The notes beneath the pieces were generated by a model. It had not been told where the DNA came from, searched no databases, and worked only from the letters and a program-made list of their open reading frames with translations. From Geodermatophilus sabuli (lineage in GTDB: Bacteria; Actinomycetota; Actinomycetes; Mycobacteriales; Geodermatophilaceae): 64,000 bases of DNA. Each line of letters begins with the position of its first letter. Positions within the stretch are counted from its first letter, which is position 1. Location: contig NZ_JAAGWF010000017.1 in the NCBI RefSeq assembly GCF_010686765.1, positions 62,001 through 126,000 of the forward strand, written 5' to 3'. The position numbers and the translations under genes are program-made. Shown here piece by piece: positions 1 through 64,000 of this stretch.

Positions 1-377
1 TCGGCTACGCCGCCAGCGCCCACCAGGGCGGCGCCCCCATCGGACGGTTCCAGCTGGTCCAGGCGCTGCTCGCCGACATGCACGCCGAGCTGCTGGCCGG
101 CCGGGCCATGGTGCGCGACGTGGCCGCCGGGTACGACAGCGGCGCGGACACCTCGATCGGCCCGTCGTCGGCCAAGCTCTTCTGCACCGAGATGGTCGGC
201 CGGGCGGTCGACCGCGCCGTGCAGGTGCACGGTGGCCTGGGGTACCTGCGCTCCACCCCGGTCGAGCGCTTCTACCGCGACGCCCGGCTCTTCCGCCTGT
301 ACGAGGGGACCAGCGAGGTGCAGCGCGTGATCATCGGGAGCGGGCTGCTCCGGGAGGCGGGCATGCCGCGCACCTGA
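1..377 (+). CDS. acyl-CoA dehydrogenase, C-terminal part (5' end outside window)
   Basis: The reading frame is open from base 3 and ends at TGA 375-377, giving the last 124 residues of an acyl-CoA dehydrogenase, an FAD enzyme that makes the alpha,beta double bond of an acyl-CoA. The C-terminal helical domain is recognisable from VHGGLGY, RFYRDAR and the YEGTSEVQR segment; the Glu in YEGTS is at the position of the catalytic base in medium-chain enzymes. The substrate cannot be told from this fragment. Its last 47 bases overlap the end of the convergent MerR-type gene. Confidence 0.93.
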   Translation, partial: GYAASAHQGGAPIGRFQLVQALLADMHAELLAGRAMVRDVAAGYDSGADTSIGPSSAKLFCTEMVGRAVDRAVQVHGGLGYLRSTPVERFYRDARLFRLYEGTSEVQRVIIGSGLLREAGMPRT

Positions 378-1092
378 GGGGCTGGGCCGCGGAGTCGAGG
401 TAGGCGTCCAGTGCGGCGGCGCCGGCGAGCATGGCGCGGCTCCTGGCCGACAGGCGGGCGCGCCAGTCCCGCAGCATCGACTCCAGCGGCGCCACACCTC
501 CGGCCGAGCGGACCTGGGCGATCACCGGGGCGATCTGCTCCAGCAGGTAGCCGCCCCGCCGGAGCTGGTGGGCCAGCAGGGCGTCGCGCACGTCCGCCGC
601 GCCGTACACCCGGTAGCCGGTCTGCGGATCGCGGCGCGGCCGGACCAGGCCGGCGCGTTCCCACGTGCGCAGGGTGGCCGGGCGGATGCCGAGCCTGCGT
701 GCCAGTGGACCGACGAACACGTCGCCCGGACGCTGCACCAGCGGTTCGAGGTCGCCGACCGCGGCCTCGACGGCCTCGAGGGTGCGGCGGTCGTCGACGA
801 CCTGGGCATGGCTCTCGTCGACGAGCCGGAGGGCCTCCTCGGTCGCGCCCCGGTTGACCGCGCGCATGATCGCCGCGGCGGCCTGGTGTCCGTGGCCGGG
901 CACGAGGGCGAGGAAGGCGCGCAGGGCCTGCGCGTGCAGCGGCGTGTAGGTGCGGTAGCCGTGCGCGGTGCGTCCGGCGCTCGGCAGGATGCCGGCCGCC
1001 TCGTAGTTCCTCACCGCCTGGGTGGACAGGCCGTGGCCGCGCGCCAGGTCGACCGGCCTGAGCCTGCCGTCGACTTTGAGGGTTCGTCCCAT
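331..1092 (-). CDS. MerR-family regulator with two MerR DNA-binding domains (TioE-like)
   Basis: This 253-residue protein has two winged-helix MerR domains, which is uncommon. The first, at residues 12-53, contains LARGHGLSTQAVRNYEAAGI. The second, at residues 127-166, contains LARRLGIRPATLRTWERAGL and ends in GYRVY. A helical linker of about 70 residues separates them. The layout matches the TioE-type regulators of actinobacteria. It diverges from the erythromycin-esterase-like gene across 59 bp, so control of that gene is a reasonable inference. No effector-binding domain or cysteine sensor is evident. The start has an AGGACG Shine-Dalgarno. The 3' end overlaps the neighbouring dehydrogenase gene. 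Confidence 0.85.
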   Translation of the reverse strand: MGRTLKVDGRLRPVDLARGHGLSTQAVRNYEAAGILPSAGRTAHGYRTYTPLHAQALRAFLALVPGHGHQAAAAIMRAVNRGATEEALRLVDESHAQVVDDRRTLEAVEAAVGDLEPLVQRPGDVFVGPLARRLGIRPATLRTWERAGLVRPRRDPQTGYRVYGAADVRDALLAHQLRRGGYLLEQIAPVIAQVRSAGGVAPLESMLRDWRARLSARSRAMLAGAAALDAYLDSAAQPLRCAACPPPGAARSR

Positions 1093-1151
1093 CGTCCTGC
1101 CTGGAGTCGCGGAGAAGTCTCAACCGGGAGTTCAACGATACCGTCGAAGGG

Positions 1152-2384
1152 ATGACCGCCCTTGCTGGAGACATCGCCCAACCCGTCGAGGCCGCGACCG
1201 TCATGCGGCTGCTCCCCACCCGGCCGCGGCTGCTCGCCCTCGGCGAGCCCACCCACGGCGACGACGTCCTGCTGGAGCTGCGGAACGACCTCTTCCGGCA
1301 ACTCGTCGAGCAGGAGGGCTACCGGACGATCGCGATCGAGAGCGACTGCCTGATGGGCCTGGTCGTGGACGACCACGTCACCTCGGGCACCGGCGTCCTC
1401 GACGACGTCGTGGAGCGCGGCTTCAGCCACGAGTGGGGTGCCTTCCCGGGCAACCGTGACCTGGTGCGCTGGATGCGCGCGTACAACGACGGCCGGCCCG
1501 CGGCGGAGCAGGTCCGCTTCGCCGGGTTCGACGGCCCTCTCGAGATCACCGGCGCCGCGAGCCCTCGGCAGGCCCTCACCGCACTGCACGCCCACCTCGC
1601 CGCCCGGGTGGACGCCGCCCTGCTCCCCTGCACCGCGGAGACGCTCGACGGCCTGCTCGGTGCCGACGACCGGTGGACCGACCCCGCAGCGATGAGGGAC
1701 CCGTCCCGGTCCGTGGGGCGGACGCCGGACGCCGTCGCACTGCGGCTGCTCGCCGACGACCTGGTGGCGTTGCTCGACGCGCAGGCGCCCCGGCTGCAGG
1801 CGTCGTCCGCACCCGAGGACCGGGATCGGGCGCTCCTGTACGGGCGGACCGCCACCGGCCTGCTCCGGTACCACTCCTGGATGGCCGACACCTCCCCGGG
1901 CCGCCTGGCGTGGCTGCTCGGAGTACGCGACTCGATGATGGCCGCCAACCTGCTCGCGCTCGCCGACCGGGGCCCGACGCTGGTCAGCGCCCACAACGGC
2001 CATCTGCAACGGGACCAGAGCACCATGCGGATGGGCGGCGGCCCGGTGGAGTGGTGGAGCGCCGGCGCGATCGTCAGCGCCCGTCTCGGGGAGCAGTACG
2101 CCTTCCTGGCCACGGCCCTCGGCACGATCGGCCACCGGGGGGTGGGCGCCCCGCCCCCGGACACCCTCGAGGGGCTCCTGTACGCGCTCCCGCAGGAGCG
2201 CGGCCTGGTCGACGCCCGCCGGCTGGCCGCGGCGCTCGCAGACGCGACGCCCGCCCCGCGCGTGTCCCCCTGGTACGGCTACTCCCCGCTGGATCCGGCG
2301 TCCGTGGCCGGTACCGACGGGATCGCGTTCGTCAAGGACGCCGGGCGGGGCCAGGCACTCCCGCACGGCGACGCCACGGCCTAG
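1152..2384 (+). CDS. erythromycin esterase family protein
   Basis: The 410-residue product matches the erythromycin esterase fold. LGEPTHG (residues 30-36) carries the Glu-x-x-His pair needed for water activation in EreA/EreB, IAIESDC follows at about 60-66, and a second conserved histidine is in SAHNGHL near residue 280. No signal peptide is seen, so it is cytoplasmic. Most chromosomal actinobacterial members have unknown natural substrates, so macrolide resistance should not be assumed. The ATG is preceded by GAAGGG with almost no spacing, so expression may be weak or leaderless. It converges on the SDR gene, sharing the CTAG at 2381-2384. Confidence 0.85.
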   Translation: MTALAGDIAQPVEAATVMRLLPTRPRLLALGEPTHGDDVLLELRNDLFRQLVEQEGYRTIAIESDCLMGLVVDDHVTSGTGVLDDVVERGFSHEWGAFPGNRDLVRWMRAYNDGRPAAEQVRFAGFDGPLEITGAASPRQALTALHAHLAARVDAALLPCTAETLDGLLGADDRWTDPAAMRDPSRSVGRTPDAVALRLLADDLVALLDAQAPRLQASSAPEDRDRALLYGRTATGLLRYHSWMADTSPGRLAWLLGVRDSMMAANLLALADRGPTLVSAHNGHLQRDQSTMRMGGGPVEWWSAGAIVSARLGEQYAFLATALGTIGHRGVGAPPPDTLEGLLYALPQERGLVDARRLAAALADATPAPRVSPWYGYSPLDPASVAGTDGIAFVKDAGRGQALPHGDATA

Positions 2385-3499
2385 TCGGCCCGCGGGCCGG
2401 GGGCGTTGGCGGGGTCGCCGCCGGGGTCGAGCTCGGGCCCGCCGGCCGGACGCAGCAGCGGCCCCGGGGCGCCCGCGCCACGGCCGAGGGCGGCGACGAA
2501 CTGGGCGAGCACCTCGTCGCCGCGGTGGAACGGCGCCCAGTCCAGCAGCCGCCGGGCGCGGGTGGTGTCGAGTGCCGGCGCCTCGAGGCCGATGTCGAGC
2601 CACCCGGGTTCGGTCGGCACCACGTGGGCGGCGAAGGCGGCCGCCAGTCCCGCGCGCAGCACCGGCGCCGGGACCGGGACCCGCACCGTGCCCAGGGCGC
2701 GGGCGATCGCGTCGGCGTCCATGGTCGGCTGGGCGGCCAGGTTGAAGGGGCCGGGAGCGCGCCGGTCGAGCATCCGCTCCACCGCGTCGGCGACGTCGTC
2801 GGCGTGCACGAAGCCCACGTGCACCGCGGGCAGCGGCAGGGGCAGCAGCCGGGCGACCGGGCCGGGCAGCAGCCGGGCGGCGCCGAAGAGCAGCGGGCCC
2901 AGGAAGTAGCGGCCGATCTCGCTGCTGGCCTCGGGCTGGAGCACCAGGGTCGGGCGGACGACGGTCAACGTCGTCCCCGCGCGGGCCCCGAGGACCTCGC
3001 GGACGGCCAGTTCGGCCGCCGACTTGTCGCGGCTGTACTGCGCACTGGGGATGCCGGTGGTCGGCCAGTCCTCGGCGACCTCCCGCCCTCCGGCACCGGC
3101 CGCGTAGGCGCCCAGGGACGACATGTGCACGAACTGGACGACGCCGGCGGCCGCAGCGGCGCGGGCCACCCGCCGGGTGCCCTCGACGTTGACCTGGTGC
3201 AGCTGCTCGGGTCGGCGCCCGGGCTGCAGCGCCCACGCCAGGTGCACGACGGCGTCCACCCCGCCGACGAAGCCGGCCAGCACCTCGTCGCTGGCGGGGT
3301 CGCCGAGGTCGGCCAGGTGCCACTGCACGCCGTCGTAGGGGGCGCCCTCCGGAGGCCGGCGGCGGGCCAGCCCGCGGACCTCGGCCACGCCGCTGGTCGG
3401 AGCGGTGAGCCGGCGCAGCAGCGCCGTGCCGACGTTGCCGCTGGCGCCGGTGACGGCGACCCGCAGGCCCTGGAGGTGGTCCCGCGACAGTTCAGCCAT
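2381..3499 (-). CDS. NAD-dependent epimerase/dehydratase family protein (extended SDR)
   Basis: This 372-residue protein has an extended-SDR Rossmann fold: VTGASGNVG at residues 16-24 binds NAD(P), MSSLGAY supplies the catalytic serine, and YSRDKSAAE supplies the Tyr-x3-Lys pair. The C-terminal part resembles nucleoside-sugar epimerases in general, but no substrate signature is visible. A Pro/Gly-rich tail of about 30 residues is probably disordered. It is the only gene on its transcript unless read through from the MFS gene 66 bp upstream. Confidence 0.85.
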   Translation of the reverse strand: MAELSRDHLQGLRVAVTGASGNVGTALLRRLTAPTSGVAEVRGLARRRPPEGAPYDGVQWHLADLGDPASDEVLAGFVGGVDAVVHLAWALQPGRRPEQLHQVNVEGTRRVARAAAAAGVVQFVHMSSLGAYAAGAGGREVAEDWPTTGIPSAQYSRDKSAAELAVREVLGARAGTTLTVVRPTLVLQPEASSEIGRYFLGPLLFGAARLLPGPVARLLPLPLPAVHVGFVHADDVADAVERMLDRRAPGPFNLAAQPTMDADAIARALGTVRVPVPAPVLRAGLAAAFAAHVVPTEPGWLDIGLEAPALDTTRARRLLDWAPFHRGDEVLAQFVAALGRGAGAPGPLLRPAGGPELDPGGDPANAPGPRAD

Positions 3500-3565
3500 G
3501 CAGGGCGGCTACCCGCAGTCCCGCCGGTGAACCCGACCGCGGAGGTGCCCGTCCCGCGGAGGCGG

Positions 3566-4906
3566 TCACTGGACGGCCGCGTCCTCCAGCGGCCGGCCGC
3601 GCTGCTCGGGGAGCGCCCAGGAGGCGAGCGCGGCCAGCACGAAGAAGCTCGCGAAGGTGCCGAAGACGAGGCCGGTGCCGCCGGCGTCCAGCAACGGGGG
3701 CACGCACAGCGGCGCGGCGATCGAGGCGATCCGCCCGAAGCCCGCCGCGGCGCCCGACCCGGTGCCGCGCAGCGCGGTCGGGTAGACCTCGGGCGTCACC
3801 GCGTAGACCGCGCCCCACGCGCCCAGGTTGAAGAAGGACAGCACCATGCCGGTGACCAGGACGGCGGTGTCACCGTCGGCGAGGGCGAACAGCCCGGCCC
3901 CGAGTGCCGAGCCGACCAGGAACACCACCAGCGTCGGACGGCGCCCCCAGCGCTCGATGAGCACCGCGGCGGCGGCGTAGCCGGGTAGCTGGGCGAGGGT
4001 GATCACGAGGGTGAACCCGAACGAGCGGACGAGGGAGAACCCGGAGGCGACGAGCAGGGTCGGCAGCCAGATGAAGGCGCCGTAGTAGGCGAAGTTGATG
4101 CCGAACCAGACGGTCCACAGCGCCGCCGTGCGGCGCCGGGTGTCCGGCGCCCAGAGCGCGCCCGGCCCCGCCGGCGGCACGGGCCGGGACGGCGGCGACG
4201 GGACCGGCGCCACCCCGGCCGCTGACTCGAACCGGCGCACCGCTGCCTCCGCCTCGTCCACCCGGCCGCGCAGCTCGAGGAACCGGACCGACTCCGGCAG
4301 CCCCCGCCGCACGACGACGGCGTAGACCGCCGGGACCGCTCCCAGCGCCAGGGCCCAGCGCCAGCCGGCGTCGCTCCGGGGGACGACGAGGTAACCGATC
4401 AACGCCGCGGCCAGCCAGCCGACCGCCCAGAACGCCTCCAGCGCGACCACCACCCGGCCCCGCACCCGCGCCGGCGCGTACTCGCTGACCAGCGTGGAGG
4501 CGACCGGCAGCTCCGCACCCAGACCCAGGCCGATGAGGAACCGGAACACCAGCAGCGACGCCACCGACCAGGCCAGCGCCGCCGCGCCGGTGGCCACCCC
4601 GAACACCAGGAGCGTGAGCGCGAAGACCTGGCGCCGTCCGATCCGGTCGGCGAGCAGTCCCCCGAGGGTGGCACCGAGGGCCATCCCGACGAAGCCGATG
4701 GAGCCGATCCAGGACAGCTCCGTGGGGCTCAGCGACCACTGGACGGCGAGCGCGGCCATGACGAACGAGATGAGCCCGACGTCCATCGCGTCCAGGGCCC
4801 AGCCCACGCCGGAGCCGACGACCAGCCGGCCGTGCTCGCGGGTGAACGGCAGCCGGTCCAGGCGCTGGGCCCGGGTCGGCGAGGTCGTCGTCGCGTCGGT
4901 GGTCAT
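3566..4906 (-). CDS. MFS transporter, sugar/aromatic-acid porter type
   Basis: The 446-residue integral membrane protein shows twelve hydrophobic segments in two six-helix halves with a long cytoplasmic loop near residues 225-255. The MFS motif GGLLADRIGRR lies between helices 2 and 3, with its second-half counterpart around LIERWGRRP. LPESVRFLELRGR after helix 6 is typical of the sugar-porter, SV2 and aromatic-acid:H+ symporter subfamilies. It probably imports a small organic solute. The neighbours give no substrate clue. The upstream hairpin at 4920-4946 separates it from the lipoprotein gene. Confidence 0.88.
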   Translation of the reverse strand: MTTDATTTSPTRAQRLDRLPFTREHGRLVVGSGVGWALDAMDVGLISFVMAALAVQWSLSPTELSWIGSIGFVGMALGATLGGLLADRIGRRQVFALTLLVFGVATGAAALAWSVASLLVFRFLIGLGLGAELPVASTLVSEYAPARVRGRVVVALEAFWAVGWLAAALIGYLVVPRSDAGWRWALALGAVPAVYAVVVRRGLPESVRFLELRGRVDEAEAAVRRFESAAGVAPVPSPPSRPVPPAGPGALWAPDTRRRTAALWTVWFGINFAYYGAFIWLPTLLVASGFSLVRSFGFTLVITLAQLPGYAAAAVLIERWGRRPTLVVFLVGSALGAGLFALADGDTAVLVTGMVLSFFNLGAWGAVYAVTPEVYPTALRGTGSGAAAGFGRIASIAAPLCVPPLLDAGGTGLVFGTFASFFVLAALASWALPEQRGRPLEDAAVQ

Positions 4907-4919
4907 CGGGCGGCCCGTA

Positions 4920-4946
4920 CCCCGTGTGCGCTCGGCACACGCGGGG
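4920..4946 (-). terminator. hairpin after the small lipoprotein gene
   Basis: CCCCGTGTGC pairs with GCACACGCGGGG through a two-base bulge around a 5-base loop. It follows the stop of the minus-strand lipoprotein gene and precedes the MFS start. There is no T-run, which is normal for high-GC actinobacterial terminators. Confidence 0.5.
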
Positions 4947-4957
4947 CCACGGCCGGC

Positions 4958-5146
4958 TCAGCCGTCGCCGTCCTCGCCGTCGGTGGCGTCCTCCACCTCC
5001 CGCTCGACGTCGTCGACGCCCTGCTCCACGTCCTGCTGCACGTCGTCGTCGACCACGTCCCCGCCGCAGGCGGCAGTGGTCAGCGAGGCGACGGCGATCG
5101 CGAGCCCTGCGGCTGCGGTGCGCCAGCGACGGGTCGGTGCGGACAT
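4958..5146 (-). CDS. small secreted lipoprotein
   Basis: This 62-residue protein starts at ATG 5146, which has a good GGGAGG Shine-Dalgarno six bases upstream. A basic N-terminus and a hydrophobic stretch lead to a lipobox-like LTTAAC-GG, so the mature protein would begin at a lipidated cysteine near residue 27. The remaining 35 residues are almost all Asp, Glu, Val and Gln (DVVDDDVQQDVEQ pattern) and could form an acidic helix or a disordered linker at the outer membrane face. No family is recognised. It diverges from the SRPBCC operon. Confidence 0.7.
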   Translation of the reverse strand: MSAPTRRWRTAAAGLAIAVASLTTAACGGDVVDDDVQQDVEQGVDDVEREVEDATDGEDGDG

Positions 5147-5246
5147 GGTGCCTCCCCTGATCGACAGCCCGATCGGACCAGGGGAGTGCCCGCGGGCGGG
5201 AGGGTCCATGCACCCGCGGGACCCGGTACCGGTAGCCCGCCGTTAC

Positions 5247-5264
5247 GGTAACGTGCCGGTTACC
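5247..5264 (+). promoter_or_regulatory. inverted-repeat operator GGTAAC-N6-GTTACC
   Basis: A perfect 6+6 dyad with a 6-base spacer lies 20 bp before the GTG of the SRPBCC-ArsR-SRPBCC operon. A partial further copy, CCGTTAC, overlaps its left side. A dyad of the same form and spacing, GGTAAG-N6-CTTACC, overlaps the start of the second ArsR gene at 37800-37817. It is therefore probably the binding site of the ArsR protein encoded at 5701. Confidence 0.65.
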
Positions 5265-5284
5265 GAGTGGGGGAGGTGGCGGCC

Positions 5285-5704
5285 GTGCGTTCCTACGAGT
5301 CGACGGCATCGATCTCGGCGGGCGCCGACGCCGTCTGGCGCGTGCTGGTCGACGTCGGGAGCTGGCCGGCCTGGGACTCCGGCGTGCAGGCCGTCGACGG
5401 CGCGGTCGCGCCCGGCGCGACGCTGACGATCCGCTCGCGGGCAGCCCCCGGGCGCGCCTTCCCCGTGCGCGTGACGGCGGTCGAGCCGGCATCCCGGCTG
5501 GAGCTGACCGGTGGCCTGCCGCTGGGCCTGTTCCGTGGTGTGCGGACCTACACGCTCACCCCCGACGGCGCAGCGACGACGTTCCGCATGCGCGAGGAGT
5601 TCACCGGTCCGCTGCTCGGGCTCATCTGGCGCTCCATGCCGGACCTGCAGCCCTCGTTCGACACGTTCGCCAGGGGCCTCGAGGCCAGGGTCGAGGGCCG
5701 GTGA
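5285..5704 (+). CDS. SRPBCC family protein (polyketide cyclase/START-like)
   Basis: A 139-residue protein with the helix-grip SRPBCC fold: a short N-terminal strand, SAGADAVWRVLVDVGSW for the first helices, then alternating strands ending in an amphipathic C-terminal helix (SFDTFARGLEARV). Members bind hydrophobic ligands in a central cavity; no catalytic residues can be assigned. The GTG at 5285 was chosen over the one at 5267 because GGGAGG lies at proper distance before it. It is the first gene of a three-gene unit and overlaps the ArsR gene by 4 bases (GTGA). Confidence 0.82.
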   Translation: MRSYESTASISAGADAVWRVLVDVGSWPAWDSGVQAVDGAVAPGATLTIRSRAAPGRAFPVRVTAVEPASRLELTGGLPLGLFRGVRTYTLTPDGAATTFRMREEFTGPLLGLIWRSMPDLQPSFDTFARGLEARVEGR

Positions 5705-6030
5705 CCGGGGCCGCCGGCGCGCCCGCCGGGGACCCGTTCGAGGCGCTGGGGGACCCGAACCGGCGGCAGATCCTCAGCCTCCTCGGAGCGGGCGACCGAT
5801 CGGTGGCCGAGCTGGCCCGCGAGCTGCCCATCAGCCGGCCCGCGGTGTCGCGGCACCTGCGGCTGCTCAAGGACGCCGGGCTGGTCGCCGAGGAGCCGCG
5901 CGGCACCCGCCGGATCTACCGACTGCAGGAGCAGGGGCTCGAAGCGGTCCGGCGCTACCTCGAGCAGGTCTGGGGGGAGGCCGCCGCCCGGTTCCAGCGC
6001 ACCGCCGAGGAGACCGGCCGTCGGCCGTGA
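5701..6030 (+). CDS. ArsR-family winged-helix repressor
   Basis: This 109-residue regulator has the classical ArsR core: FEALGDPNRRQILSLL opens the first helices, LPISRPAVSRHLRLLKDAG forms the recognition helix region, and GTRRIYRL the wing. No metal-binding cysteine pair is present, so it is not a metal sensor of the ArsR/SmtB kind; it belongs to the SRPBCC-associated group. It overlaps both neighbours by four bases. The dyad at 5247-5264 is the likely operator, implying autoregulation. Confidence 0.9.
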   Translation: MTGAAGAPAGDPFEALGDPNRRQILSLLGAGDRSVAELARELPISRPAVSRHLRLLKDAGLVAEEPRGTRRIYRLQEQGLEAVRRYLEQVWGEAAARFQRTAEETGRRP

Positions 6031-6470
6031 CCGAGCCGCTGCGGTTCGCCGTCGACGTCGCCTGCCCGGTGGAGCGCGCCTTCCGGGTGTGGACCTCCGG
6101 CATCGGCTCGTGGTGGCCGGCCGACCACACGGTGACCGGCGAGGCGGGGCTGCAGGTGGTCCTCGACGGCCGGGTGGGCGGGCGCGTCTACGAGCGCACG
6201 GCCGGCGGGCTGGAGCACGACTGGGGTGAGGTGACCGCGTGGGAGCCGCCGTCCCGGCTGGCCTACCGCTGGTTCCTCCGCACCGACCGGGCCGACGCCA
6301 CCGACGTCGAGATCCGTTTCGTGGACACCGGTGCCGGCACCACGCGCGTCGAGATCGAACACCGGGGCTGGGAGCGGCTCGGCGCCCGCGGCGAGGCGTG
6401 GCGCGACCGCAACGCCGGCGGCTGGTCGACGCTCCTGCCGCACTACCGGGCGGCCCTCCCGACGCGGTGA
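6027..6470 (+). CDS. SRPBCC domain protein (AHSA1 type)
   Basis: The 147-residue product has the activator-of-Hsp90-homology-1-like helix-grip fold: CPVERAFRVWTSGIGSWWP at the N-terminus, GGRVYERT in the central sheet, WEPPSRLAYRW and RVEIEHRGWERLG toward the C-terminal helix. Genes of this kind regularly sit beside ArsR regulators in actinobacteria; the ligand is unknown. It starts at GTG inside the ArsR stop codon (GTGA). It has the same role in this operon as the gene at 36987-37469 has in the second module. Confidence 0.88.
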   Translation: MTEPLRFAVDVACPVERAFRVWTSGIGSWWPADHTVTGEAGLQVVLDGRVGGRVYERTAGGLEHDWGEVTAWEPPSRLAYRWFLRTDRADATDVEIRFVDTGAGTTRVEIEHRGWERLGARGEAWRDRNAGGWSTLLPHYRAALPTR

Positions 6471-6481
6471 CGGCGCAGCGG

Positions 6482-7312
6482 TCAGCGGACGAGCATGCCG
6501 GCGTCCACGGGCAGGGCCACGCCGGTGATGTAGCGGGCCTCGTCGGAGGCGAGGAAGGCGACCGCTGCGCTCACGTCCTCCGGCTGCACGAGGGTGACGT
6601 CCAGCAGGTTCGCGACGTCCTGGGCCGGCTTGGGCGGGGTCTCGGCGTCGCCGCCGAACAGCGCCGCCACGGCCGGGTTGAGCAGCATCGGCGTCGCGAC
6701 TCCGGAGGGGTTGACGCAGGTCACCCGGACGCCGTGCGGCGCCAGCCAGTTCGCCCACGTCCGCATGAGGCCGACGACGCCGTGCTTGCTGGCGACGTAG
6801 CCGTCGCCCCCGCCGGAGCCGTCGCCGCCGCGCCCGGTCAGCCCGAACGCCGAGCTGGTGAGGACGACGGCGCCGCCGCGCGCCTGTTCCACGAGGACCG
6901 GTGCCGCGGCCTGCACGGTGTTCCACACGCCGACGAGGTTCACGTCGAGCTGGTCGCGGAAGGCGTCGGCGGCGGGGGCGTCGGGCGACATCAGCCCGAT
7001 GCCCGCGTTGGCCAGCACGACGTCGAGCCGCCCGAGCTCGGCCACGCCCGCGCGCACGGCGGTCCGGAGGGCGTCGGCGTCCCGGACGTCGGCCTCGGCG
7101 GTGACCACCCGCCGGCCGCGTTCCTCGACCAGCCGGCCGGTCTCGGCGAGGTCCTCGGGCGAGGCGAGGTCGTAGGCGACGGTGCCGATCGGCGCGCAGA
7201 GGTCGACCGCGATGACGTCGGCGCCCTCCCCGGCCAGCCGGAGCGCGTGGCTGCGACCCTGTCCCCGTGCCGCGCCGGTGATGAAGGCGACCTTGCCGTC
7301 GAACCGTCCCAC
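6482..7312 (-). CDS. mycofactocin-coupled SDR family oxidoreductase
   Basis: About 276 residues. The start GTG is preceded by GGGAGG. The N-terminus GRFDGKVAFITGAARGQG carries the glycine-rich NAD motif, and YVASKHG the catalytic Tyr and Lys. The long insertion after strand 2 (IAVDLC..IGTVAYDLASPEDL) is the mark of the mycofactocin-dependent SDR subfamily, in which NAD is non-exchangeable and the peptide-derived cofactor re-oxidises it. These usually oxidise alcohols, terpenoids or steroids. No mycofactocin biosynthesis genes are in the window. Confidence 0.88.
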   Translation of the reverse strand: MGRFDGKVAFITGAARGQGRSHALRLAGEGADVIAVDLCAPIGTVAYDLASPEDLAETGRLVEERGRRVVTAEADVRDADALRTAVRAGVAELGRLDVVLANAGIGLMSPDAPAADAFRDQLDVNLVGVWNTVQAAAPVLVEQARGGAVVLTSSAFGLTGRGGDGSGGGDGYVASKHGVVGLMRTWANWLAPHGVRVTCVNPSGVATPMLLNPAVAALFGGDAETPPKPAQDVANLLDVTLVQPEDVSAAVAFLASDEARYITGVALPVDAGMLVR

Positions 7313-7499
7313 GAGCCCTCCCAGGTCGGATGTCCTGCAGTCAGGACCGGTCGAGACGGTGCGACTCATCGGCCCGGACCGGCCGCTTGGCGCCGTGCGG
7401 GTGTTCCCCGCGCACTGCCGCACCTGCGGCAGGCGCCGTGCACGAGGAACGCCGGCAACGTGGCACGCCGCCCACGACCTCGCCCGGGGCGCCGCTCCC

Positions 7500-8150
7500 T
7501 CAGCGGTGCCAGGTCGTGACGTGCGCCGGCGGATCGATGCCCGGGACGAGGTCCGGCGCGGGGACGGCGGGGCCCGCGACGGTGCTCAGCGGCAGGACGC
7601 CGGCCCAGTGCGGCCCGTCGAGGTCCCCGGGGTCGTCGATGGGCGGGCCACTGCGGACCTTGACCGACACCTCGGCCAGCGGCAGCCCGAGCACCGTCGT
7701 CGCGGCCAGCTCCTTGCGGTCCGGCGCGCGGGTGCCCGCCATCCGTCCGGGGACGACCCGGTCGACCAGGGCGTCGAGTGCGGCGGCCTTCTCGGCCGGG
7801 TCGGTGACGACGGCCGCCGTCCCGTGCACGACGACCGAGCGGTAGTTCACCGAGTGGTGGAACGCCGACCGGGCCAGCACCAGCCCGTCGACGACCGTGA
7901 CGGTGACGCAGACGTCCAGGCCGCCGTCCCGCGCGGTCACCATGGCCCGCGCGCCGGTCGAACCGTGCAGGTAGAGCGTGTCCTCGACGCGCGCGTGCAG
8001 CTGCGGCAGGACGACCGGCCGGCCGTCGACGACGAACCCGACGTGGCACACGACGGCCTCGTCCAGGACGGCGTGCACCGTCGCCCGGTCGTAGGACACC
8101 CGCTCGCGGTGGCGGGTCGGCTCGGTGCGCGGGCTGGACGGGTAGGTCAC
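7500..8150 (-). CDS. pyridoxamine-5'-phosphate-oxidase-like flavin/heme split-barrel protein
   Basis: The 216-residue product has the six-stranded split-barrel layout of the PPOX family: AVVCHVGFVVDGRPVVLPQLHARV then LYLHGSTGARAM, and DVCVTVTVVDGLVLARS followed by NYRSVVVHG. The H-x-Y-R-S-V-x-x-H/F pattern is seen in flavin- and F420-binding members that reduce or shield small molecules. The start GTG has GGAGG eight bases upstream. The family is too broad for a substrate. It is followed by a 187-bp gap containing GC-rich dyads before the SDR gene. Confidence 0.82.
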   Translation of the reverse strand: MTYPSSPRTEPTRHRERVSYDRATVHAVLDEAVVCHVGFVVDGRPVVLPQLHARVEDTLYLHGSTGARAMVTARDGGLDVCVTVTVVDGLVLARSAFHHSVNYRSVVVHGTAAVVTDPAEKAAALDALVDRVVPGRMAGTRAPDRKELAATTVLGLPLAEVSVKVRSGPPIDDPGDLDGPHWAGVLPLSTVAGPAVPAPDLVPGIDPPAHVTTWHR

Positions 8151-8197
8151 CCGCTCATCCTCCGGGTGCGCGCCACGGGTCCGCCGGGTCGAGCGGT

Positions 8198-9031
8198 TCA
8201 GCCGTGCGCGCGGACGTGCTCGGTGACCAGGTCGACGGTGCGCTCGGGCGCGAGCTCGGGGATCCAGTGGGTGACGCCCTCGAGCACCTCGAGCCGGTAC
8301 GGGGCGTCGACGAAGCCCCGGGTCTGCTCGGTGGCGGCCCGGCCGAGGAAGGCGTCGCGGGTGCTCCACAGGTGCAGCGTCGGCACCCGCACGGTGCCCA
8401 CCGGGTCGCGGGCGTCCCAGGGCAGCGCGCGGTACCAGGCGATCGCCGCCGAGAGCGCCCCCGGCTCCCGCATCCGCGCCACGTAGTGGTCGCACTGCTC
8501 CGGTGGCAGCCCGCCGCGGAGCATCACCCGCCGCAGCGGCATCCCGCCGGCCGCGAGCAGCAGCCGCTCGGGGAGGAACGGCACCTGGAAGAGCCCGACG
8601 TAGTACGACCGCAGCGCCTGGTCGCTGGTCACCATCGCCCGCGCCGCGGCGGCCGGGTGCGGCACGGACAGCGCCGTCACCGTGCGCACCCGCTCGGGGT
8701 GCCAGGCGCCCAGCGCCCACGCCACCAGCCCGCCCCAGTCGTGCCCGACGACGTGCGCACTGCCCAGCCCGGCCTGGTCCAGCAACGCGAGGACGTCGGC
8801 GGTCAGCTCGCGCATGCGGTAGGCCGGGCGCCCGACCGGCCGGGCGCCGGGGGAGTAGCCGCGCTGGTCGGGTGCGAGGGTGCGCAGCCCGGCGGCGTGC
8901 AGCCCGGGGGCCACCGCTGCCCAGGCCGTGGAGTCCTGCGGGAACCCGTGCAGCAGCACCACCGGCTCCCCGTCGGTCGGGCCGCCGTCCAGGACGTCGA
9001 AGACCATGCCGTCGCGCCGGAAGCTGTCCAC
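8198..9031 (-). CDS. alpha/beta hydrolase, epoxide-hydrolase-like
   Basis: A 277-residue alpha/beta hydrolase. HGFPQDSTAW forms the oxyanion region, VGHDWGG places the nucleophile Asp near residue 98 (not Ser), and a likely charge-relay Asp near 226 and His near 255 (GVTHW) complete the triad. An Asp nucleophile and the HGFP motif fit epoxide hydrolases or fluoroacetate/haloalkane dehalogenases rather than esterases. GTG 9031 is the best start, though its ribosome site is weak. It is 47 bp upstream of the split-barrel gene and may be cotranscribed with it. Confidence 0.85.
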   Translation of the reverse strand: MDSFRRDGMVFDVLDGGPTDGEPVVLLHGFPQDSTAWAAVAPGLHAAGLRTLAPDQRGYSPGARPVGRPAYRMRELTADVLALLDQAGLGSAHVVGHDWGGLVAWALGAWHPERVRTVTALSVPHPAAAARAMVTSDQALRSYYVGLFQVPFLPERLLLAAGGMPLRRVMLRGGLPPEQCDHYVARMREPGALSAAIAWYRALPWDARDPVGTVRVPTLHLWSTRDAFLGRAATEQTRGFVDAPYRLEVLEGVTHWIPELAPERTVDLVTEHVRAHG

Positions 9032-9081
9032 CCCGCGACCCTGCTCCCCGGTCCTGGGAGGCGCCAGTGGGCCGCGCCGCG

Positions 9082-9696
9082 TCAGCCGGCCGGCTCCGTG
9101 CCGGGGTGGCGCAGGGCGCGCGCGATCAGCCGCTTGGCCGTGATCAGCTCGGCGTCCCGGTCGCGGTCGGGCTCGGGGTAGCCGCGGGTGTGGAACCCGT
9201 CGGTCAGGGTGAGCACCCACCGCGCGGCGGTGGCCGAGGGCATCCCGGGGTCGGCCAGGCCGGCCGCACAGAGCCGGTCGACGAGGTCGGCGATGCCCGA
9301 CATCATCCGCCGGTCGCCGTCGGCCACGAGGCCCGCGACCTCCGGATCGCGGTGCGACTGGGCGAGGATCTCGACGATCAGGCCCGGGACCAGCGGGTGG
9401 GCCGCCTCGGCGGCGAGCCGGTCGACCACCCCGAGCAGCGCCGTCCACGGGTCGTCCTCGGCCTGCGCGGCCGCGAACGCGTCGTCCCAGTCGGCGCGGT
9501 CGGCCTCGAAGAGGGCGAGGAAGACCGCCCGCTTGGACGGGAAGTAGTGGAACAGGGCGCCGGTGGAGACCCCGGCCGCCCGGGCGATCTCGGCCGTGGT
9601 GGTCGCGGCCAGACCCTTGGTCGCGAACAGCTCGAGCGCTGCGCCGACGATCTCCATCCGGCGCTGCCGGTGCCGCTCGGGGTCAACGGTGCGCAT
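9082..9696 (-). CDS. TetR-family transcriptional regulator
   Basis: The 204-residue regulator has an N-terminal TetR helix-turn-helix: ILELFATKGLAATT-like helix 1 and TAEIARAAGVSTGALFHYFPSKRAVF as the recognition region. The C-terminal helical domain binds an unknown ligand. The gene overlaps the end of the upstream membrane-protein gene by 14 bases (23 if ATG 9705 with its GGGAG is used), so the two are translationally coupled. The near-palindrome at 10456-10469, 15 bp before the first gene, is a candidate operator for autoregulation. Confidence 0.88.
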   Translation of the reverse strand: MRTVDPERHRQRRMEIVGAALELFATKGLAATTTAEIARAAGVSTGALFHYFPSKRAVFLALFEADRADWDDAFAAAQAEDDPWTALLGVVDRLAAEAAHPLVPGLIVEILAQSHRDPEVAGLVADGDRRMMSGIADLVDRLCAAGLADPGMPSATAARWVLTLTDGFHTRGYPEPDRDRDAELITAKRLIARALRHPGTEPAG

Positions 9697-10441
9697 CCAC
9701 CCCATCTTCTCCCACGGGGGCCTCGCGCCCCTCGCGGGCCGCTGGGCCGCGCCGCTTGCGCCGCACCTCGCGGACGGCCAGGACGACGGCGACGAGCACC
9801 GGTCCCCAGTACTCGGCCGTGGCCAGCACCGCCAGCAGCCAGCCCGGGAGCGAGACGTCGGGCAGGTCCGGCCAGTCGACGTCCGGCCAGGGGATCGAGG
9901 GCAGGTCGACGTCCGGCCAGGGGATGGCGGGCAGGTCGACGCTGGGCACGAGCCCCGCCAGCCACTGCAGCAGTGGACGGACCAGGGCCTGGAGCAGCAC
10001 GGCCAGGCCGAGCAGGGCACCGAGCACCCGGCCCACGGCCAGCACGACGTGCCGCGAGGCCCACAGCCGGGGATGCCTGTCCTCGAGCGCCCGCAGCCGG
10101 GCGGCGAGGGTGCCCGGCGCCGGATCGAAGGGGTGCCGCTCGGCGGTGGCGAGCTCCAGCGCCGTCGTCACCCCGGCGGGGACGTCGTCGCCGCCTGCCT
10201 CGGGGGTCGGCCGGGGCACCAGCAGCACGGCGCGGGCCACCACGCCCGGTACCGGCGCGAGCACCAGCACCGTCGGGCCGGGCTCCTCCCCGGCCGGCAG
10301 CGGGAGCCGCACCCGGCCGAGGCCGCTGGCCGCACCGACCGGCGTCCCGTCGCGCAGCAGGGTGACGGCGGTCCGCAGGCCGCTGCGCCGTGCCGTGATC
10401 TCGAGTCGTCCGCCCTGCCACGTCGACGTGGGTCCCGCCAT
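9683..10441 (-). CDS. membrane protein with Trp-Pro-Asp repeat segment, coupled to TetR
   Basis: This 252-residue protein has a soluble N-terminal domain of about 125 residues, a hydrophobic helix at about 131-160, then three imperfect repeats of the type LPxIPWPDVD (about 170-200), and a second hydrophobic helix at about 200-222 followed by a basic tail. The repeats would lie outside the membrane between the two helices. No family is recognised. TetR regulators coupled to this type of membrane protein occur in related actinobacteria, but I cannot assign a function. Confidence 0.75.
   Translation of the reverse strand: MAGPTSTWQGGRLEITARRSGLRTAVTLLRDGTPVGAASGLGRVRLPLPAGEEPGPTVLVLAPVPGVVARAVLLVPRPTPEAGGDDVPAGVTTALELATAERHPFDPAPGTLAARLRALEDRHPRLWASRHVVLAVGRVLGALLGLAVLLQALVRPLLQWLAGLVPSVDLPAIPWPDVDLPSIPWPDVDWPDLPDVSLPGWLLAVLATAEYWGPVLVAVVLAVREVRRKRRGPAAREGREAPVGEDGVDAHR
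9875..9934. repeat. two tandem copies of a 30-bp repeat in the membrane-protein gene
   Basis: The two 30-bp units (9875-9904, 9905-9934) differ at two or three positions and encode the in-frame decapeptide repeat LPxIPWPDVD. A third degenerate unit follows in the protein. Replication slippage in the coding region would explain it. Confidence 0.85.
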
Positions 10442-10455
10442 GTGCCCATAATCCG

Positions 10456-10469
10456 ACCGACCGCTCGGT
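10456..10469 (-). promoter_or_regulatory. TetR-type operator dyad
   Basis: ACCGACCGCTCGGT matches its own reverse complement at 12 of 14 positions. It resembles the ACCGACCGGTCGGT class of actinobacterial TetR sites. It lies 15 bp upstream of the membrane-protein start, where a bound repressor would block transcription of the membrane-protein/TetR unit. Confidence 0.55.
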
Positions 10470-10558
10470 TTATCAACCCCCGCGAGCCTGTCACCGTCCT
10501 GACGACCAGGGGGCCTGATCATCGGCGGAGCGGGCACAGACGGCGGGGATCCGGGACC

Positions 10559-11113
10559 ATGGGTGGCGTGACGGCCACCGCGCAGGAGCTCATCGTCCTG
10601 GTCGACGACGACGGGACGGCGATCGGCACCCTGCCCAAGCCCCTGGTACACCACGGCGAGACCCCGCTGCACCGTGCGTTCTCCGCCTACCTCTTCGACG
10701 ACGCCGGCCGGCTGCTGGTCACCCGCCGCGCCGAGGGCAAGCAGACCTTCCCCGGCATGTGGACCAACACCGTGTGCGGCCACCCCGGGCCCGGGGAGGA
10801 CGACGCCGCCGCCATCGCCCGCCGTGCCGCCTACGAGCTCGGCCTGCAGGTGGACGGCCTGCGCGAGGCGCTGCCCGGCTACCGCTACCGCGCCGAGTTC
10901 CGCGGGGTCGTGGAGAACGAGGTCTGCCCGGTCTACCTGGGCCGCTTCACCGGCACGCCGTCCCCCGACCCCACCGAGGTCGGGGAGTGGGAGCTGCTGG
11001 ACTGGGCCGGGTTCCGGCACCGGCAGGAGACCGAGGGTGACGACGCCTGGTCGCCCTGGTGTCGGGAGCAGTCGCGGCTGATCGAGAGCGCGGGGCTGGC
11101 CCCTGTGAGCTGA
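10559..11113 (+). CDS. idi: isopentenyl-diphosphate delta-isomerase, type I
   Basis: The 184-residue enzyme interconverts isopentenyl and dimethylallyl diphosphate. It has the Nudix-like fold with the catalytic cysteine in NTVCGHP (about residue 73) and the conserved glutamate in the ENEVCP motif (about residue 121). W at WEL.DW and the metal ligands H near 32-40 are also present. Length agrees with bacterial type I enzymes. ATG 10559 or GTG 10568 could serve as start. No other isoprenoid gene is adjacent; pigmented Geodermatophilaceae use the pathway for carotenoids. Confidence 0.93.
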   Translation: MGGVTATAQELIVLVDDDGTAIGTLPKPLVHHGETPLHRAFSAYLFDDAGRLLVTRRAEGKQTFPGMWTNTVCGHPGPGEDDAAAIARRAAYELGLQVDGLREALPGYRYRAEFRGVVENEVCPVYLGRFTGTPSPDPTEVGEWELLDWAGFRHRQETEGDDAWSPWCREQSRLIESAGLAPVS

Positions 11114-11191
11114 CGGTAGTGGGAGCGGCACTGCTCGTGGCGGCCACCCGGGAGGCCCGTGTCGCAGCACGGACCCGCCGGACGCGAGCCC

Positions 11192-11197
11192 TAGCTT
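11192..11197 (+). promoter_or_regulatory. -10 element of a probable leaderless promoter
   Basis: TAGCTT fits the actinobacterial TANNNT -10 pattern, and exactly seven bases separate it from the ATG at 11205, so the transcript should begin at or within a base or two of the start codon. Confidence 0.5.
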
Positions 11198-11204
11198 CCG
11201 CCGC

Positions 11205-12026
11205 ATGGAGCGCCGACGGTTCCTCCTCTTCCTCGCGGCCGGGCTGGCGGGCACGGCCGTGGGCCGCGGCACCGCCGGCCTCGTCGACCCGGAGCGGACC
11301 CCTCAACCCACCGCCGTCCCCGCGGCGGCCGCCGAGCCCGCGCCCCCCGCCGCCCCGGCCCCGCTGCCGCCCGTCGGGGTCGTCGACGGGCTGCCCGGTG
11401 AGGGGACGTCGCTGGCCCTCACCATCGACGACGGCACGGACACCGACGTCGTCGCGGCGTTCTGCACGTTCGCGACCGACACCGGCGTCCGGCTGACGTT
11501 CTTCCCCAACGGCAGCTACCGCTCGTGGGAGACCAACGGCGACCTGCTGCAGCCGCTCATCGACTCCGGCCAGGTGGCCATGGGCAACCACACGTGGTCC
11601 CACCCCGACCTGACCACGCTGTCCGACGACCAGGTCGCCGAGGAGATCGGCCGCAACCGAGACTGGCTGGCCACCACCTTCGGCGTCCGCGACACCCCGT
11701 TCATGCGGCCACCGTTCGGCGCGCGGAACGAGCGGATCGACCGGCTGTCGGCCGAGGCCGGGCACCCCACGATCGCGTTGTGGAACGGCACGCTCGAGGA
11801 CCACCGCATGATCGGCCCGGAGCAGCTCATGGACGCCGCCCGCCGGTGGTTCACCGGCCAGGCGATCGTCGTCGGCCACGCCAACCAGCCGACGGTCACC
11901 ACCGTCTACGACCAGCTCCTGGCACTGCTCGCCGAGCGGCAGCTGCGGACGGTCACCCTCGCCGACGTCTGGCCGACCGGGCTGGCGCGGATCGGGGCGA
12001 CGGTGGGCCGGGCGGCCGTCGCCTGA
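11205..12026 (+). CDS. exported polysaccharide deacetylase family protein
   Basis: The 273-residue product begins with MERRRFLLFLAAGLAG, a Tat- or Sec-like signal, followed by an Ala/Pro-rich linker to about residue 60. The NodB homology domain has TIDDG (motif 1, general base and metal Asp), HTWSHPDL (motif 2, the two metal histidines), RPPFGARN (motif 3), and a late VGHAN motif with the catalytic His. It would remove acetyl groups from peptidoglycan or an extracellular glycan. TIDDG in place of TFDDG is a common variant. No Shine-Dalgarno is seen before the ATG, in keeping with the leaderless promoter. Confidence 0.9.
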   Translation: MERRRFLLFLAAGLAGTAVGRGTAGLVDPERTPQPTAVPAAAAEPAPPAAPAPLPPVGVVDGLPGEGTSLALTIDDGTDTDVVAAFCTFATDTGVRLTFFPNGSYRSWETNGDLLQPLIDSGQVAMGNHTWSHPDLTTLSDDQVAEEIGRNRDWLATTFGVRDTPFMRPPFGARNERIDRLSAEAGHPTIALWNGTLEDHRMIGPEQLMDAARRWFTGQAIVVGHANQPTVTTVYDQLLALLAERQLRTVTLADVWPTGLARIGATVGRAAVA

Positions 12027-12100
12027 TCGCGCCGACCTGCGGCCGTTCGCCTGATCGGCGAGGCTGATCGACGACAGTCGGTCGGCAGACGGAGGAGCGG

Positions 12101-12880
12101 ATGGTCGACAGCGGGATGCTGCAGGGGCGGGTCGCCCTGGTGACGGGCGGGGCCAGCGGACTGGGCCGGGCGACCTGCGTGGCGCTCGCCGAGGCCGGGG
12201 CCCACGTGGCCGTCGCCGACATCGACCCGGCCGGGTCCGAGCAGACCGCGGAGCTGGTCGCCGAGGCCGGCGGGTCGGCCGAGGTGGTCGCGCTCGACGT
12301 CACCGACGACGCCAGCCGCCGGGCGGTCGTGCAGCAGCTGTTCGACACCCACGGCGAGGCCTTCGACATCCTGGCCAACGTGGCCGGCATCGACCGCCCC
12401 GGCTACGTCACCGACATCGACCTCGCCGACTACCAGCGGGTGCAGGCGGTCAACTGCGAGGGACCGGTCTTCCTCACCAGCGAGTTCGTGAAGCGGGTGC
12501 AGCACCTGCCCGAGGGCCGCACCGCCGACGTGGTGCACATCGTGTCCCTCTCGGCGATCACCTCGGGCAGCGGCGCGATCGCCTACAACGGGTCCAAGGC
12601 CGGCTTCCTCAACGCGACCCGGTGCATCCAGCGGGAACTGCGCGAGAAGGCCACCCGCGCCGCGGACGGGACCGAGCGGCCGTTCCCGTGCCGGGTGCAG
12701 GCGGTCATCCCGGCCGCGATGGACACCCCGATGATGGAGCAGTGGGGCATCCCCGCCCACCTGATGATGCCGCCGTCGGCCGTCGCGGAGATGGTGCGCA
12801 CGCTCGTGACGCTGCACCCGGCGGCCTTCGTGCCCGAGATGCAGATCGTCCCGCGGCTGGAACCGAACTTCCCCCGCTGA
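12101..12880 (+). CDS. SDR family oxidoreductase
   Basis: A classical 259-residue short-chain dehydrogenase: TGGASGLG (residues 16-23) binds the nucleotide, Asp in VADIDP after strand 2 suggests NAD(H) preference, and SLSAITSG plus YNGSK give the Ser-Tyr-Lys catalytic set. AAMDTPMM near the C-terminus covers the active site. Substrate unknown. GGAGGAGCGG precedes the ATG. A 29-base gap follows to the small acidic gene, so these may be cotranscribed. Confidence 0.9.
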   Translation: MVDSGMLQGRVALVTGGASGLGRATCVALAEAGAHVAVADIDPAGSEQTAELVAEAGGSAEVVALDVTDDASRRAVVQQLFDTHGEAFDILANVAGIDRPGYVTDIDLADYQRVQAVNCEGPVFLTSEFVKRVQHLPEGRTADVVHIVSLSAITSGSGAIAYNGSKAGFLNATRCIQRELREKATRAADGTERPFPCRVQAVIPAAMDTPMMEQWGIPAHLMMPPSAVAEMVRTLVTLHPAAFVPEMQIVPRLEPNFPR

Positions 12881-12909
12881 CCGGCCGGCGCACCCGAGGA
12901 GGAACCACC

Positions 12910-13179
12910 ATGAGCACCCCCGACGACGACCTCGACACCGCGATGGCGACCGGCTCCGACGCAGGCGTTCCCGGTGAGCACCTGGGGGACGGCGAGCTGA
13001 CCCCCGATGAGGAACGCCTGCTCGCCGAGCTGTCGAGCGGCGGGCCCGCGGAGCCGATCGGCGACACCGACGCGATGGCGCGTGCGGCCGAGGACGAGGC
13101 ACCACTGCCCGCGGCGGGCGGCGACCAGGGCGACGGGCTCAGCGCCCGGTTCAGCGCGCCTCCGGCGGAACCGGGCTGA
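12910..13179 (+). CDS. small acidic protein of unknown function
   Basis: An 89-residue, very acidic protein (many Asp and Glu, few basic residues) with GELTPDEERLLAELSSG as the only likely helix. It has no cysteine, no signal peptide and no membrane segment. The GAGGAGGAACCACC ribosome site is strong, and codon use fits its neighbours, so I regard it as real. No family is recognised. It meets the heme oxygenase gene tail to tail with a 3-base gap. Confidence 0.7.
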   Translation: MSTPDDDLDTAMATGSDAGVPGEHLGDGELTPDEERLLAELSSGGPAEPIGDTDAMARAAEDEAPLPAAGGDQGDGLSARFSAPPAEPG

Positions 13180-13182
13180 GGA

Positions 13183-13812
13183 TCAGGCGTCGGGCCGGAC
13201 GGGGACGAGCCGGCCGGCCGCCAGCGGGGCGCACCAGGCCGCCAGGGCGCTGAAGGTGCTGCGGGCCGCGCCGACGATCCGGTCGGCGTCCCCGCCGGCG
13301 GCCACCCGCTCCCGGGTCGCCCGCCGGTAGGCGTGCCACATGGCGCCGGTCTCGGTGCCGTAGGGGGAGAAGGCGCCCAGCCGCACCTCGGGGCCGAGGG
13401 TCGGCAGCCCGGCGAGGTGGCGCGAGATGAACGTGCCGCCGAGCGTGGACCCCTCGAGCACGTAGAGCCGGCCGAGGGCCTGGTCGGTGTCCCCGACGGC
13501 CGGCAGCTCCGGGCCGCCGGAGTCCTCCGGTGCGGCACCGAGGGCGGCCAGGTCGTCGGCGAAGAGGTGGGCGCGCCGGCGGCGGGTCCAGCCGACGGTC
13601 CCGGCGTCGGCCGGTTCGCGGCGGGCCCACGCGTCCAGGCCGGTCTCGGCTGCGGTCCAGTACGCGTGGAGGCGGGTGAGGACGTCGACCAGCCGGTCCC
13701 GGTCCAGGCCGGGGTCCATCAGCCCGAGGGTCGCCTCGACGTCCTCGTGCTCGGCGGCCGTGGCCGAACGCAGCACCGCGAGGACGTCGGCGTCACCCGC
13801 ATCTCGAGGCAA
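13183..13812 (-). CDS. biliverdin-producing heme oxygenase (BphO type)
   Basis: The 209-residue protein has the heme oxygenase fold. The proximal heme ligand is the His in ATAAEHEDVE (about residue 22), and the distal helix is YVLEGSTLGGTFISRHL (about 117-133), whose wording is that of the bacteriophytochrome-linked BphO/HemO group. It converts heme to biliverdin, CO and iron. The only start with a ribosome site is TTG 13812, behind GGGAGAGG. No phytochrome gene is nearby, so it may serve iron release or a distant phytochrome. Confidence 0.87.
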   Translation of the reverse strand: MPRDAGDADVLAVLRSATAAEHEDVEATLGLMDPGLDRDRLVDVLTRLHAYWTAAETGLDAWARREPADAGTVGWTRRRRAHLFADDLAALGAAPEDSGGPELPAVGDTDQALGRLYVLEGSTLGGTFISRHLAGLPTLGPEVRLGAFSPYGTETGAMWHAYRRATRERVAAGGDADRIVGAARSTFSALAAWCAPLAAGRLVPVRPDA

Positions 13813-13867
13813 CGCCTCTCCCTCCTCCGGCTGCCCCGAGGGTAGGTCACGGCGCCCGGAGCGTCGG

Positions 13868-15088
13868 TCAGCCGGCGGCCGGACCGTTCCCGCGCAGGCG
13901 GGCGCAGCGCAGCGAGGCGTGCACCAGCAGCCGCGCGTCCCCGTCGGCGAGGTCGAGGCCGGTGAGCTCCTCGATCCGCCCCAGCCGGTAGTAGAGCGTC
14001 TGCCGGTGGATGCCCAGCTCCTGGGCCGCACGCGCCGCCCCGGCGCCCGCGTCCAGCCACACCTCGGCGGTCTCGGTGAGGACGGGGTCGGCCAGCAGCG
14101 GGGAGACGGCCGGGTCCGGAGCGGCCAGCCCGGCGAGCAGCCGCCAGCTGCCGAGCTCGTCCCAGTGGGCGACCGGCGAGAAACGGGCGACGGCGGCCGC
14201 GACGTCCGCGGCCGTCCGCGCCTGGTCCCACCGCTCGGCCAGCCCGGCGACTCCACGCGCGACGGTGGAGAGACCGGCCGTGCTGCCCCGCGGCAGCCCG
14301 GCCAGCGCGGCCGCGGCCAGGGCGCCGGCCGGGCGGAGGTCGCCAGGGGCGCGCACGGGCAGGAGGACGGCGGCCAGCGGAGCGGGTCGGTCCTCCTCGT
14401 GCAGCACCGCGCTGATCGCACCGCCGCCGGGCCCGCGCCAGCCCGCCGGGAGTGGCGCGCCGGCCGGCCGGAGGGCCACCAGCACGAGGGCGGTGTCCGG
14501 GCCGTGGGCCGCGGCGAGGGTGCGCGTGGCCTGGGCCCGCGCGGCGGGGGTGCCGGTGAGCGCCGTGGCGAGGGGGCGGCCCAGGTCGCCGGCGGTCCAC
14601 TCCCGCTGGGCGAGCAGCCGGCCGGCCTCGGCGGCCAGCTCGCGCGCGCGGGCCAGGGCGGGGTCGGCGCGGTCGGTGGGGTCGGTCCGGCCGCCGTCGA
14701 GCAGCCACAGGTAGCCGTGCGTGCGCCCGCCGTGCCGGACCGGGAGCACCAGCCGGGTGAGGATGCCGGCGGCCGGGTCCGCAGGGATGCGCAGCGGGCC
14801 CTCGGCGCCGGCGATGACGAAGTCCTCGAACCAGCGCCGGGTGTCCGGTGCCGATCCGCGGCCGAGGATGGACCGGGTGCGAACGGCGTCCATGACCGGG
14901 GTCGCGTCGACGGGGGTCGCGTCGACCGGGGCGCCGCCGTCCACCGGGGCGCCGCCGTCCACCGGGGCGCCGCCGTCCACCGGGTGGGCGCAGAAGGCCA
15001 GCAGGGTGAACGCGGCGTCCTCCAGGGTGGCCGGGGCGCCGAGCAGGCCGGCCACCTGGTCGACCAGGTCCTGCAGCTCGTCCCGCAC
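13868..15088 (-). CDS. PucR-family regulator of proline catabolism
   Basis: A 406-residue PucR-type regulator with a long variable N-terminus and a C-terminal helix-turn-helix: AARAAQELGIHRQTLYYRLGRIEELTGLDL. It is divergent from putB/pruA, the usual place of the proline-responsive activator PruR in actinobacteria, so it probably activates that operon with proline as effector. The start GTG 15088 has AGGAG upstream. Near the N-terminus PVDGGA is repeated three times and PVDAT twice, from DNA slippage (14926-14979). Confidence 0.87.
   Translation of the reverse strand: MRDELQDLVDQVAGLLGAPATLEDAAFTLLAFCAHPVDGGAPVDGGAPVDGGAPVDATPVDATPVMDAVRTRSILGRGSAPDTRRWFEDFVIAGAEGPLRIPADPAAGILTRLVLPVRHGGRTHGYLWLLDGGRTDPTDRADPALARARELAAEAGRLLAQREWTAGDLGRPLATALTGTPAARAQATRTLAAAHGPDTALVLVALRPAGAPLPAGWRGPGGGAISAVLHEEDRPAPLAAVLLPVRAPGDLRPAGALAAAALAGLPRGSTAGLSTVARGVAGLAERWDQARTAADVAAAVARFSPVAHWDELGSWRLLAGLAAPDPAVSPLLADPVLTETAEVWLDAGAGAARAAQELGIHRQTLYYRLGRIEELTGLDLADGDARLLVHASLRCARLRGNGPAAG
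14926..14979. repeat. three exact 18-bp tandem repeats inside the PucR gene
   Basis: Units 14926-14943, 14944-14961 and 14962-14979 are identical and are followed by part of a fourth. A 15-bp pair of repeats precedes them (about 14898-14925). They lengthen a loop of the regulator by multiples of six residues without breaking frame. Confidence 0.9.
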
Positions 15089-15168
15089 GCGACGTCTCCT
15101 GTACAGGTGTCTGAACCCGGACGGGAGACACCGTACGTCTGTCGCTGGTGGCGGCGTCCGTGGCTGCC

Positions 15169-15174
15169 TAGCGT
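15169..15174 (+). promoter_or_regulatory. probable -10 element for putB
   Basis: TAGCGT lies about 72 bp before the proline dehydrogenase start in the 158-bp divergent region. No convincing -35 is seen, as expected for a promoter that needs the PucR activator. Confidence 0.4.
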
Positions 15175-15246
15175 CGGATCCGGCGGGCAGGACCGCGGAC
15201 GTGCACCGGGCACCTCCGCGGACGTGCCCGGAGAGGGAGGCAGCGC

Positions 15247-16182
15247 GTGCTCTCGCAGAAGGCACTGCTGCTCGGTGCCGCGCGGCGTCCCGGGCTGCGG
15301 CGGCTGGTCACCGGCAACCGGGCCACGCGCGCGGTGGTCGACCGGTTCGTCGCGGGCGAGACCCTGGACGACGCGCTGTCCGCCGTCCGCCGGCTGACCG
15401 GGCAGGGGATCGGGGTGACCCTCGACCACCTCGGCGAGGGCGTCACCGATCGCAGCGAGGCGGTGCGCGCCCGCGACGCCTACCTCGCGCTGCTCGACGG
15501 CCTCGCGCCACTGGGACTGGGCCGGGCCGCCGAGGTGTCGGTGAAGCTGTCGGCGTTCGGGCAGGCCCTGCCCGGCGGGGGGACCGACCTCGCGCTGGAG
15601 CTGGTCCGCCCGGTGGTGGAGGCGGCGAGCGCGATCGGCACCACGGTGACCCTCGACATGGAGGAGTCGGCCACCGTCGACTCCACCCTGACCGTGCTCG
15701 CCGAGCTCCGCCGCGACCACCCCGGCACGGGTGCGGTGCTGCAGGCCGCGCTGCACCGGACCGAGGACGACGCCCGCGCGCTCGCCGTCCCCGGATCGCG
15801 GGTGCGGCTGGTGAAGGGTGCCTACGACGAGCCACCGTCGGTCGCCCACCAAGGGCGCGACGACGTCGACGCCGCCTACGCCCGGTGCCTCGGCGTCCTC
15901 ATGAGCGGCCCCGGGTACCCGATGGTCGGCAGCCACGACCCTCGGTTGATCTCGATCGCCCAGCGGCTGGCCGCCCGCGCCGGCCGGACGCCGGACTCCT
16001 GGGAGGTCCAGATGCTCTACGGCATCCGGACCGCCGAGCAGCACCGGCTGGCCGCCGCGGGCGTGTGCGTCCGCGCCTACGTCCCCTACGGCCGCGACTG
16101 GTACGCCTACTTCATGCGGCGGCTGGCCGAGCGTCCCGCCAACCTGCGCTTCTTCCTGCGCTCCCTCCTCACCTCGTCCTGA
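15247..16182 (+). CDS. putB: proline dehydrogenase (monofunctional)
   Basis: The 311-residue flavoenzyme oxidises proline to pyrroline-5-carboxylate and passes electrons to the quinone pool. The (beta/alpha)8 PRODH fold is recognisable from LDHLGEGV, SVKLSAFG, TLDMEES, RLVKGAYDEP, and the C-terminal RAYVPYGRDWYAYFMRRLAERP, which carries the substrate-binding Tyr and Arg-Arg pair. The length is that of monofunctional actinobacterial PutB. GTG 15247 follows GAGAGGGAGGC. It is 56 bp upstream of pruA, and both are divergent from PucR. Confidence 0.95.
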   Translation: MLSQKALLLGAARRPGLRRLVTGNRATRAVVDRFVAGETLDDALSAVRRLTGQGIGVTLDHLGEGVTDRSEAVRARDAYLALLDGLAPLGLGRAAEVSVKLSAFGQALPGGGTDLALELVRPVVEAASAIGTTVTLDMEESATVDSTLTVLAELRRDHPGTGAVLQAALHRTEDDARALAVPGSRVRLVKGAYDEPPSVAHQGRDDVDAAYARCLGVLMSGPGYPMVGSHDPRLISIAQRLAARAGRTPDSWEVQMLYGIRTAEQHRLAAAGVCVRAYVPYGRDWYAYFMRRLAERPANLRFFLRSLLTSS

Positions 16183-16238
16183 CCCACCGTCCGGCCGGCG
16201 TCGTCACTCCGGCCGCCGTTCCCGAAGAGGAGCTCCCC

Positions 16239-17864
<1,626 letters not shown>

Positions 17865-17879
17865 GGCCCCCTCCCACCG

Positions 17880-18216
17880 CGGACGTCGAACCGCATCCTG
17901 GGGACCAGCCGCCGCCAGCCGCCGTCTCCGCGCGACGCGGCCGACCTCCCCGCCGTCGACGTCGTCCTCCGGCGGCATCCGCGCGATCGCCTCGGCGACC
18001 CGCTCGGACCGCGGGCGGAACTGCCGGCCCGGCCCTGCGTGCAGCACCAGCCGCGGCCGGGGTGCTCCGGGCGGCTGGTCCTCGGTGAGGGTCAGGACGC
18101 CGTGGGCGACCAGTCCCAGGACGTCGGGTCCGCATCAGGTCGTCGGCCGGCGTGCGGCCGACGTGGAGCAGCGCCAGGAGGTGCCCGGGCCTCAGCGGCG
18201 GGAGGTGGGGGTTCAC
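17880..18216 (-). pseudogene. frameshifted fragment of an unknown protein
   Basis: The 348-bp gap between pruA and the nitroreductase contains broken coding sequence on the minus strand. It begins at GTG 18216, overlapping the nitroreductase stop as GTGA, and reads about 35 residues (HLLALLHVGRTPADDLMR). At the CCC near 18131 the natural continuation, VLGLVAHGVLTLTED and onward for about 70 residues, moves to another frame, as if one C were inserted. The 3' end has no stop before running antisense into pruA, so that end also looks degraded. No family is recognised. A sequencing error cannot be excluded. Confidence 0.45.
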
Positions 18217-18857
18217 CAGCGGTCCAGGTGCAGGACGGCGTCCAGCGGCTCGCGCGCGGCCGGCCGGAACGTCTCCCCGGTGTAGAAGGCGGTCGGCACC
18301 AGCGCGCCCTGGTGGACGCCGTCGGGGATGCCGAGGACCTCGGCCACCTCCGCCTCGCGGGCCAGGTGCAGCGACGTCCACGCCGTGCCCAGGCCGCGGG
18401 CGCGCGCGGCCAGCATGTAGCTCCACACGGCGGGCAGCAGCGAGCCCCACAGCCCGGCCTGGTTGCCCGCAGGCAGGGCGCGGCCGGTCGCAATGCAGGG
18501 CAGGACCAGCACCGGCACCTCGGACATGTGCTCGCCGAGCCACACCGCGCTGTCGCCGACCCGGTGCTGCACCCGCGCCCGCTCGGGCCGGTCGGCGAAC
18601 AGCCTCCCCGCGAACGTGGCGGACTCGGCGTACCGGACCACCTGCTGCCGGTAGACCTCGCCGACGGCCGCCCGCTGCGCCGGGTCGGTCACCACCACCC
18701 AGTGCCAGGACTGGGCGTTGGAACCCGACGGCGCCTGGAGGGCCACCTCCAGGCACTCGCGGACCAGCTCCAGGGGCACCGGCCGGGTGAGGTCCAGCCG
18801 CTTGCGGACCGCGCGGGTGGTGGTGAGCAGCTCGTCGGGGCCCAGTGGCAGCGTCAT
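18213..18857 (-). CDS. nitroreductase family protein
   Basis: The 214-residue FMN enzyme has the nitroreductase fold: TTRAVRKRLDL (FMN phosphate binding), QAPSGSNAQSWHWVVV (flavin and dimer contact), and GLGTAWTSLHL with ALVPTAFYTGE near the C-terminus. Members use NAD(P)H to reduce nitro groups, quinones or enones. It overlaps the DUF488 gene by 4 bases (ATGA), so the two are cotranscribed, DUF488 first. Its own stop overlaps the start of the degraded frame described at 17880-18216. Confidence 0.88.
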   Translation of the reverse strand: MTLPLGPDELLTTTRAVRKRLDLTRPVPLELVRECLEVALQAPSGSNAQSWHWVVVTDPAQRAAVGEVYRQQVVRYAESATFAGRLFADRPERARVQHRVGDSAVWLGEHMSEVPVLVLPCIATGRALPAGNQAGLWGSLLPAVWSYMLAARARGLGTAWTSLHLAREAEVAEVLGIPDGVHQGALVPTAFYTGETFRPAAREPLDAVLHLDRW

Positions 18858-19396
18858 GGCCCCACCCTGCCCGACCCGGGCCAGTGCACCTGCCCGTCGC
18901 TCCCGAGCACCGCACCGGCGGAGGGCACGTGCGGGGTCAGCCGCCCGTCGGGCATCAGGTGCGCGACCGGCACGCCCCGGCCGAGGACGGCGACGTCGGC
19001 GACCAGTCGCCGGTGGCAGCGCCACCACACGCTCTCGCTGCACAGCACCACGACCGTCGCGGTGGCCGCCTCGTCGAGCACCCGGTCCAGCGCGGCCGCG
19101 AAGTCCGGCGTCCGGGTGTGCGCGGCGTAGGCGGCGAACTGGGCGACGGTCCACCAGTCGTCGGCGACCGGCTCGCCGCGCGGCAGCTGCCGCCGGCCAC
19201 CCAGGCGCTCCTCCCAGCGGTAGTCCACGCCCACGGCCGGCAGCCACCCGGCCAGCGCCTCCCGGGTGACGTCGGGGTTGCTGCGGCTGCCCGGGAACCG
19301 GCGGACGTCGACGACCAGGTCCACGCCGGCCGCGACCAGGCGGGCGCCCAGGACCCCGCGGTCGTCGGGCCCGTGCCCCGCGGTGCACAGCGGCAT
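18854..19396 (-). CDS. DUF488 domain protein
   Basis: A 180-residue protein of the DUF488 family. The conserved parts are TAGHG near the N-terminus, VVDVRRFPGSRSNPD, a WxxAQFAAY helix, and VVVLCSESVWWRCHRRLVAD, in which Cys and the CHR motif form the presumed active site. The biochemical role of the family is unknown. It is the first gene of a two-gene unit with the nitroreductase. Confidence 0.88.
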   Translation of the reverse strand: MPLCTAGHGPDDRGVLGARLVAAGVDLVVDVRRFPGSRSNPDVTREALAGWLPAVGVDYRWEERLGGRRQLPRGEPVADDWWTVAQFAAYAAHTRTPDFAAALDRVLDEAATATVVVLCSESVWWRCHRRLVADVAVLGRGVPVAHLMPDGRLTPHVPSAGAVLGSDGQVHWPGSGRVGP

Positions 19397-19481
19397 CGCA
19401 CCTCCCTACCCGCCACCGCCCTCTGACGCCCCGCCGGTCATGCTGGTCGGCGGGCGACGGGGCCCGGGCGAGGGGAGTGGT

Positions 19482-20642
19482 GTGGCGGGCCGAACGGCGG
19501 AGGTCCGGACGTCGCTGTGGCGGCTGCCGGCGATGCGGGCCCTGGTGGGCGCCACGACCCTGGGGTTCGCCAGCTACTGCCTGACGCTGGCCTCGCTGCC
19601 GGCCTACGCGGTCGCCGGGGGAGCGAGCGCCGGGACCGCGGGTGTGGTCACCGCCGTCCTGCTGGTCGTCACCATCGCGGTGCAGTCGGTCGTGCCGGCG
19701 CTGACCGCCCGGTTCGGAGCGGGGCCGGTCCTCGCCGTCGGGCTGGCCGCCCTCGGAGCGCCGTCCCCGCTGTACGTGCTCGACGACGGGCTGGCCTGGC
19801 TGTCGGCGATCTCCGCCGTGCGGGGCGCGGGGTTCGGCGTCCTCACCGTGCTCGGGGCGACGCTCGCCGCCCAGGTCGCGCCGGCCGAGCGGCGCGGTGA
19901 GGCGATCGGTCTCTACGGGCTGGCGATCGCGGTGCCCAACCTGGTCGCCGTCCCCGCGGGGGTGGCGCTGGTGCTCGACGGGCAGGTCGCCTGGCTGGCC
20001 TGGCTGTCGGCCTCCCCGGTGCTGGCCCTGCCGCTGGTGCCCGCGCTGGTGCGGGCGGTCCGGTTGGAGTCGACCGCCGGACGGTCGTCCCGGGCGGCCG
20101 CGCTGGCCGCCCTCGCGCCGTCGGGGGTGCTGCTGGCGGTCACCCTCGCCGGCGGTGGACTGGTCACCTTCCTGCCGATCGAGCGGCCCGACGGAGCCCT
20201 GGCGACGGCGGCGCTGCTGGTGTTCGGCATCACCGGCGCGATCACCCGGTGGCGGGCGGGACTGCTCGCCGACAGCATGGGCACCCGCCTGCTCGTGCCG
20301 CTGTCGCTGGCCGTCAGCGCCGCCGGACTGGCCTTGGTGGCGCTGGGGCTGGTCACCGGCGACGCGTGGGTGCTGGCCGGTGCCGGCGTCTTCGGTGCCG
20401 GGTACGGCGCGGTGCAGAACCTGACCCTGATCACCGCGTTCGCCCGTGCCGGTGCCGGGGGCGCGACCGCCGCCAGCGCCATGTGGAACGCCTCGTTCGA
20501 CGCCGGCACCGCGGCCGGGGCTCTGGCACTGGGCGTGGTCGCGGCCGGCCTGGGCCTGCCGTGGACCTACACCCTCGTCGCCGTCGGCCTGGTCCTCACG
20601 CTGCCGGTGGCGCTGGCCGCGACCCGGCCCGCCGCCCGCTGA
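19482..20642 (+). CDS. MFS transporter
   Basis: The 386-residue product has twelve predicted transmembrane helices and belongs to the DHA-like major facilitator group, with R-F-G-x-G between helices 2 and 3 and PAERRGEAIGLYGLAIAVPN after helix 4. It is probably an exporter or amine/drug:H+ antiporter. GTG 19482, behind GGGGAG, was preferred to ATG 19440. It ends directly against the stop of the next, convergent gene. Confidence 0.82.
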   Translation: MAGRTAEVRTSLWRLPAMRALVGATTLGFASYCLTLASLPAYAVAGGASAGTAGVVTAVLLVVTIAVQSVVPALTARFGAGPVLAVGLAALGAPSPLYVLDDGLAWLSAISAVRGAGFGVLTVLGATLAAQVAPAERRGEAIGLYGLAIAVPNLVAVPAGVALVLDGQVAWLAWLSASPVLALPLVPALVRAVRLESTAGRSSRAAALAALAPSGVLLAVTLAGGGLVTFLPIERPDGALATAALLVFGITGAITRWRAGLLADSMGTRLLVPLSLAVSAAGLALVALGLVTGDAWVLAGAGVFGAGYGAVQNLTLITAFARAGAGGATAASAMWNASFDAGTAAGALALGVVAAGLGLPWTYTLVAVGLVLTLPVALAATRPAAR

Positions 20643-20990
20643 TCAGCCGACGAAGCGGTCGGCCACCGCCCGCTGGGAGCGGATGAGCGCGACCTCCTCG
20701 GCGGCCCGACGCAGCCACACGCGGAGGCCGGCGGGGTCGTCCCGGCTGGCGTCGCGCAGGGCGCCCAGCCGCAGCTGGCGGGTGTTGGCCTGGGCGCGCT
20801 GGGCCGGCGGCAGCCGCCGCGCCTCAGCACGGGCGACGGAGGTGAGGCCCGCGCCGACGAAGACCAGCTCGCGGATCGTCGGGATGCCGGCCAGCAGCGC
20901 CTCGGCGCCCAGGGAGTCGTCGTCGGCGAGCAGGCGCAGGAGCTCGTCGGCTGCGCGCCGGCCGTGGGTGTGCGGATCGGGGGAGGTCAC
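20643..20990 (-). CDS. hypothetical protein, helical
   Basis: About 115 residues, rich in Ala, Arg and Leu and probably all helical (RRAADELLRLLADDDSL, ALLAGIPTIRELVFVGAGL, LRRAAEEVALIRSQRAV). No known domain. GTG 20990 is the likeliest start; GTG 21044 is in frame but also lacks a clear ribosome site. It follows the ABC permease by 77 bp in the same direction and may be the last gene of that unit. Confidence 0.55.
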   Translation of the reverse strand: MTSPDPHTHGRRAADELLRLLADDDSLGAEALLAGIPTIRELVFVGAGLTSVARAEARRLPPAQRAQANTRQLRLGALRDASRDDPAGLRVWLRRAAEEVALIRSQRAVADRFVG

Positions 20991-21067
20991 GCTGCGCCAT
21001 TGTCGTCCTGCCGCGGACTCGCCGGTCACCCTCCCCGGGGTCACGGGGGAGGGCGACCGTCACGGGG

Positions 21068-21883
21068 TCAGGCGTCGCGGCGGGAGAAGGCCGCGGCCGC
21101 GACGGCCAGGACGACGGCGACCTCGGCGGCGAACACCGCGAACCCGGCCCACGGGTCCAGCAGCAGCGGGTTGAACGACTCCGGGGTGGCGATCCGGGCA
21201 CCGGCGTTGCCGGGCATCAGCTTCGTCGTCCACTCGCCCCACGCGCCGGGCAGCAGCATCGTCATGTTGCCGACGACGAACACCAGGCCCAGCACGATCG
21301 ACAGCGCGGCCGCGGTGTGCCGGACCAGCAGCCCGACGGCGGCGGCGAGGAGTCCCAGACCGGCCATGTACAGGCCGCTGCCGACCAGTGCGCGCAGCAC
21401 GCCGTCGTCGGTGAGGGCGAGGCCGATGCCCTCCCGGTCGAGGAACCAGTTGCCGGCCAGGTAGCCGGCGAGCGCGGTGAGGACGCCCGCGACGAACAGC
21501 GTCCCGGTCAGGACGGCGGCCTTCGCGGCGAGGACCTCCCCGCGCCGGGGCGTCGCCGACAGCGTGGCCCGGATCATCCCGGTGCCGTACTCGCTCGTGA
21601 CCGCCAGCGTGCCCAGCACGATGGCCGTGACCTGGGCGAACATCATGCCCCAGGTGATGAACGCGCCGACCGGCTCGTCGGCCTCGCTGCTGGCCAGCCA
21701 GCCGGCGCTGGTGGCGCACACGAGGGCGGTCAGCCCGGCGCCGAGCACGAACATCGCGGCGACCGACCAGGTGGTCGAGCGCACCGTCCAGAACTTGATC
21801 CACTCGGCGCGGAGGGTGGTGGCGCCGGACGTCCGGGCCGGGGTCTCCTGCCGGGTCCAGGCGTGGGTCCCCACGACGGTCAT
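21068..21883 (-). CDS. ABC-2 type transporter permease
   Basis: This 271-residue protein has six hydrophobic segments (about 35-55, 75-100, 118-140, 160-185, 190-210, 240-262) and a cytoplasmic N-terminus, the pattern of ABC-2 exporter permeases partnered with BcrA-like ATPases. LRAEWIKFWTVRSTTW at about residues 24-39 is the usual coupling entry, seen often in actinobacterial members. It overlaps the ATPase gene by 4 bases, so the two form one exporter. Substrate unknown. Confidence 0.85.
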   Translation of the reverse strand: MTVVGTHAWTRQETPARTSGATTLRAEWIKFWTVRSTTWSVAAMFVLGAGLTALVCATSAGWLASSEADEPVGAFITWGMMFAQVTAIVLGTLAVTSEYGTGMIRATLSATPRRGEVLAAKAAVLTGTLFVAGVLTALAGYLAGNWFLDREGIGLALTDDGVLRALVGSGLYMAGLGLLAAAVGLLVRHTAAALSIVLGLVFVVGNMTMLLPGAWGEWTTKLMPGNAGARIATPESFNPLLLDPWAGFAVFAAEVAVVLAVAAAAFSRRDA

Positions 21884-22797
21884 CGGGCTGCTCCTGCGGG
21901 GGTGGCGGCGTACTCGACGCTGTCGGCGGTCAGGGTCATGAAGGCGTCCTCGAGCGAGGAGCGCACCAGGGTGAGCTCGTGCAGCAGCAGGCCCGCGCGG
22001 CCGACGAGCTCGCCGACGCCGGCGACGTCGAGGCCCTGCACCCGCAGCTCCGCGCCGTGTGCGGCGACGTCGAGGCCGTGCTCGCGGAGCACGGTGGCCA
22101 CCGCGTCGTGCTGGGGGCTGCGCACCCGCACGTGGGACGCGGCGTGCTCGGCGATGAAGTCCGGCGTCGAGCAGTCGGCCAGCACCCGGCCGCGGCCGAT
22201 CACCACCAGGTGGTCGGCGGTCAGCGCCATCTCCGACATGAGGTGGCTGGAGACGAACACCGTCCGGCCCTCGGCCGCCAGGTCGCGGGCGAGGGTCCGC
22301 ACCCAGCGGATGCCCTCGGGGTCCAGACCGTTGACCGGCTCGTCGAGGACGACGACCGGCGGGTCGCCGATGAGCGCCGCGGCGATGCCCAGCCGCTGTC
22401 CCATGCCGAGGGAGAACCGGCCCACCCGCTGGTCGGCCACCGCGGTCAGCCCCACCAGCTCGAGCACCTCGTCGACACGGGTGCGCGGGATGCCGTTGCT
22501 GGCGGCCAGCCAGCGGAGGTGGTCCCGCGCGGAGCGGCCGGGGTGCAGGGCGCGGGCCTCCAGCAGCGCGCCCACCTCGCGCAGCGGTGCGGGGAAGTCG
22601 GCGTAGCGGCGACCGTTGACGGTGACGCTGCCGGAGGTGGGCCGGTCCAGGCCCAGGACCATCCGCATCGTCGTGGACTTGCCGGCGCCGTTCGGGCCGA
22701 GGAAGCCGGTGACGCGGCCGGGCTCGACGGTGAAGGAGATGCCGTCGACGGCGGTCTTCGGGCCGTAGGTCTTGGTGAGCCGGTGCGCGGCGATCAT
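21880..22797 (-). CDS. ABC transporter ATP-binding protein (BcrA/CcmA type)
   Basis: The 305-residue ATPase has Walker A GPNGAGKST (residues 34-42), signature FSLGMGQRLGIA (about 128-139), Walker B VVVLDEPVNGLDP (about 148-160) and the switch His in SSHLMSE. A C-terminal extension of about 90 residues is typical of the antibiotic/lantibiotic self-immunity class. The signature reads SLGMG in place of LSGGQ, normal in this subgroup. It precedes and overlaps the permease gene. Confidence 0.92.
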   Translation of the reverse strand: MIAAHRLTKTYGPKTAVDGISFTVEPGRVTGFLGPNGAGKSTTMRMVLGLDRPTSGSVTVNGRRYADFPAPLREVGALLEARALHPGRSARDHLRWLAASNGIPRTRVDEVLELVGLTAVADQRVGRFSLGMGQRLGIAAALIGDPPVVVLDEPVNGLDPEGIRWVRTLARDLAAEGRTVFVSSHLMSEMALTADHLVVIGRGRVLADCSTPDFIAEHAASHVRVRSPQHDAVATVLREHGLDVAAHGAELRVQGLDVAGVGELVGRAGLLLHELTLVRSSLEDAFMTLTADSVEYAATPAGAAR

Positions 22798-22904
22798 GCG
22801 GACACCGGGTCCGGGGAGGTCGGGGAGGTCATGCCGTCGAGGCTGTCGGGCGGCCGGGGCGGCGTACATCCGGGAGCGCCCTGAGCCGACCCCCACGCGC
22901 CCCC

Positions 22905-22925
22905 GAGGGCCCCGTGAGGGGCCTC
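22905..22925 (-). terminator. hairpin after the flavoprotein gene
   Basis: GAGGGCCCC pairs with GGGGCCTC across a GTGA loop, with one bulged base. It lies three bases past the flavoprotein stop on the minus strand, ahead of the ABC operon. Confidence 0.6.
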
Positions 22926-22927
22926 CC

Positions 22928-24001
22928 TCAGGCGGAGCGGGCGAGGACGCCGTCGGGGAGCAGCAACCGGCGCAGCTCGCGCGCGGCCTCCCGGCCGGCT
23001 CGGTTCGCGCCGATGGTGCTGGCCGAGGGCCCGTACCCGACCAGGTGCACGCGCGGCTCCCCGGCCACGTGCGTGCCCTCCATCGCGATGCCGCCGCCGG
23101 GCCCGCGCAGGTGCAGCGGCGCGAGATGGCCCAGGGCCGCCCGGAAGCCGGTGGCCCACAGCACGGCGTCGGCGCGCACGGAGCGGCCGTCGTCCCAGGC
23201 GACGCCGTCGGGAGTGAGCCGGTCGAACACCGGCAGCCGGTCGAGCACGCCGCGCTCGCGGGCCGCACGCACCCAGGGCGTGACGACCAGCCCGGTGACG
23301 CCGACGACGCTTCCGGGGGAGCGACCCTCGCGGACGGCGTCGGCGACCAGCGCGACGGCGGCCCGCCCCTCCTCGGGACCGAACGGTCCCTCCCGCCACA
23401 CCGGGGGACGACGGGTCACCCAGGTCGTGTGCGCGACCTCGGCGATCTCCCCGAGCAGCTGGACGGCCGACGCGCCCCCGCCCACGACCACCACCGACTG
23501 CCCGGCGAACTCCGCGGGGCCGCGGTAGTCGACGGTGTGCACCTGGCGGCCCCGGAAGACCTCCTGGCCGGGGTAGCGCGGGACGAACGGGCGGGTCCAG
23601 GTGCCGGTGGCGTTGACCACCGCCCGGGCGGTCCACTCGCCGGCCGACGTCCGCAGCAGGAACCGGCCGTCGTCGGTGCGCCGCACCGCGTGCACCCGGA
23701 CCGGTCGCCGCACGCCCAGGCCGACGTGCTGCTCGTAGTCGGCGAAGTAGGCCGGCACCGCCTCGGCGGCGGGCACGTCGTCCCCCGCGGGCGGGAAGGG
23801 CAGACCGGGCAGGTCGTGCACGTGGTGGGTGCGGCCGAGGGTGAGGGAGGGCCAGCGGTGCTGCCAGGCCCCGCCGGGACGGCGGTCGGCGTCCAGGACG
23901 ACGAGCCCCGGGCCCGGGGCGAACCCGGCCCGCAGCAGGTGGTACCCGGCGCTCAGCCCGGCCTGGCCCGCACCGATGACCGCCACGTCGACGTCGCTCA
24001 C
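22928..24001 (-). CDS. flavin-containing monooxygenase-like FAD/NAD(P) oxidoreductase
   Basis: The 357-residue protein has two dinucleotide folds: VIGAGQAGLSAGYHL at the N-terminus binds FAD, and VVVGGGASAVQLLGE near residue 165 binds NADPH. NATGTW and LWATGFRAAL are the usual flavin-contact motifs of the CzcO/YUCCA-like group. These oxygenate or oxidise small nucleophiles. GTG 24001 has a poor ribosome site. The 390 bp upstream is unusually rich in hairpins, which on this strand would be in its 5' leader. Confidence 0.85.
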   Translation of the reverse strand: MSDVDVAVIGAGQAGLSAGYHLLRAGFAPGPGLVVLDADRRPGGAWQHRWPSLTLGRTHHVHDLPGLPFPPAGDDVPAAEAVPAYFADYEQHVGLGVRRPVRVHAVRRTDDGRFLLRTSAGEWTARAVVNATGTWTRPFVPRYPGQEVFRGRQVHTVDYRGPAEFAGQSVVVVGGGASAVQLLGEIAEVAHTTWVTRRPPVWREGPFGPEEGRAAVALVADAVREGRSPGSVVGVTGLVVTPWVRAARERGVLDRLPVFDRLTPDGVAWDDGRSVRADAVLWATGFRAALGHLAPLHLRGPGGGIAMEGTHVAGEPRVHLVGYGPSASTIGANRAGREAARELRRLLLPDGVLARSA

Positions 24002-24177
24002 ACCCGGACAACCGCGCCGGTCAGGCGGTGCTTCCGCCACGGTCCCGGACCTTGCGGATCTCTTGCGGTCGCGGCGCGGGAGCCCTGCGGTCGCCCCACC
24101 AGAGTCCAACCTGTCGCCGGGGTGACCCGGAGGCCACAGGACAGCCGGTGTCTCCATCGCACGGGGGGACGGAGCCG

Positions 24178-24311
24178 CCGGCCGACTCGGCCGGTGACGC
24201 TGTGGGGGACAGCGCCGCCGGGCAGGACGACCGGTGCACCGCGGGGGAACGGTGCCACCGGTCGTGGGGGGAACGCACGAGGCCGGCCGCGGGCGACCGC
24301 GGCCGGCCTCG
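24178..24311. other. cluster of four strong hairpins in a 390-bp intergenic region
   Basis: The gap 24002-24390 holds no convincing gene. Within it are four dyads in 134 bp: 24178-24194 (8-bp arms, 1-base centre), 24198-24214 (6-bp arms, G5 loop), 24227-24265 (10 bp plus 5 bp with one bulge, 8-base loop) and 24278-24311 (perfect 15-bp arms, 4-base loop). The region lies between divergent genes, so these are not simple 3' terminators. They would be transcribed as the leader of the minus-strand flavoprotein gene if its promoter is near 24330-24390. Confidence 0.7.
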
Positions 24312-24378
24312 CCGCGTCGGGCCCAGGTCTCCCGGCCGGAGCCGTTCCGCTGACCCTGCGCCCCGTCTCGATACGCGT

Positions 24379-24384
24379 TACGTT
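24379..24384 (+). promoter_or_regulatory. -10 element of a probable leaderless promoter
   Basis: TACGTT ends six bases before the GTG of the TetR gene, and there is no ribosome site, so the mRNA probably starts at the initiation codon. Confidence 0.45.
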
Positions 24385-24390
24385 CAGACG

Positions 24391-25017
24391 GTGACGGTCG
24401 GTGATGGTCTTGCCCGGTCGGGGACGGTCCTGACCCGCACGCGCACGAGTGCGCGCCGGCTGGACCGGACCCGGGACGAGGCGATCGCCACCGCGGTCAT
24501 CGAGGTGCTGGGCCGCGAGGGGTACGCGGGCCTGACCATGGACGCGGTGGCCCTGGCCGCCGGCGTCGGCAAGGCGACCATCTACCGGCGGTGGTCGAGC
24601 AAGGCCGACCTCCTGCTCAGCGTGCTGGACGTGGCCGGCGAGAGCCCGCCGGTCCACGCGGACACCGGCGACCTGCGCGACGACCTGGTCGCGGTGCTGC
24701 TCTCGACGCTGGACCTGCTGGCCGGCCCGTCGGGTCGGGCCACGCGCAGCCTGCTCGGTGCGCTGGTCGACGACCCCGCCTTGGCCCGTGCCTTCCAGGC
24801 CGGTCCGCTGGCCCGGTGGGACGCCGCGTGGACCGCCGTCCTCGACCGGGCGGTCGACCGGGGCGAGATCACGCCGGCCGCGGCCGGCTCGGTGGTGGCC
24901 GAGCTCGCCCCGGCCGTGCTCTGCCTGCGCTGGCTGGTCACCGGCCGGGAGCTGGACACGTCGGTCGTCGAGGAGATCGTCGACCGGGTGGTGCTCCCGC
25001 TGCTGCGCGGCTGGTAG
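24391..25017 (+). CDS. TetR-family transcriptional regulator
   Basis: A 208-residue regulator. The DNA-binding part has AVIEVLGREGYAGLT and VALAAGVGKATIYRRWSSKADLL, followed by a TetR C-terminal domain of the type that starts with a conserved DTGDLRDDL (seen in the TetR_C_16/33-like groups). The frame is open for about 120 codons upstream, but GC composition and proline/arginine-rich translation there do not look coding. It is 63 bp ahead of the small membrane protein and the channel gene, which it may control. Confidence 0.87.
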   Translation: MTVGDGLARSGTVLTRTRTSARRLDRTRDEAIATAVIEVLGREGYAGLTMDAVALAAGVGKATIYRRWSSKADLLLSVLDVAGESPPVHADTGDLRDDLVAVLLSTLDLLAGPSGRATRSLLGALVDDPALARAFQAGPLARWDAAWTAVLDRAVDRGEITPAAAGSVVAELAPAVLCLRWLVTGRELDTSVVEEIVDRVVLPLLRGW

Positions 25018-25080
25018 GTGCGGCGTTTCGGATCGGCGCGATCGGGGGAGTGGCGGGGCCGCGGGTCGGGAGGTGACGGC

Positions 25081-25467
25081 GTGAACCTGGAGAAGGTCGT
25101 CTTCGGCTTCTTCGTGCTGCTCGCCGCCACCCTCAACTTCGGGTTCTTCATCGGCGACATCGACGACCCCGCGCTGCACAACCCCTACGAGCTGTTCGCC
25201 GCGGTGGTGGTCAACCTGATCGCCACGGTGCTGAAGTTCGGCGACCGCACCCAGATCGGGGCCGTGCACCTGGCGACCAGCCTGGTGGCGGACCTGCAGC
25301 TCATCGGCGCGGCCCTGATGTTCGGCTACGCCGAGTACGTCTCGAGCGCCGGGATGACCCCCTCGTGGACGGCGAGCGTCGTGTCCCTGTCGGGCGGCGC
25401 CCTGCTGGCCAACATCGTCTCCGTGGTGCTGCTGGTCGTGGAGACGGTCTCGTTCCACCGCGGGTGA
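25081..25467 (+). CDS. small membrane protein paired with the channel gene (DUF6394-like)
   Basis: The 128-residue protein has three or four hydrophobic helices: 5-27 (VVFGFFVLLAATLNFGFFI), about 38-55, 61-85 and 100-122. GTG 25081 follows GGGAGGTGACGGC. It is 12 bp upstream of the potassium-channel gene. Proteins of this look commonly precede such channels in other bacteria, so it may be an accessory subunit. The DUF6394 assignment is from memory of the family and is uncertain. Confidence 0.75.
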   Translation: MNLEKVVFGFFVLLAATLNFGFFIGDIDDPALHNPYELFAAVVVNLIATVLKFGDRTQIGAVHLATSLVADLQLIGAALMFGYAEYVSSAGMTPSWTASVVSLSGGALLANIVSVVLLVVETVSFHRG

Positions 25468-25479
25468 GAGGAGGCCGTC

Positions 25480-27324
25480 GTGGGCAACCCCCTGCTGATC
25501 TTCTGGCGCCAGGTGTTCGGCCAGGAGGACGACCGGCGCCGGGTCCGCCGGGCCACGCTGCGGGTCGCCGCCGCCTCGGCCGCGCAGGCATCGGCGACGA
25601 TCTTCCTGGTCATGCGCCGGATGCGTGTCCCGCTGATCGTGCTGATCACCATCTTCGCGGTCAGCGTGCTCGGGCTGACCGTCATCCCCGGGCAGGACGA
25701 CCAGGGCAGACCGTGGCGGATGGGCTTCTTCGACGCCTTCTACGTCATGAGCTACACGGCCACCACGATCGGGTTCGGCGAGATCCCCTACGCGTTCACC
25801 TACAGCCAGCGGATGTGGGTCACCATCTCCATCTACCTGGCGGTCATCGGCTGGGCCTACGCCATCGGCTCGCTGCTGGCCCTGCTGCAGGACCGTGCCT
25901 TCCGGTCGGCGCTGTCGTTGCAGCACTTCACCCGCAAGGTCGCCCGGCTGCGGGAGCCGTTCCTGCTCATCGCCGGGTACGGCCGCACCGGAGAGCTGCT
26001 GGGCCACTCGTTCGACGCACTGGGCCGCCGGTTCGTCGTCCTCGACCTCTCGGACGAGCGCATCGATGGCCTGGAGCTGGGCTCCTACCACGCCGACGTC
26101 CCCGGCCTGACCGCGGACGCCCGCGATCCCGGGCACCTCGCCGTCGCCGGCCTCGACCACCCGTGCTGCGAGGCGGTCGTGGCGCTGACCAACGACGAGG
26201 AGGCCAACCTCGCCGTGGTCATGGCGGCTGCGCTGCTGCGGCCCGAGCTGCCGGTCATCGCCCGGGTCACCTCCCGCACCCTCTCCGAACGGATGCAGGC
26301 CTTCGGCAACCCGAGCACCGTCAACCCCTTCGACCGGTTCGGCGACCACCTGCGCCTGGCGCTCAAGGCCCCGGCGTCCTACCAGCTGCTGACCTGGCTG
26401 GAGAGCGGTCCCGGTGCGGCGCTCCCGAGCCGGGGTGCGCCGCCGCGCGACGGCCGGTGGATCGTCTGCGGCTACGGCCGGCTGGGCCGGGAGCTGACCG
26501 CCGACCTGCGTGCGGAGGGGCTCGACGTCACCGTCATCGAGTCCACCCCGGCTCAGGGGGAGGACGCCGACCTGCTCGTCGGCGACGGCTCGGATCCGTG
26601 GGTGCTGGCCCAGGCCGACCTCGACCGGGCGGTGGGGCTGATCGCCGGCACCGACAACGACACGACCAACCTGTCCCTGGTCGCCGCGGCACGGCGCAGC
26701 AACCCCTCGCTGTTCGTCGCCGCCCGGCAGAACCGGCCGGCCAGCGCACCGCTGTTCGGCGCCATGGACCTCGACGCGCTGCTGGTGCCGACCGAGGTGG
26801 TCGCGCACGAGGTCTACGCGCAGCTGTCGACGCCGCTGCTGTGGCGCTTCCTCCGGGAGATGCCCGCGCGGGGCGACCGGTGGGCGGCGGACCTGGTCGG
26901 CCGGCTCACCGACGTGTGCGGCACCCGGCTGCAGGCGCTGTGGAAGGTCCGCCTCACCGACGAGGAGGCGCCGGCGCTCGGGAGCTGGCTGGCGTCCGGC
27001 ACCGCCGAGCTCGGCACGCTGCTCCGCAACCCGGAGGACCGGGCCGACCCCCTGCACGCGATCGTCCTGCTGGTCGTGCGAGGACGCGAGGTCACGCTGG
27101 CGCCCGGTGACGACTTCGTGCTGCGGTCCGGGGACGAGCTGCTGCTGGCCGGCTGGGCCGCCGCCCGGCGGGCCCTGGACACCATCTGCGTCGTCGACGC
27201 CGTCCGGGAGTACGTGGTCACCGGCCGGCGGGTGCCCTCGAGCTGGATCTGGCGGAAGCTGTCCCGGGGCGAGCCCGAGGTGGAGGAGCCGGCCACCCGA
27301 CCGCCGGCCGCGACCCGGTCCTGA
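25480..27324 (+). CDS. potassium channel protein with two RCK (TrkA-N/TrkA-C) units
   Basis: A 614-residue two-helix channel subunit: helix 1 at about 48-70, pore helix and filter TTIGFG at 95-100, helix 2 at about 112-135. RCK1 starts with IAGYGRTGELLG (about 164-175) and RCK2 with VCGYGRLGREL (about 329-339), both with nucleotide-binding glycines. A TrkA-C-like segment lies near 500-585. Tandem RCK units in one chain suggest a tetramer with eight RCKs, as in BK and GsuK. The filter has Phe for the usual Tyr. GTG start behind GAGAGGAGG. Confidence 0.9.
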   Translation: MGNPLLIFWRQVFGQEDDRRRVRRATLRVAAASAAQASATIFLVMRRMRVPLIVLITIFAVSVLGLTVIPGQDDQGRPWRMGFFDAFYVMSYTATTIGFGEIPYAFTYSQRMWVTISIYLAVIGWAYAIGSLLALLQDRAFRSALSLQHFTRKVARLREPFLLIAGYGRTGELLGHSFDALGRRFVVLDLSDERIDGLELGSYHADVPGLTADARDPGHLAVAGLDHPCCEAVVALTNDEEANLAVVMAAALLRPELPVIARVTSRTLSERMQAFGNPSTVNPFDRFGDHLRLALKAPASYQLLTWLESGPGAALPSRGAPPRDGRWIVCGYGRLGRELTADLRAEGLDVTVIESTPAQGEDADLLVGDGSDPWVLAQADLDRAVGLIAGTDNDTTNLSLVAAARRSNPSLFVAARQNRPASAPLFGAMDLDALLVPTEVVAHEVYAQLSTPLLWRFLREMPARGDRWAADLVGRLTDVCGTRLQALWKVRLTDEEAPALGSWLASGTAELGTLLRNPEDRADPLHAIVLLVVRGREVTLAPGDDFVLRSGDELLLAGWAAARRALDTICVVDAVREYVVTGRRVPSSWIWRKLSRGEPEVEEPATRPPAATRS

Positions 27325-27449
27325 GACCGCGACCCCGCGGCGGGGGCGGCGCACCGGCGGGCCGGGACCGTGATCCGCGACTCACCCCTTCAGGTGATGC
27401 GATCGCGGTTCGAGTCCGGCGATCGGGGTCGGGGGCCGATCTATCCCGT

Positions 27450-29780
27450 GTGGACGAGGACGGACGGCCGGTGACCCCCCAGCGGGGCCGCGTCGTCGTG
27501 CTGCTCCTGACGATCGGCCTGTCGCTGGTCTTCGCCACGGGCGTGGTCGCCCGTCCGGCGGGGGCGAGCTGGGACAGGACCTACGACGTCGTCCTCTTCA
27601 ACCTGCCCTACCTGGCCGCGGCCGGCGGGTGCTTCGCGGCCGCGGTCCGGGTGCGGAGGGAGCGGATCGCCTGGGTCGGCCTCGGCGCCGCGCTGACGGT
27701 GAGCGCGGTGGGCAACGCGCTGCGGGTGCTCGCCGCCGGGCTCCAGGGGAACGGACCGTCGTCCCCCCTGGCCGACGCGGTCTCCCTGGCCGGCTACCTC
27801 CTCCTCTACGTGCACGTCGTGGGACTGATCCGCGCCCGGGTGCCCCGGTTCCACCCCAGCATGTGGCTGGACGGGATCGTCGGTGCCTTCGGCACCCTGG
27901 CCGCCGGGGTGGCCTTCGTGCTCGGGCCCTACCTCTACCCGGACCCCGGCCAGAAGGCGGTCGCGGCGATCGAGCTGGTGGGGCCGACGACGTCGGTCAT
28001 GCTGCTCGCCGTCCTCGTGGCCGTCGGGTCCATCCTCGGCGTGCGCCTCGACCGCACCCTGGTGACGGTGACCCTGGGGCTGTGCTGCATGTGCGCCTCG
28101 GACTTCGCCCTCTTCGCCCTCAAGGTCCAGCACCGGTACGTCGACGGGGGGCCGCTGGAGCTCGGCTGGCTGGCGTGCATCGTCCTGGCGGCTGCCGCCG
28201 CGACCGGCGCGCACGACCGTCCCGCACCGGTCGACCGTGGCGGCGGCTCGCGCATCGGCTGGCGCCTGCTCGCCGTGCCGCTGGCCTGCATCGTGGCCAG
28301 CCTCTTCGTCCTCGGGTCCGGCTGGACCCATCCGATGCCCCCGGTCTCCGCCTGGCTGGCGATCGCCTGCGTACTGGCCGGCATCGCCCGCATCGCCGTG
28401 ACCTTCCACGAGGTCCGTGGCTTCAACCAGGTCAAGCAGGAGGCCCGGACCGACGAGCTCACCGGCCTGGCCAACCGCCGCGCGCTGCTGGAACGGGCGC
28501 AGCGGATCGTCACCTCCGCCACCACCGGCCGGCCCGCTGCCCTGCTCCTGCTGGACCTGGACGGGTTCAAGGAGGTCAACGACAGCCTCGGCCATGCCGC
28601 CGGCGACGACCTGCTGCGCCAGGTGGGGCCGCGGCTGCGGGAGGCGCTGCGCGCCGAGGACGTGCTCGCCCGGCTCGGCGGCGACGAGTTCGCCGTCCTG
28701 CTGCCGGCCGCGGACGTGGCCGAGGCGCAGGTCCTCGCCGAGCGGCTGCGCGGGCAGTTGCTGCAGCCGTTCACGGTGGCGGGGGTCCGGCTGCACGTGG
28801 GGGTCAGCGTCGGTGTCGCGACCACCCCGGCGCCGGCGGGCACCGTGCAGGAGCTGCTGCACTGCGCGGACGTCGCGATGTACACCGCGAAGAGCACGCG
28901 GACCGGCGTGCACGTCTACGTCCCCGATCCCGTGACGGGGACGGCCGGGGGTGACCGGCTGCGCACCATGGAGGAGCTGCGGACCGCCCTCACCGACGGC
29001 GAGCTCGTGGTCTTCCTGCAGCCGCAGCTGGACCTGCGCAACGGCGACGTCGTCGGCGCCGAGGCCCTCGTGCGCTGGAACCACCCCACCCGGGGACTGC
29101 TCAGCCCGGCCGACCTGCTGCCCGCGGCCGAGCAGGCCGGGCTGCTGCGGCCGCTCACCGACACGGTGCTCGAGCTGGCGCTCGCGGCAGCCGGCCGCTG
29201 GTGGACCGACCACGAGGTGCCGGTCTCGGTGAACCTCTCGGCCGCCAACGTCACCGACCTGGACCTGCCGGACAAGGTCGCGTCCGCGTTGCGCAGGCAC
29301 GGGCTGCCGGCGCGGGCACTGACGCTGGAGCTGGTCGAGGACACCCTGATGACCGATCCGGAGCGGGGTCGTGCGGTGCTCAGCGACCTGCGCCGGCTCG
29401 GCGTCCGCACGTCGATCGACGACTACGGGACGGGGTACAGCTCGCTGGCCTACCTGCGGCACCTGCCCGCTGACGAGCTCAAGCTGGACCGGAGCCTGAC
29501 GGCGGACGTCGACCGCGACCCCCGGGCCGCGGCCATCGTCCAGCACACCGTCGCCCTCGCGCACCATCTGGGCCTGAGCCTGGTGGCCGAGGGCGTGGAG
29601 ACCGTCGCGACGAGCGTCACCCTCGCGCGGCTCGGGTGCGACGTCGCCCAGGGCTACGCGATCGCCCGTCCCATGCCCGTCGACGACTTCCTGGGGTGGC
29701 TCGTCGCCTCCGAGTCCGCCCTGCTCGACGAGGTCCTGGTCCCCCTGCTCAGCCAGGGCGGTGGGCCGGGAGTGAGATGA
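27450..29780 (+). CDS. membrane-bound diguanylate cyclase/phosphodiesterase (GGDEF-EAL)
   Basis: The 776-residue protein has eight or more membrane helices in residues 14-318, a GGDEF domain at about 330-490 and an EAL domain at about 505-755. GGDEF is intact (410-414) with an inhibitory I-site RAED five residues before it. The EAL part keeps EAL (538-540), the NLS.AN motif, ELVED, DDYGTGYSSL, KLD and AEGVET, so the known metal and catalytic residues appear complete. It could both make and degrade cyclic di-GMP. The membrane domain resembles no named sensor I recognise. It stands alone, closed by a hairpin. Confidence 0.92.
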   Translation: MDEDGRPVTPQRGRVVVLLLTIGLSLVFATGVVARPAGASWDRTYDVVLFNLPYLAAAGGCFAAAVRVRRERIAWVGLGAALTVSAVGNALRVLAAGLQGNGPSSPLADAVSLAGYLLLYVHVVGLIRARVPRFHPSMWLDGIVGAFGTLAAGVAFVLGPYLYPDPGQKAVAAIELVGPTTSVMLLAVLVAVGSILGVRLDRTLVTVTLGLCCMCASDFALFALKVQHRYVDGGPLELGWLACIVLAAAAATGAHDRPAPVDRGGGSRIGWRLLAVPLACIVASLFVLGSGWTHPMPPVSAWLAIACVLAGIARIAVTFHEVRGFNQVKQEARTDELTGLANRRALLERAQRIVTSATTGRPAALLLLDLDGFKEVNDSLGHAAGDDLLRQVGPRLREALRAEDVLARLGGDEFAVLLPAADVAEAQVLAERLRGQLLQPFTVAGVRLHVGVSVGVATTPAPAGTVQELLHCADVAMYTAKSTRTGVHVYVPDPVTGTAGGDRLRTMEELRTALTDGELVVFLQPQLDLRNGDVVGAEALVRWNHPTRGLLSPADLLPAAEQAGLLRPLTDTVLELALAAAGRWWTDHEVPVSVNLSAANVTDLDLPDKVASALRRHGLPARALTLELVEDTLMTDPERGRAVLSDLRRLGVRTSIDDYGTGYSSLAYLRHLPADELKLDRSLTADVDRDPRAAAIVQHTVALAHHLGLSLVAEGVETVATSVTLARLGCDVAQGYAIARPMPVDDFLGWLVASESALLDEVLVPLLSQGGGPGVR

Positions 29781-29781
29781 C

Positions 29782-29812
29782 GCGGAGCGCGTGTCCCACC
29801 ACTGCGCTCCGC
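29782..29812 (+). terminator. hairpin after the GGDEF-EAL gene
   Basis: GCGGAGCGC pairs perfectly with GCGCTCCGC around a 13-base loop, starting 2 bp after the stop. It separates this gene from the SpeD-like operon. Confidence 0.6.
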
Positions 29813-29838
29813 TGTCGAACCGTCACTCTGGGAGGGTG

Positions 29839-30267
29839 ATGTCACCTCCGCCCTCCAGTGACCTGCTCCGACCCCGGCTGCTGAGGAGCGCCGAGCACCC
29901 GCCGCACCGGAGGGAACCCGACGACTGGCACGACCTCGCGCCCGACATCGTCCGTCAGCGGCTGGTCATCGAGGGGATCCCCGCACGGCCCATCGGCGAC
30001 GAGCAGATCCGGCACTACCTGTCGGCGCTGTCCCGCGAGGTCGACATGGTGCAGCTGCTCGAGCCGGTGACGCACCGCTCCGACCTGTACGGCTGGGCCG
30101 GCTGGATCCACTGGGAGACCTCCGGAGCGCACTTCTACGCCTGGGAGCAGCCGCGGCTGTTCTTCTCGGTGGACATGTACACGTGCAAGGCCTTCGACGT
30201 GGCCACCGCCGTGTCGTTCACCCGCGCGTTCCTCGACGCGGGCACCGTCGTCGCGAAGTCGTTCTGA
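29839..30267 (+). CDS. SpeD-like protein (S-adenosylmethionine decarboxylase fold), probable pyruvoyl enzyme
   Basis: The 142-residue protein matches prokaryotic AdoMet decarboxylase in its C-terminal half: ETSGAHFYAWEQP corresponds to the SESH..H.WPE processing region, and FFSVDMYTCKAFD to the AAVDVFTCG segment with the active-site Cys. Aligned by eye, the self-cleaving Ser is kept, but the His that drives processing and catalysis in Thermotoga SpeD is Tyr, with a His two residues earlier. Such homologues include arginine and ornithine decarboxylases. ATG 29839 has GGGAGGG. It is one base from the next gene. Confidence 0.75.
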   Translation: MSPPPSSDLLRPRLLRSAEHPPHRREPDDWHDLAPDIVRQRLVIEGIPARPIGDEQIRHYLSALSREVDMVQLLEPVTHRSDLYGWAGWIHWETSGAHFYAWEQPRLFFSVDMYTCKAFDVATAVSFTRAFLDAGTVVAKSF

Positions 30268-30268
30268 G

Positions 30269-31087
30269 ATGCCGCTGCGTCTGCTCATCGCGCACTCCCC
30301 GACCGAGCGGGCGGCCGCGCGCGAGGTCGAGGCGCGGGTGTTCCTGCAGGCCTTCGGCAACACACCGGAGGTCATGGAGGAGGAGTACGGCCCCTACGGC
30401 GACCGGTCGCGCTTCGTCGTCGTGATCGACGACGCGAGCGGTTCGGCGCTGGGCGCCGCCCGGCTCATCCTCCCGGACGGCACCGGCATGGTGAAGACGC
30501 TGGCCGACGTGGCCGGCGAGCCCTGGCGGCTCTCCGTGCCCGACAGCCTCCGAGCGGCGGATCTGGCCGGGCGGCCGGTGTGGGACGTGGCGAGCCTGGC
30601 CGTCGACCGGCGGTACCGCAGCGGCGCCGCCGGGGCCGAGGTCACCCTCGCCCTGTGCCACGGCCTCTTCCAGTACTCGCGGCTGTGCGGCGCCGACGGC
30701 CTGGTCACCATCCTGGACGACCGCGTCCTCCGGCTGCTGCGGGCGATGGGCGTGCCGTGGGCCGCGATGGCGGGCGCCACGTCCCGGGAGTACCTGGGCT
30801 CGCCCGCGAGCACGCCCTGCATCTGCCTCGTCGACGCCATCGGGGAGAGCATCCGTGCGACCCGGCCCGACCTGGCGCCGGCCGTGGTCGAGGGTGTCTT
30901 CCGCTCGATCGCCCTGGACCCGGCCGACCTGTTCCCCGGCCGCGGTGGCTCCCTGCCCGAGGCAGCCGTGAGCAGGCAGCCGGCCCGGACGGCCGCGCCG
31001 CGGCGGGACACGTCGGGATGGCGGCCCCCCACGCACCGGCGTCCGGAGGTCGCCGTCAGCTCACCCGGCACCGCTGCCGGCTCCTGA
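30269..31087 (+). CDS. GNAT-fold acyltransferase of the LuxI / N-acyl-amino-acid synthase (FeeM) kind
   Basis: A 272-residue protein. The N-terminal 200 residues look like autoinducer synthase or FeeM: VEARVFLQAF, EEYGPYGDRSRFVVVID, then SALGAARLILPDG, a long connecting segment, and VWDVASLAVDRRYR as in the W-E-x-SR-x-A-V strand of LuxI. The last 60 residues are Pro/Arg-rich and probably disordered. It would transfer an acyl group to an amine or amino acid. With the SpeD-like protein 1 bp upstream, the amine may be that enzyme's product. This pairing is an inference. Confidence 0.7.
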   Translation: MPLRLLIAHSPTERAAAREVEARVFLQAFGNTPEVMEEEYGPYGDRSRFVVVIDDASGSALGAARLILPDGTGMVKTLADVAGEPWRLSVPDSLRAADLAGRPVWDVASLAVDRRYRSGAAGAEVTLALCHGLFQYSRLCGADGLVTILDDRVLRLLRAMGVPWAAMAGATSREYLGSPASTPCICLVDAIGESIRATRPDLAPAVVEGVFRSIALDPADLFPGRGGSLPEAAVSRQPARTAAPRRDTSGWRPPTHRRPEVAVSSPGTAAGS

Positions 31088-31114
31088 GCTCGGCCACCCC
31101 ACCCCCGTCGACGA

Positions 31115-31150
31115 CGAAGCGGCTCCCTCCCGGAGGAGGAGGCCGCTTCG
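31115..31150. terminator. bidirectional hairpin between the acyltransferase gene and tRNA-Lys
   Basis: CGAAGCGGCTCC faces GGAGGCCGCTTCG with one mismatch/bulge and a loop of about 11 bases. It can end the plus-strand operon and the minus-strand tRNA transcript. Confidence 0.6.
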
Positions 31151-31158
31151 CCGTGCCG

Positions 31159-31234
<76 letters not shown>

Positions 31235-31407
31235 CTCCGCCCGGCTCGGCCGGGCGACGAGGGAGAACGATACCAGCGCGCCACAGCCGGTCGCCGGGTG
31301 GTCCGGCGGCTCCGCGTCCCCCCGCACGTCACCCCCGACGTGGACACTGGGGGACCGGTGCCGGTGGTCGGGCGGGGGCGATCACCGACGAGGTGGAGGA
31401 GATCGCG

Positions 31408-32592
31408 ATGCGACGGACGGCTGCGCTGGTCACGGCGGGAGCGCTGGTCCTGCTCGCCGGCTGCCAGGGGGACGGCGGGGGCGGCGGGGGCGGGACGGCG
31501 GCCGCCGAGACCACCGTCGAGGCCGTCCCGGCGTCGGTCACGGTGACGCCGGCCGACGGGTCCACCGGGATCTCGCCGGTCGCGCCGGTGGAGATCTCCG
31601 TCACCGACGGCGAGCTGCAGGAGGTCGCCGTCGCCGCGGCGGACGGGACGGCGGTGCCCGGGTCGGTCGCCGACGCCCCCGAGGACCCGGCCACCGACGT
31701 GTGGTCGCCGGACACCCCGCTGGCCTACGGCACCACCTACACGCTGACGGCGACCGCCGAGGGCGCCGACGAGGAAGCGGTCGAGGCCTCGACCACCTTC
31801 ACGACCGTCACCCCGGCGTCGGTCACGACGCCGTCGGTCGGCCCGCTGGACGGCCAGACGGTCGGTGTCGGCATGCCGATCCGCGTGTACTTCGACCAGC
31901 CGGTCGCCGACCGCGCCGCCGTCGAGAGCCGCCTGCGGGTGACCAGCTCCACGCCGACCGACGGCACGTGGAACTGGTTCAGCGACACCGAGGTGCACTT
32001 CCGCCCGTCGCAGTACTGGCCCGAGAACATCGACGTGACCCTCGACGCCGACCTCTACGGCGTCGACCTCGGCGCGGGGGTCTGGGGGGAGAAGGACCGG
32101 ACGGTGGCCTTCCGGATCGGCGAGCGGCACGTCTCCGTCGCCGACGCGTCCACCCACACGATGCAGGTCTACGACGGTGACCAGCTCGTGCAGACCTGGC
32201 CCATGAGCGCCGGCAGCCCGGACAACCCCAGCTACAACGGCGCGCACGTGGTCACCGAGCTCAACCGCGACCGGGTCATGGACTCGAGCACCTACGGCGT
32301 GCCGGTCGACAGCCCGGGTGGGTACCGGACGCCGGTGCAGTTCGCCGTCCGCATCTCCGACAGCGGGGAGTTCGTGCACGCCGCCCCCTGGTCGGTGGCG
32401 CAGCAGGGCCGGGAGAACGTCTCGCACGGCTGCATCAACCTCTCCACCGAGAACGCCCGCTGGTTCTTCGACTTCTCGCAGCCCGGCGACGTGGTGGAGA
32501 TCCGCGGCTCCAGCGCGGGGACGCTGCGCTCCAACGTCTACGACTGGACGATCCCGTGGGAGGAGTGGCAGGCCGGCAGCGCGCTCAAGTGA
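31408..32592 (+). CDS. L,D-transpeptidase lipoprotein with Ig-like domains
   Basis: The 394-residue protein begins with MRRTAALVTAGALVLLAGC, a lipoprotein signal with the lipidated Cys at 19, and a Gly-rich spacer. Two Ig-like domains (about 40-125 and 130-245) precede the YkuD catalytic domain (about 250-375). SHGCINLSTENA near residue 345 holds the catalytic His-x-Cys. It makes 3-3 peptide cross-links in peptidoglycan, as LdtMt2 does in mycobacteria, and matches that length and order. ATG 31408 follows GGTGGAGGAG. Confidence 0.94.
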   Translation: MRRTAALVTAGALVLLAGCQGDGGGGGGGTAAAETTVEAVPASVTVTPADGSTGISPVAPVEISVTDGELQEVAVAAADGTAVPGSVADAPEDPATDVWSPDTPLAYGTTYTLTATAEGADEEAVEASTTFTTVTPASVTTPSVGPLDGQTVGVGMPIRVYFDQPVADRAAVESRLRVTSSTPTDGTWNWFSDTEVHFRPSQYWPENIDVTLDADLYGVDLGAGVWGEKDRTVAFRIGERHVSVADASTHTMQVYDGDQLVQTWPMSAGSPDNPSYNGAHVVTELNRDRVMDSSTYGVPVDSPGGYRTPVQFAVRISDSGEFVHAAPWSVAQQGRENVSHGCINLSTENARWFFDFSQPGDVVEIRGSSAGTLRSNVYDWTIPWEEWQAGSALK

Positions 32593-32674
32593 GCCGACCG
32601 GCGCGCCCACCTGGGTTTCCTGCGAACCCGGCGCGGGAAGTGATCACTCCGGTTCCCGACCTGAGGAGAGTGCC

Positions 32675-33091
32675 GTGGACACCTGGGTGATCGTGCTCAT
32701 CGTCGTGGTGGCGGTGGTCCTGCTGGCGCTGTTGGCGCTCACCATGGCCAAGCGCAACCGGATCAACGGGGCGAAGAAGCGGGAGCAGGCGCGCGAGCAC
32801 CTGCAGGAGGCGCAGCTGCGTGGCGCCCAGGCGGAGAAGGAGCGGGCCGCCGCCGAGGAGCAGGCCGCCCGGGCCCGACGGGAGCGCGCGGAGGTCGAGG
32901 AGCGGACCCGGCTGGCCGAGCGGGAGGCCCAGCAGCGCGCGGCGCAGGCCCAGGAGCACGCCTCGGCCGCGGACCAGCTCCGCGCCAAGGCCGAGAAGCT
33001 CGCCCCCGGACTGGCCGACCAGCAGGGGCGGCACGCCGACGACCGGACCGGCGGCCCCGACCAGCCCACCGGCGGGGCCACCCGCCGCTGA
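32675..33091 (+). CDS. single-pass membrane protein with coiled coil
   Basis: The 138-residue protein has one N-terminal membrane helix (residues 4-25, IVLIVVVAVVLLALLAL) and then about 75 residues of charged heptad-like sequence rich in Ala, Glu, Arg and Gln, predicted as a coiled coil. The tail is Gly/Asp-rich. GTG 32675 has GAGGAGAG. No family is recognised. A structural role at the membrane is possible. It is closed by a strong hairpin. Confidence 0.78.
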   Translation: MDTWVIVLIVVVAVVLLALLALTMAKRNRINGAKKREQAREHLQEAQLRGAQAEKERAAAEEQAARARRERAEVEERTRLAEREAQQRAAQAQEHASAADQLRAKAEKLAPGLADQQGRHADDRTGGPDQPTGGATRR

Positions 33092-33097
33092 TTCCGG

Positions 33098-33128
33098 CGC
33101 CCCTCGGGAGTCCTACTCCCGAGGGGCG
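33098..33128 (+). terminator. perfect 14-bp hairpin
   Basis: CGCCCCTCGGGAGT and ACTCCCGAGGGGCG pair fully around a 3-base loop, 7 bp past the stop of the coiled-coil gene and 36 bp before the BNR-repeat gene. Confidence 0.7.
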
Positions 33129-33163
33129 TGCGCGCGCCCCGTCGGACCGACCGGAGGGCCGCC

Positions 33164-34246
33164 ATGACCGACCTGCTCGCCATCGGCACGCGCAAGGGGC
33201 TGTGGCTGGCCCGCAGCGAGGACGACCGCCGGACGTGGTCGGTCGACGGGCCGCACCTGCTCGCCCAGGAGGTCGCGGCCGTGTGCGTCGACACCCGCCG
33301 GCCGACTCCGCGGATCCTGGCCGGGATCCAGTACGGGCACTGGGGTCCCACCGTCATGTGGTCCGACGACCTCGGCGGGAGCTGGCAGGAGACCGACTCC
33401 GGCGCCATCCGGTTCCCCGGGGACACCGGCGCGTCCCTGGCCCGCGTCTGGCAGCTGCGGCCCGACAGCGCCGACCGGCCCGACGTGGTGTGGGCCGGCT
33501 GCGAGCCGCACTCGCTGTGGCGGAGCGCCGACGGCGGCTGCAGCTTCCAGCTGGTCCGCGGGCTGTGGGACCACCCGCACCGGCCGACGTGGGAGCCCGG
33601 TGGAGGCGGTGGCGCGGTGCACACCGTGCTGCCCGACCCGGCGTCGGACCGGGTGACGGTGGCCATGAGCACCGGCGGCGTCTACGTCAGCGACGACGGC
33701 GGCGGGCAGTGGGAGCCACGCAACCGCGGCATCAGCGCCGCCTTCCTGCCCGACCCGCCGCCCGAGTACGGGCAGTGCGTGCACAAGGTGGCCGTGGACG
33801 CCGCCGGCCCCGACCGGATGTACGCGCAGAACCACTTCGGCGTCTTCCGCACCGACGACGCCGGCGGCAGCTGGTCGTCGATCGCCGACGGGCTCCCGGC
33901 AGACTTCGGCTTCCCGATCGTGGCCTCACCGACCACGCCCGGCACGGCCTGGGTGGTGCCCCTGGTCGCCGACATGCAGCGCGTGCCACCGGGCGGCCGG
34001 CTGCGCGTGCACCGCACCCGTGACGCCGGAGCCACCTGGACCGAGCTCGCCGCCGGCCTGCCCGACGCGTCGTGGGCGGCGGTCATGCGCGACGCGTTCT
34101 GCGCCGACGACGCCGACCCGACCGGCGTCTACCTCGGCACCCGCGACGGGTGCGTCTACGCCGGCACCGACGAGGGCGACCGCTTCACCCTGGTGGCCGA
34201 CCACCTGCCCGACGTCCTCGTCGTCCGTGCGGCCCGGATCGGCTGA
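33164..34246 (+). CDS. BNR/sortilin-like beta-propeller protein
   Basis: The 360-residue protein contains at least four Asp-box repeats of the type S-x-D-G-G-x-x-W: SDDLGGSWQE, SADGGCSFQ, SDDGGGQWEP, TDDAGGSWSS, and TRDAGATWTE. These form a six- or seven-bladed propeller as in sialidases and Ycf48. It has no signal peptide and lacks visible sialidase Arg-triad context, so enzyme activity is not implied. It has only 2 bp to the next gene, a MoaD/ThiS-like protein, and the pairing is seen in other actinobacteria. Confidence 0.85.
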   Translation: MTDLLAIGTRKGLWLARSEDDRRTWSVDGPHLLAQEVAAVCVDTRRPTPRILAGIQYGHWGPTVMWSDDLGGSWQETDSGAIRFPGDTGASLARVWQLRPDSADRPDVVWAGCEPHSLWRSADGGCSFQLVRGLWDHPHRPTWEPGGGGGAVHTVLPDPASDRVTVAMSTGGVYVSDDGGGQWEPRNRGISAAFLPDPPPEYGQCVHKVAVDAAGPDRMYAQNHFGVFRTDDAGGSWSSIADGLPADFGFPIVASPTTPGTAWVVPLVADMQRVPPGGRLRVHRTRDAGATWTELAAGLPDASWAAVMRDAFCADDADPTGVYLGTRDGCVYAGTDEGDRFTLVADHLPDVLVVRAARIG

Positions 34247-34248
34247 CC

Positions 34249-34530
34249 GTGGGGGTCGAGCTGGTGCTGCCCGGCGTCCTCGCCGACCTGGCGGGCGGCG
34301 CGCGGCACCTGGAGGTCGAGCCCGGCGGCGGCACCCTGGGGGACCTGCTGGACGCGGTGGCCGCCGTCCACCCGCGGCTGGACCGCCGCATCCGCGACGA
34401 GGCCGGTGCGCTGCGCCGGTTCGTGAACGTCTACGTGGACGGCGACGACGTCCGCTTCACCGGAGGGCTGACCGCCAGGGTCGACGACGGCGCCGTCGTC
34501 CAGGTGCTGCCCTCGGTCGCCGGCGGCTGA
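34249..34530 (+). CDS. MoaD/ThiS-family small sulfur-carrier-like protein
   Basis: A 93-residue beta-grasp protein: VELVLPGVLADLAGG opens the fold, GGGTLGDLLDAVAAVHP is the helix region, FVNVYVDGDDVRF the central strand, and ADDGAVVQVLPSVAGG-like C-terminus ends in Gly-Gly. The terminal diglycine is what E1-like enzymes adenylate and thiocarboxylate. No MoeB/ThiF homologue is in the window. Its partner is the propeller protein just upstream, so it may carry sulfur for, or be recognised by, that protein. Confidence 0.85.
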   Translation: MGVELVLPGVLADLAGGARHLEVEPGGGTLGDLLDAVAAVHPRLDRRIRDEAGALRRFVNVYVDGDDVRFTGGLTARVDDGAVVQVLPSVAGG

Positions 34531-34531
34531 G

Positions 34532-34777
34532 CTAGAGGGTGGCGAGGGTGGCGCACTCGGCGCACAGCTGGGTGTCCTCGTACCCCTCGGGTGGCCACAC
34601 GATCTGCTCGTCGACGGCGACGTAGGCCCCGCACAGTGCCTTCCGGCTACGGCCGTTGACCCGGCCGATCGTGGCGTGCGCCGGACCGATCTGGCGGGGG
34701 ATCAGACCGTCGGCGCTGCCCACCGAGCCGACCATCACGACGGCGTGAGCGGTCCCGTAGGAGTAGGCGAGAGTCAT
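34532..34777 (-). CDS. small protein with a Cys cluster
   Basis: The 81-residue protein has a central KALCGAYV and a C-terminal TQLCAECATL, giving three cysteines that could bind zinc or a cluster. The N-terminal half is neutral and contains SYGTAHAVVMVGSVG. ATG 34777 has GGAGG at good distance. It is convergent with the MoaD-like gene, 1 bp apart. It probably belongs to a small actinobacterial family; function unknown. Confidence 0.7.
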   Translation of the reverse strand: MTLAYSYGTAHAVVMVGSVGSADGLIPRQIGPAHATIGRVNGRSRKALCGAYVAVDEQIVWPPEGYEDTQLCAECATLATL

Positions 34778-34903
34778 GGGTCCAGCCTCCGAGCCCGGGC
34801 CGCCGCGGACCAGCACCCGGGGGAGCGTGTCCGCCGCAGGCGCCCCTGCCGCCCCATGCGGCACGGGCGCCCGCGGTCGGCGCAGCCGGCGTCCGGGCCG
34901 GGC

Positions 34904-35755
34904 TCAGCCGGCCGCCCGGAGCGTGTCGGCGAGGGGGGTGGTCGGTCGGCCGGACAGGCGGGAGAGGTCTCCGGTCTGCAGCCCCAGGACGCCGTCGCGG
35001 ATCGCCGCGTCCATCCCGACGAGGAAGCCGACAGTGCCCTCGTCCAGACCGGCCGCGGAGAGCCGGGCGGCGTGCTCCTCCGAGGAGACCGACCGGTGGA
35101 CGACGTCGCGGCCGAGGATCTCCGCGCAGGTCGCCGCCAGCTCCTCGAACGTCCAGGCGGTGTCGCCGGAGAACTCGTAGACGGCGCCGTCGTGGCCCGC
35201 GGTGCTGAGCACGGCCGCGATGCCCGCGGCGAAGTCGGCGCGGCTGGCACTGGCGACCCGGCCCTCGCCGGCGCTGTCCACCACCTCGCCAGTCGTCCGG
35301 GCCTTGGCGAGGACGGACGCGTAGTTCTCGGAGTACCAGCCGTGCCGCAGCAGGGTCGCGGGGAGGCCGCTGTCCTTGACCGCCTGCTCGGTCCCGAGGT
35401 GCTCGGGGGTCATGAGCCACTGCCGGTCGGCGCTGAGCACGCTGGTGTAGACCAGCCGCTCCGCCCCGGCCCGGACGGCGGCGTCGACGACGGCGGTGTG
35501 CTGGCGGATCCGCTGTCCGACCGCGTTCCCGGAGATCAGCAGCACGGTGTCCCCGGCGGTGAAGGCGGCGTCCAGGGTCGCGGGGGAGTCGTAGTCGACG
35601 ACGGCGGTGGGGACCCCGCGGGCGGCGAGGTCGGCGAGCTTCGCCTCGGTGCGGCCGGCCGCGAGGAGCTGGTCCGCGGGGACGCCGCGGGCGAGGAGCT
35701 CCTCGACGACGAGACGGCCGAGCTGGCCGCTGGCCCCGGTGACGACGATGCGCAT
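34904..35755 (-). CDS. NmrA-like NAD(P)H:quinone oxidoreductase (QorB/YtfG type)
   Basis: The 283-residue atypical SDR has VTGASGQLGRLVVEELL at the N-terminus for NADPH, LAAGRTEAKLADLAARGV after strand 2, and LLRHGWYSENY, a phrase typical of QorB/YtfG-like reductases. It lacks the Tyr-x3-Lys pair, as this group does. It probably reduces quinones or serves as a redox sensor. ATG 35755 follows GGAGGGG. It diverges from the ynfA-like gene. Confidence 0.88.
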   Translation of the reverse strand: MRIVVTGASGQLGRLVVEELLARGVPADQLLAAGRTEAKLADLAARGVPTAVVDYDSPATLDAAFTAGDTVLLISGNAVGQRIRQHTAVVDAAVRAGAERLVYTSVLSADRQWLMTPEHLGTEQAVKDSGLPATLLRHGWYSENYASVLAKARTTGEVVDSAGEGRVASASRADFAAGIAAVLSTAGHDGAVYEFSGDTAWTFEELAATCAEILGRDVVHRSVSSEEHAARLSAAGLDEGTVGFLVGMDAAIRDGVLGLQTGDLSRLSGRPTTPLADTLRAAG

Positions 35756-35887
35756 GTGGTTCCCCTCCGGAGGGTCCGTGGTCGGTGACGTCGAGCATGC
35801 CGAGCGTGCCATCGGCGCCGCCGGGCCGCCCCGTCGGGACCCGGCCGAGCCGGTAGCCCGCCGGTGCACCTGCGAGCATCGGGGACC

Positions 35888-36220
35888 GTGACCGTCGCGC
35901 GCTCCCTGCTGCTGTTCGCCCTCGCCGCGCTAGCGGAGATCGGCGGGGCCTGGCTGGTGTGGCAGGGGATCCGCGAGCACCGCGGCTGGCTCTGGGTGGG
36001 CGCGGGCGTGGTGGCGCTCGGGCTCTACGGCGTGGTCGCGACGCTGCAGCCCGACGCCGACTTCGGCCGGATCCTGGCCGCGTACGGCGGCGTGTTCGTC
36101 GCCGGGTCACTGGCCTGGGGCATCGTCGTGGACGGGTTCCGGCCCGACCGCTACGACGTCATCGGCGCGATCGTCTGCCTGATCGGCGTCGGCGTCATCA
36201 TGTACGCGCGCCCGAGCTGA
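35888..36220 (+). CDS. YnfA/UPF0060 small membrane protein
   Basis: The 110-residue protein has four transmembrane helices and the family wording: [46 protein letters not shown] and [26 protein letters not shown]0060 members have the small-multidrug-resistance fold, and YnfA has been linked to efflux. GTG 35888 is the likely start. It stands alone. Confidence 0.93.
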
Positions 36221-36300
36221 CCCCGGGTCGGCCCACCCACCCGACGGCGCGCGCGTGCGGTGCGTTGCCGGGCACGGCCGTCCGCTGGGAGGGTGACCCG

Positions 36301-36942
36301 GTGGGAGGCTGCTGCGACCCTCGCGGGTGCGACGGGGTGTTCGACGACCGGTTCGCCCGTCGGATGGCGGCCCGCTACCGGAGGCGGGGTCTGGACGCGA
36401 CGGCCCGCCGGCTCGTCGAGGTCCTGGCCGAACCGGGCCTGGCGGGCGCGACCGTGCTCGAGATCGGCGGCGGCGTCGGCGAGATCGGCCTCGAGCTGCT
36501 GCACCGGGGTGCGGCGTCGGTGACCGCTCTCGAGCTCTCACCGGCCTACGAGGCCGCGGCGGCGGAGCTGCTCGACGAGGCCGGGCTGACCGGCCGCGTG
36601 CACCGCCGCCTGGTCGACCTCGCCGCCGAGCCGGCCGCCGTCGAGCCGGCGGACGTCGTCGTCCTGCACCGGGTGGTGTGCTGCTACCCCGACGTCGCCG
36701 CGCTGCTGGGGTCCGCCGCCGACCGCACCCGCCGGCGACTGGCGTTCAGCTTCCCGCGCCGCGACCTCGTCTCGCGGTCGTTCGTCGCGACGCAGAACGC
36801 CCTGCTCGCTCTCAGCGGCCGGCAGTTCCGGACCTTCGCGCACCCGCGGGCCGGCATGTTCGCGGTGCTCGCCGAGCGGGGGCTGCGGCCTGCCCTCGCC
36901 CACCGCGGCCCGGTGTGGCAGGTGGCCGCAGCCGGCCGCTGA
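36301..36942 (+). CDS. class I SAM-dependent methyltransferase
   Basis: A 213-residue methyltransferase with the SAM-binding motif VLEIGGGVGEIGLELL (about 51-66), acidic residue in ALELSPAY after strand 2, and DVVVLHRVVCCYPDV as motif IV. The N-terminal CCDPRGCDGVFDDRFARRMAARYRRRG has three cysteines and is seen in a small group of actinobacterial methyltransferases. Substrate unknown. GTG 36301 has GGGAGGG. Its final 18 bases, stop included, are duplicated in tandem. Confidence 0.85.
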   Translation: MGGCCDPRGCDGVFDDRFARRMAARYRRRGLDATARRLVEVLAEPGLAGATVLEIGGGVGEIGLELLHRGAASVTALELSPAYEAAAAELLDEAGLTGRVHRRLVDLAAEPAAVEPADVVVLHRVVCCYPDVAALLGSAADRTRRRLAFSFPRRDLVSRSFVATQNALLALSGRQFRTFAHPRAGMFAVLAERGLRPALAHRGPVWQVAAAGR

Positions 36943-36960
36943 GCCGCAGCCGGCCGCTGA
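36925..36960. repeat. exact 18-bp tandem duplication at the end of the methyltransferase gene
   Basis: 36925-36942 and 36943-36960 are identical, the first copy being the last five codons and the stop. The copy is non-coding. Confidence 0.9.
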
Positions 36961-36986
36961 GCCGCGGAGCGCCCCGCGGCCGGGGG

Positions 36987-37469
36987 TCAGCGCTCCCCGG
37001 AGAGCAGGGCGGCGTACCGCGCGAGGTAGAGCGGCCAGCCGTCGTCGTGGCCGACGCCGTCGCTGAGGGCCTCCCAGCCGGGGCCGTGCCGGTCGATGTC
37101 GCGGTGCTCGAGCTCGACGCGGGTGCGCTGCGGGGTCTCGGCGACGAACCGGACCTCGACCTCGCTGGTGTTCTCCGGTTCTGTCTCGACCTGCCAGGTG
37201 GGACCGATGTCCCAGCTGAACACGACCCGGTCCGGCGGCTCGTAGGCCAGGACACGGGCCCACCGGCACTCGCTCCCGTCGGTGCCGCGGTCGTAGACGT
37301 GGCCGCCCACCCGCGGCTCGAACACCGTCTCCGCGATCGGGACGCCGAGCATGTTGTGCTCGGGCGGCTTGAAGTCGCCGAACCGCTCGGTGAAGACGGC
37401 GAAGGCACGATCGATCGGCGCGTCCACGACCACCTGCCTGCGGACGACGGTGCGCTCTGTCTGCGTCAT
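36987..37469 (-). CDS. SRPBCC domain protein (AHSA1 type), paired with ArsR
   Basis: This 160-residue helix-grip protein shows VDAPIDRAFAVFTERFGDFKP, GGHVYDRGTDGSECRW, YEPPDRVVFSWDIGP and RVELEHRDIDRHG, in the same order as the AHSA1 protein at 6027. It overlaps the ArsR gene by 4 bases and is translated after it. Ligand unknown. The similarity of gene order and fold to the first module suggests an old duplication or parallel recruitment. Confidence 0.9.
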   Translation of the reverse strand: MTQTERTVVRRQVVVDAPIDRAFAVFTERFGDFKPPEHNMLGVPIAETVFEPRVGGHVYDRGTDGSECRWARVLAYEPPDRVVFSWDIGPTWQVETEPENTSEVEVRFVAETPQRTRVELEHRDIDRHGPGWEALSDGVGHDDGWPLYLARYAALLSGER

Positions 37470-37819
37470 GGTCCCTGCTCCTCCTCGACTGGTCGTCCGA
37501 CGACCTCGGCGAACCCGCTCAGCGCCCGCCGCCACAACGTGTCCAACTGGTCCCGCAGCGCCCCGACCGCGACCGGGTCGAGCCGGTAGATCCGGCGGGT
37601 CCCGACCGCCTCCTCGTGCACCCAGCCGGCGGACTTCAGGACCTTCAGGGCCTGGCTCACCGCCGGCCGGCTGACCGGGAGGTCCGCGGCCAGCTCGCCC
37701 ACGGCCCGGGGGCGCTCGGCCAGGATCTCGACGATGGCGCGCCTGGTCGGGTCGCCGAGGACCCCCCAGGCCCCGACTGCTCGGTCAGCGTCCACGAACG
37801 GTAAGCGTTCTCTTACCAT
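37466..37819 (-). CDS. ArsR-family winged-helix repressor
   Basis: The 117-residue repressor has WGVLGDPTRRAIVEILAERP, LPVSRPAVSQALKVLKSAG as recognition region, and GTRRIYRLDP in the wing. No metal-binding cysteines. Its own start codon and codons 2-7 lie within or beside the dyad GGTAAG-N6-CTTACC (37800-37817), so binding would block both transcription and translation initiation. It is the first gene of the ArsR/SRPBCC pair and divergent from the P-type ATPase. Confidence 0.92.
   Translation of the reverse strand: MVRERLPFVDADRAVGAWGVLGDPTRRAIVEILAERPRAVGELAADLPVSRPAVSQALKVLKSAGWVHEEAVGTRRIYRLDPVAVGALRDQLDTLWRRALSGFAEVVGRPVEEEQGP
37800..37817 (-). promoter_or_regulatory. inverted-repeat operator GGTAAG-N6-CTTACC over the ArsR start
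   Basis: A perfect 6+6 dyad with 6-base spacer covers the third base of the start codon and codons 2-7 of the ArsR gene. It matches the form of the site at 5247-5264 ahead of the other ArsR operon. Confidence 0.65.
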
Positions 37820-37927
37820 CGATCCGGTGTCAAGAGCGCGCGCCCGGGCACGTGCGCCGGCGGGTGCCGGACGGGCGCCCGGCAGCCGGGCGGGAGACAC
37901 TCCCCCGGGAGGCGGGAGGCCGGCCGG

Positions 37928-40471
37928 ATGGACGTGCAGCAGACCGGGACCGGGCGCGGTGCCGCGTCGGCGCCCGAGGGCCTCTCCGCGCGCGAGGCCG
38001 CCGAGCGGTTGCGTCGCGGGCAGGGGAACGGGGCCGGGGACGGGTCTTCCCGCAGCTACGTGCGGATCCTGCGCACGAACGTCTTCAACTCCTACAACTC
38101 GATCCTGTTCACGATCGGCGCCGCGCTGCTGGCGCTGGGTCGGTGGAACGACGCGGTGATCAGCGTCGGCCTGGGGCTGCTCAACGCGGCGATCAGCGCC
38201 GTCCAGGAGATCCGTGCCAAACGGAAGCTGGACCGGCTGCAACTGCTCAACCGCAGCCGGGTCACCGTGGTCCGCGACGGCCGTGACGCCGAGGTCGCGC
38301 CGGAGGAGGTGGTGGCCGGCGACGTCCTCCACGTGACCCCCGGGGACCAGGTCGTCGTCGACGGTCCGGTCCTCGACGGCGGCCGGATCGAGGTCGACGA
38401 GTCCCTGCTCACGGGCGAGTCCGACCCGCTGGTCAAGGAGCCGGGCGAGGACCTCCTGTCGGGCAGCTCCTGCGTCGGTGGGGGCGGTCACCAACTCGCC
38501 CGCGACGTGGGGCCGGCCAGCTACGCCAGCCGGCTGACCGCCGACGCCCGGCACGCCTCCACCGACACCACGCCGCTGCAGCACCGCATCGACTTCGTCG
38601 TCCGGCTGGTCATGCTGCTCGTGACGCTCATGAGCGCGACGATCCTGTTCCAGGCCGCCCTCGAGGGGTTCTCGCTGGTCCGGGTCGTGCAGACCACCGC
38701 TGTGCTGTCCGGGCTGGTGCCCTACGGACTGTTCTTCCTCGTCGCCGTCGCCTACACGGTCGGCGCGGCGAAGAGCGCCGGGCGGGGAGCGCTGGTCCAG
38801 CGGGTCAACGCGGTGGAGTCGGTGAGCAACGTCGACGTCGTGTGCACCGACAAGACCGGCACGCTGACCACCGGCCGGCTCACCCTGGCCGCGGTGCGAC
38901 CGGTCGGGTCGCTCGCCGCCGACGACGTCCAGCGGCTGGCCGGCTCGATGGCCCGCAGCGCGTCGGCGGCCAACCTGACCGGCTCGGCCCTGGCCGCTGC
39001 GCTGCCGGGGGAGGCGTGGCCGGTCCGCGAGGAGATCCCGTTCTCCTCGTCGCTGCGGTGGAGCGCTCTGCGCACGGACGACGGGGTGTACGTCCTCGGC
39101 GCCCCCGACGCCCTGGCTCCGCAGCTGTCCGGTGCACCGCTCGCCGACGCGGTGGCCGAGCAGGCCGCCCAGGGGCTCCGGGTGCTCGTGGTCGCCCGGG
39201 CCGTCGACCCCGCCGCGCCGCTCCGCGACGGCGCCGGCCGGGCACGGCTGCCCGCGCTCGAGCCGCTCGCCGTCGTCTCCCTCGCCGACGAGCTCCGCCC
39301 GGACGTCGCCGGGGCGATCGCCCGGCTGCTCGCCGACGGCATCGAGCTGAAGGTCGTCTCCGGCGACGATCCCCGCACCGTCGCCGCCCTGGCGCTGCAG
39401 GCGGGGCTGACCGGCGGCGAGCCGGTGACCGGCGCCGACCTCGACGCACTCGCCGATCCCGAGCTGGACCGGGTCGTCGCCCGCACCACGGTGTTCGGCC
39501 GCATCGCCCCGGAGCAGAAGGAACGCCTCGTCGCCTCGCTGCGCCGCCAGGGCCGCTACGTGGCCATGATCGGCGACGGCGTCAACGACGCCCGGGCGCT
39601 CAAGCGCGCCCAGGTCGGCGTGGCGATGAGGAGCGGCAGCGCGGTCACCCGCGACGTCGCCGACATCGTGCTGACCGACGACTCGCTGGCCGCGCTGCTG
39701 CCGGCCCAGCAGGAGGGCCGCCGGATCATCAGCGGCATCGGCACCTCGATGCAGGTGTTCCTCGCCCGGGTCGGCACCCAGGGCCTGGTGATCGCCGCGG
39801 TGACCATGCTCGGGCTGGGCTTCCCCTACTCGCCCGCGCAGGTCGGGCTGACCCTCCTCACCGTCGGCGTCCCCACCGTGTTCCTCACCATGTGGGCCCG
39901 CCCCGCGCCGCCGGACCCGCACCTGCTGGCCGATCTGGGGCGGTTCGTCGTCCCCGCCGCGGTGGTCACGGCGGCCGCCGCGGTCGGCGTGTACGCCAAG
40001 CTCTACACCGATCTCGTCCAGGGGCTGAGCAACCCCGGCGTCCCCGCGTTCGTCGTCGACGAGTTCGAGCGCTACACCGGCGTCTCCTCCGACGACGTCG
40101 GCTTCGCCGAGGCAGCGGCCACGCTGGGGGCCCAGACCGGGCTGTCCACCTTCGTCTCCTACGCCGCCTTCGTGCTGATCCTGTTCCTCAAGCCGCCGCA
40201 CCGCGCCTTCGCCTCGTGGACCCGGCCGGACGGCGACCGGCGTCCGGCGGTGCTCGTCGCCGTGCTCGTGGTGGTCTTCAGCGCCGGGCTGTACCTGCCG
40301 GCCTTCACCGACTACTTCGGCGTCACCGACGCCGCGGAGCCGGTCTTCCAGGCCGTGCTGCCGGCCCTGGTCATCTGGTTCGTCCTGCTCAGCGTCGTCT
40401 ACCGCTTCCGGCTGCTGGACCGTGCCCTCGGGCTGGCCCGGCCCGGCAGCACCGCACCACCCCGCGGCTGA
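37928..40471 (+). CDS. cation-transporting P-type ATPase (CtpE-like)
   Basis: The 847-residue pump has TGES (162-165, actuator dephosphorylation), DKTGT with the phosphorylated Asp at 308, KVVSGDDPRTV in the nucleotide domain, and MIGDGVNDARALKRAQVG in the hinge. Ten membrane helices are likely: about four before the phosphorylation domain and six after about residue 610. Overall it is closest to mycobacterial CtpE, a calcium-uptake pump. The fourth-helix ion motif reads VPYGL where calcium and CtpE pumps have PEGL. It diverges from the ArsR gene. Confidence 0.92.
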   Translation: MDVQQTGTGRGAASAPEGLSAREAAERLRRGQGNGAGDGSSRSYVRILRTNVFNSYNSILFTIGAALLALGRWNDAVISVGLGLLNAAISAVQEIRAKRKLDRLQLLNRSRVTVVRDGRDAEVAPEEVVAGDVLHVTPGDQVVVDGPVLDGGRIEVDESLLTGESDPLVKEPGEDLLSGSSCVGGGGHQLARDVGPASYASRLTADARHASTDTTPLQHRIDFVVRLVMLLVTLMSATILFQAALEGFSLVRVVQTTAVLSGLVPYGLFFLVAVAYTVGAAKSAGRGALVQRVNAVESVSNVDVVCTDKTGTLTTGRLTLAAVRPVGSLAADDVQRLAGSMARSASAANLTGSALAAALPGEAWPVREEIPFSSSLRWSALRTDDGVYVLGAPDALAPQLSGAPLADAVAEQAAQGLRVLVVARAVDPAAPLRDGAGRARLPALEPLAVVSLADELRPDVAGAIARLLADGIELKVVSGDDPRTVAALALQAGLTGGEPVTGADLDALADPELDRVVARTTVFGRIAPEQKERLVASLRRQGRYVAMIGDGVNDARALKRAQVGVAMRSGSAVTRDVADIVLTDDSLAALLPAQQEGRRIISGIGTSMQVFLARVGTQGLVIAAVTMLGLGFPYSPAQVGLTLLTVGVPTVFLTMWARPAPPDPHLLADLGRFVVPAAVVTAAAAVGVYAKLYTDLVQGLSNPGVPAFVVDEFERYTGVSSDDVGFAEAAATLGAQTGLSTFVSYAAFVLILFLKPPHRAFASWTRPDGDRRPAVLVAVLVVVFSAGLYLPAFTDYFGVTDAAEPVFQAVLPALVIWFVLLSVVYRFRLLDRALGLARPGSTAPPRG

Positions 40472-40501
40472 CGGGACCGGGCGGCGACCGGCGCGCAGCG
40501 G

Positions 40502-40777
40502 CTACTCCCGCACGACCCAGACCTCGGCCGGGCCCTGAGCGGTGTCCTGCAGCTGCACGGGCTGGAACCGCTGGTAGACGCCGAACCAGCGGGGCCCGTC
40601 GTAGACGAGGACCGCCGACGTCAGCAGCTCGGGCGGCACGTGGTCGACCTGTCCGTGGCGCGGGCCGCCCCAGTGCAGCACCAGCTGCCCACCGGGGCCG
40701 TCGCCGCGCCCGGCGTCGGCCGTGGGCCGCCGGGCTCGGCTCGGCACCGTCCTGCCGGTGCTCGCCGGCGTCAGCAC
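40502..40777 (-). CDS. hypothetical protein, third gene of the polyol dehydrogenase unit
   Basis: About 91 residues. The C-terminal half (ELLTSAVLVYDGPRWFGVYQRF, QLQDTAQGPAEVWVVRE) reads like a folded beta-rich domain, while the first 30 residues are Arg/Pro-rich. GTG 40777 overlaps the HAD stop in GTGCTGA, which suggests coupling. No family is recognised, and the start is uncertain. Confidence 0.55.
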   Translation of the reverse strand: MLTPASTGRTVPSRARRPTADAGRGDGPGGQLVLHWGGPRHGQVDHVPPELLTSAVLVYDGPRWFGVYQRFQPVQLQDTAQGPAEVWVVRE

Positions 40778-41505
40778 AGCAGCTCCGCCACGTCGGCCCA
40801 GGAGTCCACGACCGCGGCGACGCCGACCCCGTGCAGGGCATCGGCGCGGGCCCGCCGGTCGGCCTCCGGGACGAACTGGAGGATCCCGATGGTCGGGTAC
40901 CCGGCGGCCACCGCCGACCGTGCGCCGTTCAGCGAGTCCTCGACGGCGACCGCGGTGGGCGGCCCCACCCCGAGCGTGCGGCCGGCGTGCACGTACACGG
41001 CCGGGTCCGGCTTGCTGGTGGGTTCGGTCAGCGAGTCCTCGGCGCTGAACCTGCGGTCGGCGTCGAACAGCGGAGCCAGCTCGGTCACCTCGAGGCAGGC
41101 GGCCAGCCGGGAGGACGCGCTCGACGTGACCGCGGCGAGGGCGAACCGTCCGGCGAGCCGCTCCAGCGGCCCGCGCACCGCGGGGTCGGGGCGCAGGACC
41201 GTGCGCAGGTGCGCGGTGACGACGTCCTTCTCCTCGACCACCCAGTGCTCCAGGTCGGCGCCGGTGAGCTCGCGCCGGTAGCCGGTGGCGAGCTGCCCGG
41301 CGGCGGCACGGAAGTTCTTGCCGTTGGTCATGCGCTGCAACTCGTCCGGGGTGAAGGCGCGGTCGGCGCCCAGGCCGGCGAGGAAGCGGTTGGTGACGTC
41401 GGCCGATGCGGCGTACGCCGGTTCCTCGGAGGGGAAGAGCGTGCCGTCGGCGTCGCAGAGCAGGGTGGTCGTGGCCGCCGGGTCCAGGGTGGGCCGGCCG
41501 GTCAT
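40771..41505 (-). CDS. HAD-superfamily hydrolase (beta-phosphoglucomutase/phosphatase type)
   Basis: The 244-residue HAD has motif I LLCDADGTL (nucleophile and acid Asp), a helical cap of about residues 30-105, motif II VTSSASS, motif III SKPDP and motif IV AVEDSLNG. The cap class and SKPDP, SLNG wording fit sugar-phosphate phosphatases or phosphoglucomutases. It overlaps the polyol dehydrogenase by 4 bases (ATGA), pointing to a sugar-alcohol phosphate as substrate. Confidence 0.9.
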   Translation of the reverse strand: MTGRPTLDPAATTTLLCDADGTLFPSEEPAYAASADVTNRFLAGLGADRAFTPDELQRMTNGKNFRAAAGQLATGYRRELTGADLEHWVVEEKDVVTAHLRTVLRPDPAVRGPLERLAGRFALAAVTSSASSRLAACLEVTELAPLFDADRRFSAEDSLTEPTSKPDPAVYVHAGRTLGVGPPTAVAVEDSLNGARSAVAAGYPTIGILQFVPEADRRARADALHGVGVAAVVDSWADVAELLC

Positions 41506-43010
41506 GACGCGTCCCCACCGGCGCGGAGGAACTCCTCGATGACCTCGCGCGGACCCTGCCGGTCGAGCGCGGAGAGGGCCCGCTGGACGCAGTCGGCGAA
41601 GCGCGGCTCCCGGCCGATGGAGTCGAAGACCGATCGCTCCGACAGCAGCGGGGTGGCGTCGCCACCGGCCTCCTGCGCGATGGGCACGAGGTCGGGGCGG
41701 GGCCCCTGGATGGGGACCTCCTCGCCCGCGTAGTCGGAGCCGCGCAGGTAGCGCAGCCAGCCGGCGACCGCCAGGCACAGCAGGTGGTGAGGGCGGTCGT
41801 CGTCGATGGCCGCCTGCACCGACGGCAGGAGGTAGTTGGGGATCTTGCTGGAACCGCGGCGGGACAACCGCGCCAGCTGGTCGGCCATCCGGGGGTTGGC
41901 CAGCCGGTCGAGCAGCGTGGCCTGGTACTGGGCCAGGTCGACGCCGGGCACCTCGGGCAGGGACGGGGCGATCTCCTCGGCCATCAGCCGGGCGAGGAAC
42001 GTGCGGAAGACCGGGTCGCCCATCACGTCGGCGGTGGTCCGGTGGCCGGCCAGGTAGCCCAGGTAGGCGATGGCGCTGTGCCCGGCGTTCAGCAGCCGGG
42101 TCTTCACCGTCTCGTACGGCGACACGTCGGCCACGAACTGGACGCCGACCTCCTCGAGCGGCGGCCGGCCGTTGCAGAAGGAGTCCTCGACCACCCACTG
42201 GCGGAACGGCTCGGTGATCACCGGCCACCGGTCGTCGACGCCGGTGGCGGTGGCGATGGCGTCCCGCTCCTCGGGGGTGGTGTTGGGGGTGATCCGGTCG
42301 ACCATGCTGCTGGGGAAGGTCACGTGCTGGTCGATCCACTCGGCGAGGTCGTCGTCGCGCAAGCGGGCGAAGGACACGACCGCGGTGCGGGCCGCCGTGC
42401 CGTTGGACTGCATGTTGTCGCAGGAGAGCACCGTGAACGGTGCCCGCCCGGCCTCCCGCCGGCGGTGCAGTGCCTCGACGAGGTAGCCGAAGACCGTCTC
42501 GGGGGTGCCGGGGTCCTCCAGGTCGCGGGCGACGTGCGGGTCGTCGGCGTCGAACTCGCCGGTGTGCGCGTCCACGCGGTAGCCGGTGCTGGTGATGGTG
42601 AGGGTCACCACGCGGGTGCGCTCGTCGGCCAGCGCCGTGAGCACCGCCTCGGGGTCCTCGGGGGCGTGGAGGTAGCGGGTCAGCACGCCCACGACGGTGG
42701 CGCGGTCGTCGTCCGCGGCGCGCTCGACGACGGTCCAGAGCCCGTCCTGGCCGGCGAGTACCTCACCGATCTCGCGGCTGTGCAGCCCGACGCCCACCAC
42801 CCCCCACTCGGTCGATCCCTGGCGGGCCAGCTCGTCGAGGTAGACGGCCTGGTGGGCGCGGTGGAAGCCGCCGACGCCGATGTGCACGATGCCGGGCTGG
42901 AGGGCCGCGCGGTCGTAGGTGGGGGCGGAGACCCCGGATGGCAGGTCGGTGAGGGTGCGGTCGGACAGGGCGACGGCGGCGGCCGTCACCCGGGTGGGAG
43001 CAGACGTCAT
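41502..43010 (-). CDS. mannitol 2-dehydrogenase / fructuronate reductase family polyol dehydrogenase
   Basis: The 502-residue NAD(P)-dependent dehydrogenase belongs to the polyol-specific long-chain family. GIVHIGVGGFHRAHQAVYLDELA is the nucleotide fold, SCDNMQSNG the conserved substrate region, and KTRLLNAGHSAIAYLGYLAG holds the catalytic Lys and the N-x-x-H pair. It oxidises mannitol, arabitol or a similar polyol to the ketose, or works on uronates in reverse. It is the first gene of a three-gene overlapping unit with the HAD phosphatase and a small protein. No transporter is adjacent. Confidence 0.93.
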   Translation of the reverse strand: MTSAPTRVTAAAVALSDRTLTDLPSGVSAPTYDRAALQPGIVHIGVGGFHRAHQAVYLDELARQGSTEWGVVGVGLHSREIGEVLAGQDGLWTVVERAADDDRATVVGVLTRYLHAPEDPEAVLTALADERTRVVTLTITSTGYRVDAHTGEFDADDPHVARDLEDPGTPETVFGYLVEALHRRREAGRAPFTVLSCDNMQSNGTAARTAVVSFARLRDDDLAEWIDQHVTFPSSMVDRITPNTTPEERDAIATATGVDDRWPVITEPFRQWVVEDSFCNGRPPLEEVGVQFVADVSPYETVKTRLLNAGHSAIAYLGYLAGHRTTADVMGDPVFRTFLARLMAEEIAPSLPEVPGVDLAQYQATLLDRLANPRMADQLARLSRRGSSKIPNYLLPSVQAAIDDDRPHHLLCLAVAGWLRYLRGSDYAGEEVPIQGPRPDLVPIAQEAGGDATPLLSERSVFDSIGREPRFADCVQRALSALDRQGPREVIEEFLRAGGDAS

Positions 43011-43230
43011 CACGAGCTCTCGGAGAGGAGGAGCGGAACGGGGTGGCTGTTCACCCGAGGCCGCTCCACGGCCATGCCCAGGACGCCGCCGTGCCAATCC
43101 GGAACGGGGCAGGTGTGGTGCAGCCCTCGTCGGGGCCCGGAGCCCGGGGCCGGGGCTCGGGACCGACGGGTGCCCGGCGTGTCGCCGGACGTGGCAGCGG
43201 GCGCGGCGTGCAGCTCGGCCCCGCGAGCAG

Positions 43231-43266
43231 GAGAGGCCCTGGTCAGTGGACTGACCAGGGCCTCTC
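43231..43266 (-). terminator. perfect 16-bp hairpin after tRNA-His
   Basis: GAGAGGCCCTGGTCAG pairs fully with CTGACCAGGGCCTCTC round a 4-base loop, 4 bp beyond the tRNA CCA on the minus strand. The 220 bp from here to the polyol dehydrogenase start holds no gene. Confidence 0.8.
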
Positions 43267-43270
43267 CCGG

Positions 43271-43348
<78 letters not shown>

Positions 43349-43414
43349 CGTCTCCCGGCCGGGCGCTGGCGAGAGCGGACCGGCCGGGGAACGGCACCAC
43401 GATACCGGAGGGGG

Positions 43415-44092
43415 TCAGGCCCCCGACGCGGCCGGGGGCGGCGAGCTCGCGGCGCCGGCGTCCTCCGCCGCGAACACCGCGGCGAAGGACTCGACGACCT
43501 GTGCCGAGGCGGTCTGCGCCTCGGTGGTGGAGGGACCTGGGGCGTCGACGAAGAGGGTCCGCCGGTAGTAGGCGAGCTCGCGCACCGACTCGATGATGTC
43601 GGCCAGCGCGCGGTGGGCCAGCCCCTTGGGTGGCTGGGCGAAGTAGACGCGGGGGAACCAGCGCCGGGCCAGTTCCTTGATCGAGGAGACGTCGATCATC
43701 CGGTAGTGCAGGTGGTCGTCCAGCTCCGGCATGTCGCGGGCGAGGAAGCCGCGGTCGGTGCCGATCGAGTTGCCGCACAGCGGAGCCGTCCGCCGCTCGG
43801 GCACGAACCGCTTGACGTAGGCCAGCAGCTGCTGCTCGGCCTCGGGCACGGTGAGGGTGGCGGCACGGACGGCGTCGGTGAGCCCGGACTTGGCGTGCAT
43901 CTCGGTCACCACGTCGGCCATGCCGTCGAGGTCGGCGTCCTCGGCGGAGATGACCAGGTCCAGGCCGGGGTCGAGCACGTTGAGCTCGGAGTCGGTGACC
44001 AGGACCGCGACCTCGATGAGCTTGTCCCGGGTCAGGTCCAGCCCGGTCATCTCGCAGTCGATCCAGACCAGGTGCCCCGCGCTGTCCGCCAC
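43415..44092 (-). CDS. orn: oligoribonuclease
   Basis: The 225-residue 3'-5' exonuclease degrades two- to five-base RNAs, including pGpG from cyclic di-GMP turnover. The DEDDh set is visible: [12 protein letters not shown] (Asp, Glu), NSIGTDRGF (Asp), and HRALADI (His, Asp). Length beyond about 185 is an Ala/Pro/Ser-rich tail, common in actinobacteria. GTG 44092 has no ribosome site but lies 8 bases after TAGGGT, so it may be nearly leaderless. Confidence 0.95.
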
Positions 44093-44100
44093 GTCGCACG

Positions 44101-44106
44101 ACCCTA
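44101..44106 (-). promoter_or_regulatory. -10 element for orn
   Basis: On the minus strand TAGGGT (TANNNT form) is followed after eight bases by the GTG start, giving a leader of at most a base or two. Confidence 0.4.
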
Positions 44107-44239
44107 CGTCCCGTCCGCCCTGCCCGCCCGAGGCGCCATGCGCATACCGCACCCGCCACACCGTTGCCAGTCGAGGGGTCGGAATGCATCCGATCCGGCA
44201 CTAGGCTCGGGCCGGTCCGTCCCGATTCCAGGAGTCCCT

Positions 44240-45457
44240 GTGCCCTCTGCCGCCGCACCCGTCGCGACCGTCCGGACGGTTCCGCCGGCCCCGGGGTCCC
44301 TGCCCGCCGCGCTGCGACACCCGTTCGCCACGCTGCGGTGGCTGTGGCTGGCGTACATGACGCCGGGTCGCCCGGGCCGGCCGACCAGCCAGCAGGAGCT
44401 GCGGTGGATCTACACCGCGTGGCTCGGGGCGTTCCTGCTCAAGATGCTCGGTTCGTCGTGGGACGTCTCCTGGCACTTCCGCTGGCTGCGCGACGACCTC
44501 GCCCCGCCGCACCTGCTCAACTCGGCCGGCACGGCGGTGGTCGTCGCCCTCGTCGTCTTCCACAGCTACAGCGGCTACGGCGTGGACCGGCGGGCCCTGC
44601 GGCTCATGCAGTGGGGTATCGCGGCGTTCCTCGTGGCCGTCCCCATCGACATCCTCAACCACCGCATCAACGGCCTGGACATCACCAGCTGGAGCCCCAG
44701 CCACGGGCTGCTCTACGTCGGGACGGCGATCATGCTGGCCGGGGCGATCCGCGGCTGGTGGCTCTACGCCGCGCCCGGCCGCACCCGCGACCTGGTCTCG
44801 CTCGGGCTGTGGCTGTTCTTCGTCGAGAACGTCGTCTTCCCGAACCAGCACCAGGAGTACGGCGTCCTGTCGTTACAGGCCTACGAGGCCGGCCGGACGA
44901 CGGCCGAGCCGCAGCTGCTGGACTTCGCCGCCTCCCAGGGGCAGACGCCGACCATGTTCATGCTGCCCGTGCCGGCCTGGGTGCACCCCGGCTGGATGCT
45001 CTGCGCCGGCCTGCTCTCCCTCGTCGTGGCGCGCAAGCTGGTCGGCCTGCGCTGGACGGCCACCGTGATCGCGGCCACCTACCTCGCCTACCGCGCGGTG
45101 ATGTGGCTGGGCCTGGTGGCGCTGGACTTCCCGCCGTCGGTGCTGCCCCTGGTCCTCGTGGTCGCCGCGGTCGCGATCGACCTCGCCGTCACCGCCCGGG
45201 TGCCGGGCTGGCTCGCCGGGCCCGTGGTCGCCGCGGTCTTCTACGGTGCCGGTGCGGTGCAGGACGCCCTCGGTCTCCTGCCGCCGTGGGACTGGACCTG
45301 GTGGTCGGTGCTCCTCGTCGGTGCCACCTTCACGGTGCTCTGGACGGCGGTCGACGTGCTCACCACCTCCCGCTGGCTGGCCCGCTGGCAGGCACCGGTG
45401 GAGCCCGGCCGCGACGTCGTCCCGCAGCCGCTGACCGGCGGCGCGCCGACCCGCTGA
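44240..45457 (+). CDS. multi-pass membrane protein of unknown function
   Basis: The 405-residue protein has about nine transmembrane helices after a 50-residue cytoplasmic N-terminus. Conserved-looking polar positions within helices or loops include SSWDVSWHFRW, NHRINGLDITSWSPSHG and NQHQEY, with several His residues that could bind metal or heme. No family is recognised. GTG 44240 follows CAGGAG. It diverges from orn. Histidine-rich membrane proteins of this pattern might be electron-transfer or copper proteins, but that is only a guess. Confidence 0.8.
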   Translation: MPSAAAPVATVRTVPPAPGSLPAALRHPFATLRWLWLAYMTPGRPGRPTSQQELRWIYTAWLGAFLLKMLGSSWDVSWHFRWLRDDLAPPHLLNSAGTAVVVALVVFHSYSGYGVDRRALRLMQWGIAAFLVAVPIDILNHRINGLDITSWSPSHGLLYVGTAIMLAGAIRGWWLYAAPGRTRDLVSLGLWLFFVENVVFPNQHQEYGVLSLQAYEAGRTTAEPQLLDFAASQGQTPTMFMLPVPAWVHPGWMLCAGLLSLVVARKLVGLRWTATVIAATYLAYRAVMWLGLVALDFPPSVLPLVLVVAAVAIDLAVTARVPGWLAGPVVAAVFYGAGAVQDALGLLPPWDWTWWSVLLVGATFTVLWTAVDVLTTSRWLARWQAPVEPGRDVVPQPLTGGAPTR

Positions 45458-45580
45458 GCCACCGGACCGCGCCGTCACATGACGTAACGTCGACGTGACA
45501 GCGGTGCGGTCTCCGTCCCGTTCGCGGTGCCCCGTGCGGCCTGCCGCCACTCCCACCGCTCCCTGATCCCGGAGGACGAC

Positions 45581-47506
45581 GTGCTGCCCCTGACCCCCGT
45601 GCCGCTGCAGACGGCGGGGGAGCGTGCCCTCTTCGCCGAGCTGGCCCGCTGGGACACCGGCGGCGCCGTGCGCGGCGCGGTGGTCGCCTCCGTCCCGATG
45701 GTGGACGGACCCCTGGAACGGCGGATCTCCGACGCCGTGCTCTTCGTGCCCGAGGGGCTGGCCGTCGTCCGGGTCGTCGAGGTCGTCCGGCAGAGCGGGG
45801 TGGTGACCGCGCTGCCCGAGGGATCGTGGTCCATCGGCCCCGGTGCCGGCCCTGGCGACGTGCTGCAGCTCGCCGGAGGCGGCTCCTCGCCGCTGGACGG
45901 GCTCATGCGCGCCGGCATGGACGCCGCCGTCCGGCTCCGGCGCGCGGGCCTGGAGCCCGGCCGGATCGCCCGGCTGACCGTGCTGGTCGGCGACCTGACC
46001 GGGCTCGTCCCGGCCGACGGCGACCTCGGCGAGGGCGACCAGGTCGCGATCCTCGACCCCCGGTCCCTGCTGCTGGGCATCGCCCGCGCGGCCCGCTACA
46101 CCGGCGTGGACAACCCTCGGCTGTGGACGACGGCCGACGTCCGCGCCGCGCTCGAGGCGCTCGGCGTGGCCGGCCGCGGTCCCTCGGTCCAGCAGCTCAA
46201 CGGCGAGGGCTTCCCGTACTCCCCGTACGTGCTGCGCACCCCCGAGCTCCTGGCGCCGGCGGCCATGACCGCGGCCCCCCGCTTCGGCGAGGCCGGCGTC
46301 GCGCCCGCGGCCCCCCCGCCGGCACCGGTTCGCCCGGCACCCAGCGGGCCGCTGGTGGATCCCGTGGCCGCCGCGGCGGTGGCCGCCGCGGCCATCCGTG
46401 CCGACGAGGAGGCCGCCGCCCGCGCCGCCGCCTCCCGCGACGCCGCCCAGGCCACGCCTGTCGCCGTGCCGGCCCGGCCGGAGCGCGGGGTCCCGCCCGA
46501 GCCGGGATCCGACGGCCGGGCGCGCCCGGGACCGGGCGCTGCGGGGACCACCCTCGTCGGCCCGACCGTGGGCGTGGTCTCCGAGGAGACCGGAGGCATC
46601 GGCGGGCTGTTCGCCGATGCCGAGCCCGACACCGCCGAGCCCGACACCGCCGAGCCCCACACCCCAGCGCCCCTGACGCCCGCCGCCTCCCCGTCCGCCG
46701 CCTTCGAGTCCGCCCCCCCGGGGCCCGTCGCCCCCGAGGGGCGGGACTCGCAGGCGGCGCCCGGCCACCGGTCACCCGCGGCGGCGCCCCCGCCGCGGGC
46801 CCCGGCCGCGCAGCCGACGGTCGCCGGCGGCGTTCCGCTGGTCGGTCCCCGGCAGCACCGCGGCTCGTCCCGGCGGACGCTGCTGCTCCTCGCGGCTGCG
46901 CTGGTGCTCGTCGTCGTCCTGGGCATCGGCGGCGCGCTGCTGCTCGGCGACGGCGGCCGGGACGAGGCGGGAGCCAGCACCTCCCCGGCGTCCGACACCA
47001 CCGTCCCGGAGGCGCCCGCCGCCGAGCCGGCACCCGGCGACCGTGAGGTCGTCGACGGCCGGACGTTCGTCCTGCAGGAGGTGCGGGTCGACCCCAGCTG
47101 CGCCGGCAACGCCTACGGCGCCGTGGCCGACTTCTTCGCGGACACCGAGTGCGCCGGCCTGGCCCGTGCGCTGTACTCCACGGACGTCGAGGGCCGCCCC
47201 GCCGTCGTCTCGGTCTCGGTGGTGGACATGGGCGACGCCGCGGGGGCCCGGGCGCTGCGCGCACTGACCGACCGCAACGGCAGCGGCAACGTCAGCGACC
47301 TGCTGCGCGAAGGTGTCCGGTACGCCGGTGGACCCGAGCAGCTCTCGGGCGCGGAGTACGCCAGCGCCGTGTCGGGCAGCCGGGTCACGATCGTGGAGGC
47401 CGCCTGGTCGGCAGCCGGGGACGCCGGGAGCACCGCCGACCTCGACGCCGTCGCCGGTGTCAGCTTGGTCCTCCCCGTCCCCGAACCGGTCGCCACCACC
47501 GACTGA
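45581..47506 (+). CDS. large single-pass membrane protein, unknown N-terminal domain
   Basis: The 641-residue protein has a folded N-terminal domain (1-225) with alternating strands and helices, some like a nuclease-related (NERD) or TIR-like fold but not securely assigned. A disordered Ala/Pro linker (225-430) with EPDTA repeats follows, then one membrane helix (about 432-457) and an external domain (about 480-635) with two Cys (PSCAGN, DTECAG) likely forming a disulfide. The layout is that of a signalling or anchoring protein. GTG 45581 has GGAGG. Confidence 0.75.
   Translation: MLPLTPVPLQTAGERALFAELARWDTGGAVRGAVVASVPMVDGPLERRISDAVLFVPEGLAVVRVVEVVRQSGVVTALPEGSWSIGPGAGPGDVLQLAGGGSSPLDGLMRAGMDAAVRLRRAGLEPGRIARLTVLVGDLTGLVPADGDLGEGDQVAILDPRSLLLGIARAARYTGVDNPRLWTTADVRAALEALGVAGRGPSVQQLNGEGFPYSPYVLRTPELLAPAAMTAAPRFGEAGVAPAAPPPAPVRPAPSGPLVDPVAAAAVAAAAIRADEEAAARAAASRDAAQATPVAVPARPERGVPPEPGSDGRARPGPGAAGTTLVGPTVGVVSEETGGIGGLFADAEPDTAEPDTAEPHTPAPLTPAASPSAAFESAPPGPVAPEGRDSQAAPGHRSPAAAPPPRAPAAQPTVAGGVPLVGPRQHRGSSRRTLLLLAAALVLVVVLGIGGALLLGDGGRDEAGASTSPASDTTVPEAPAAEPAPGDREVVDGRTFVLQEVRVDPSCAGNAYGAVADFFADTECAGLARALYSTDVEGRPAVVSVSVVDMGDAAGARALRALTDRNGSGNVSDLLREGVRYAGGPEQLSGAEYASAVSGSRVTIVEAAWSAAGDAGSTADLDAVAGVSLVLPVPEPVATTD
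46622..46663. repeat. 15-bp tandem repeat in the linker of the membrane protein
   Basis: Two exact 15-bp units (46622-46636, 46637-46651) and a partial third encode EPDTA-EPDTA-EPHT. They lie in a low-complexity linker. Confidence 0.8.
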
Positions 47507-47509
47507 GCT

Positions 47510-47538
47510 CCCGGGACTCTCCGCGGAAAGTCCCCGGG
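47510..47538. terminator. hairpin between convergent genes
   Basis: CCCGGGACT pairs with AGTCCCCGGG with one bulge. It lies between the membrane-protein stop and the TetR stop and could end both transcripts. It carries the GGGACTCTC phrase also seen at 49829 and 49863. Confidence 0.5.
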
Positions 47539-47562
47539 ACGTCCGCGGAGGAGCCCGGGGCG

Positions 47563-48153
47563 TCAGGAGGTGGCGGCGGCCTCGGCCATGGTGGCCAGCA
47601 GGGTGGCCATCTGGGCCCGGGGGAGCCCGCCGGCGCTGTGTGGCGTCGAGTTGATCAGCCCGAACACCGCGTGCGCCCGCGCCCGGCAGGACGGCGCCCC
47701 GGCGGTGGGGTGCAGCGCGACCAGCACGGCGACCCACACCTCGACGTAACGGCGCTGCAGCCGGCGCACCTGGGCCGCCTCGTCGCCGGGCAGTGAGCCG
47801 AGGTCGCGGTCGTGCACGGTGATCAGTGCCGGGTTGTCCAGCGCGAAGTCGACCTGGAAGGCGATCAGCGTCCGCAGCTGGGCCAGCGGGTCGGCCCCGG
47901 CCGCGGCGACCCGCGAGGTGCCCCCGGCGAGCAGCCGCTCGCTGATCCGCACCAGCATCTCGGCGAGCATCGCGTCCTTGCTGGCGAAGTGCCGGTAGAT
48001 GGCCGGCCCCGTGACGCCGACCGCGGCCCCGACGTCGTCCACGCCCACCGCGCGGGACCCGCGCTCGGCGAACAGCTGCGCCGCGGCCCGCAGGATCTGC
48101 TCCCGGCGGGACGGGCGGGCGGCGTCGGCGTGCAGCGCGGTGTCGACGTCCAC
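47563..48153 (-). CDS. TetR-family regulator of the acyl-CoA carboxylase operon
   Basis: A 196-residue regulator. REQILRAAAQLFAERGSRAVG and VGAAVGVTGPAIYRHFASKDAML are the DNA-binding helices; the C-terminal domain (FALDNPALITVHDRDLGSL) is of the type found in regulators of acyl-CoA metabolism. It diverges across 57 bp from the carboxylase operon, where two copies of a dyad (48163-48178 and 48186-48201) lie. GTG 48153 is 7 bases after its own TAACAT and lacks a ribosome site. It probably represses both promoters until an acyl-CoA binds. Confidence 0.9.
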   Translation of the reverse strand: MDVDTALHADAARPSRREQILRAAAQLFAERGSRAVGVDDVGAAVGVTGPAIYRHFASKDAMLAEMLVRISERLLAGGTSRVAAAGADPLAQLRTLIAFQVDFALDNPALITVHDRDLGSLPGDEAAQVRRLQRRYVEVWVAVLVALHPTAGAPSCRARAHAVFGLINSTPHSAGGLPRAQMATLLATMAEAAATS

Positions 48154-48160
48154 GGGGCCG

Positions 48161-48166
48161 ATGTTA
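48161..48166 (-). promoter_or_regulatory. -10 element of the TetR gene, leaderless
   Basis: TAACAT on the minus strand is followed after exactly seven bases by the GTG at 48153. Its inner half overlaps the operator 48163-48178. Confidence 0.55.
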
Positions 48167-48178
48167 ACGGTCGTTGAC
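48163..48178. promoter_or_regulatory. TetR operator, copy 1
   Basis: GTTAACGGTCGTTGAC is a 16-bp near-palindrome. Its partner at 48186 is an inverted copy, centre to centre 23 bp. Confidence 0.6.
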
Positions 48179-48185
48179 CCGCGAT

Positions 48186-48201
48186 GTGAACCGTCGTTAA
48201 C
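48186..48201. promoter_or_regulatory. TetR operator, copy 2
   Basis: GTGAACCGTCGTTAAC is the mirror of copy 1. The outer half of each copy contains the -10 box of the nearer gene. Confidence 0.6.
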
Positions 48202-48203
48202 AT
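48198..48203 (+). promoter_or_regulatory. -10 element of the carboxylase operon, leaderless
   Basis: TAACAT followed after seven bases by the GTG at 48211, exactly mirroring the TetR promoter. Confidence 0.55.
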
Positions 48204-48210
48204 CACCGCC

Positions 48211-49824
48211 GTGGACGCCCCCGTGCTCGCGCGCACCGCCCCTGCCGACGTCGCGGCGGCCGACCGCAACGCGCGGGCGCACGCCGCGCTGGCGACCGAC
48301 CTCGCCACGCAGCTGCGCCGGGTGGCCGAGGGCGGCGGCGAGCGGGCCCGTCAGCGGCACGTCGAGCGCGGCAAGCTGCTGCCCCGCGAGCGGGTCGACG
48401 CCCTGCTCGACCCCGGCAGCCCCTTTCTCGAGCTCTCCCCGCTGGCCGCGCACGGCATGTACGACGGCGATGCGCCGGCCGCCGGGATCATCACCGGCAT
48501 CGGCCGCATCGCGGGGCGCGAGTGCGTCGTCGTGGCCAACGACGCCACCGTCAAGGGCGGCACCTACTACCCGATGACGGTGAAGAAGCACCTGCGCGCG
48601 CAGGAGGTGGCGCTGCACAACCGGCTGCCGTGCGTGTACCTGGTCGACTCCGGCGGGGCGTTCCTGCCGATGCAGGACGAGGTCTTCCCCGACCGCGAGC
48701 ACTTCGGCCGGATCTTCTTCAACCAGGCGACGATGTCCAAGGCCGGGATCCCGCAGATCGCCGCCGTCCTCGGCTCCTGCACGGCCGGCGGCGCCTACGT
48801 CCCCGCGATGAGCGACGAGGCGGTCATCGTCCGCGAGCAGGGCACGATCTTCCTGGGCGGCCCGCCGCTGGTGAAGGCCGCGACCGGCGAGGTGGTCACC
48901 GCCGAGGAGCTGGGCGGAGGTGACCTGCACAGCCGGGTCAGCGGGGTCACCGACCACCTCGCCGAGGACGACGGGCACGCGCTGCAGCTGGTCCGCCAGA
49001 TCGTCGGCACGCTCGGCCCGCGCGCGCCGCGGCCGTGGGACGTCGAGCCGGCGGAGGACCCCCTGCACCCGCCGGAGTCGCTCTACGCGGTGGTGCCGCC
49101 GGACCCGCGCACCCCCTACGACGTCCGTGAGGTCATCTCGCGGTTGGTCGACGGCAGCCGCTTCGCCGAGTTCAAGCCGCTCTACGGGCAGACGCTGGTC
49201 ACCGGCTTCGCCCGGCTGCACGGCCACCCGGTGGGGATCGTCGCCAACAACGGCGTCCTGTTCGCCGAGTCGGCGCTCAAGGGTGCGCACTTCATCGAGC
49301 TGTGCGACCGCCGGAGCATCCCGCTGCTGTTCCTGCAGAACATCACGGGGTTCATGGTCGGCCGCGACTACGAGGCCGGGGGCATCGCCAAGCACGGCGC
49401 CAAGATGGTCACCGCCGTCGCCTGCGCCCGGGTGCCCAAGCTGACCGTCGTCATCGGCGGCTCCTTCGGCGCCGGCAACTACTCCATGTGCGGCCGCGCC
49501 TACTCGCCCCGGTTCCTCTTCACCTGGCCCAACGCCCGCATCTCGGTGATGGGCGGCGAGCAGGCGGCGTCGGTGCTCGCCCAGGTCCGCCGTGACGGTG
49601 CCGAGGCCCGGGGCGAGGACTGGCCGGCCGAGGCCGAGGAGGCGTTCAAGGCGCCGATCCGGGAGCAGTACGAGCACCAGGGCCATCCGTACTACGCCAC
49701 CGCCCGGCTCTGGGACGACGGCGTCGTCGACCCCGCCCAGACCCGGACCGTCCTCGGCCTGGCCCTGTCCGCCTGCGCCAACGCGCCCCTCGAGGAGGTC
49801 GGCTATGGCGTCTTCCGCATGTGA
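48211..49824 (+). CDS. mccB: acyl-CoA carboxylase carboxyltransferase subunit, methylcrotonyl-CoA carboxylase beta type
   Basis: The 537-residue subunit moves CO2 from biotin to an acyl-CoA enolate. It has the two crotonase-like halves; [22 protein letters not shown] in the first, and [18 protein letters not shown] with [16 protein letters not shown] and [10 protein letters not shown] in the second. The wording is that of 3-methylcrotonyl-CoA carboxylase (leucine catabolism) rather than acetyl/propionyl-CoA enzymes. It is the first gene of a three-gene operon with the biotin subunit and an acyl-CoA dehydrogenase. Confidence 0.92.
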
Positions 49825-49828
49825 GACC

Positions 49829-49884
49829 GGACTCTCGGCGCCGAGAGTCCGCGACCGAGCCGGGACTCTCGGCGCCGCAGGTCC
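49829..49884. repeat. two copies of a palindromic intergenic repeat
   Basis: 49829-49850 is a perfect 22-bp palindrome, GGACTCTCGGC and its reverse complement. 49863-49884 repeats its first 15 bases exactly and is an imperfect palindrome. The 79-bp gap between the carboxylase subunits is otherwise empty. A similar phrase occurs in the hairpin at 47510. They may act as a partial terminator, an mRNA-stabilising structure, or a dispersed repeat. Confidence 0.75.
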
Positions 49885-49903
49885 TGAAGGGTCGGTGGCG
49901 TAG

Positions 49904-51894
<1,991 letters not shown>

Positions 51895-51898
<4 letters not shown>

Positions 51899-53058
51899 CC
51901 CGAGTGCTGGACTACCGGCTCGACGAGGAGACCGAGGCCCTGCGGAAGGTCGTGCGGGAGTTCGCCCACGAGGTGGTCGCCCCGCAGATCGGGGCGTTCT
52001 ACGAGGCCGACGAGTTCCCGACCGCGATCGTGCGGCAGATGGGGGAGCTCGGCCTGTTCGGGCTGCCCTTCCCCGAGGAGTACGGCGGGTCGGGCGGCAG
52101 CTACTTCACCCTCTGCGTCGCGCTGGAGGAGCTGGCGCGGGTCGACTCGTCGGTCGCGATCACCCTGGAGGCCGGCGTCTCGCTCGGGGCCATGCCGATC
52201 TACCGGTTCGGCACCGAGGAGCAGAAGCAGCGCTGGCTGCCCCGGCTGTGCGCGGGAGAGGCGCTGGGCGCGTTCGGGCTGACCGAGCCCGGCGGCGGGT
52301 CGGACGCCGGCGCCACCCGCACCACCGCGCGCCTCGAGGACGGGCACTGGGTGGTCAACGGGTCCAAGGCCTTCATCACCAACGCCGGCACCGGGATGAC
52401 CGACCTGGTCACCGTCACCGCGGTCACCGGCACCCGTCCGGACGGCGGCAAGGAGATCTCGGCGATCCTCGTGCCGGCGGGGACGCCGGGCTCCGCCGTC
52501 GGCCAGCGCTACTCGAAGGTGGGCTGGAACGCCTCGGACACCCGCGAGCTGTCGTTCACCGACGTGCGGGTGCCCGAGGAGAACCTGGTGGGGGAGCGCG
52601 GCCGCGGCTACGCGCAGTTCCTCTCCATCCTCGACGAGGGGCGGGTCGCGATCTCCGCGCTCGCGGTGGGCCTCGCCCAGGGCTGCGTCGACGAGTCGGT
52701 CAGGTACGCCGCGCAGCGGGAGGCCTTCGGGCACCCGATCGGCCGCAACCAGGCGATCCAGTTCATGATCGCCGACATGGAGGTGCGCGCCTCCACCGCC
52801 CGGCTGGCCTACTACCGGGCGGCGGAGAAGATGCTGCGCGGCGAGCCGTTCAAGCGGGAGGCGTCCATCGCCAAGCTGTACAGCTCGGAGATGGCGATGG
52901 AGAACGCCCGCTACGCCTCCCAGGTCCACGGGGGCTACGGGTTCATGAACGAGTTCCCGGTCGGCCGGTTCTACCGGGACGCGAAGATCCTGGAGATCGG
53001 CGAGGGCACCAGCGAGGTGCAGCGGATGCTCATCGCCCGCGACCTCGGTGTCGGCTGA
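51895..53058 (+). CDS. acyl-CoA dehydrogenase
   Basis: The 387-residue FAD enzyme has [15 protein letters not shown] (flavin contact), [33 protein letters not shown] and [22 protein letters not shown]. The Glu in GEGTSEVQR is at the medium/short-chain catalytic position. True isovaleryl-CoA dehydrogenases have Gly or Ala there and the base elsewhere, so although the operon suggests isovaleryl-CoA, the enzyme type fits another branched or short acyl-CoA. It is the third gene of the carboxylase operon. Confidence 0.94.
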
Positions 53059-53082
53059 CGGGCGTCCTGCTCCGCTCCGCCG

Positions 53083-53152
53083 TCGATCATGGGGGACGGT
53101 CGCCCCGACATGCCGGCGACGGCGTGTCCCGGGGCGACGCCCCCATGATCGA
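53083..53152. repeat. long palindromic element closing the carboxylase operon
   Basis: TCGATCATGGGGG (53083) pairs with CCCCCATGATCGA, and after a small internal loop TCGCCCCG pairs with CGGGGCGA, 21 paired bases around about 20. Outer CTCCGC and GCGGAG add weak pairing. It lies between convergent genes, so it can end both transcripts. Its size and symmetry resemble REP-type dispersed elements. Confidence 0.7.
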
Positions 53153-53199
53153 GGCGCGGAGGGTCCGCTGGCGCCGGGACCCGAGGCGACCGGGCTCCG

Positions 53200-54213
53200 C
53201 TACGCCGTGACGTCGACCAGCACCTTGCCGACGGCGCCGTCCTGGACCGCCCGGTGCGCCTGCGCGGTCTCGGCCAGCGGGAACACGTGCAGCGGCAGGC
53301 CGGCGTCCGCCCCGACCCGGACGGCGCCGTCGGCGACGGCGGTCGCGACGTCCTCGACGGCGAGCGCCTTGGCGCGCTCCGGCTCGGTGTAGACGAGCAC
53401 GAACTGCCAGCGGGCGTTGGCCTGCATCTGCTCGCGGATCGGCACGGTCATCTCGTCGCCCTGGGTGCCGGCGTAGCTGGCGACGGCGCCGTGCCGCGCG
53501 ATCAGCTGGGCGTCGACCGCCGCGTTCTGCGCCACCGCGACCTCGACGATCGCGTCGACGCCCGCCGGCGCGATCTTGCGGACCTCGGTCACGACGTCCT
53601 GCTGCCGGTAGTCCACGACGTGGTCGGCACCGGCGGCCGCGGCCAGCTGCGCCTTGTGCGGGCTGCTCACCGTGGCGATCACCGTCGCGTCGGCCCAGCG
53701 GGCCAGCTGGATCGCGGCGTTGCCGACCGCTCCCGCGCCGCCCTGCACCAGCACGGTGTGGCCGGTCAGCGCCCCCGGGCCCAGGCGGTCGGGCACCGAC
53801 TCGGCCACGGTCAGGCAGCGGTGCGCGGTGAGGAACGGGATGCCCAGGGCCGCGCCGAGCTCGAACGAGGGGGCCGCCCCCAGCAGGACGACGTGCCGCG
53901 CCGGGACGACGGTGAACTCCGCCGCCGTCCCCCAGGGTCGCTGCCAGGCCGCCTCCCAGATCCAGACCCGCTCGCCGACCAGCACCGGGTCCACGCCCTG
54001 GCCGACGGCGTCGACGGTGCCCGACCCGTCCTGGTCGGGCACCTGGCCGCCGGGGCCGGGCTGGGCGGTGGTGCGGGACTTCCAGTCCGTCGGGTTGACC
54101 CCGGAGAAGGCGACCCGCACCCGTACCTCACCGGGTGCGGGCTCGGGGATCGGGCGCTCGACCAGCTGCAGGACGTCGGGACCGCCGGGCTGGGTGTAGG
54201 TGATGGCTCGCAC
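53200..54213 (-). CDS. zinc-independent quinone oxidoreductase (NADPH:quinone reductase, MDR family)
   Basis: The 337-residue medium-chain reductase has the GroES-like part (VRVAFSGVNPTDWKSR) and the nucleotide part (VLVQGGAGAVGNAAIQLARW). It lacks the Cys ligands of zinc alcohol dehydrogenases. The phrase SGVNPTDWKSR is common in QOR-like enzymes that reduce quinones or enones with NADPH. It is single, ending against the palindrome. Confidence 0.92.
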   Translation of the reverse strand: MRAITYTQPGGPDVLQLVERPIPEPAPGEVRVRVAFSGVNPTDWKSRTTAQPGPGGQVPDQDGSGTVDAVGQGVDPVLVGERVWIWEAAWQRPWGTAAEFTVVPARHVVLLGAAPSFELGAALGIPFLTAHRCLTVAESVPDRLGPGALTGHTVLVQGGAGAVGNAAIQLARWADATVIATVSSPHKAQLAAAAGADHVVDYRQQDVVTEVRKIAPAGVDAIVEVAVAQNAAVDAQLIARHGAVASYAGTQGDEMTVPIREQMQANARWQFVLVYTEPERAKALAVEDVATAVADGAVRVGADAGLPLHVFPLAETAQAHRAVQDGAVGKVLVDVTA

Positions 54214-54253
54214 GGCGTCTTCCTACCCGTGGCAGCCGGGGGAGGCGACCTCG

Positions 54254-54598
54254 TCAGTCGGCCACCGGCACCGGTTCGGGCACCGCCACGGTCAGCAGCA
54301 CCACGGCGTCCTCGAGCGCGCGCACGCCGTGCCGCCGCGGCGGGATCGGCGCCAGCTGGCCCGGGCCCAGGTCGACGCCGTCGTCACCGGCGATCAGCCG
54401 CACGCGGCCGCGCAGCACCTGCAGGCTGGCGGCCCCCGGCGCCTCGTGCTCGGCCAGCTCGGCCCCGGACAGCAGCGCCAGCAGGGTCTGCCGCAGCCCG
54501 GCACCGAAGGGGTGCAGCGACTCGGCGGCCCGGCGGGCCGGTGAGCCGGCGGCGCGGTCCAGGAGCACGGTGGCCAGCTCGTCCAGGTCGGTCGTCAC
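54254..54598 (-). CDS. cupin-domain protein
   Basis: The 114-residue protein has a C-terminal cupin fold (about 50-110): ASLQVLRGRVRLIAGDDGVDLGPGQLAPIPPRRHGVRALEDAVVLLTVAV-type strands, with PPRRHGV giving one His. The first half is helical (FGAGLRQTLLALLSGAELAEH). Other metal-binding residues are poorly conserved, so it may be a sensor or isomerase. GTG 54598 follows GAGGAGG. It is downstream of the HAD and IclR genes and 16 bp apart, likely one transcript. Confidence 0.8.
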   Translation of the reverse strand: MTTDLDELATVLLDRAAGSPARRAAESLHPFGAGLRQTLLALLSGAELAEHEAPGAASLQVLRGRVRLIAGDDGVDLGPGQLAPIPPRRHGVRALEDAVVLLTVAVPEPVPVAD

Positions 54599-54614
54599 GG
54601 GGTCCTCCTCGGGT

Positions 54615-55262
54615 TCAGCGCCAGGTCACGGTCTCCGGACGGCGGCCCAGGACGCGGGTCACCCGGGTCGCGGCCCGCTCGTCGGCGTTGACCAGCACCG
54701 GCCGCGGCATGCCGGCGAACAGCGGCAGGTCCGAGGGACTGTCGCTGTACACCGCCGCCCACGGCGGGGGATGGCCGCGCTCGGTCAGCATCTCCACCTT
54801 GGTGCCGCCCATCGCCCGCCGCACCCGCAGCGGCCGCAGCGACCCGGTCGAGCCGACGACGTCGACGTCCCCGAGGCCGATCGCGGTCAGGAAGCCGCGG
54901 GCCAGCGTCTGCTCGCAGCCGGTCGCGACGACCACGAGGTCGCCGGCGGCCCGGTGCGCGCGCACGCTGCCGATCGCGTCCGCGACGGCGGCCTCCGGTC
55001 GGCGTGCCAGCACGGCGCGGTAGGCGTCGGCCACCGACTCGACGTCGGTGGCCGTCGCGCCCCCGACCGCCAGGCGGGTGAGCAGCCGGGCGGCCAGCGG
55101 CCGGGTCCAGGGCAGCATCGCGCCGGGCACCAGCAACGGCGCCGCGGCCAGGAGGAGCAGCGCCCGCCACGGCGCCTGCCGCAACCGGCCGGAGAGGAAC
55201 AGCGTCGAGGCGTCACCGGCGAGCAGCACCTTGTCCAGGTCGACGACGACCGTCGGGGTCAT
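54615..55262 (-). CDS. HAD family hydrolase (SerB/CicA type)
   Basis: The 215-residue protein has motif I VVDLDKVLL (catalytic Asp 8 and 10), an insertion with a hydrophobic helix (about 32-50, ALLLLAAAPLLVPGAML), motif II VVVATGCEQ, Lys in GGTKVE, and motif IV YSDSPSDLPLF. The set matches the HAD-IB group with phosphoserine phosphatases and CicA. The substrate is unknown; the hydrophobic helix hints at membrane association. It overlaps the IclR gene by 4 bases. Confidence 0.87.
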   Translation of the reverse strand: MTPTVVVDLDKVLLAGDASTLFLSGRLRQAPWRALLLLAAAPLLVPGAMLPWTRPLAARLLTRLAVGGATATDVESVADAYRAVLARRPEAAVADAIGSVRAHRAAGDLVVVATGCEQTLARGFLTAIGLGDVDVVGSTGSLRPLRVRRAMGGTKVEMLTERGHPPPWAAVYSDSPSDLPLFAGMPRPVLVNADERAATRVTRVLGRRPETVTWR

Positions 55263-56149
55263 GCCGGGGGAGTACCGGGCTCCCCCCGCGCGCCAAACCC
55301 GGTTCCGGCGGACCCGGACCCGCCCGCGCCGCTCCCCCCGAGCCCCGCCGCCCGCGCGCGCTCCTCCACGGTGGCGACGGCGGTCCGGAGGTCCTCGAGA
55401 TGGCGTCGCACCGCCGTCGACAGCGACAGGACCTCCCGACGCCAGGTGAGGTTGATGCAGCCGGCGACCCGGCCGTCCAGGCGCACCGGCATCGCGATCG
55501 AGTCCCGGCCGTCGTCGACCTCGCTGCGCGGCCGGTCGTGGTCCCCGCCGAAGTCGGGGGCCCGGACGGCGTACCCCCGGCGTCGGGTCGTCTCGACCAG
55601 CTGCCGCAGCGCCGCGTCGTCGAACGCCAGGCGGTGCGCCGGTGCGGCGCGCAGCCGCAGCCGCTGGAGCACGGCCTCGAACTCCTGCTCGGGGCAGAAC
55701 GCGAGGTAGGCCCGCCCGGAGGCCGACCCCAGCATGTTGACCCGGAAGCCGCGGGGCCGCGCCGGCAGGGCGTCGAAGTAGGTGCGCGAGCTGTTGGTCT
55801 CCACCGTCTCCATGTGGTCCAGCCGCGGGACGGAGAACACCGAGGGCCACTGCACCCGCGAGCACAGCTCCGCGAGCACCGGCGAGGCGATCTCGGCCAG
55901 CCACTCACCGTCGTCGATCTGCACCCGGCGCTGCAGCGTGTGGCTGGGCAGGAAGGCGCCGTCGACCATCCGCTGCCAGACCAGCCCGTGCCCGTGCGCG
56001 GTCCAGAGGATGCGGGTCAGGGTCGGCTTCGGGATGCCGGTCGCCAGGTGCAGGTCGTGCAGGCTGGCCGCCCGCATGTCCTGCAGGACCTGCAGCACGC
56101 GCAGGCCGCGGGACAGCGACTCCACCGGCTTCACCCGGTACTCGCGCAT
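55259..56149 (-). CDS. IclR-family transcriptional regulator
   Basis: The 296-residue regulator has the winged helix (SLSRGLRVLQVLQDMRAASLHDLHLATGIPKPTLTRIL-type segment, residues 10-48) and the IclR effector domain (about 80-262: GRAYLAF, GYAVRAPDFGG, DSIAMPVRLDGRVAGCINLTW). The last 30 residues are Gly/Ser-rich. The Mhp-like IclR group senses aromatic or keto acids. It diverges from the acetoacetate-CoA ligase operon with the dyad TTTCGCCCTGCGAAA between them, so it very probably controls that operon. Confidence 0.92.
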   Translation of the reverse strand: MREYRVKPVESLSRGLRVLQVLQDMRAASLHDLHLATGIPKPTLTRILWTAHGHGLVWQRMVDGAFLPSHTLQRRVQIDDGEWLAEIASPVLAELCSRVQWPSVFSVPRLDHMETVETNSSRTYFDALPARPRGFRVNMLGSASGRAYLAFCPEQEFEAVLQRLRLRAAPAHRLAFDDAALRQLVETTRRRGYAVRAPDFGGDHDRPRSEVDDGRDSIAMPVRLDGRVAGCINLTWRREVLSLSTAVRRHLEDLRTAVATVEERARAAGLGGSGAGGSGSAGTGFGARGEPGTPPA

Positions 56150-56175
56150 GCGTCCCCTCCCCGCCGCCTGCGGCT

Positions 56176-56190
56176 TTTCGCCCTGCGAAA
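56176..56190. promoter_or_regulatory. IclR-type operator dyad
   Basis: TTTCG-CCCTG-CGAAA is a 15-bp dyad with matching arms in the 94-bp gap between the IclR gene and the ligase gene, a typical IclR location. Confidence 0.55.
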
Positions 56191-56243
56191 CCGCCGCAGA
56201 AGAGTGTTGCCGATCACATCGCCGCTCGACCAGTGTCTCGGCC

Positions 56244-58286
56244 ATGGCGACGACGGCACCGCGCCGCGCGGGAGCGCCCGTCGCCGAGGGCGACCTGCTC
56301 TGGACGCCGTCCCCCGAGTGGGTCGAGGCCAGCGCCCTCACCGCCTTCACCCGCTGGGCGCAGCGCCGCACCGGCCGGACGTTCGCCGACTACGCCGCCC
56401 TCTGGGAGTGGTCGACCACCGAGCTCGACGAGTTCTGGCAGGCGATCTGGGACTGGTTCGACGTCCGCGCGTCGACGCCGCCCACGGCGGTGCTGGCCGA
56501 CCCCACCATGCCCGGCGCCCGCTGGTTCCCCGGTGCTCGGCTCAACGCCGCCGAGCAGGTGCTGCGCCAGGAGCGCCCGGGCACGCCCGCGCTGCTGTAC
56601 GCCAGCGAGACCGCGGGGCTCCAGGAGCTGCCGTGGGAGGAGTTCGGCCGCCAGGTCCGGCTGCTGGCCACCTGGCTGCGCGACCGCGGCGTCCGGCCGG
56701 GTGACCGGGTGGTGGGCTACCTGCCCAACGTCCCGGAGGCGGTGGTCGCGGTGGTGGCGGCGGCCAGCATCGGCGCGGTGTGGGCCTGCGTCTCGCCGGA
56801 CTTCGGCGCCCCCGGCGCGCTCGACCGGCTGGCCCAGCTCGAGCCCACGGTGCTCGTCGCCGCCGACGGCTACCGCTACGCCGGGCGGGAGTTCGACCGC
56901 CGCGGCGAGGTGGACCAGCTCGTGGCGGGGCTCCCGGGCCTGCGCGAGGTGGTCGTCGTCCCCGTGCTCGGCCTGCCCGGCACGAGGACCTCGTGGGCGG
57001 ACGTCCTCGCCGGGCCCGACGTCCCCGCCGACGGGTTCGCCTGCGAGCAGCTGCCCTTCGACGCCCCGCTGTGGGTGCTGTTCACCTCCGGCACCACGGG
57101 GCTGCCCAAGGCGATCGTGCACGGGCACGGCGGGATCCTGCTCGAGCAGCTCAAGCTGCAGGCGTTCCACCTCGGCCTGCGCCCCGGCGACCGGGCCCTG
57201 TTCTTCACCACCACCGGCTGGATGGTGTGGAACTTCCTGGTCGGCATGCTGTTCCAGGGCATCGTGCCGGTGCTCTACGACGGCAGCCCCGCGCACCCCG
57301 ACGTCGGCATCCTCTGGCGCCTGGCGCAGGACAGTCGCGCCCGCATGTTCGGCACCAGTCCCACCTTCGTCGAGTCGGTGCGCCGCGCCGGCCTGGTCCC
57401 GCGGGAGCGCTTCGACCTCTCCGCCCTCGAGGTGGTCATGCCCGCCGGCGCCCCGGTCTCCCCGGCGGTGACCGCCTGGTTCCACGACGCCGTGAAGCCC
57501 GACCTGTGGGTGGCCACCGGCAGCGGCGGCACCGACTGCTGCACCGGCTTCGTCGGCGGGGTGCCGACCCTCCCGGTGTACGCGGGGGAGATCCAGGCCC
57601 GCTCGCTGGGCGTCGCCGCACAGGCCTGGGACGACGAGGGACGCCCCGTCGTGGGCCCGCTCGGCGAGCTGGTGGTGACCGCGCCGATGCCGTCGATGCC
57701 GCTGTTCCTCTGGGGCGACGAGGACGGCGCGCGGTACCGGGCCAGCTGGTTCGACACCTTCCCCGGCGTCTGGCGGCACGGTGACTTCTTCGAGCTCAAC
57801 GAGCGCGGCGGGTGCTTCGTCCGCGGCCGGTCCGACGCCGTCCTCAACCGGCAGGGCGTCCGGATCGGCACCGCGGAGATCTACCGCGTGGTGGAGGACG
57901 ACCCGGCGGTGGTCTCCTCGCTCGTGGTGGACCTCCCGGTGGACGGCGGCGGGTCGGTGATGCAGCTGTTCGTCGTCCTGGCCCCCGGTGCCGAGCTGGA
58001 CGACGCGCTGCAGGCCCGGCTGCGCCGCCGGCTGCGCGAGGAGTACACCCCGCGGCACGTGCCCGACGTGATCTCCGCCGTCGGCACGGTCCCGCTGACC
58101 CGCAGCGGCAAGAAGATGGAGATCCCGGTCCGCCGGCTGCTGCTGGGCGCCGATCCCGCCGCCGTCGCCGACCCGAGCGCCATGGCCGACCCCGAGGCGC
58201 TCACCGACTACGTCGCCCACGCCCGAACGCACACCGAGAACCGACCCCTCACCGTCGAGGAGACGACCCATGAGCCAGCCCGCTGA
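56244..58286 (+). CDS. acetoacetate-CoA ligase-like acyl-CoA synthetase
   Basis: The 680-residue ANL-family ligase follows the acetoacetyl-CoA synthetase layout: N-terminal WTPSPEWVEAS, TRWAQ, the ATP loop LFTSGTTGLPKAIVHGHGG (about 275-293), ATGSGGTDCCTGFVGG, HGDFFELNERGG and C-terminal Lys in TRSGKKMEIPVRRLL. It would convert acetoacetate or another beta-keto acid to the CoA ester with ATP to AMP. First gene of the plus-strand run, overlapping the next by 17 bases. Confidence 0.9.
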   Translation: MATTAPRRAGAPVAEGDLLWTPSPEWVEASALTAFTRWAQRRTGRTFADYAALWEWSTTELDEFWQAIWDWFDVRASTPPTAVLADPTMPGARWFPGARLNAAEQVLRQERPGTPALLYASETAGLQELPWEEFGRQVRLLATWLRDRGVRPGDRVVGYLPNVPEAVVAVVAAASIGAVWACVSPDFGAPGALDRLAQLEPTVLVAADGYRYAGREFDRRGEVDQLVAGLPGLREVVVVPVLGLPGTRTSWADVLAGPDVPADGFACEQLPFDAPLWVLFTSGTTGLPKAIVHGHGGILLEQLKLQAFHLGLRPGDRALFFTTTGWMVWNFLVGMLFQGIVPVLYDGSPAHPDVGILWRLAQDSRARMFGTSPTFVESVRRAGLVPRERFDLSALEVVMPAGAPVSPAVTAWFHDAVKPDLWVATGSGGTDCCTGFVGGVPTLPVYAGEIQARSLGVAAQAWDDEGRPVVGPLGELVVTAPMPSMPLFLWGDEDGARYRASWFDTFPGVWRHGDFFELNERGGCFVRGRSDAVLNRQGVRIGTAEIYRVVEDDPAVVSSLVVDLPVDGGGSVMQLFVVLAPGAELDDALQARLRRRLREEYTPRHVPDVISAVGTVPLTRSGKKMEIPVRRLLLGADPAAVADPSAMADPEALTDYVAHARTHTENRPLTVEETTHEPAR

Positions 58287-60090
58287 GGACCGCTCGTTCC
58301 CGCTGCCGTCGCAGATCGCCCCGGTTCCGGGCGCCGAGGGCTGGGAGGCGATGTACCCCTACTTCTCCCGCTTCCAGCCCGAGGACGACCAGCGGTTCTG
58401 GTTCTACAACTCGATGCACTTCCCGGAGGTCGTGCCGGCCTTCGACGGCATCACCTCGGAGATCCCCTACACCGCCATCGGGGCGAACACCGCCCGCCTG
58501 TTCTCCTTCCCGACGACCATGGGGATCGACTACCGGATCGTCAACGGGCGGGTCTACATCACCGCCAACCCGGTGACCGACCCGGCGCAGGTGGAGGAGC
58601 GGCTGGGCCACTTCCAGGAGCGGGCCGGCCACTACTACGCCAACTGGGACTCCCTCTACGCCGGCTGGCAGCAGCGGATCGAGGCGCTGATCGCCGACAT
58701 CGAGGCGGTCGAGGTCCCCGAGCTGGGTGAGCTCGACGACCTCTCGGTGGTCACCGAGGCCCGCGGGTTCGCCTCCAACCACTTCCTCCGCGAGCGCTTC
58801 CACCGCTGCATCGACCTCTACTCGAAGATGTGGCACCACCACACCGAGTTCCTGATGCTCGGCTACGGCGCCTACGTCGTCTTCTTCGAGTTCTGCAAGC
58901 AGGCGTTCCCGGAGATGGGCGACCAGATGGTGGCCCGCATGGTCGCCGGCATCGACGTCACCATGTACCGGCCCGACGACGAGCTCAAGAAGCTGGCCCG
59001 GCTGGCGGTCGAGAACGACGTCGCCGACCTGTTCGTCGAGGGCAGCGACCCGGTCAAGGTGCTCGCCGCGCTGGGTGAGCGCGGCGAGGGCGGAGCCCGC
59101 TGGCTGGCCGCCCTGGAGGAGGCCAAGGACCCCTGGTTCAACGTCTCCGTCGGCGACGGCTTCTACCACCACCACCTGTCCTGGGCCGACGACCTGACCG
59201 TCCCGTTCGCCGCGCTGCCGCGCTACGTCGAGCAGGTCCGCGCCGGGGAGGACCTCACCCGGCCCACCGAGCGGCTGGCGCAGGAGCGCGACCGGATCGC
59301 GGGGGAGTACCGCGCGCTCCTGGGCAGCGAGGAGGAGCAGGCCGCCTTCGACCAGATGCTCGGCGTCTGCCGGATGGTGTTCCCCTACGTGGAGGCGCAC
59401 AAGTTCTACTGCGAGCACTGGTTCACCACCCGCTTCTTCCAGAAGATCCGCGCCTTCGGGACGCTGCTCGCCCGGCGCGGGGTGCTCGCCGAGGCCGACG
59501 ACGTGTTCCACCTGCGGCACGTCGAGGTGGAGGACGCCCTCGCCGACGTGATGCTCGCCTGGGCCTCGGGCAGCACCGAGCTCGGCGCCCGGCACTGGCA
59601 GCCGATCGTCGCCGAGCGCAAGCGCATCGTCGAGGCGCTGTCGGGCTGGTCACCGCCCCCGGCTCTGGGCGCCGTCCCCGAGGCGCTCAACGACCCCGCG
59701 GTGAAGATGCTGTGGGGCATCACCCAGGAGACGGTCGAGACCTGGCTGGGCAGCGAGGAGGACGACCAGTCGACGGTGCGCGGGTACGCCGCCTCACCGG
59801 GGGTCGTGGAGGGCGTGGCCCGGGTGCTGCTGAACGTCAACGACATCGGCCAGATCCGCGAGGGCGAGGTGCTCGTCTGCCCGGTGACCGCACCGAGCTG
59901 GGGGCCGGTGTTCGGCAAGATCGCCGCGGCGGTGTCCGACATCGGCGGCACCATGTCCCACGCGGCGATCGTGGCCCGCGAGTACGGGATGCCGGCCGTC
60001 GTCGGCACCGGCAGCGCCACCGCCCGGATCCGCACCGGTGACCGCGTCCGGGTCGACGGCGACCGCGGTGTCGTCACGGTCCTGGGGTGA
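58270..60090 (+). CDS. PEP-utilising phosphohistidine-domain protein, substrate subunit of a split dikinase
   Basis: The 606-residue protein has a helical N-terminal part (about 1-510) of unknown specificity and a C-terminal swivel domain (about 520-605) with TMSHAAIVAREYGMPAVVGTG, whose His (about 564) accepts phosphate. The TIM barrel that binds pyruvate in PEP synthase is absent. Together with the next gene, the order is that of rifampin phosphotransferase and of the 70-kDa PpsA of phenylphosphate synthase: the helical part should bind the compound that receives phosphate. Confidence 0.85.
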   Translation: MSQPAEDRSFPLPSQIAPVPGAEGWEAMYPYFSRFQPEDDQRFWFYNSMHFPEVVPAFDGITSEIPYTAIGANTARLFSFPTTMGIDYRIVNGRVYITANPVTDPAQVEERLGHFQERAGHYYANWDSLYAGWQQRIEALIADIEAVEVPELGELDDLSVVTEARGFASNHFLRERFHRCIDLYSKMWHHHTEFLMLGYGAYVVFFEFCKQAFPEMGDQMVARMVAGIDVTMYRPDDELKKLARLAVENDVADLFVEGSDPVKVLAALGERGEGGARWLAALEEAKDPWFNVSVGDGFYHHHLSWADDLTVPFAALPRYVEQVRAGEDLTRPTERLAQERDRIAGEYRALLGSEEEQAAFDQMLGVCRMVFPYVEAHKFYCEHWFTTRFFQKIRAFGTLLARRGVLAEADDVFHLRHVEVEDALADVMLAWASGSTELGARHWQPIVAERKRIVEALSGWSPPPALGAVPEALNDPAVKMLWGITQETVETWLGSEEDDQSTVRGYAASPGVVEGVARVLLNVNDIGQIREGEVLVCPVTAPSWGPVFGKIAAAVSDIGGTMSHAAIVAREYGMPAVVGTGSATARIRTGDRVRVDGDRGVVTVLG

Positions 60091-61169
60091 CCGCGGTGAC
60101 CACCGCCGCGCCCGTCGTCGCGTTCGCCGACGTCGGCCTCGCCGACGTGCCGACCGTCGGGGGCAAGGGCGCCAGCCTCGGCGAGCTGCGGCGGGCCGGC
60201 ATCCAGGTGCCCGACGGGTTCGTCGTGACGACGGCGGCCTTCCGCTCCGCCGTCGAGGCGCTGGACCCGGGCACCGGCCTGAGCGGTCTCGACCCCGCCG
60301 ACGCCGACGCGGTCGGCACCGCCTGCGCCGAGCTGCGGTCCCGGGTGGCGGCGGCGCCGCTGCCGGCCGGGCTGGCCGACGCGGTCACCGCGGCCTACGG
60401 CCGGCTCTGCGACGACGCCGGCAACGCGCGGCTGCCGGTCGCGGTGCGCTCCAGCGCGACCAGCGAGGACAGCGCCGAGGCGAGCTTCGCCGGGCTGCAG
60501 GACACCTACCTGTGGATCCGCGGCGCCGACGAGGTGCTCGCCTCGGTGCGCCGCTGCTGGGCCAGCCTGTACAGCGTCGAGTCGGTCACCTACCGGCTGC
60601 GGCGCGGCATCCCGGAGACCGACCTGGCGATGGCCGTCGTCGTCCAGCGGATGGTCGACGCCCGCAGCTCCGGGGTCATGTTCACCCGCAGCCCGCTCAC
60701 CGGGGACCGGTCGGTGATCGCCATCGACGCCAGCTGGGGGCTGGGCTCCGCGGTGGTCAGCGGCGACGTCACCCCGGACTCCTTCGTGGTGAGCAAGGTG
60801 ACCGGCGAGATCACCAAGCGGACGGTGGCGACCAAGTCCCGCTGGCACCAGCCCGACCCCGGCGGCTCGGGGGTGGTCGAGACCGACGTCCCCGGCCAGC
60901 TGCGCGACGTCCCGTCGATCAGCGACGAGGAGATCGCGGCGCTGGTCGCGGTCGCCCGGCGGATCGAGGCGCACTACGGGGTGCCGCAGGACATCGAGTG
61001 GGCGGTGTCGCGGTCGGCGCCTGCGGGCGAGAACGTCTACCTGTTGCAGAGCCGGCCGGAGACGGTGTGGGCGGAGAAGGACCGCGCCAAGGTGGCCACA
61101 CCCACCGCCCGGCCGTTCGACCACGTCATCAACCTGCTGGGCGGCAACCGCCCGACGTCGGAGGGCTGA
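60087..61169 (+). CDS. PEP/pyruvate-dikinase-type ATP-binding protein, kinase subunit of a split dikinase
   Basis: The 360-residue protein is only the ATP-grasp domain of PEP synthase: VGGKGASLGELRRAGIQVPDGF (24-46), AVRSSATSEDSAEASFAGLQDTYL (about 118-141), AIDASWGLGSAVVSG, and IEWAVS with LLQSRPETVW at the end. It would split ATP to AMP and phosphorylate the His of its partner. Its size (about 38 kDa) equals PpsB of phenylphosphate synthase. It starts at GTG within the previous stop (GTGA) and ends 5 bp before the biotin carrier. Confidence 0.92.
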   Translation: MTAVTTAAPVVAFADVGLADVPTVGGKGASLGELRRAGIQVPDGFVVTTAAFRSAVEALDPGTGLSGLDPADADAVGTACAELRSRVAAAPLPAGLADAVTAAYGRLCDDAGNARLPVAVRSSATSEDSAEASFAGLQDTYLWIRGADEVLASVRRCWASLYSVESVTYRLRRGIPETDLAMAVVVQRMVDARSSGVMFTRSPLTGDRSVIAIDASWGLGSAVVSGDVTPDSFVVSKVTGEITKRTVATKSRWHQPDPGGSGVVETDVPGQLRDVPSISDEEIAALVAVARRIEAHYGVPQDIEWAVSRSAPAGENVYLLQSRPETVWAEKDRAKVATPTARPFDHVINLLGGNRPTSEG

Positions 61170-61174
61170 CCGCC

Positions 61175-61723
61175 GTGGACCTGACCCCCGACGACGTCCG
61201 TGACGTGCTGCGGGTGCTCGACTCCAGCGGGCTGGACGAGCTGCACCTGGAGACCGCCGGCCTCACCCTGACCGTGCGCCGGGCCGGCGGCGGGTGGACG
61301 GCGGAGCAGCAGGTCCTCCGCGAGCCCACCCTCGTCCCCTCCGGGGGCGGAGACGGCCATGTCCGCCCCCCGGAGGAGGAGCGCCCGGCGGCCGAGGTGG
61401 GGGAGGGGCTGGTCGCGGTGCACCCGCCGCTGCTGGGCACCTTCTACCGGGCGCCGCAGCCCGGGGCTCCGCCGTTCGTCGACGTCGGCGACGCCGTGGA
61501 GTCCGACACCGTGGTGGGCATCGTCGAGACCATGAAGATGATGACGCCGGTGCACGCCGGGGTCCGGGGCACCGTGGTGGAGTTCCGCACCGCCAACGGC
61601 GAGTTCGCCGACGCCGACGCCGTGCTGCTGGTCGTGGCGCCGGCCGGGGGTGGCGGGGCGGGTGGCCAGCACCGGGGTGGCGGGGCGGGTGGCCAGCACC
61701 GGGGTGGTGGAGCGGGTGGCTGA
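61175..61723 (+). CDS. biotin carboxyl carrier protein
   Basis: The 182-residue carrier has an N-terminal helical part like AccB (DDVRDVLRVLDSSGLDELHLETAGL), a flexible linker, and a biotinyl domain (about 85-160) with Lys 121 in ETMKMMTP as biotin site. FYRAPQPGAPPFVDVGDAV is standard AccB wording. The last 22 residues are a Gly-rich tail made of GGGAGGQHR repeats from tandem DNA copies. It overlaps the next gene by 8 bases. Confidence 0.92.
   Translation: MDLTPDDVRDVLRVLDSSGLDELHLETAGLTLTVRRAGGGWTAEQQVLREPTLVPSGGGDGHVRPPEEERPAAEVGEGLVAVHPPLLGTFYRAPQPGAPPFVDVGDAVESDTVVGIVETMKMMTPVHAGVRGTVVEFRTANGEFADADAVLLVVAPAGGGGAGGQHRGGGAGGQHRGGGAGG
61647..61720. repeat. 27-bp tandem repeat at the carrier/carboxylase junction
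   Basis: 61647-61673 and 61674-61700 are identical, and 61701-61720 is a third partial copy. They encode the Gly-rich tail of the carrier in one frame and cover the start region of biotin carboxylase in another. Confidence 0.9.
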
Positions 61724-63074
61724 CATCGGGCGGATCCACCGGCTGCTCGTCGCCAACCGCGGGGAGATCGCGGCCCGGGTGATCCGGACCTGCGCCCGGC
61801 TCGGCATCGAGTCGGTGCTCGCCGCCTCGGACGCCGACCTCGACTCCCTCCCGGCACGGCTGGCCGACCGGGTGGTGCGACTGGGCCCGGCCGCCGCGGC
61901 GCAGAGCTACCTGGACCCGGCCGCGGTGGTGCGGGCCGCGCAGGCCGCGGGGGTCGACGCGGTGCACCCCGGCTACGGGTTCCTGTCGGAGAACCCGGCG
62001 CTGGCCCGGGCGTGCGGGGCCGCGGGCCTCGTCTTCGTCGGGCCGGCGCCGGAGTCGCTGGAGGCGGTGGGCGACAAGCTGCGGGCCCGGTCGCACGCGC
62101 TGGCCGCCGGGTTGCCCGTCGTCCCCGGCGGCGAGGCAGCGGACCTGGCCGGCGCGCGGGCCGTCGCCGCGGAGGTCGGCTACCCGCTGCTGGTGAAGGC
62201 GGTCGGAGGAGGCGGGGGACGGGGGATGAAGCTCGTCCGCGCGGCCGACGAGCTGGCGCACACCCTCGACCTCGCCGTCTCCGAGGCGGCCGCGGCGTTC
62301 GGTGACCCGCGGGTCTACCTGGAGCGGTTCGTGTCCTCCGGCCGGCACGTCGAGGTGCAGGTCCTCGGCGACGGGACGTCGGCGGTCGCGCTCGGCGACC
62401 GCGACTGCTCGGTCCAGCGCCGCTACCAGAAGCTGCTGGAGGAGGCGCCGGCCCCGCTGCTGTCCGACGTCCTGCGCGCGCAGATGGCCGACGCGGCGCT
62501 GGCCCTGACCCGGCACCTGGGCTACCGCGGCCTCGGCACCGTCGAGCTGCTCGTCGACCGGGAGCGGGACACCTTCTACTTCCTCGAGATGAACGCCCGG
62601 ATCCAGGTGGAGCACCCGGTCACCGAGCTGGTCACCGGCCTGGACCTGGTCGCCGAGCAGCTCGCCGTCGCCGAGGGCCTGCCGCTGCGGCTGCGCCAGC
62701 AGGACGTCGTCCTCACCGGGCACGCCGTCGAGTGCCGGATCAACGCCGAGGACGCCGCGGCCGGCTTCCGCCCCTCGCCCGGCCGGATCGAGCGGGTGGT
62801 GCTGCCGGTCGGCGAGGGCATCCGGGTGGACACCCACGTGCAGGGCGGCTCGGTCGTCCCGCCCTACTACGACTCGCTGCTGGCCAAGCTGGTGGTGCAC
62901 GGGCGGGATCGGGACGACGCGCTGGCCCGTACCCGCGCGGCGCTGGAGCTGCTGGAGATCGTGGGGGTGACCACGACCGCCCCCGTGCACCAGGCGCTGC
63001 TGGCCGATCCGGAGTTCGCCGCCGGCGGCGTGGACACGGCCTTCTTCGAGCGGTTCCTGGCGGGGGTGCACTGA
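61716..63074 (+). CDS. biotin carboxylase
   Basis: The 452-residue enzyme has the full AccC layout: [44 protein letters not shown] (ATP-grasp loop), [38 protein letters not shown] with the catalytic Glu and Arg, and CRINAED. It carboxylates biotin on the carrier upstream. GTG 61716 gives the usual length; in-frame GTGs at 61650 and 61707 would add repeat-coded residues. The next gene starts in its stop (TGATG). Confidence 0.94.
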   Translation: MADIGRIHRLLVANRGEIAARVIRTCARLGIESVLAASDADLDSLPARLADRVVRLGPAAAAQSYLDPAAVVRAAQAAGVDAVHPGYGFLSENPALARACGAAGLVFVGPAPESLEAVGDKLRARSHALAAGLPVVPGGEAADLAGARAVAAEVGYPLLVKAVGGGGGRGMKLVRAADELAHTLDLAVSEAAAAFGDPRVYLERFVSSGRHVEVQVLGDGTSAVALGDRDCSVQRRYQKLLEEAPAPLLSDVLRAQMADAALALTRHLGYRGLGTVELLVDRERDTFYFLEMNARIQVEHPVTELVTGLDLVAEQLAVAEGLPLRLRQQDVVLTGHAVECRINAEDAAAGFRPSPGRIERVVLPVGEGIRVDTHVQGGSVVPPYYDSLLAKLVVHGRDRDDALARTRAALELLEIVGVTTTAPVHQALLADPEFAAGGVDTAFFERFLAGVH

Positions 63075-64000
63075 TGGCCGACGTCGGGCTGGTCGACGTG
63101 TCGATCCGGGACGGCAACCAGAGCCTGTGGGGCGCCACCGGCCTGCGGACGGCGCACGTGCTGCAGGTGGCGCCGCTGCTCGAGCGGGTGGGCTTCCGGG
63201 CGCTGGACTACTCCTCGAGCACCGCGATGGGGGTCGCCGTCCGCACCCACCGGGAGGACCCCTGGGAGCGGATCCGGCTCACCCGGGCGGTCATGCCGAC
63301 CACGAAGCTGCAGTTCATCGGCACCGGGTTCCGGTTCATCTCCTGGGAGAAGTCGCACCCGGAGACGATGCAGCTGGTCTACGACCGGCTCGCGGCCAAC
63401 GGCATCGACCGGGTCGTCGTCCTCGACCCGATGCACGACATGGACGCCGCCCGGGAGACCGCCCGCCGGCTGAAGAGGGCCGGCATCGCCGAGGTGGTCG
63501 GCGCGCTGACGTTCACCATCAGCGCCGTCCACGACGACGCCTTCTACGCCGACCTCGCCGGGCAGATGGCCGCCTGCCCGGACCTCGACCGGGTCTACGT
63601 CAAGGACCCGGCCGGCATCCTCACCGCCGAGCGGGCGCGGACGCTGCTGCCCGCCATCACCGCCCGGCTGGGCGAGACGGCGCTGGAGCTGCACTCGCAC
63701 GCCACCATCGGGCTCTCGCCGCTGACCTACTCGATCGCGCCGGACCTGGGCGTGCAGGTGGTGCAGGTCGGCTGCGGCGCGCTGGGCAACGGCAGCTCGC
63801 TGCCCGAGGCCCGCCGGACCGTGGCCAACCTGCGGGAGATGGGCCACCGGGTGGACGTCGACGACCGGGCGCTCGGCCTGGCCTGCGACTTCTTCGACCG
63901 GCTGGCCGCCGCGGAGGAGCTGCCGGCGGGGATGCCGCAGGACTTCGACGCGGCGTTCCTCCACCACCAGATCGCCGGCGGCGTCATGACCACCACGCGC
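63074..64000 (+). CDS. pyruvate-carboxylase/transcarboxylase-type carboxyltransferase, divergent (cut by window end)
   Basis: 309 residues of an HMGL-like TIM barrel are visible. Conserved catalytic parts are VSIRDGNQSL (metal Asp 13), VYVKDPAGIL (Lys 177, the carbamylated lysine site) and LHSHATIG (metal His 207 and 209). The keto-acid specificity region differs: pyruvate enzymes read SLLATRMRTEDM, this reads SLWGATGLRTAHV, and HTHDT is HSHAT. It takes CO2 from carboxybiotin, but the acceptor is probably not pyruvate. It is the last visible gene of the run. Confidence 0.9.
   Translation, partial: MADVGLVDVSIRDGNQSLWGATGLRTAHVLQVAPLLERVGFRALDYSSSTAMGVAVRTHREDPWERIRLTRAVMPTTKLQFIGTGFRFISWEKSHPETMQLVYDRLAANGIDRVVVLDPMHDMDAARETARRLKRAGIAEVVGALTFTISAVHDDAFYADLAGQMAACPDLDRVYVKDPAGILTAERARTLLPAITARLGETALELHSHATIGLSPLTYSIAPDLGVQVVQVGCGALGNGSSLPEARRTVANLREMGHRVDVDDRALGLACDFFDRLAAAEELPAGMPQDFDAAFLHHQIAGGVMTTTR

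Follow-up and report, generated by a model that had tools for sequence, protein, structure and literature searches.

The class 1b AdoMet decarboxylase SpeD, represented by T. maritima TM0655 (PDB 1tlu/1vr7), is among the closest described counterparts of the first protein of the locus analysed here (P1), and S63, H68, and C83 have been named as the SpeD processing and catalytic residues (PMC10407285, section 7). The same paper describes SpeDC and SpeDA, pyruvoyl-dependent ornithine and arginine decarboxylases that are neofunctionalised SpeD relatives spread by transfer, gives four residues (Gln, Thr, Phe, and Tyr) as diagnostic of the ornithine type (SpeDC), and covers polyamine gene clusters (Li et al., 2023; PMC10407285); its text contains no match for acyltransferase or autoinducer. 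For the second protein (P2), the nearest counterparts are FeeM, an N-acyl amino acid synthase (PDB 2g0b), and the LuxI-type AHL synthases LasI, BjaI, RpaI, and TofI. In CPR genomes, 18 homologues of LuxI with a sensory kinase beside them have been read as candidate AHL systems, with Trp35 conserved or aromatic (PMC7567580); the words decarboxylase and GGDEF are absent from that paper's main text, and two papers dealing with AHL or LuxI in actinobacteria or Gram-positives (PMC13136126, PMC5539150) give no match for the set terms. Among open-licence PMC papers, none was found that describes a pairing of P1 and P2.

In the window, the whole 64,000-nucleotide stretch of DNA that was analysed, which comes from an assembly of 122 contigs, P1 and P2 are encoded by consecutive genes, and the GGDEF-EAL gene located 5' of P1 appears to be part of the same unit. 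The fact that the pair co-travels across distant bacteria and often adjoins a receptor-like membrane gene suggests an undescribed chemical signalling system. The features of the locus are the following.

27450-29780, plus strand: sensor gene, 776 aa; multi-TM region followed by GGDEF and EAL domains; proposed receptor
about 27450-28427, plus strand: sensor region, multi-TM; no Pfam match
about 28446-28901, plus strand: GGDEF domain (Pfam, 144 bits)
about 28971-29672, plus strand: EAL domain (Pfam, 238 bits)
29782-29812, plus strand: hairpin between the sensor gene and P1; 9-bp perfect stem (29782-29790/29804-29812), 13-nt loop
29839-30267, plus strand: P1, 142 aa; SpeD-fold, putative pyruvoyl-dependent decarboxylase
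30269-31087, plus strand: P2, 272 aa; FeeM/LuxI-like GNAT-fold, putative acyltransferase
31111-31154, plus strand: long hairpin 3' of P2; 20-nt stem (31111-31130/31135-31154), 85% complementarity
31159-31234, minus strand: tRNA-Lys, 3' of the pair

An earlier reading of the same DNA, made from the letters alone and referred to here as the sequence-only reading, had placed two open reading frames at 29839-31087, one base apart and bounded by hairpins on both sides. These features stand: the TGA stop of P1 (30265-30267) and the ATG start of P2 (30269) leave a single base between them, and the pair is enclosed by the perfect 5' stem and the longer, imperfect 3' stem listed above. A T-tailed terminator was sought around these hairpins and not found; the hairpin at 31111-31154 is a possible transcript end. 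The sensor gene ends 58 nt before the start of P1, the exact codon of which is uncertain, since the reading frame is open from a GTG at 29791 and the purine run GGGAGGG ends just 2 nt 5' of the ATG at 29839.

Folds and conserved residues of P1 and P2

P1 scores 31.9 bits against the Pfam AdoMet_dc family (PF02675), above the cut-off of 25, and its AlphaFold2 model, built with 28 sequences and showing pLDDT block means of 94-98 over the core, finds its best structural match in T. maritima SpeD (Z 14.2, rmsd 2.4, 106 aligned residues). The AdoMet-decarboxylase fold that had been proposed for P1 is borne out by both results, and it is from these that the fold is taken, because PDB sequence searches with P1 or A1 returned chance-level matches alone. 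A PF02675 search of P1's own genome missed P1, even though hmmscan puts the protein over the cut-off, and absence in such searches is therefore weak evidence for the P1 branch.

Seven residues (His91, Glu93, Ser95, His98, Tyr100, Asp112, and Cys116) are invariant in all 81 sequences. Two alignments, one of them with a hhalign score that is not significant, place Ser95 on the pyruvoyl-forming serine S63 and Tyr100 on H68, whereas one profile comparison favours another register, in which Ser95 does not correspond to the SpeD serine and that serine is lost. The former register is preferred, and is supported by four relatives (L084-L087) that keep exactly the canonical spacing from S to C, with Tyr at the H68 position. 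In this preferred register, the putative equivalent of the pyruvoyl-forming S63 (Ser95) and that of the catalytic C83 (Cys116) are retained in 81 of 81 sequences, and the processing histidine H68 is replaced by Tyr100, again in 81 of 81. P1 resembles SpeD in its fold, its Pfam family, and, if that register holds, its Ser63 and Cys83 equivalents, but differs from it in the tyrosine at His68, in having TS where SpeD has ES at the cleavage site, in a WPE motif that is not kept, and in having an acyltransferase gene as its neighbour.

In a tree of 55 SpeD-family proteins, a 100/99 branch parts P1 and its relatives from canonical SpeD, with the SpeDC-like proteins falling on the side of P1 and several long branches making the details unsure. 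P1 and the SpeDC-like proteins also have in common ETS and a CK.F (C-K..F-type) stretch, which makes a basic amino acid a sensible guess, but only a guess, for the substrate of P1. Unlike SpeDC, P1 misses His68 and carries only Thr of the four diagnostic residues, the positions of which were inferred from the SpeDC-like proteins L091 and L133. If the suggested signalling system is real, P1 would constitute a further neofunctionalised branch of the SpeD fold, and one without the processing histidine. Identity to the P1 of the window is 60-75% in 27 diverse homologues.

By sequence, P2 appears only weakly akin to the described synthase families, scoring just below the cut-off for Pfam Autoind_synth (23.7 bits, cut-off 24) and well below that for Pfam FeeM (16.3 bits, cut-off 27). 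Its model (35 sequences; mean pLDDT 91, with the last ~50 residues forming a lower-confidence tail) has FeeM as its top structural match in the PDB (Z 17.2, rmsd 2.6, 175 aligned residues, 12% identity), tied within 1 by Z with an ordinary GNAT (Z 16.4, 142 aligned); BjaI, LasI, RpaI, and TofI yield Z scores of 14.6 to 15.7, with LasI and BjaI at 15.4-15.7. In a Foldseek search with the same model, ranks 1 to 11 are all occupied by FeeM and LuxI-type chains, FeeM being first. Structure prediction thus puts P2 with FeeM, the LuxI-type synthases, and other GNATs, in agreement with the LuxI/FeeM-like GNAT fold that the sequence-only reading had assigned to it.

LuxI AHL synthases share a set of conserved residues (R, F, W, D, D, R ... 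E, R). P2 retains F25 and R65, but in the LasI alignment (E 0.49) W is replaced by N31 and D by G41, and ungapped extension gives E21 in place of R. The identification of P2 as an AHL synthase was rejected, because most signature residues are replaced despite the common fold. Like LuxI-type synthases, P2 has a receptor-like gene beside it, but this neighbour encodes a membrane GGDEF-EAL protein or a kinase, not LuxR, and P2 further differs from FeeM in that its gene is coupled to one for a decarboxylase-fold protein and has receptor-like genes linked to it. Thirty P2 sequences from outside the Geodermatophilaceae are 18-38% identical to the P2 of the window, and the P2 genes of Saccharibacteria may in part be the CPR LuxI homologues described in PMC7567580. 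Judged from their sequences, neither P1 nor P2 fits a characterised family.

Conservation and spread of the pair

GTDB species genomes were scanned for P1 relatives, and the best 80 of 119 loci were examined. These 80 loci belong to the Actinomycetota, Saccharibacteria, Bdellovibrionota, Planctomycetota, and other groups, with the nearest relatives in Blastococcus and Modestobacter. A P2 relative lies downstream on the same strand in 72 of them (71 detected by phmmer, plus L038 as a weak profile match, E 0.0033), so that the pair, initially noticed in a single genome, is kept far beyond close relatives. The two genes are spaced by -7 to +7 nt in 66 of these 72 pair loci, a count that took the start nearest to the P1 stop and that favours tight spacing by this choice. 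Furthermore, among 96 genomes of the window's family, P1 is found in 24 and P2 in 25, and the 24 genomes common to both have the genes as neighbours. Neither of the two outcomes that the sequence-only reading had set as refuting it, a pair confined to close relatives and a P2 outside the LuxI/FeeM fold, was observed. That P1 and P2 form a functional unit is close to certain.

The lone P2 relative (G315, L141:4148-5176) has neither P1 nor a sensor match within 9 kb, and the P2 matches in two other genomes of the family (G378 and G382) contain an in-frame TGA inside the matched stretch. In G329 (L089, about 4150-5712), the matches to P1 and P2 are broken across frames next to a partial match to the sensor, in what is apparently a module copy undergoing decay within the Geodermatophilaceae.

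The distribution of P1 is patchy, which fits gain and loss. Within the window's genus, P1 is present in the window genome alone (1 of 21), and within its phylum in 4 of 296 genomes, a count that includes G000 and a single distant match. In the phylum of a Saccharibacteria genome the count is 9 of 332 (four weak matches, three intermediate, and two close, one of the close ones being that genome's own), and in that of a Micavibrio genome 3 of 349 (itself and two weak matches). The P1 tree suggests horizontal transfer between Cryobacterium and Saccharibacteria, since L063 from Cryobacterium groups with L033 from Saccharibacteria at 100/94. A viral or phage origin was rejected, as viral contigs gave no confirmed relative and phage records none. 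A plasmid location was also discarded: only three distant relatives lie on plasmids, the one in Acaryochloris adjoining an ordinary tandem GNAT and the other two having no FeeM-like neighbour among the genes listed. PADLOC gave no match, and assignment to a defence system was likewise set aside.

The sensor gene and its linkage to the pair

The N-terminal part of the window's sensor protein, in which a crude count gives about 10 hydrophobic segments, is followed by domains where the RLGGDEF, RxxD, EAL, DDFGTG-type, and EGVE motifs are present, those of GGDEF, RxxD, and EAL looking intact. Among the best 80 of 119 loci, 67 of the 72 pair loci are testable for such a neighbour, the other five (L025, L032, L037, L042, and L055) being truncated beside the pair. 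In 50 of these 67 loci the pair is flanked by a GGDEF-EAL protein or by a multi-TM histidine kinase, and thus displays a trait of quorum-sensing type, the linkage of a receptor-like gene to synthase genes. The sequence-only reading had suggested that the pair might make an unusual signal; the adjoining receptor-like genes strengthen this suggestion, to which they come as an addition, the sensor gene having gone unnoticed there.

The GGDEF-EAL gene adjoins the pair in 42 of the 67 loci and does so in several gene orders. It lies upstream in the same direction in all 21 Geodermatophilaceae loci with upstream sequence, downstream and convergent in 18 others, upstream and divergent in L027 and L056, and downstream in the same direction in L078. 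The multi-TM histidine kinase lies directly downstream of the pair in 8 of the 67, comprising a Mycolicibacterium locus (L051) and seven Saccharibacteria-type loci, all seven of which have a response regulator encoded upstream on the opposite strand. Simple patterns recover the GGDEF motif and the EAL motif in 43 of 45 sensor rows each, and crude hydropathy counts 5 to 11 TM segments in 43 of 45, with 0 in the truncated L045 and in L056. Outside the best 80 of 119 loci, the sensor of L139 has P1 on one side and a weak P2 match (E 2e-9) on the other; the convergent gene order appears again in L138, and P1, P2, and the kinase occur together in L128, which belongs to the same phylum as the Saccharibacteria genome. 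Adjacency in 21 of 46 testable loci outside the Geodermatophilaceae is far beyond chance under a calculation that assumes 4500 genes and ignores relatedness. A membrane receptor is likely to belong to the pair unit in many lineages.

Neither a GGDEF-EAL gene nor a matching kinase adjoins the pair in 17 of the 67 testable loci, which are of Actinoplanes type or from Cryobacterium. The scan was queried with a single GGDEF-EAL profile and a single kinase from Saccharibacteria, which other receptor types would escape, and no common receptor was seen among the ORFs listed for 13 of the 17. In one of the 17 (L061), a response-regulator match lies about 0.9 kb beyond the pair. In another, a Cryobacterium ORF directly upstream of the pair (L073:5166-6065) is response-regulator-like by eye and was not counted as a receptor; both loci were kept among the 17.

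Sensor regions with at least 63% identity to the N-terminal one of the window occur at 23 places in 22 of the 96 family genomes, and these 22 are all among the 24 with P1; paralogues at most 59% identical are widespread in family genomes without the pair. One of the 24 (G297) has the pair without a sensor at least 63% identical, and in G356 the sensor and P1 are located close to the ends of two contigs. The sensor domain family is wider than the module and has no Pfam name: tandem copies of multi-TM sensor GGDEF-EAL proteins of the same type occur in L146 and L151, in genomes without a P1 match.

A sensor tree was built on a chosen subset comprising 15 unlinked domains, all from the Geodermatophilaceae, and 18 linked ones (the window, 11 other Geodermatophilaceae, and 6 more from elsewhere). 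Its linked rows fall into two separate groups, each supported at 100/100: a clade of the 12 from the Geodermatophilaceae and a group of the 6 from other actinobacteria, with unlinked paralogues nearer to the Geodermatophilaceae clade. Because the linked sensors form these two separate groups, linkage to this GGDEF-EAL sensor type was probably gained, or kept, in two lineages. The linked label needs two changes on the tree, and 0 of 200 bootstrap trees need only one; the well-supported branches alone are compatible with a single origin.

A proposed signalling module and its alternatives

The best single explanation, to which we give an even chance, is that the pair and the receptor constitute a module for the synthesis and reception of an acylated-amine signal. 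From the predicted folds, the conserved adjacency, the co-occurrence, and the linkage to receptor genes, all of which were computed, we infer self-processing and decarboxylation by P1, acylation by P2, diffusion of the product, and its sensing. P1 would self-cleave at Ser95 to yield a pyruvoyl enzyme and would decarboxylate an amino acid, either basic or AdoMet-like, to an amine, onto which P2 would transfer a fatty acyl group from acyl-ACP or acyl-CoA. The resulting N-acyl amine would reach the membrane, where the multi-TM domain of the neighbouring GGDEF-EAL protein or, in Saccharibacteria and a Mycolicibacterium, the multi-TM histidine kinase would sense it, and sensing would change the c-di-GMP or phosphorelay output. 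Counted for the module are the pairing in 72 of 80 loci, the tight spacing, the 24 shared genomes, the sensor linkage with its two separate groups of linked sensors, the gene order of L139, FeeM as top match, and the amidinotransferase gene beside P1 in L075; counted against it are the 17 of 67 loci without a receptor, the 8 of 80 without P2, Tyr100, the alternative register of Ser95, the tie between FeeM and an ordinary GNAT, and genomes G315 and G297.

Small-molecule signalling in actinobacteria is known mainly for gamma-butyrolactones, and the known hosts of Saccharibacteria include actinobacteria, on which some Saccharibacteria live. If true, the module would bring new signal chemistry and a new type of synthase to bacterial communication, a signal tied directly to c-di-GMP in the phylum of the actinobacteria, and a testable common signal between actinobacteria and Saccharibacteria. 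A more specific version, which we put forward tentatively and regard as unlikely in its entirety, is that of an undescribed signal class. Its signal would be an N-acylated decarboxylated amino acid that a two-enzyme synthase produces, the membrane receptors reading it would have outputs that can be exchanged, c-di-GMP in actinobacteria and phosphorelay in Saccharibacteria, and horizontal transfer would account for its presence in both groups.

The strongest of the alternatives, though unlikely in its own right, is that the pair makes an N-acyl amine as a membrane lipid, a surfactant, or an antibiotic rather than as a signal, the neighbouring receptors regulating this product or reflecting drift in gene order. 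Such a role would suit both the top structural match of P2, given that FeeM makes N-acyl amino acids, and the 17 testable pair loci at which no such receptor adjoins. It sits less well with the finding that receptor-like genes of two output types adjoin the pair in 50 of 67 loci and that linked sensors fall into two separate groups, and the 30 GGDEF matches found in all in G000 leave the probability of chance adjacency low under a simple model.

Less probable still, and decidedly doubtful, is that P1 is not a decarboxylase at all, having lost pyruvoyl formation to become a partner subunit of P2 or a different Ser/His/Cys catalyst acting for it. The invariance of Ser95 and Cys116 in 81 of 81 sequences argues against this, as does the occurrence of P1 without P2 beside other enzyme genes, whereas the tyrosine at the His68 position, which extends from the 81 sequences to distant relatives, and the alternative register in one profile comparison argue for it; the far stronger conservation of P1 (60-75% identity) than of P2 outside the Geodermatophilaceae (18-38%) could also suit a scaffold or an unusual active site. 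That P1 is still an AdoMet decarboxylase, with P2 using decarboxylated AdoMet to form an acylated dcAdoMet-derived amine or thioether, is very improbable: the Pfam AdoMet_dc score, the SpeD fold match, and the use of AdoMet by the LuxI relatives of P2 are in its favour, but P1 falls outside the canonical SpeD group (100/99 branch), P1 does not retain, at the same place, the Pro-Glu that follows Trp70 in SpeD, and the window's genome gave no PF02675 match, in a search that also missed P1.

The signalling module assigns to P1 the production of an amine, and the gene contexts in which P1 occurs without P2 could have the same thread in common, P1 supplying an amine that the product of a neighbouring gene modifies. 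Among the best 80 of 119 loci there are 8 without P2, and only L077 among these has a kinase nearby. In a Planctomycetaceae locus (L075:6001-7559), the P1-family gene is followed by an arginine:glycine-type amidinotransferase (E 1.6e-79 to PDB 1jdx), an adjacency that fits the making of an amine by P1, and then by a permease-like gene (by eye), in a set that is possibly a guanidino-compound pathway. In Micavibrio (L031:5062-8647) and Bdellovibrionales (L044:5944-8585), the genes next to the P1-family gene encode an unassigned protein and an aminotransferase-like one, the latter scored by Pfam in L031 only, where a membrane protein (by eye) also precedes the P1-family gene. A nicotianamine-synthase-like enzyme had been suspected in the unassigned protein 3' of P1, which gave no Pfam match in either locus and, in L044, no PDB match. 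More distant P1 relatives with no P2 beside them are found in L129-L131, and in L129 (3384-5766), from the Saccharibacteria phylum, the distant P1 lies directly before genes that by eye resemble those for subunits of a 2-oxoacid:ferredoxin oxidoreductase.
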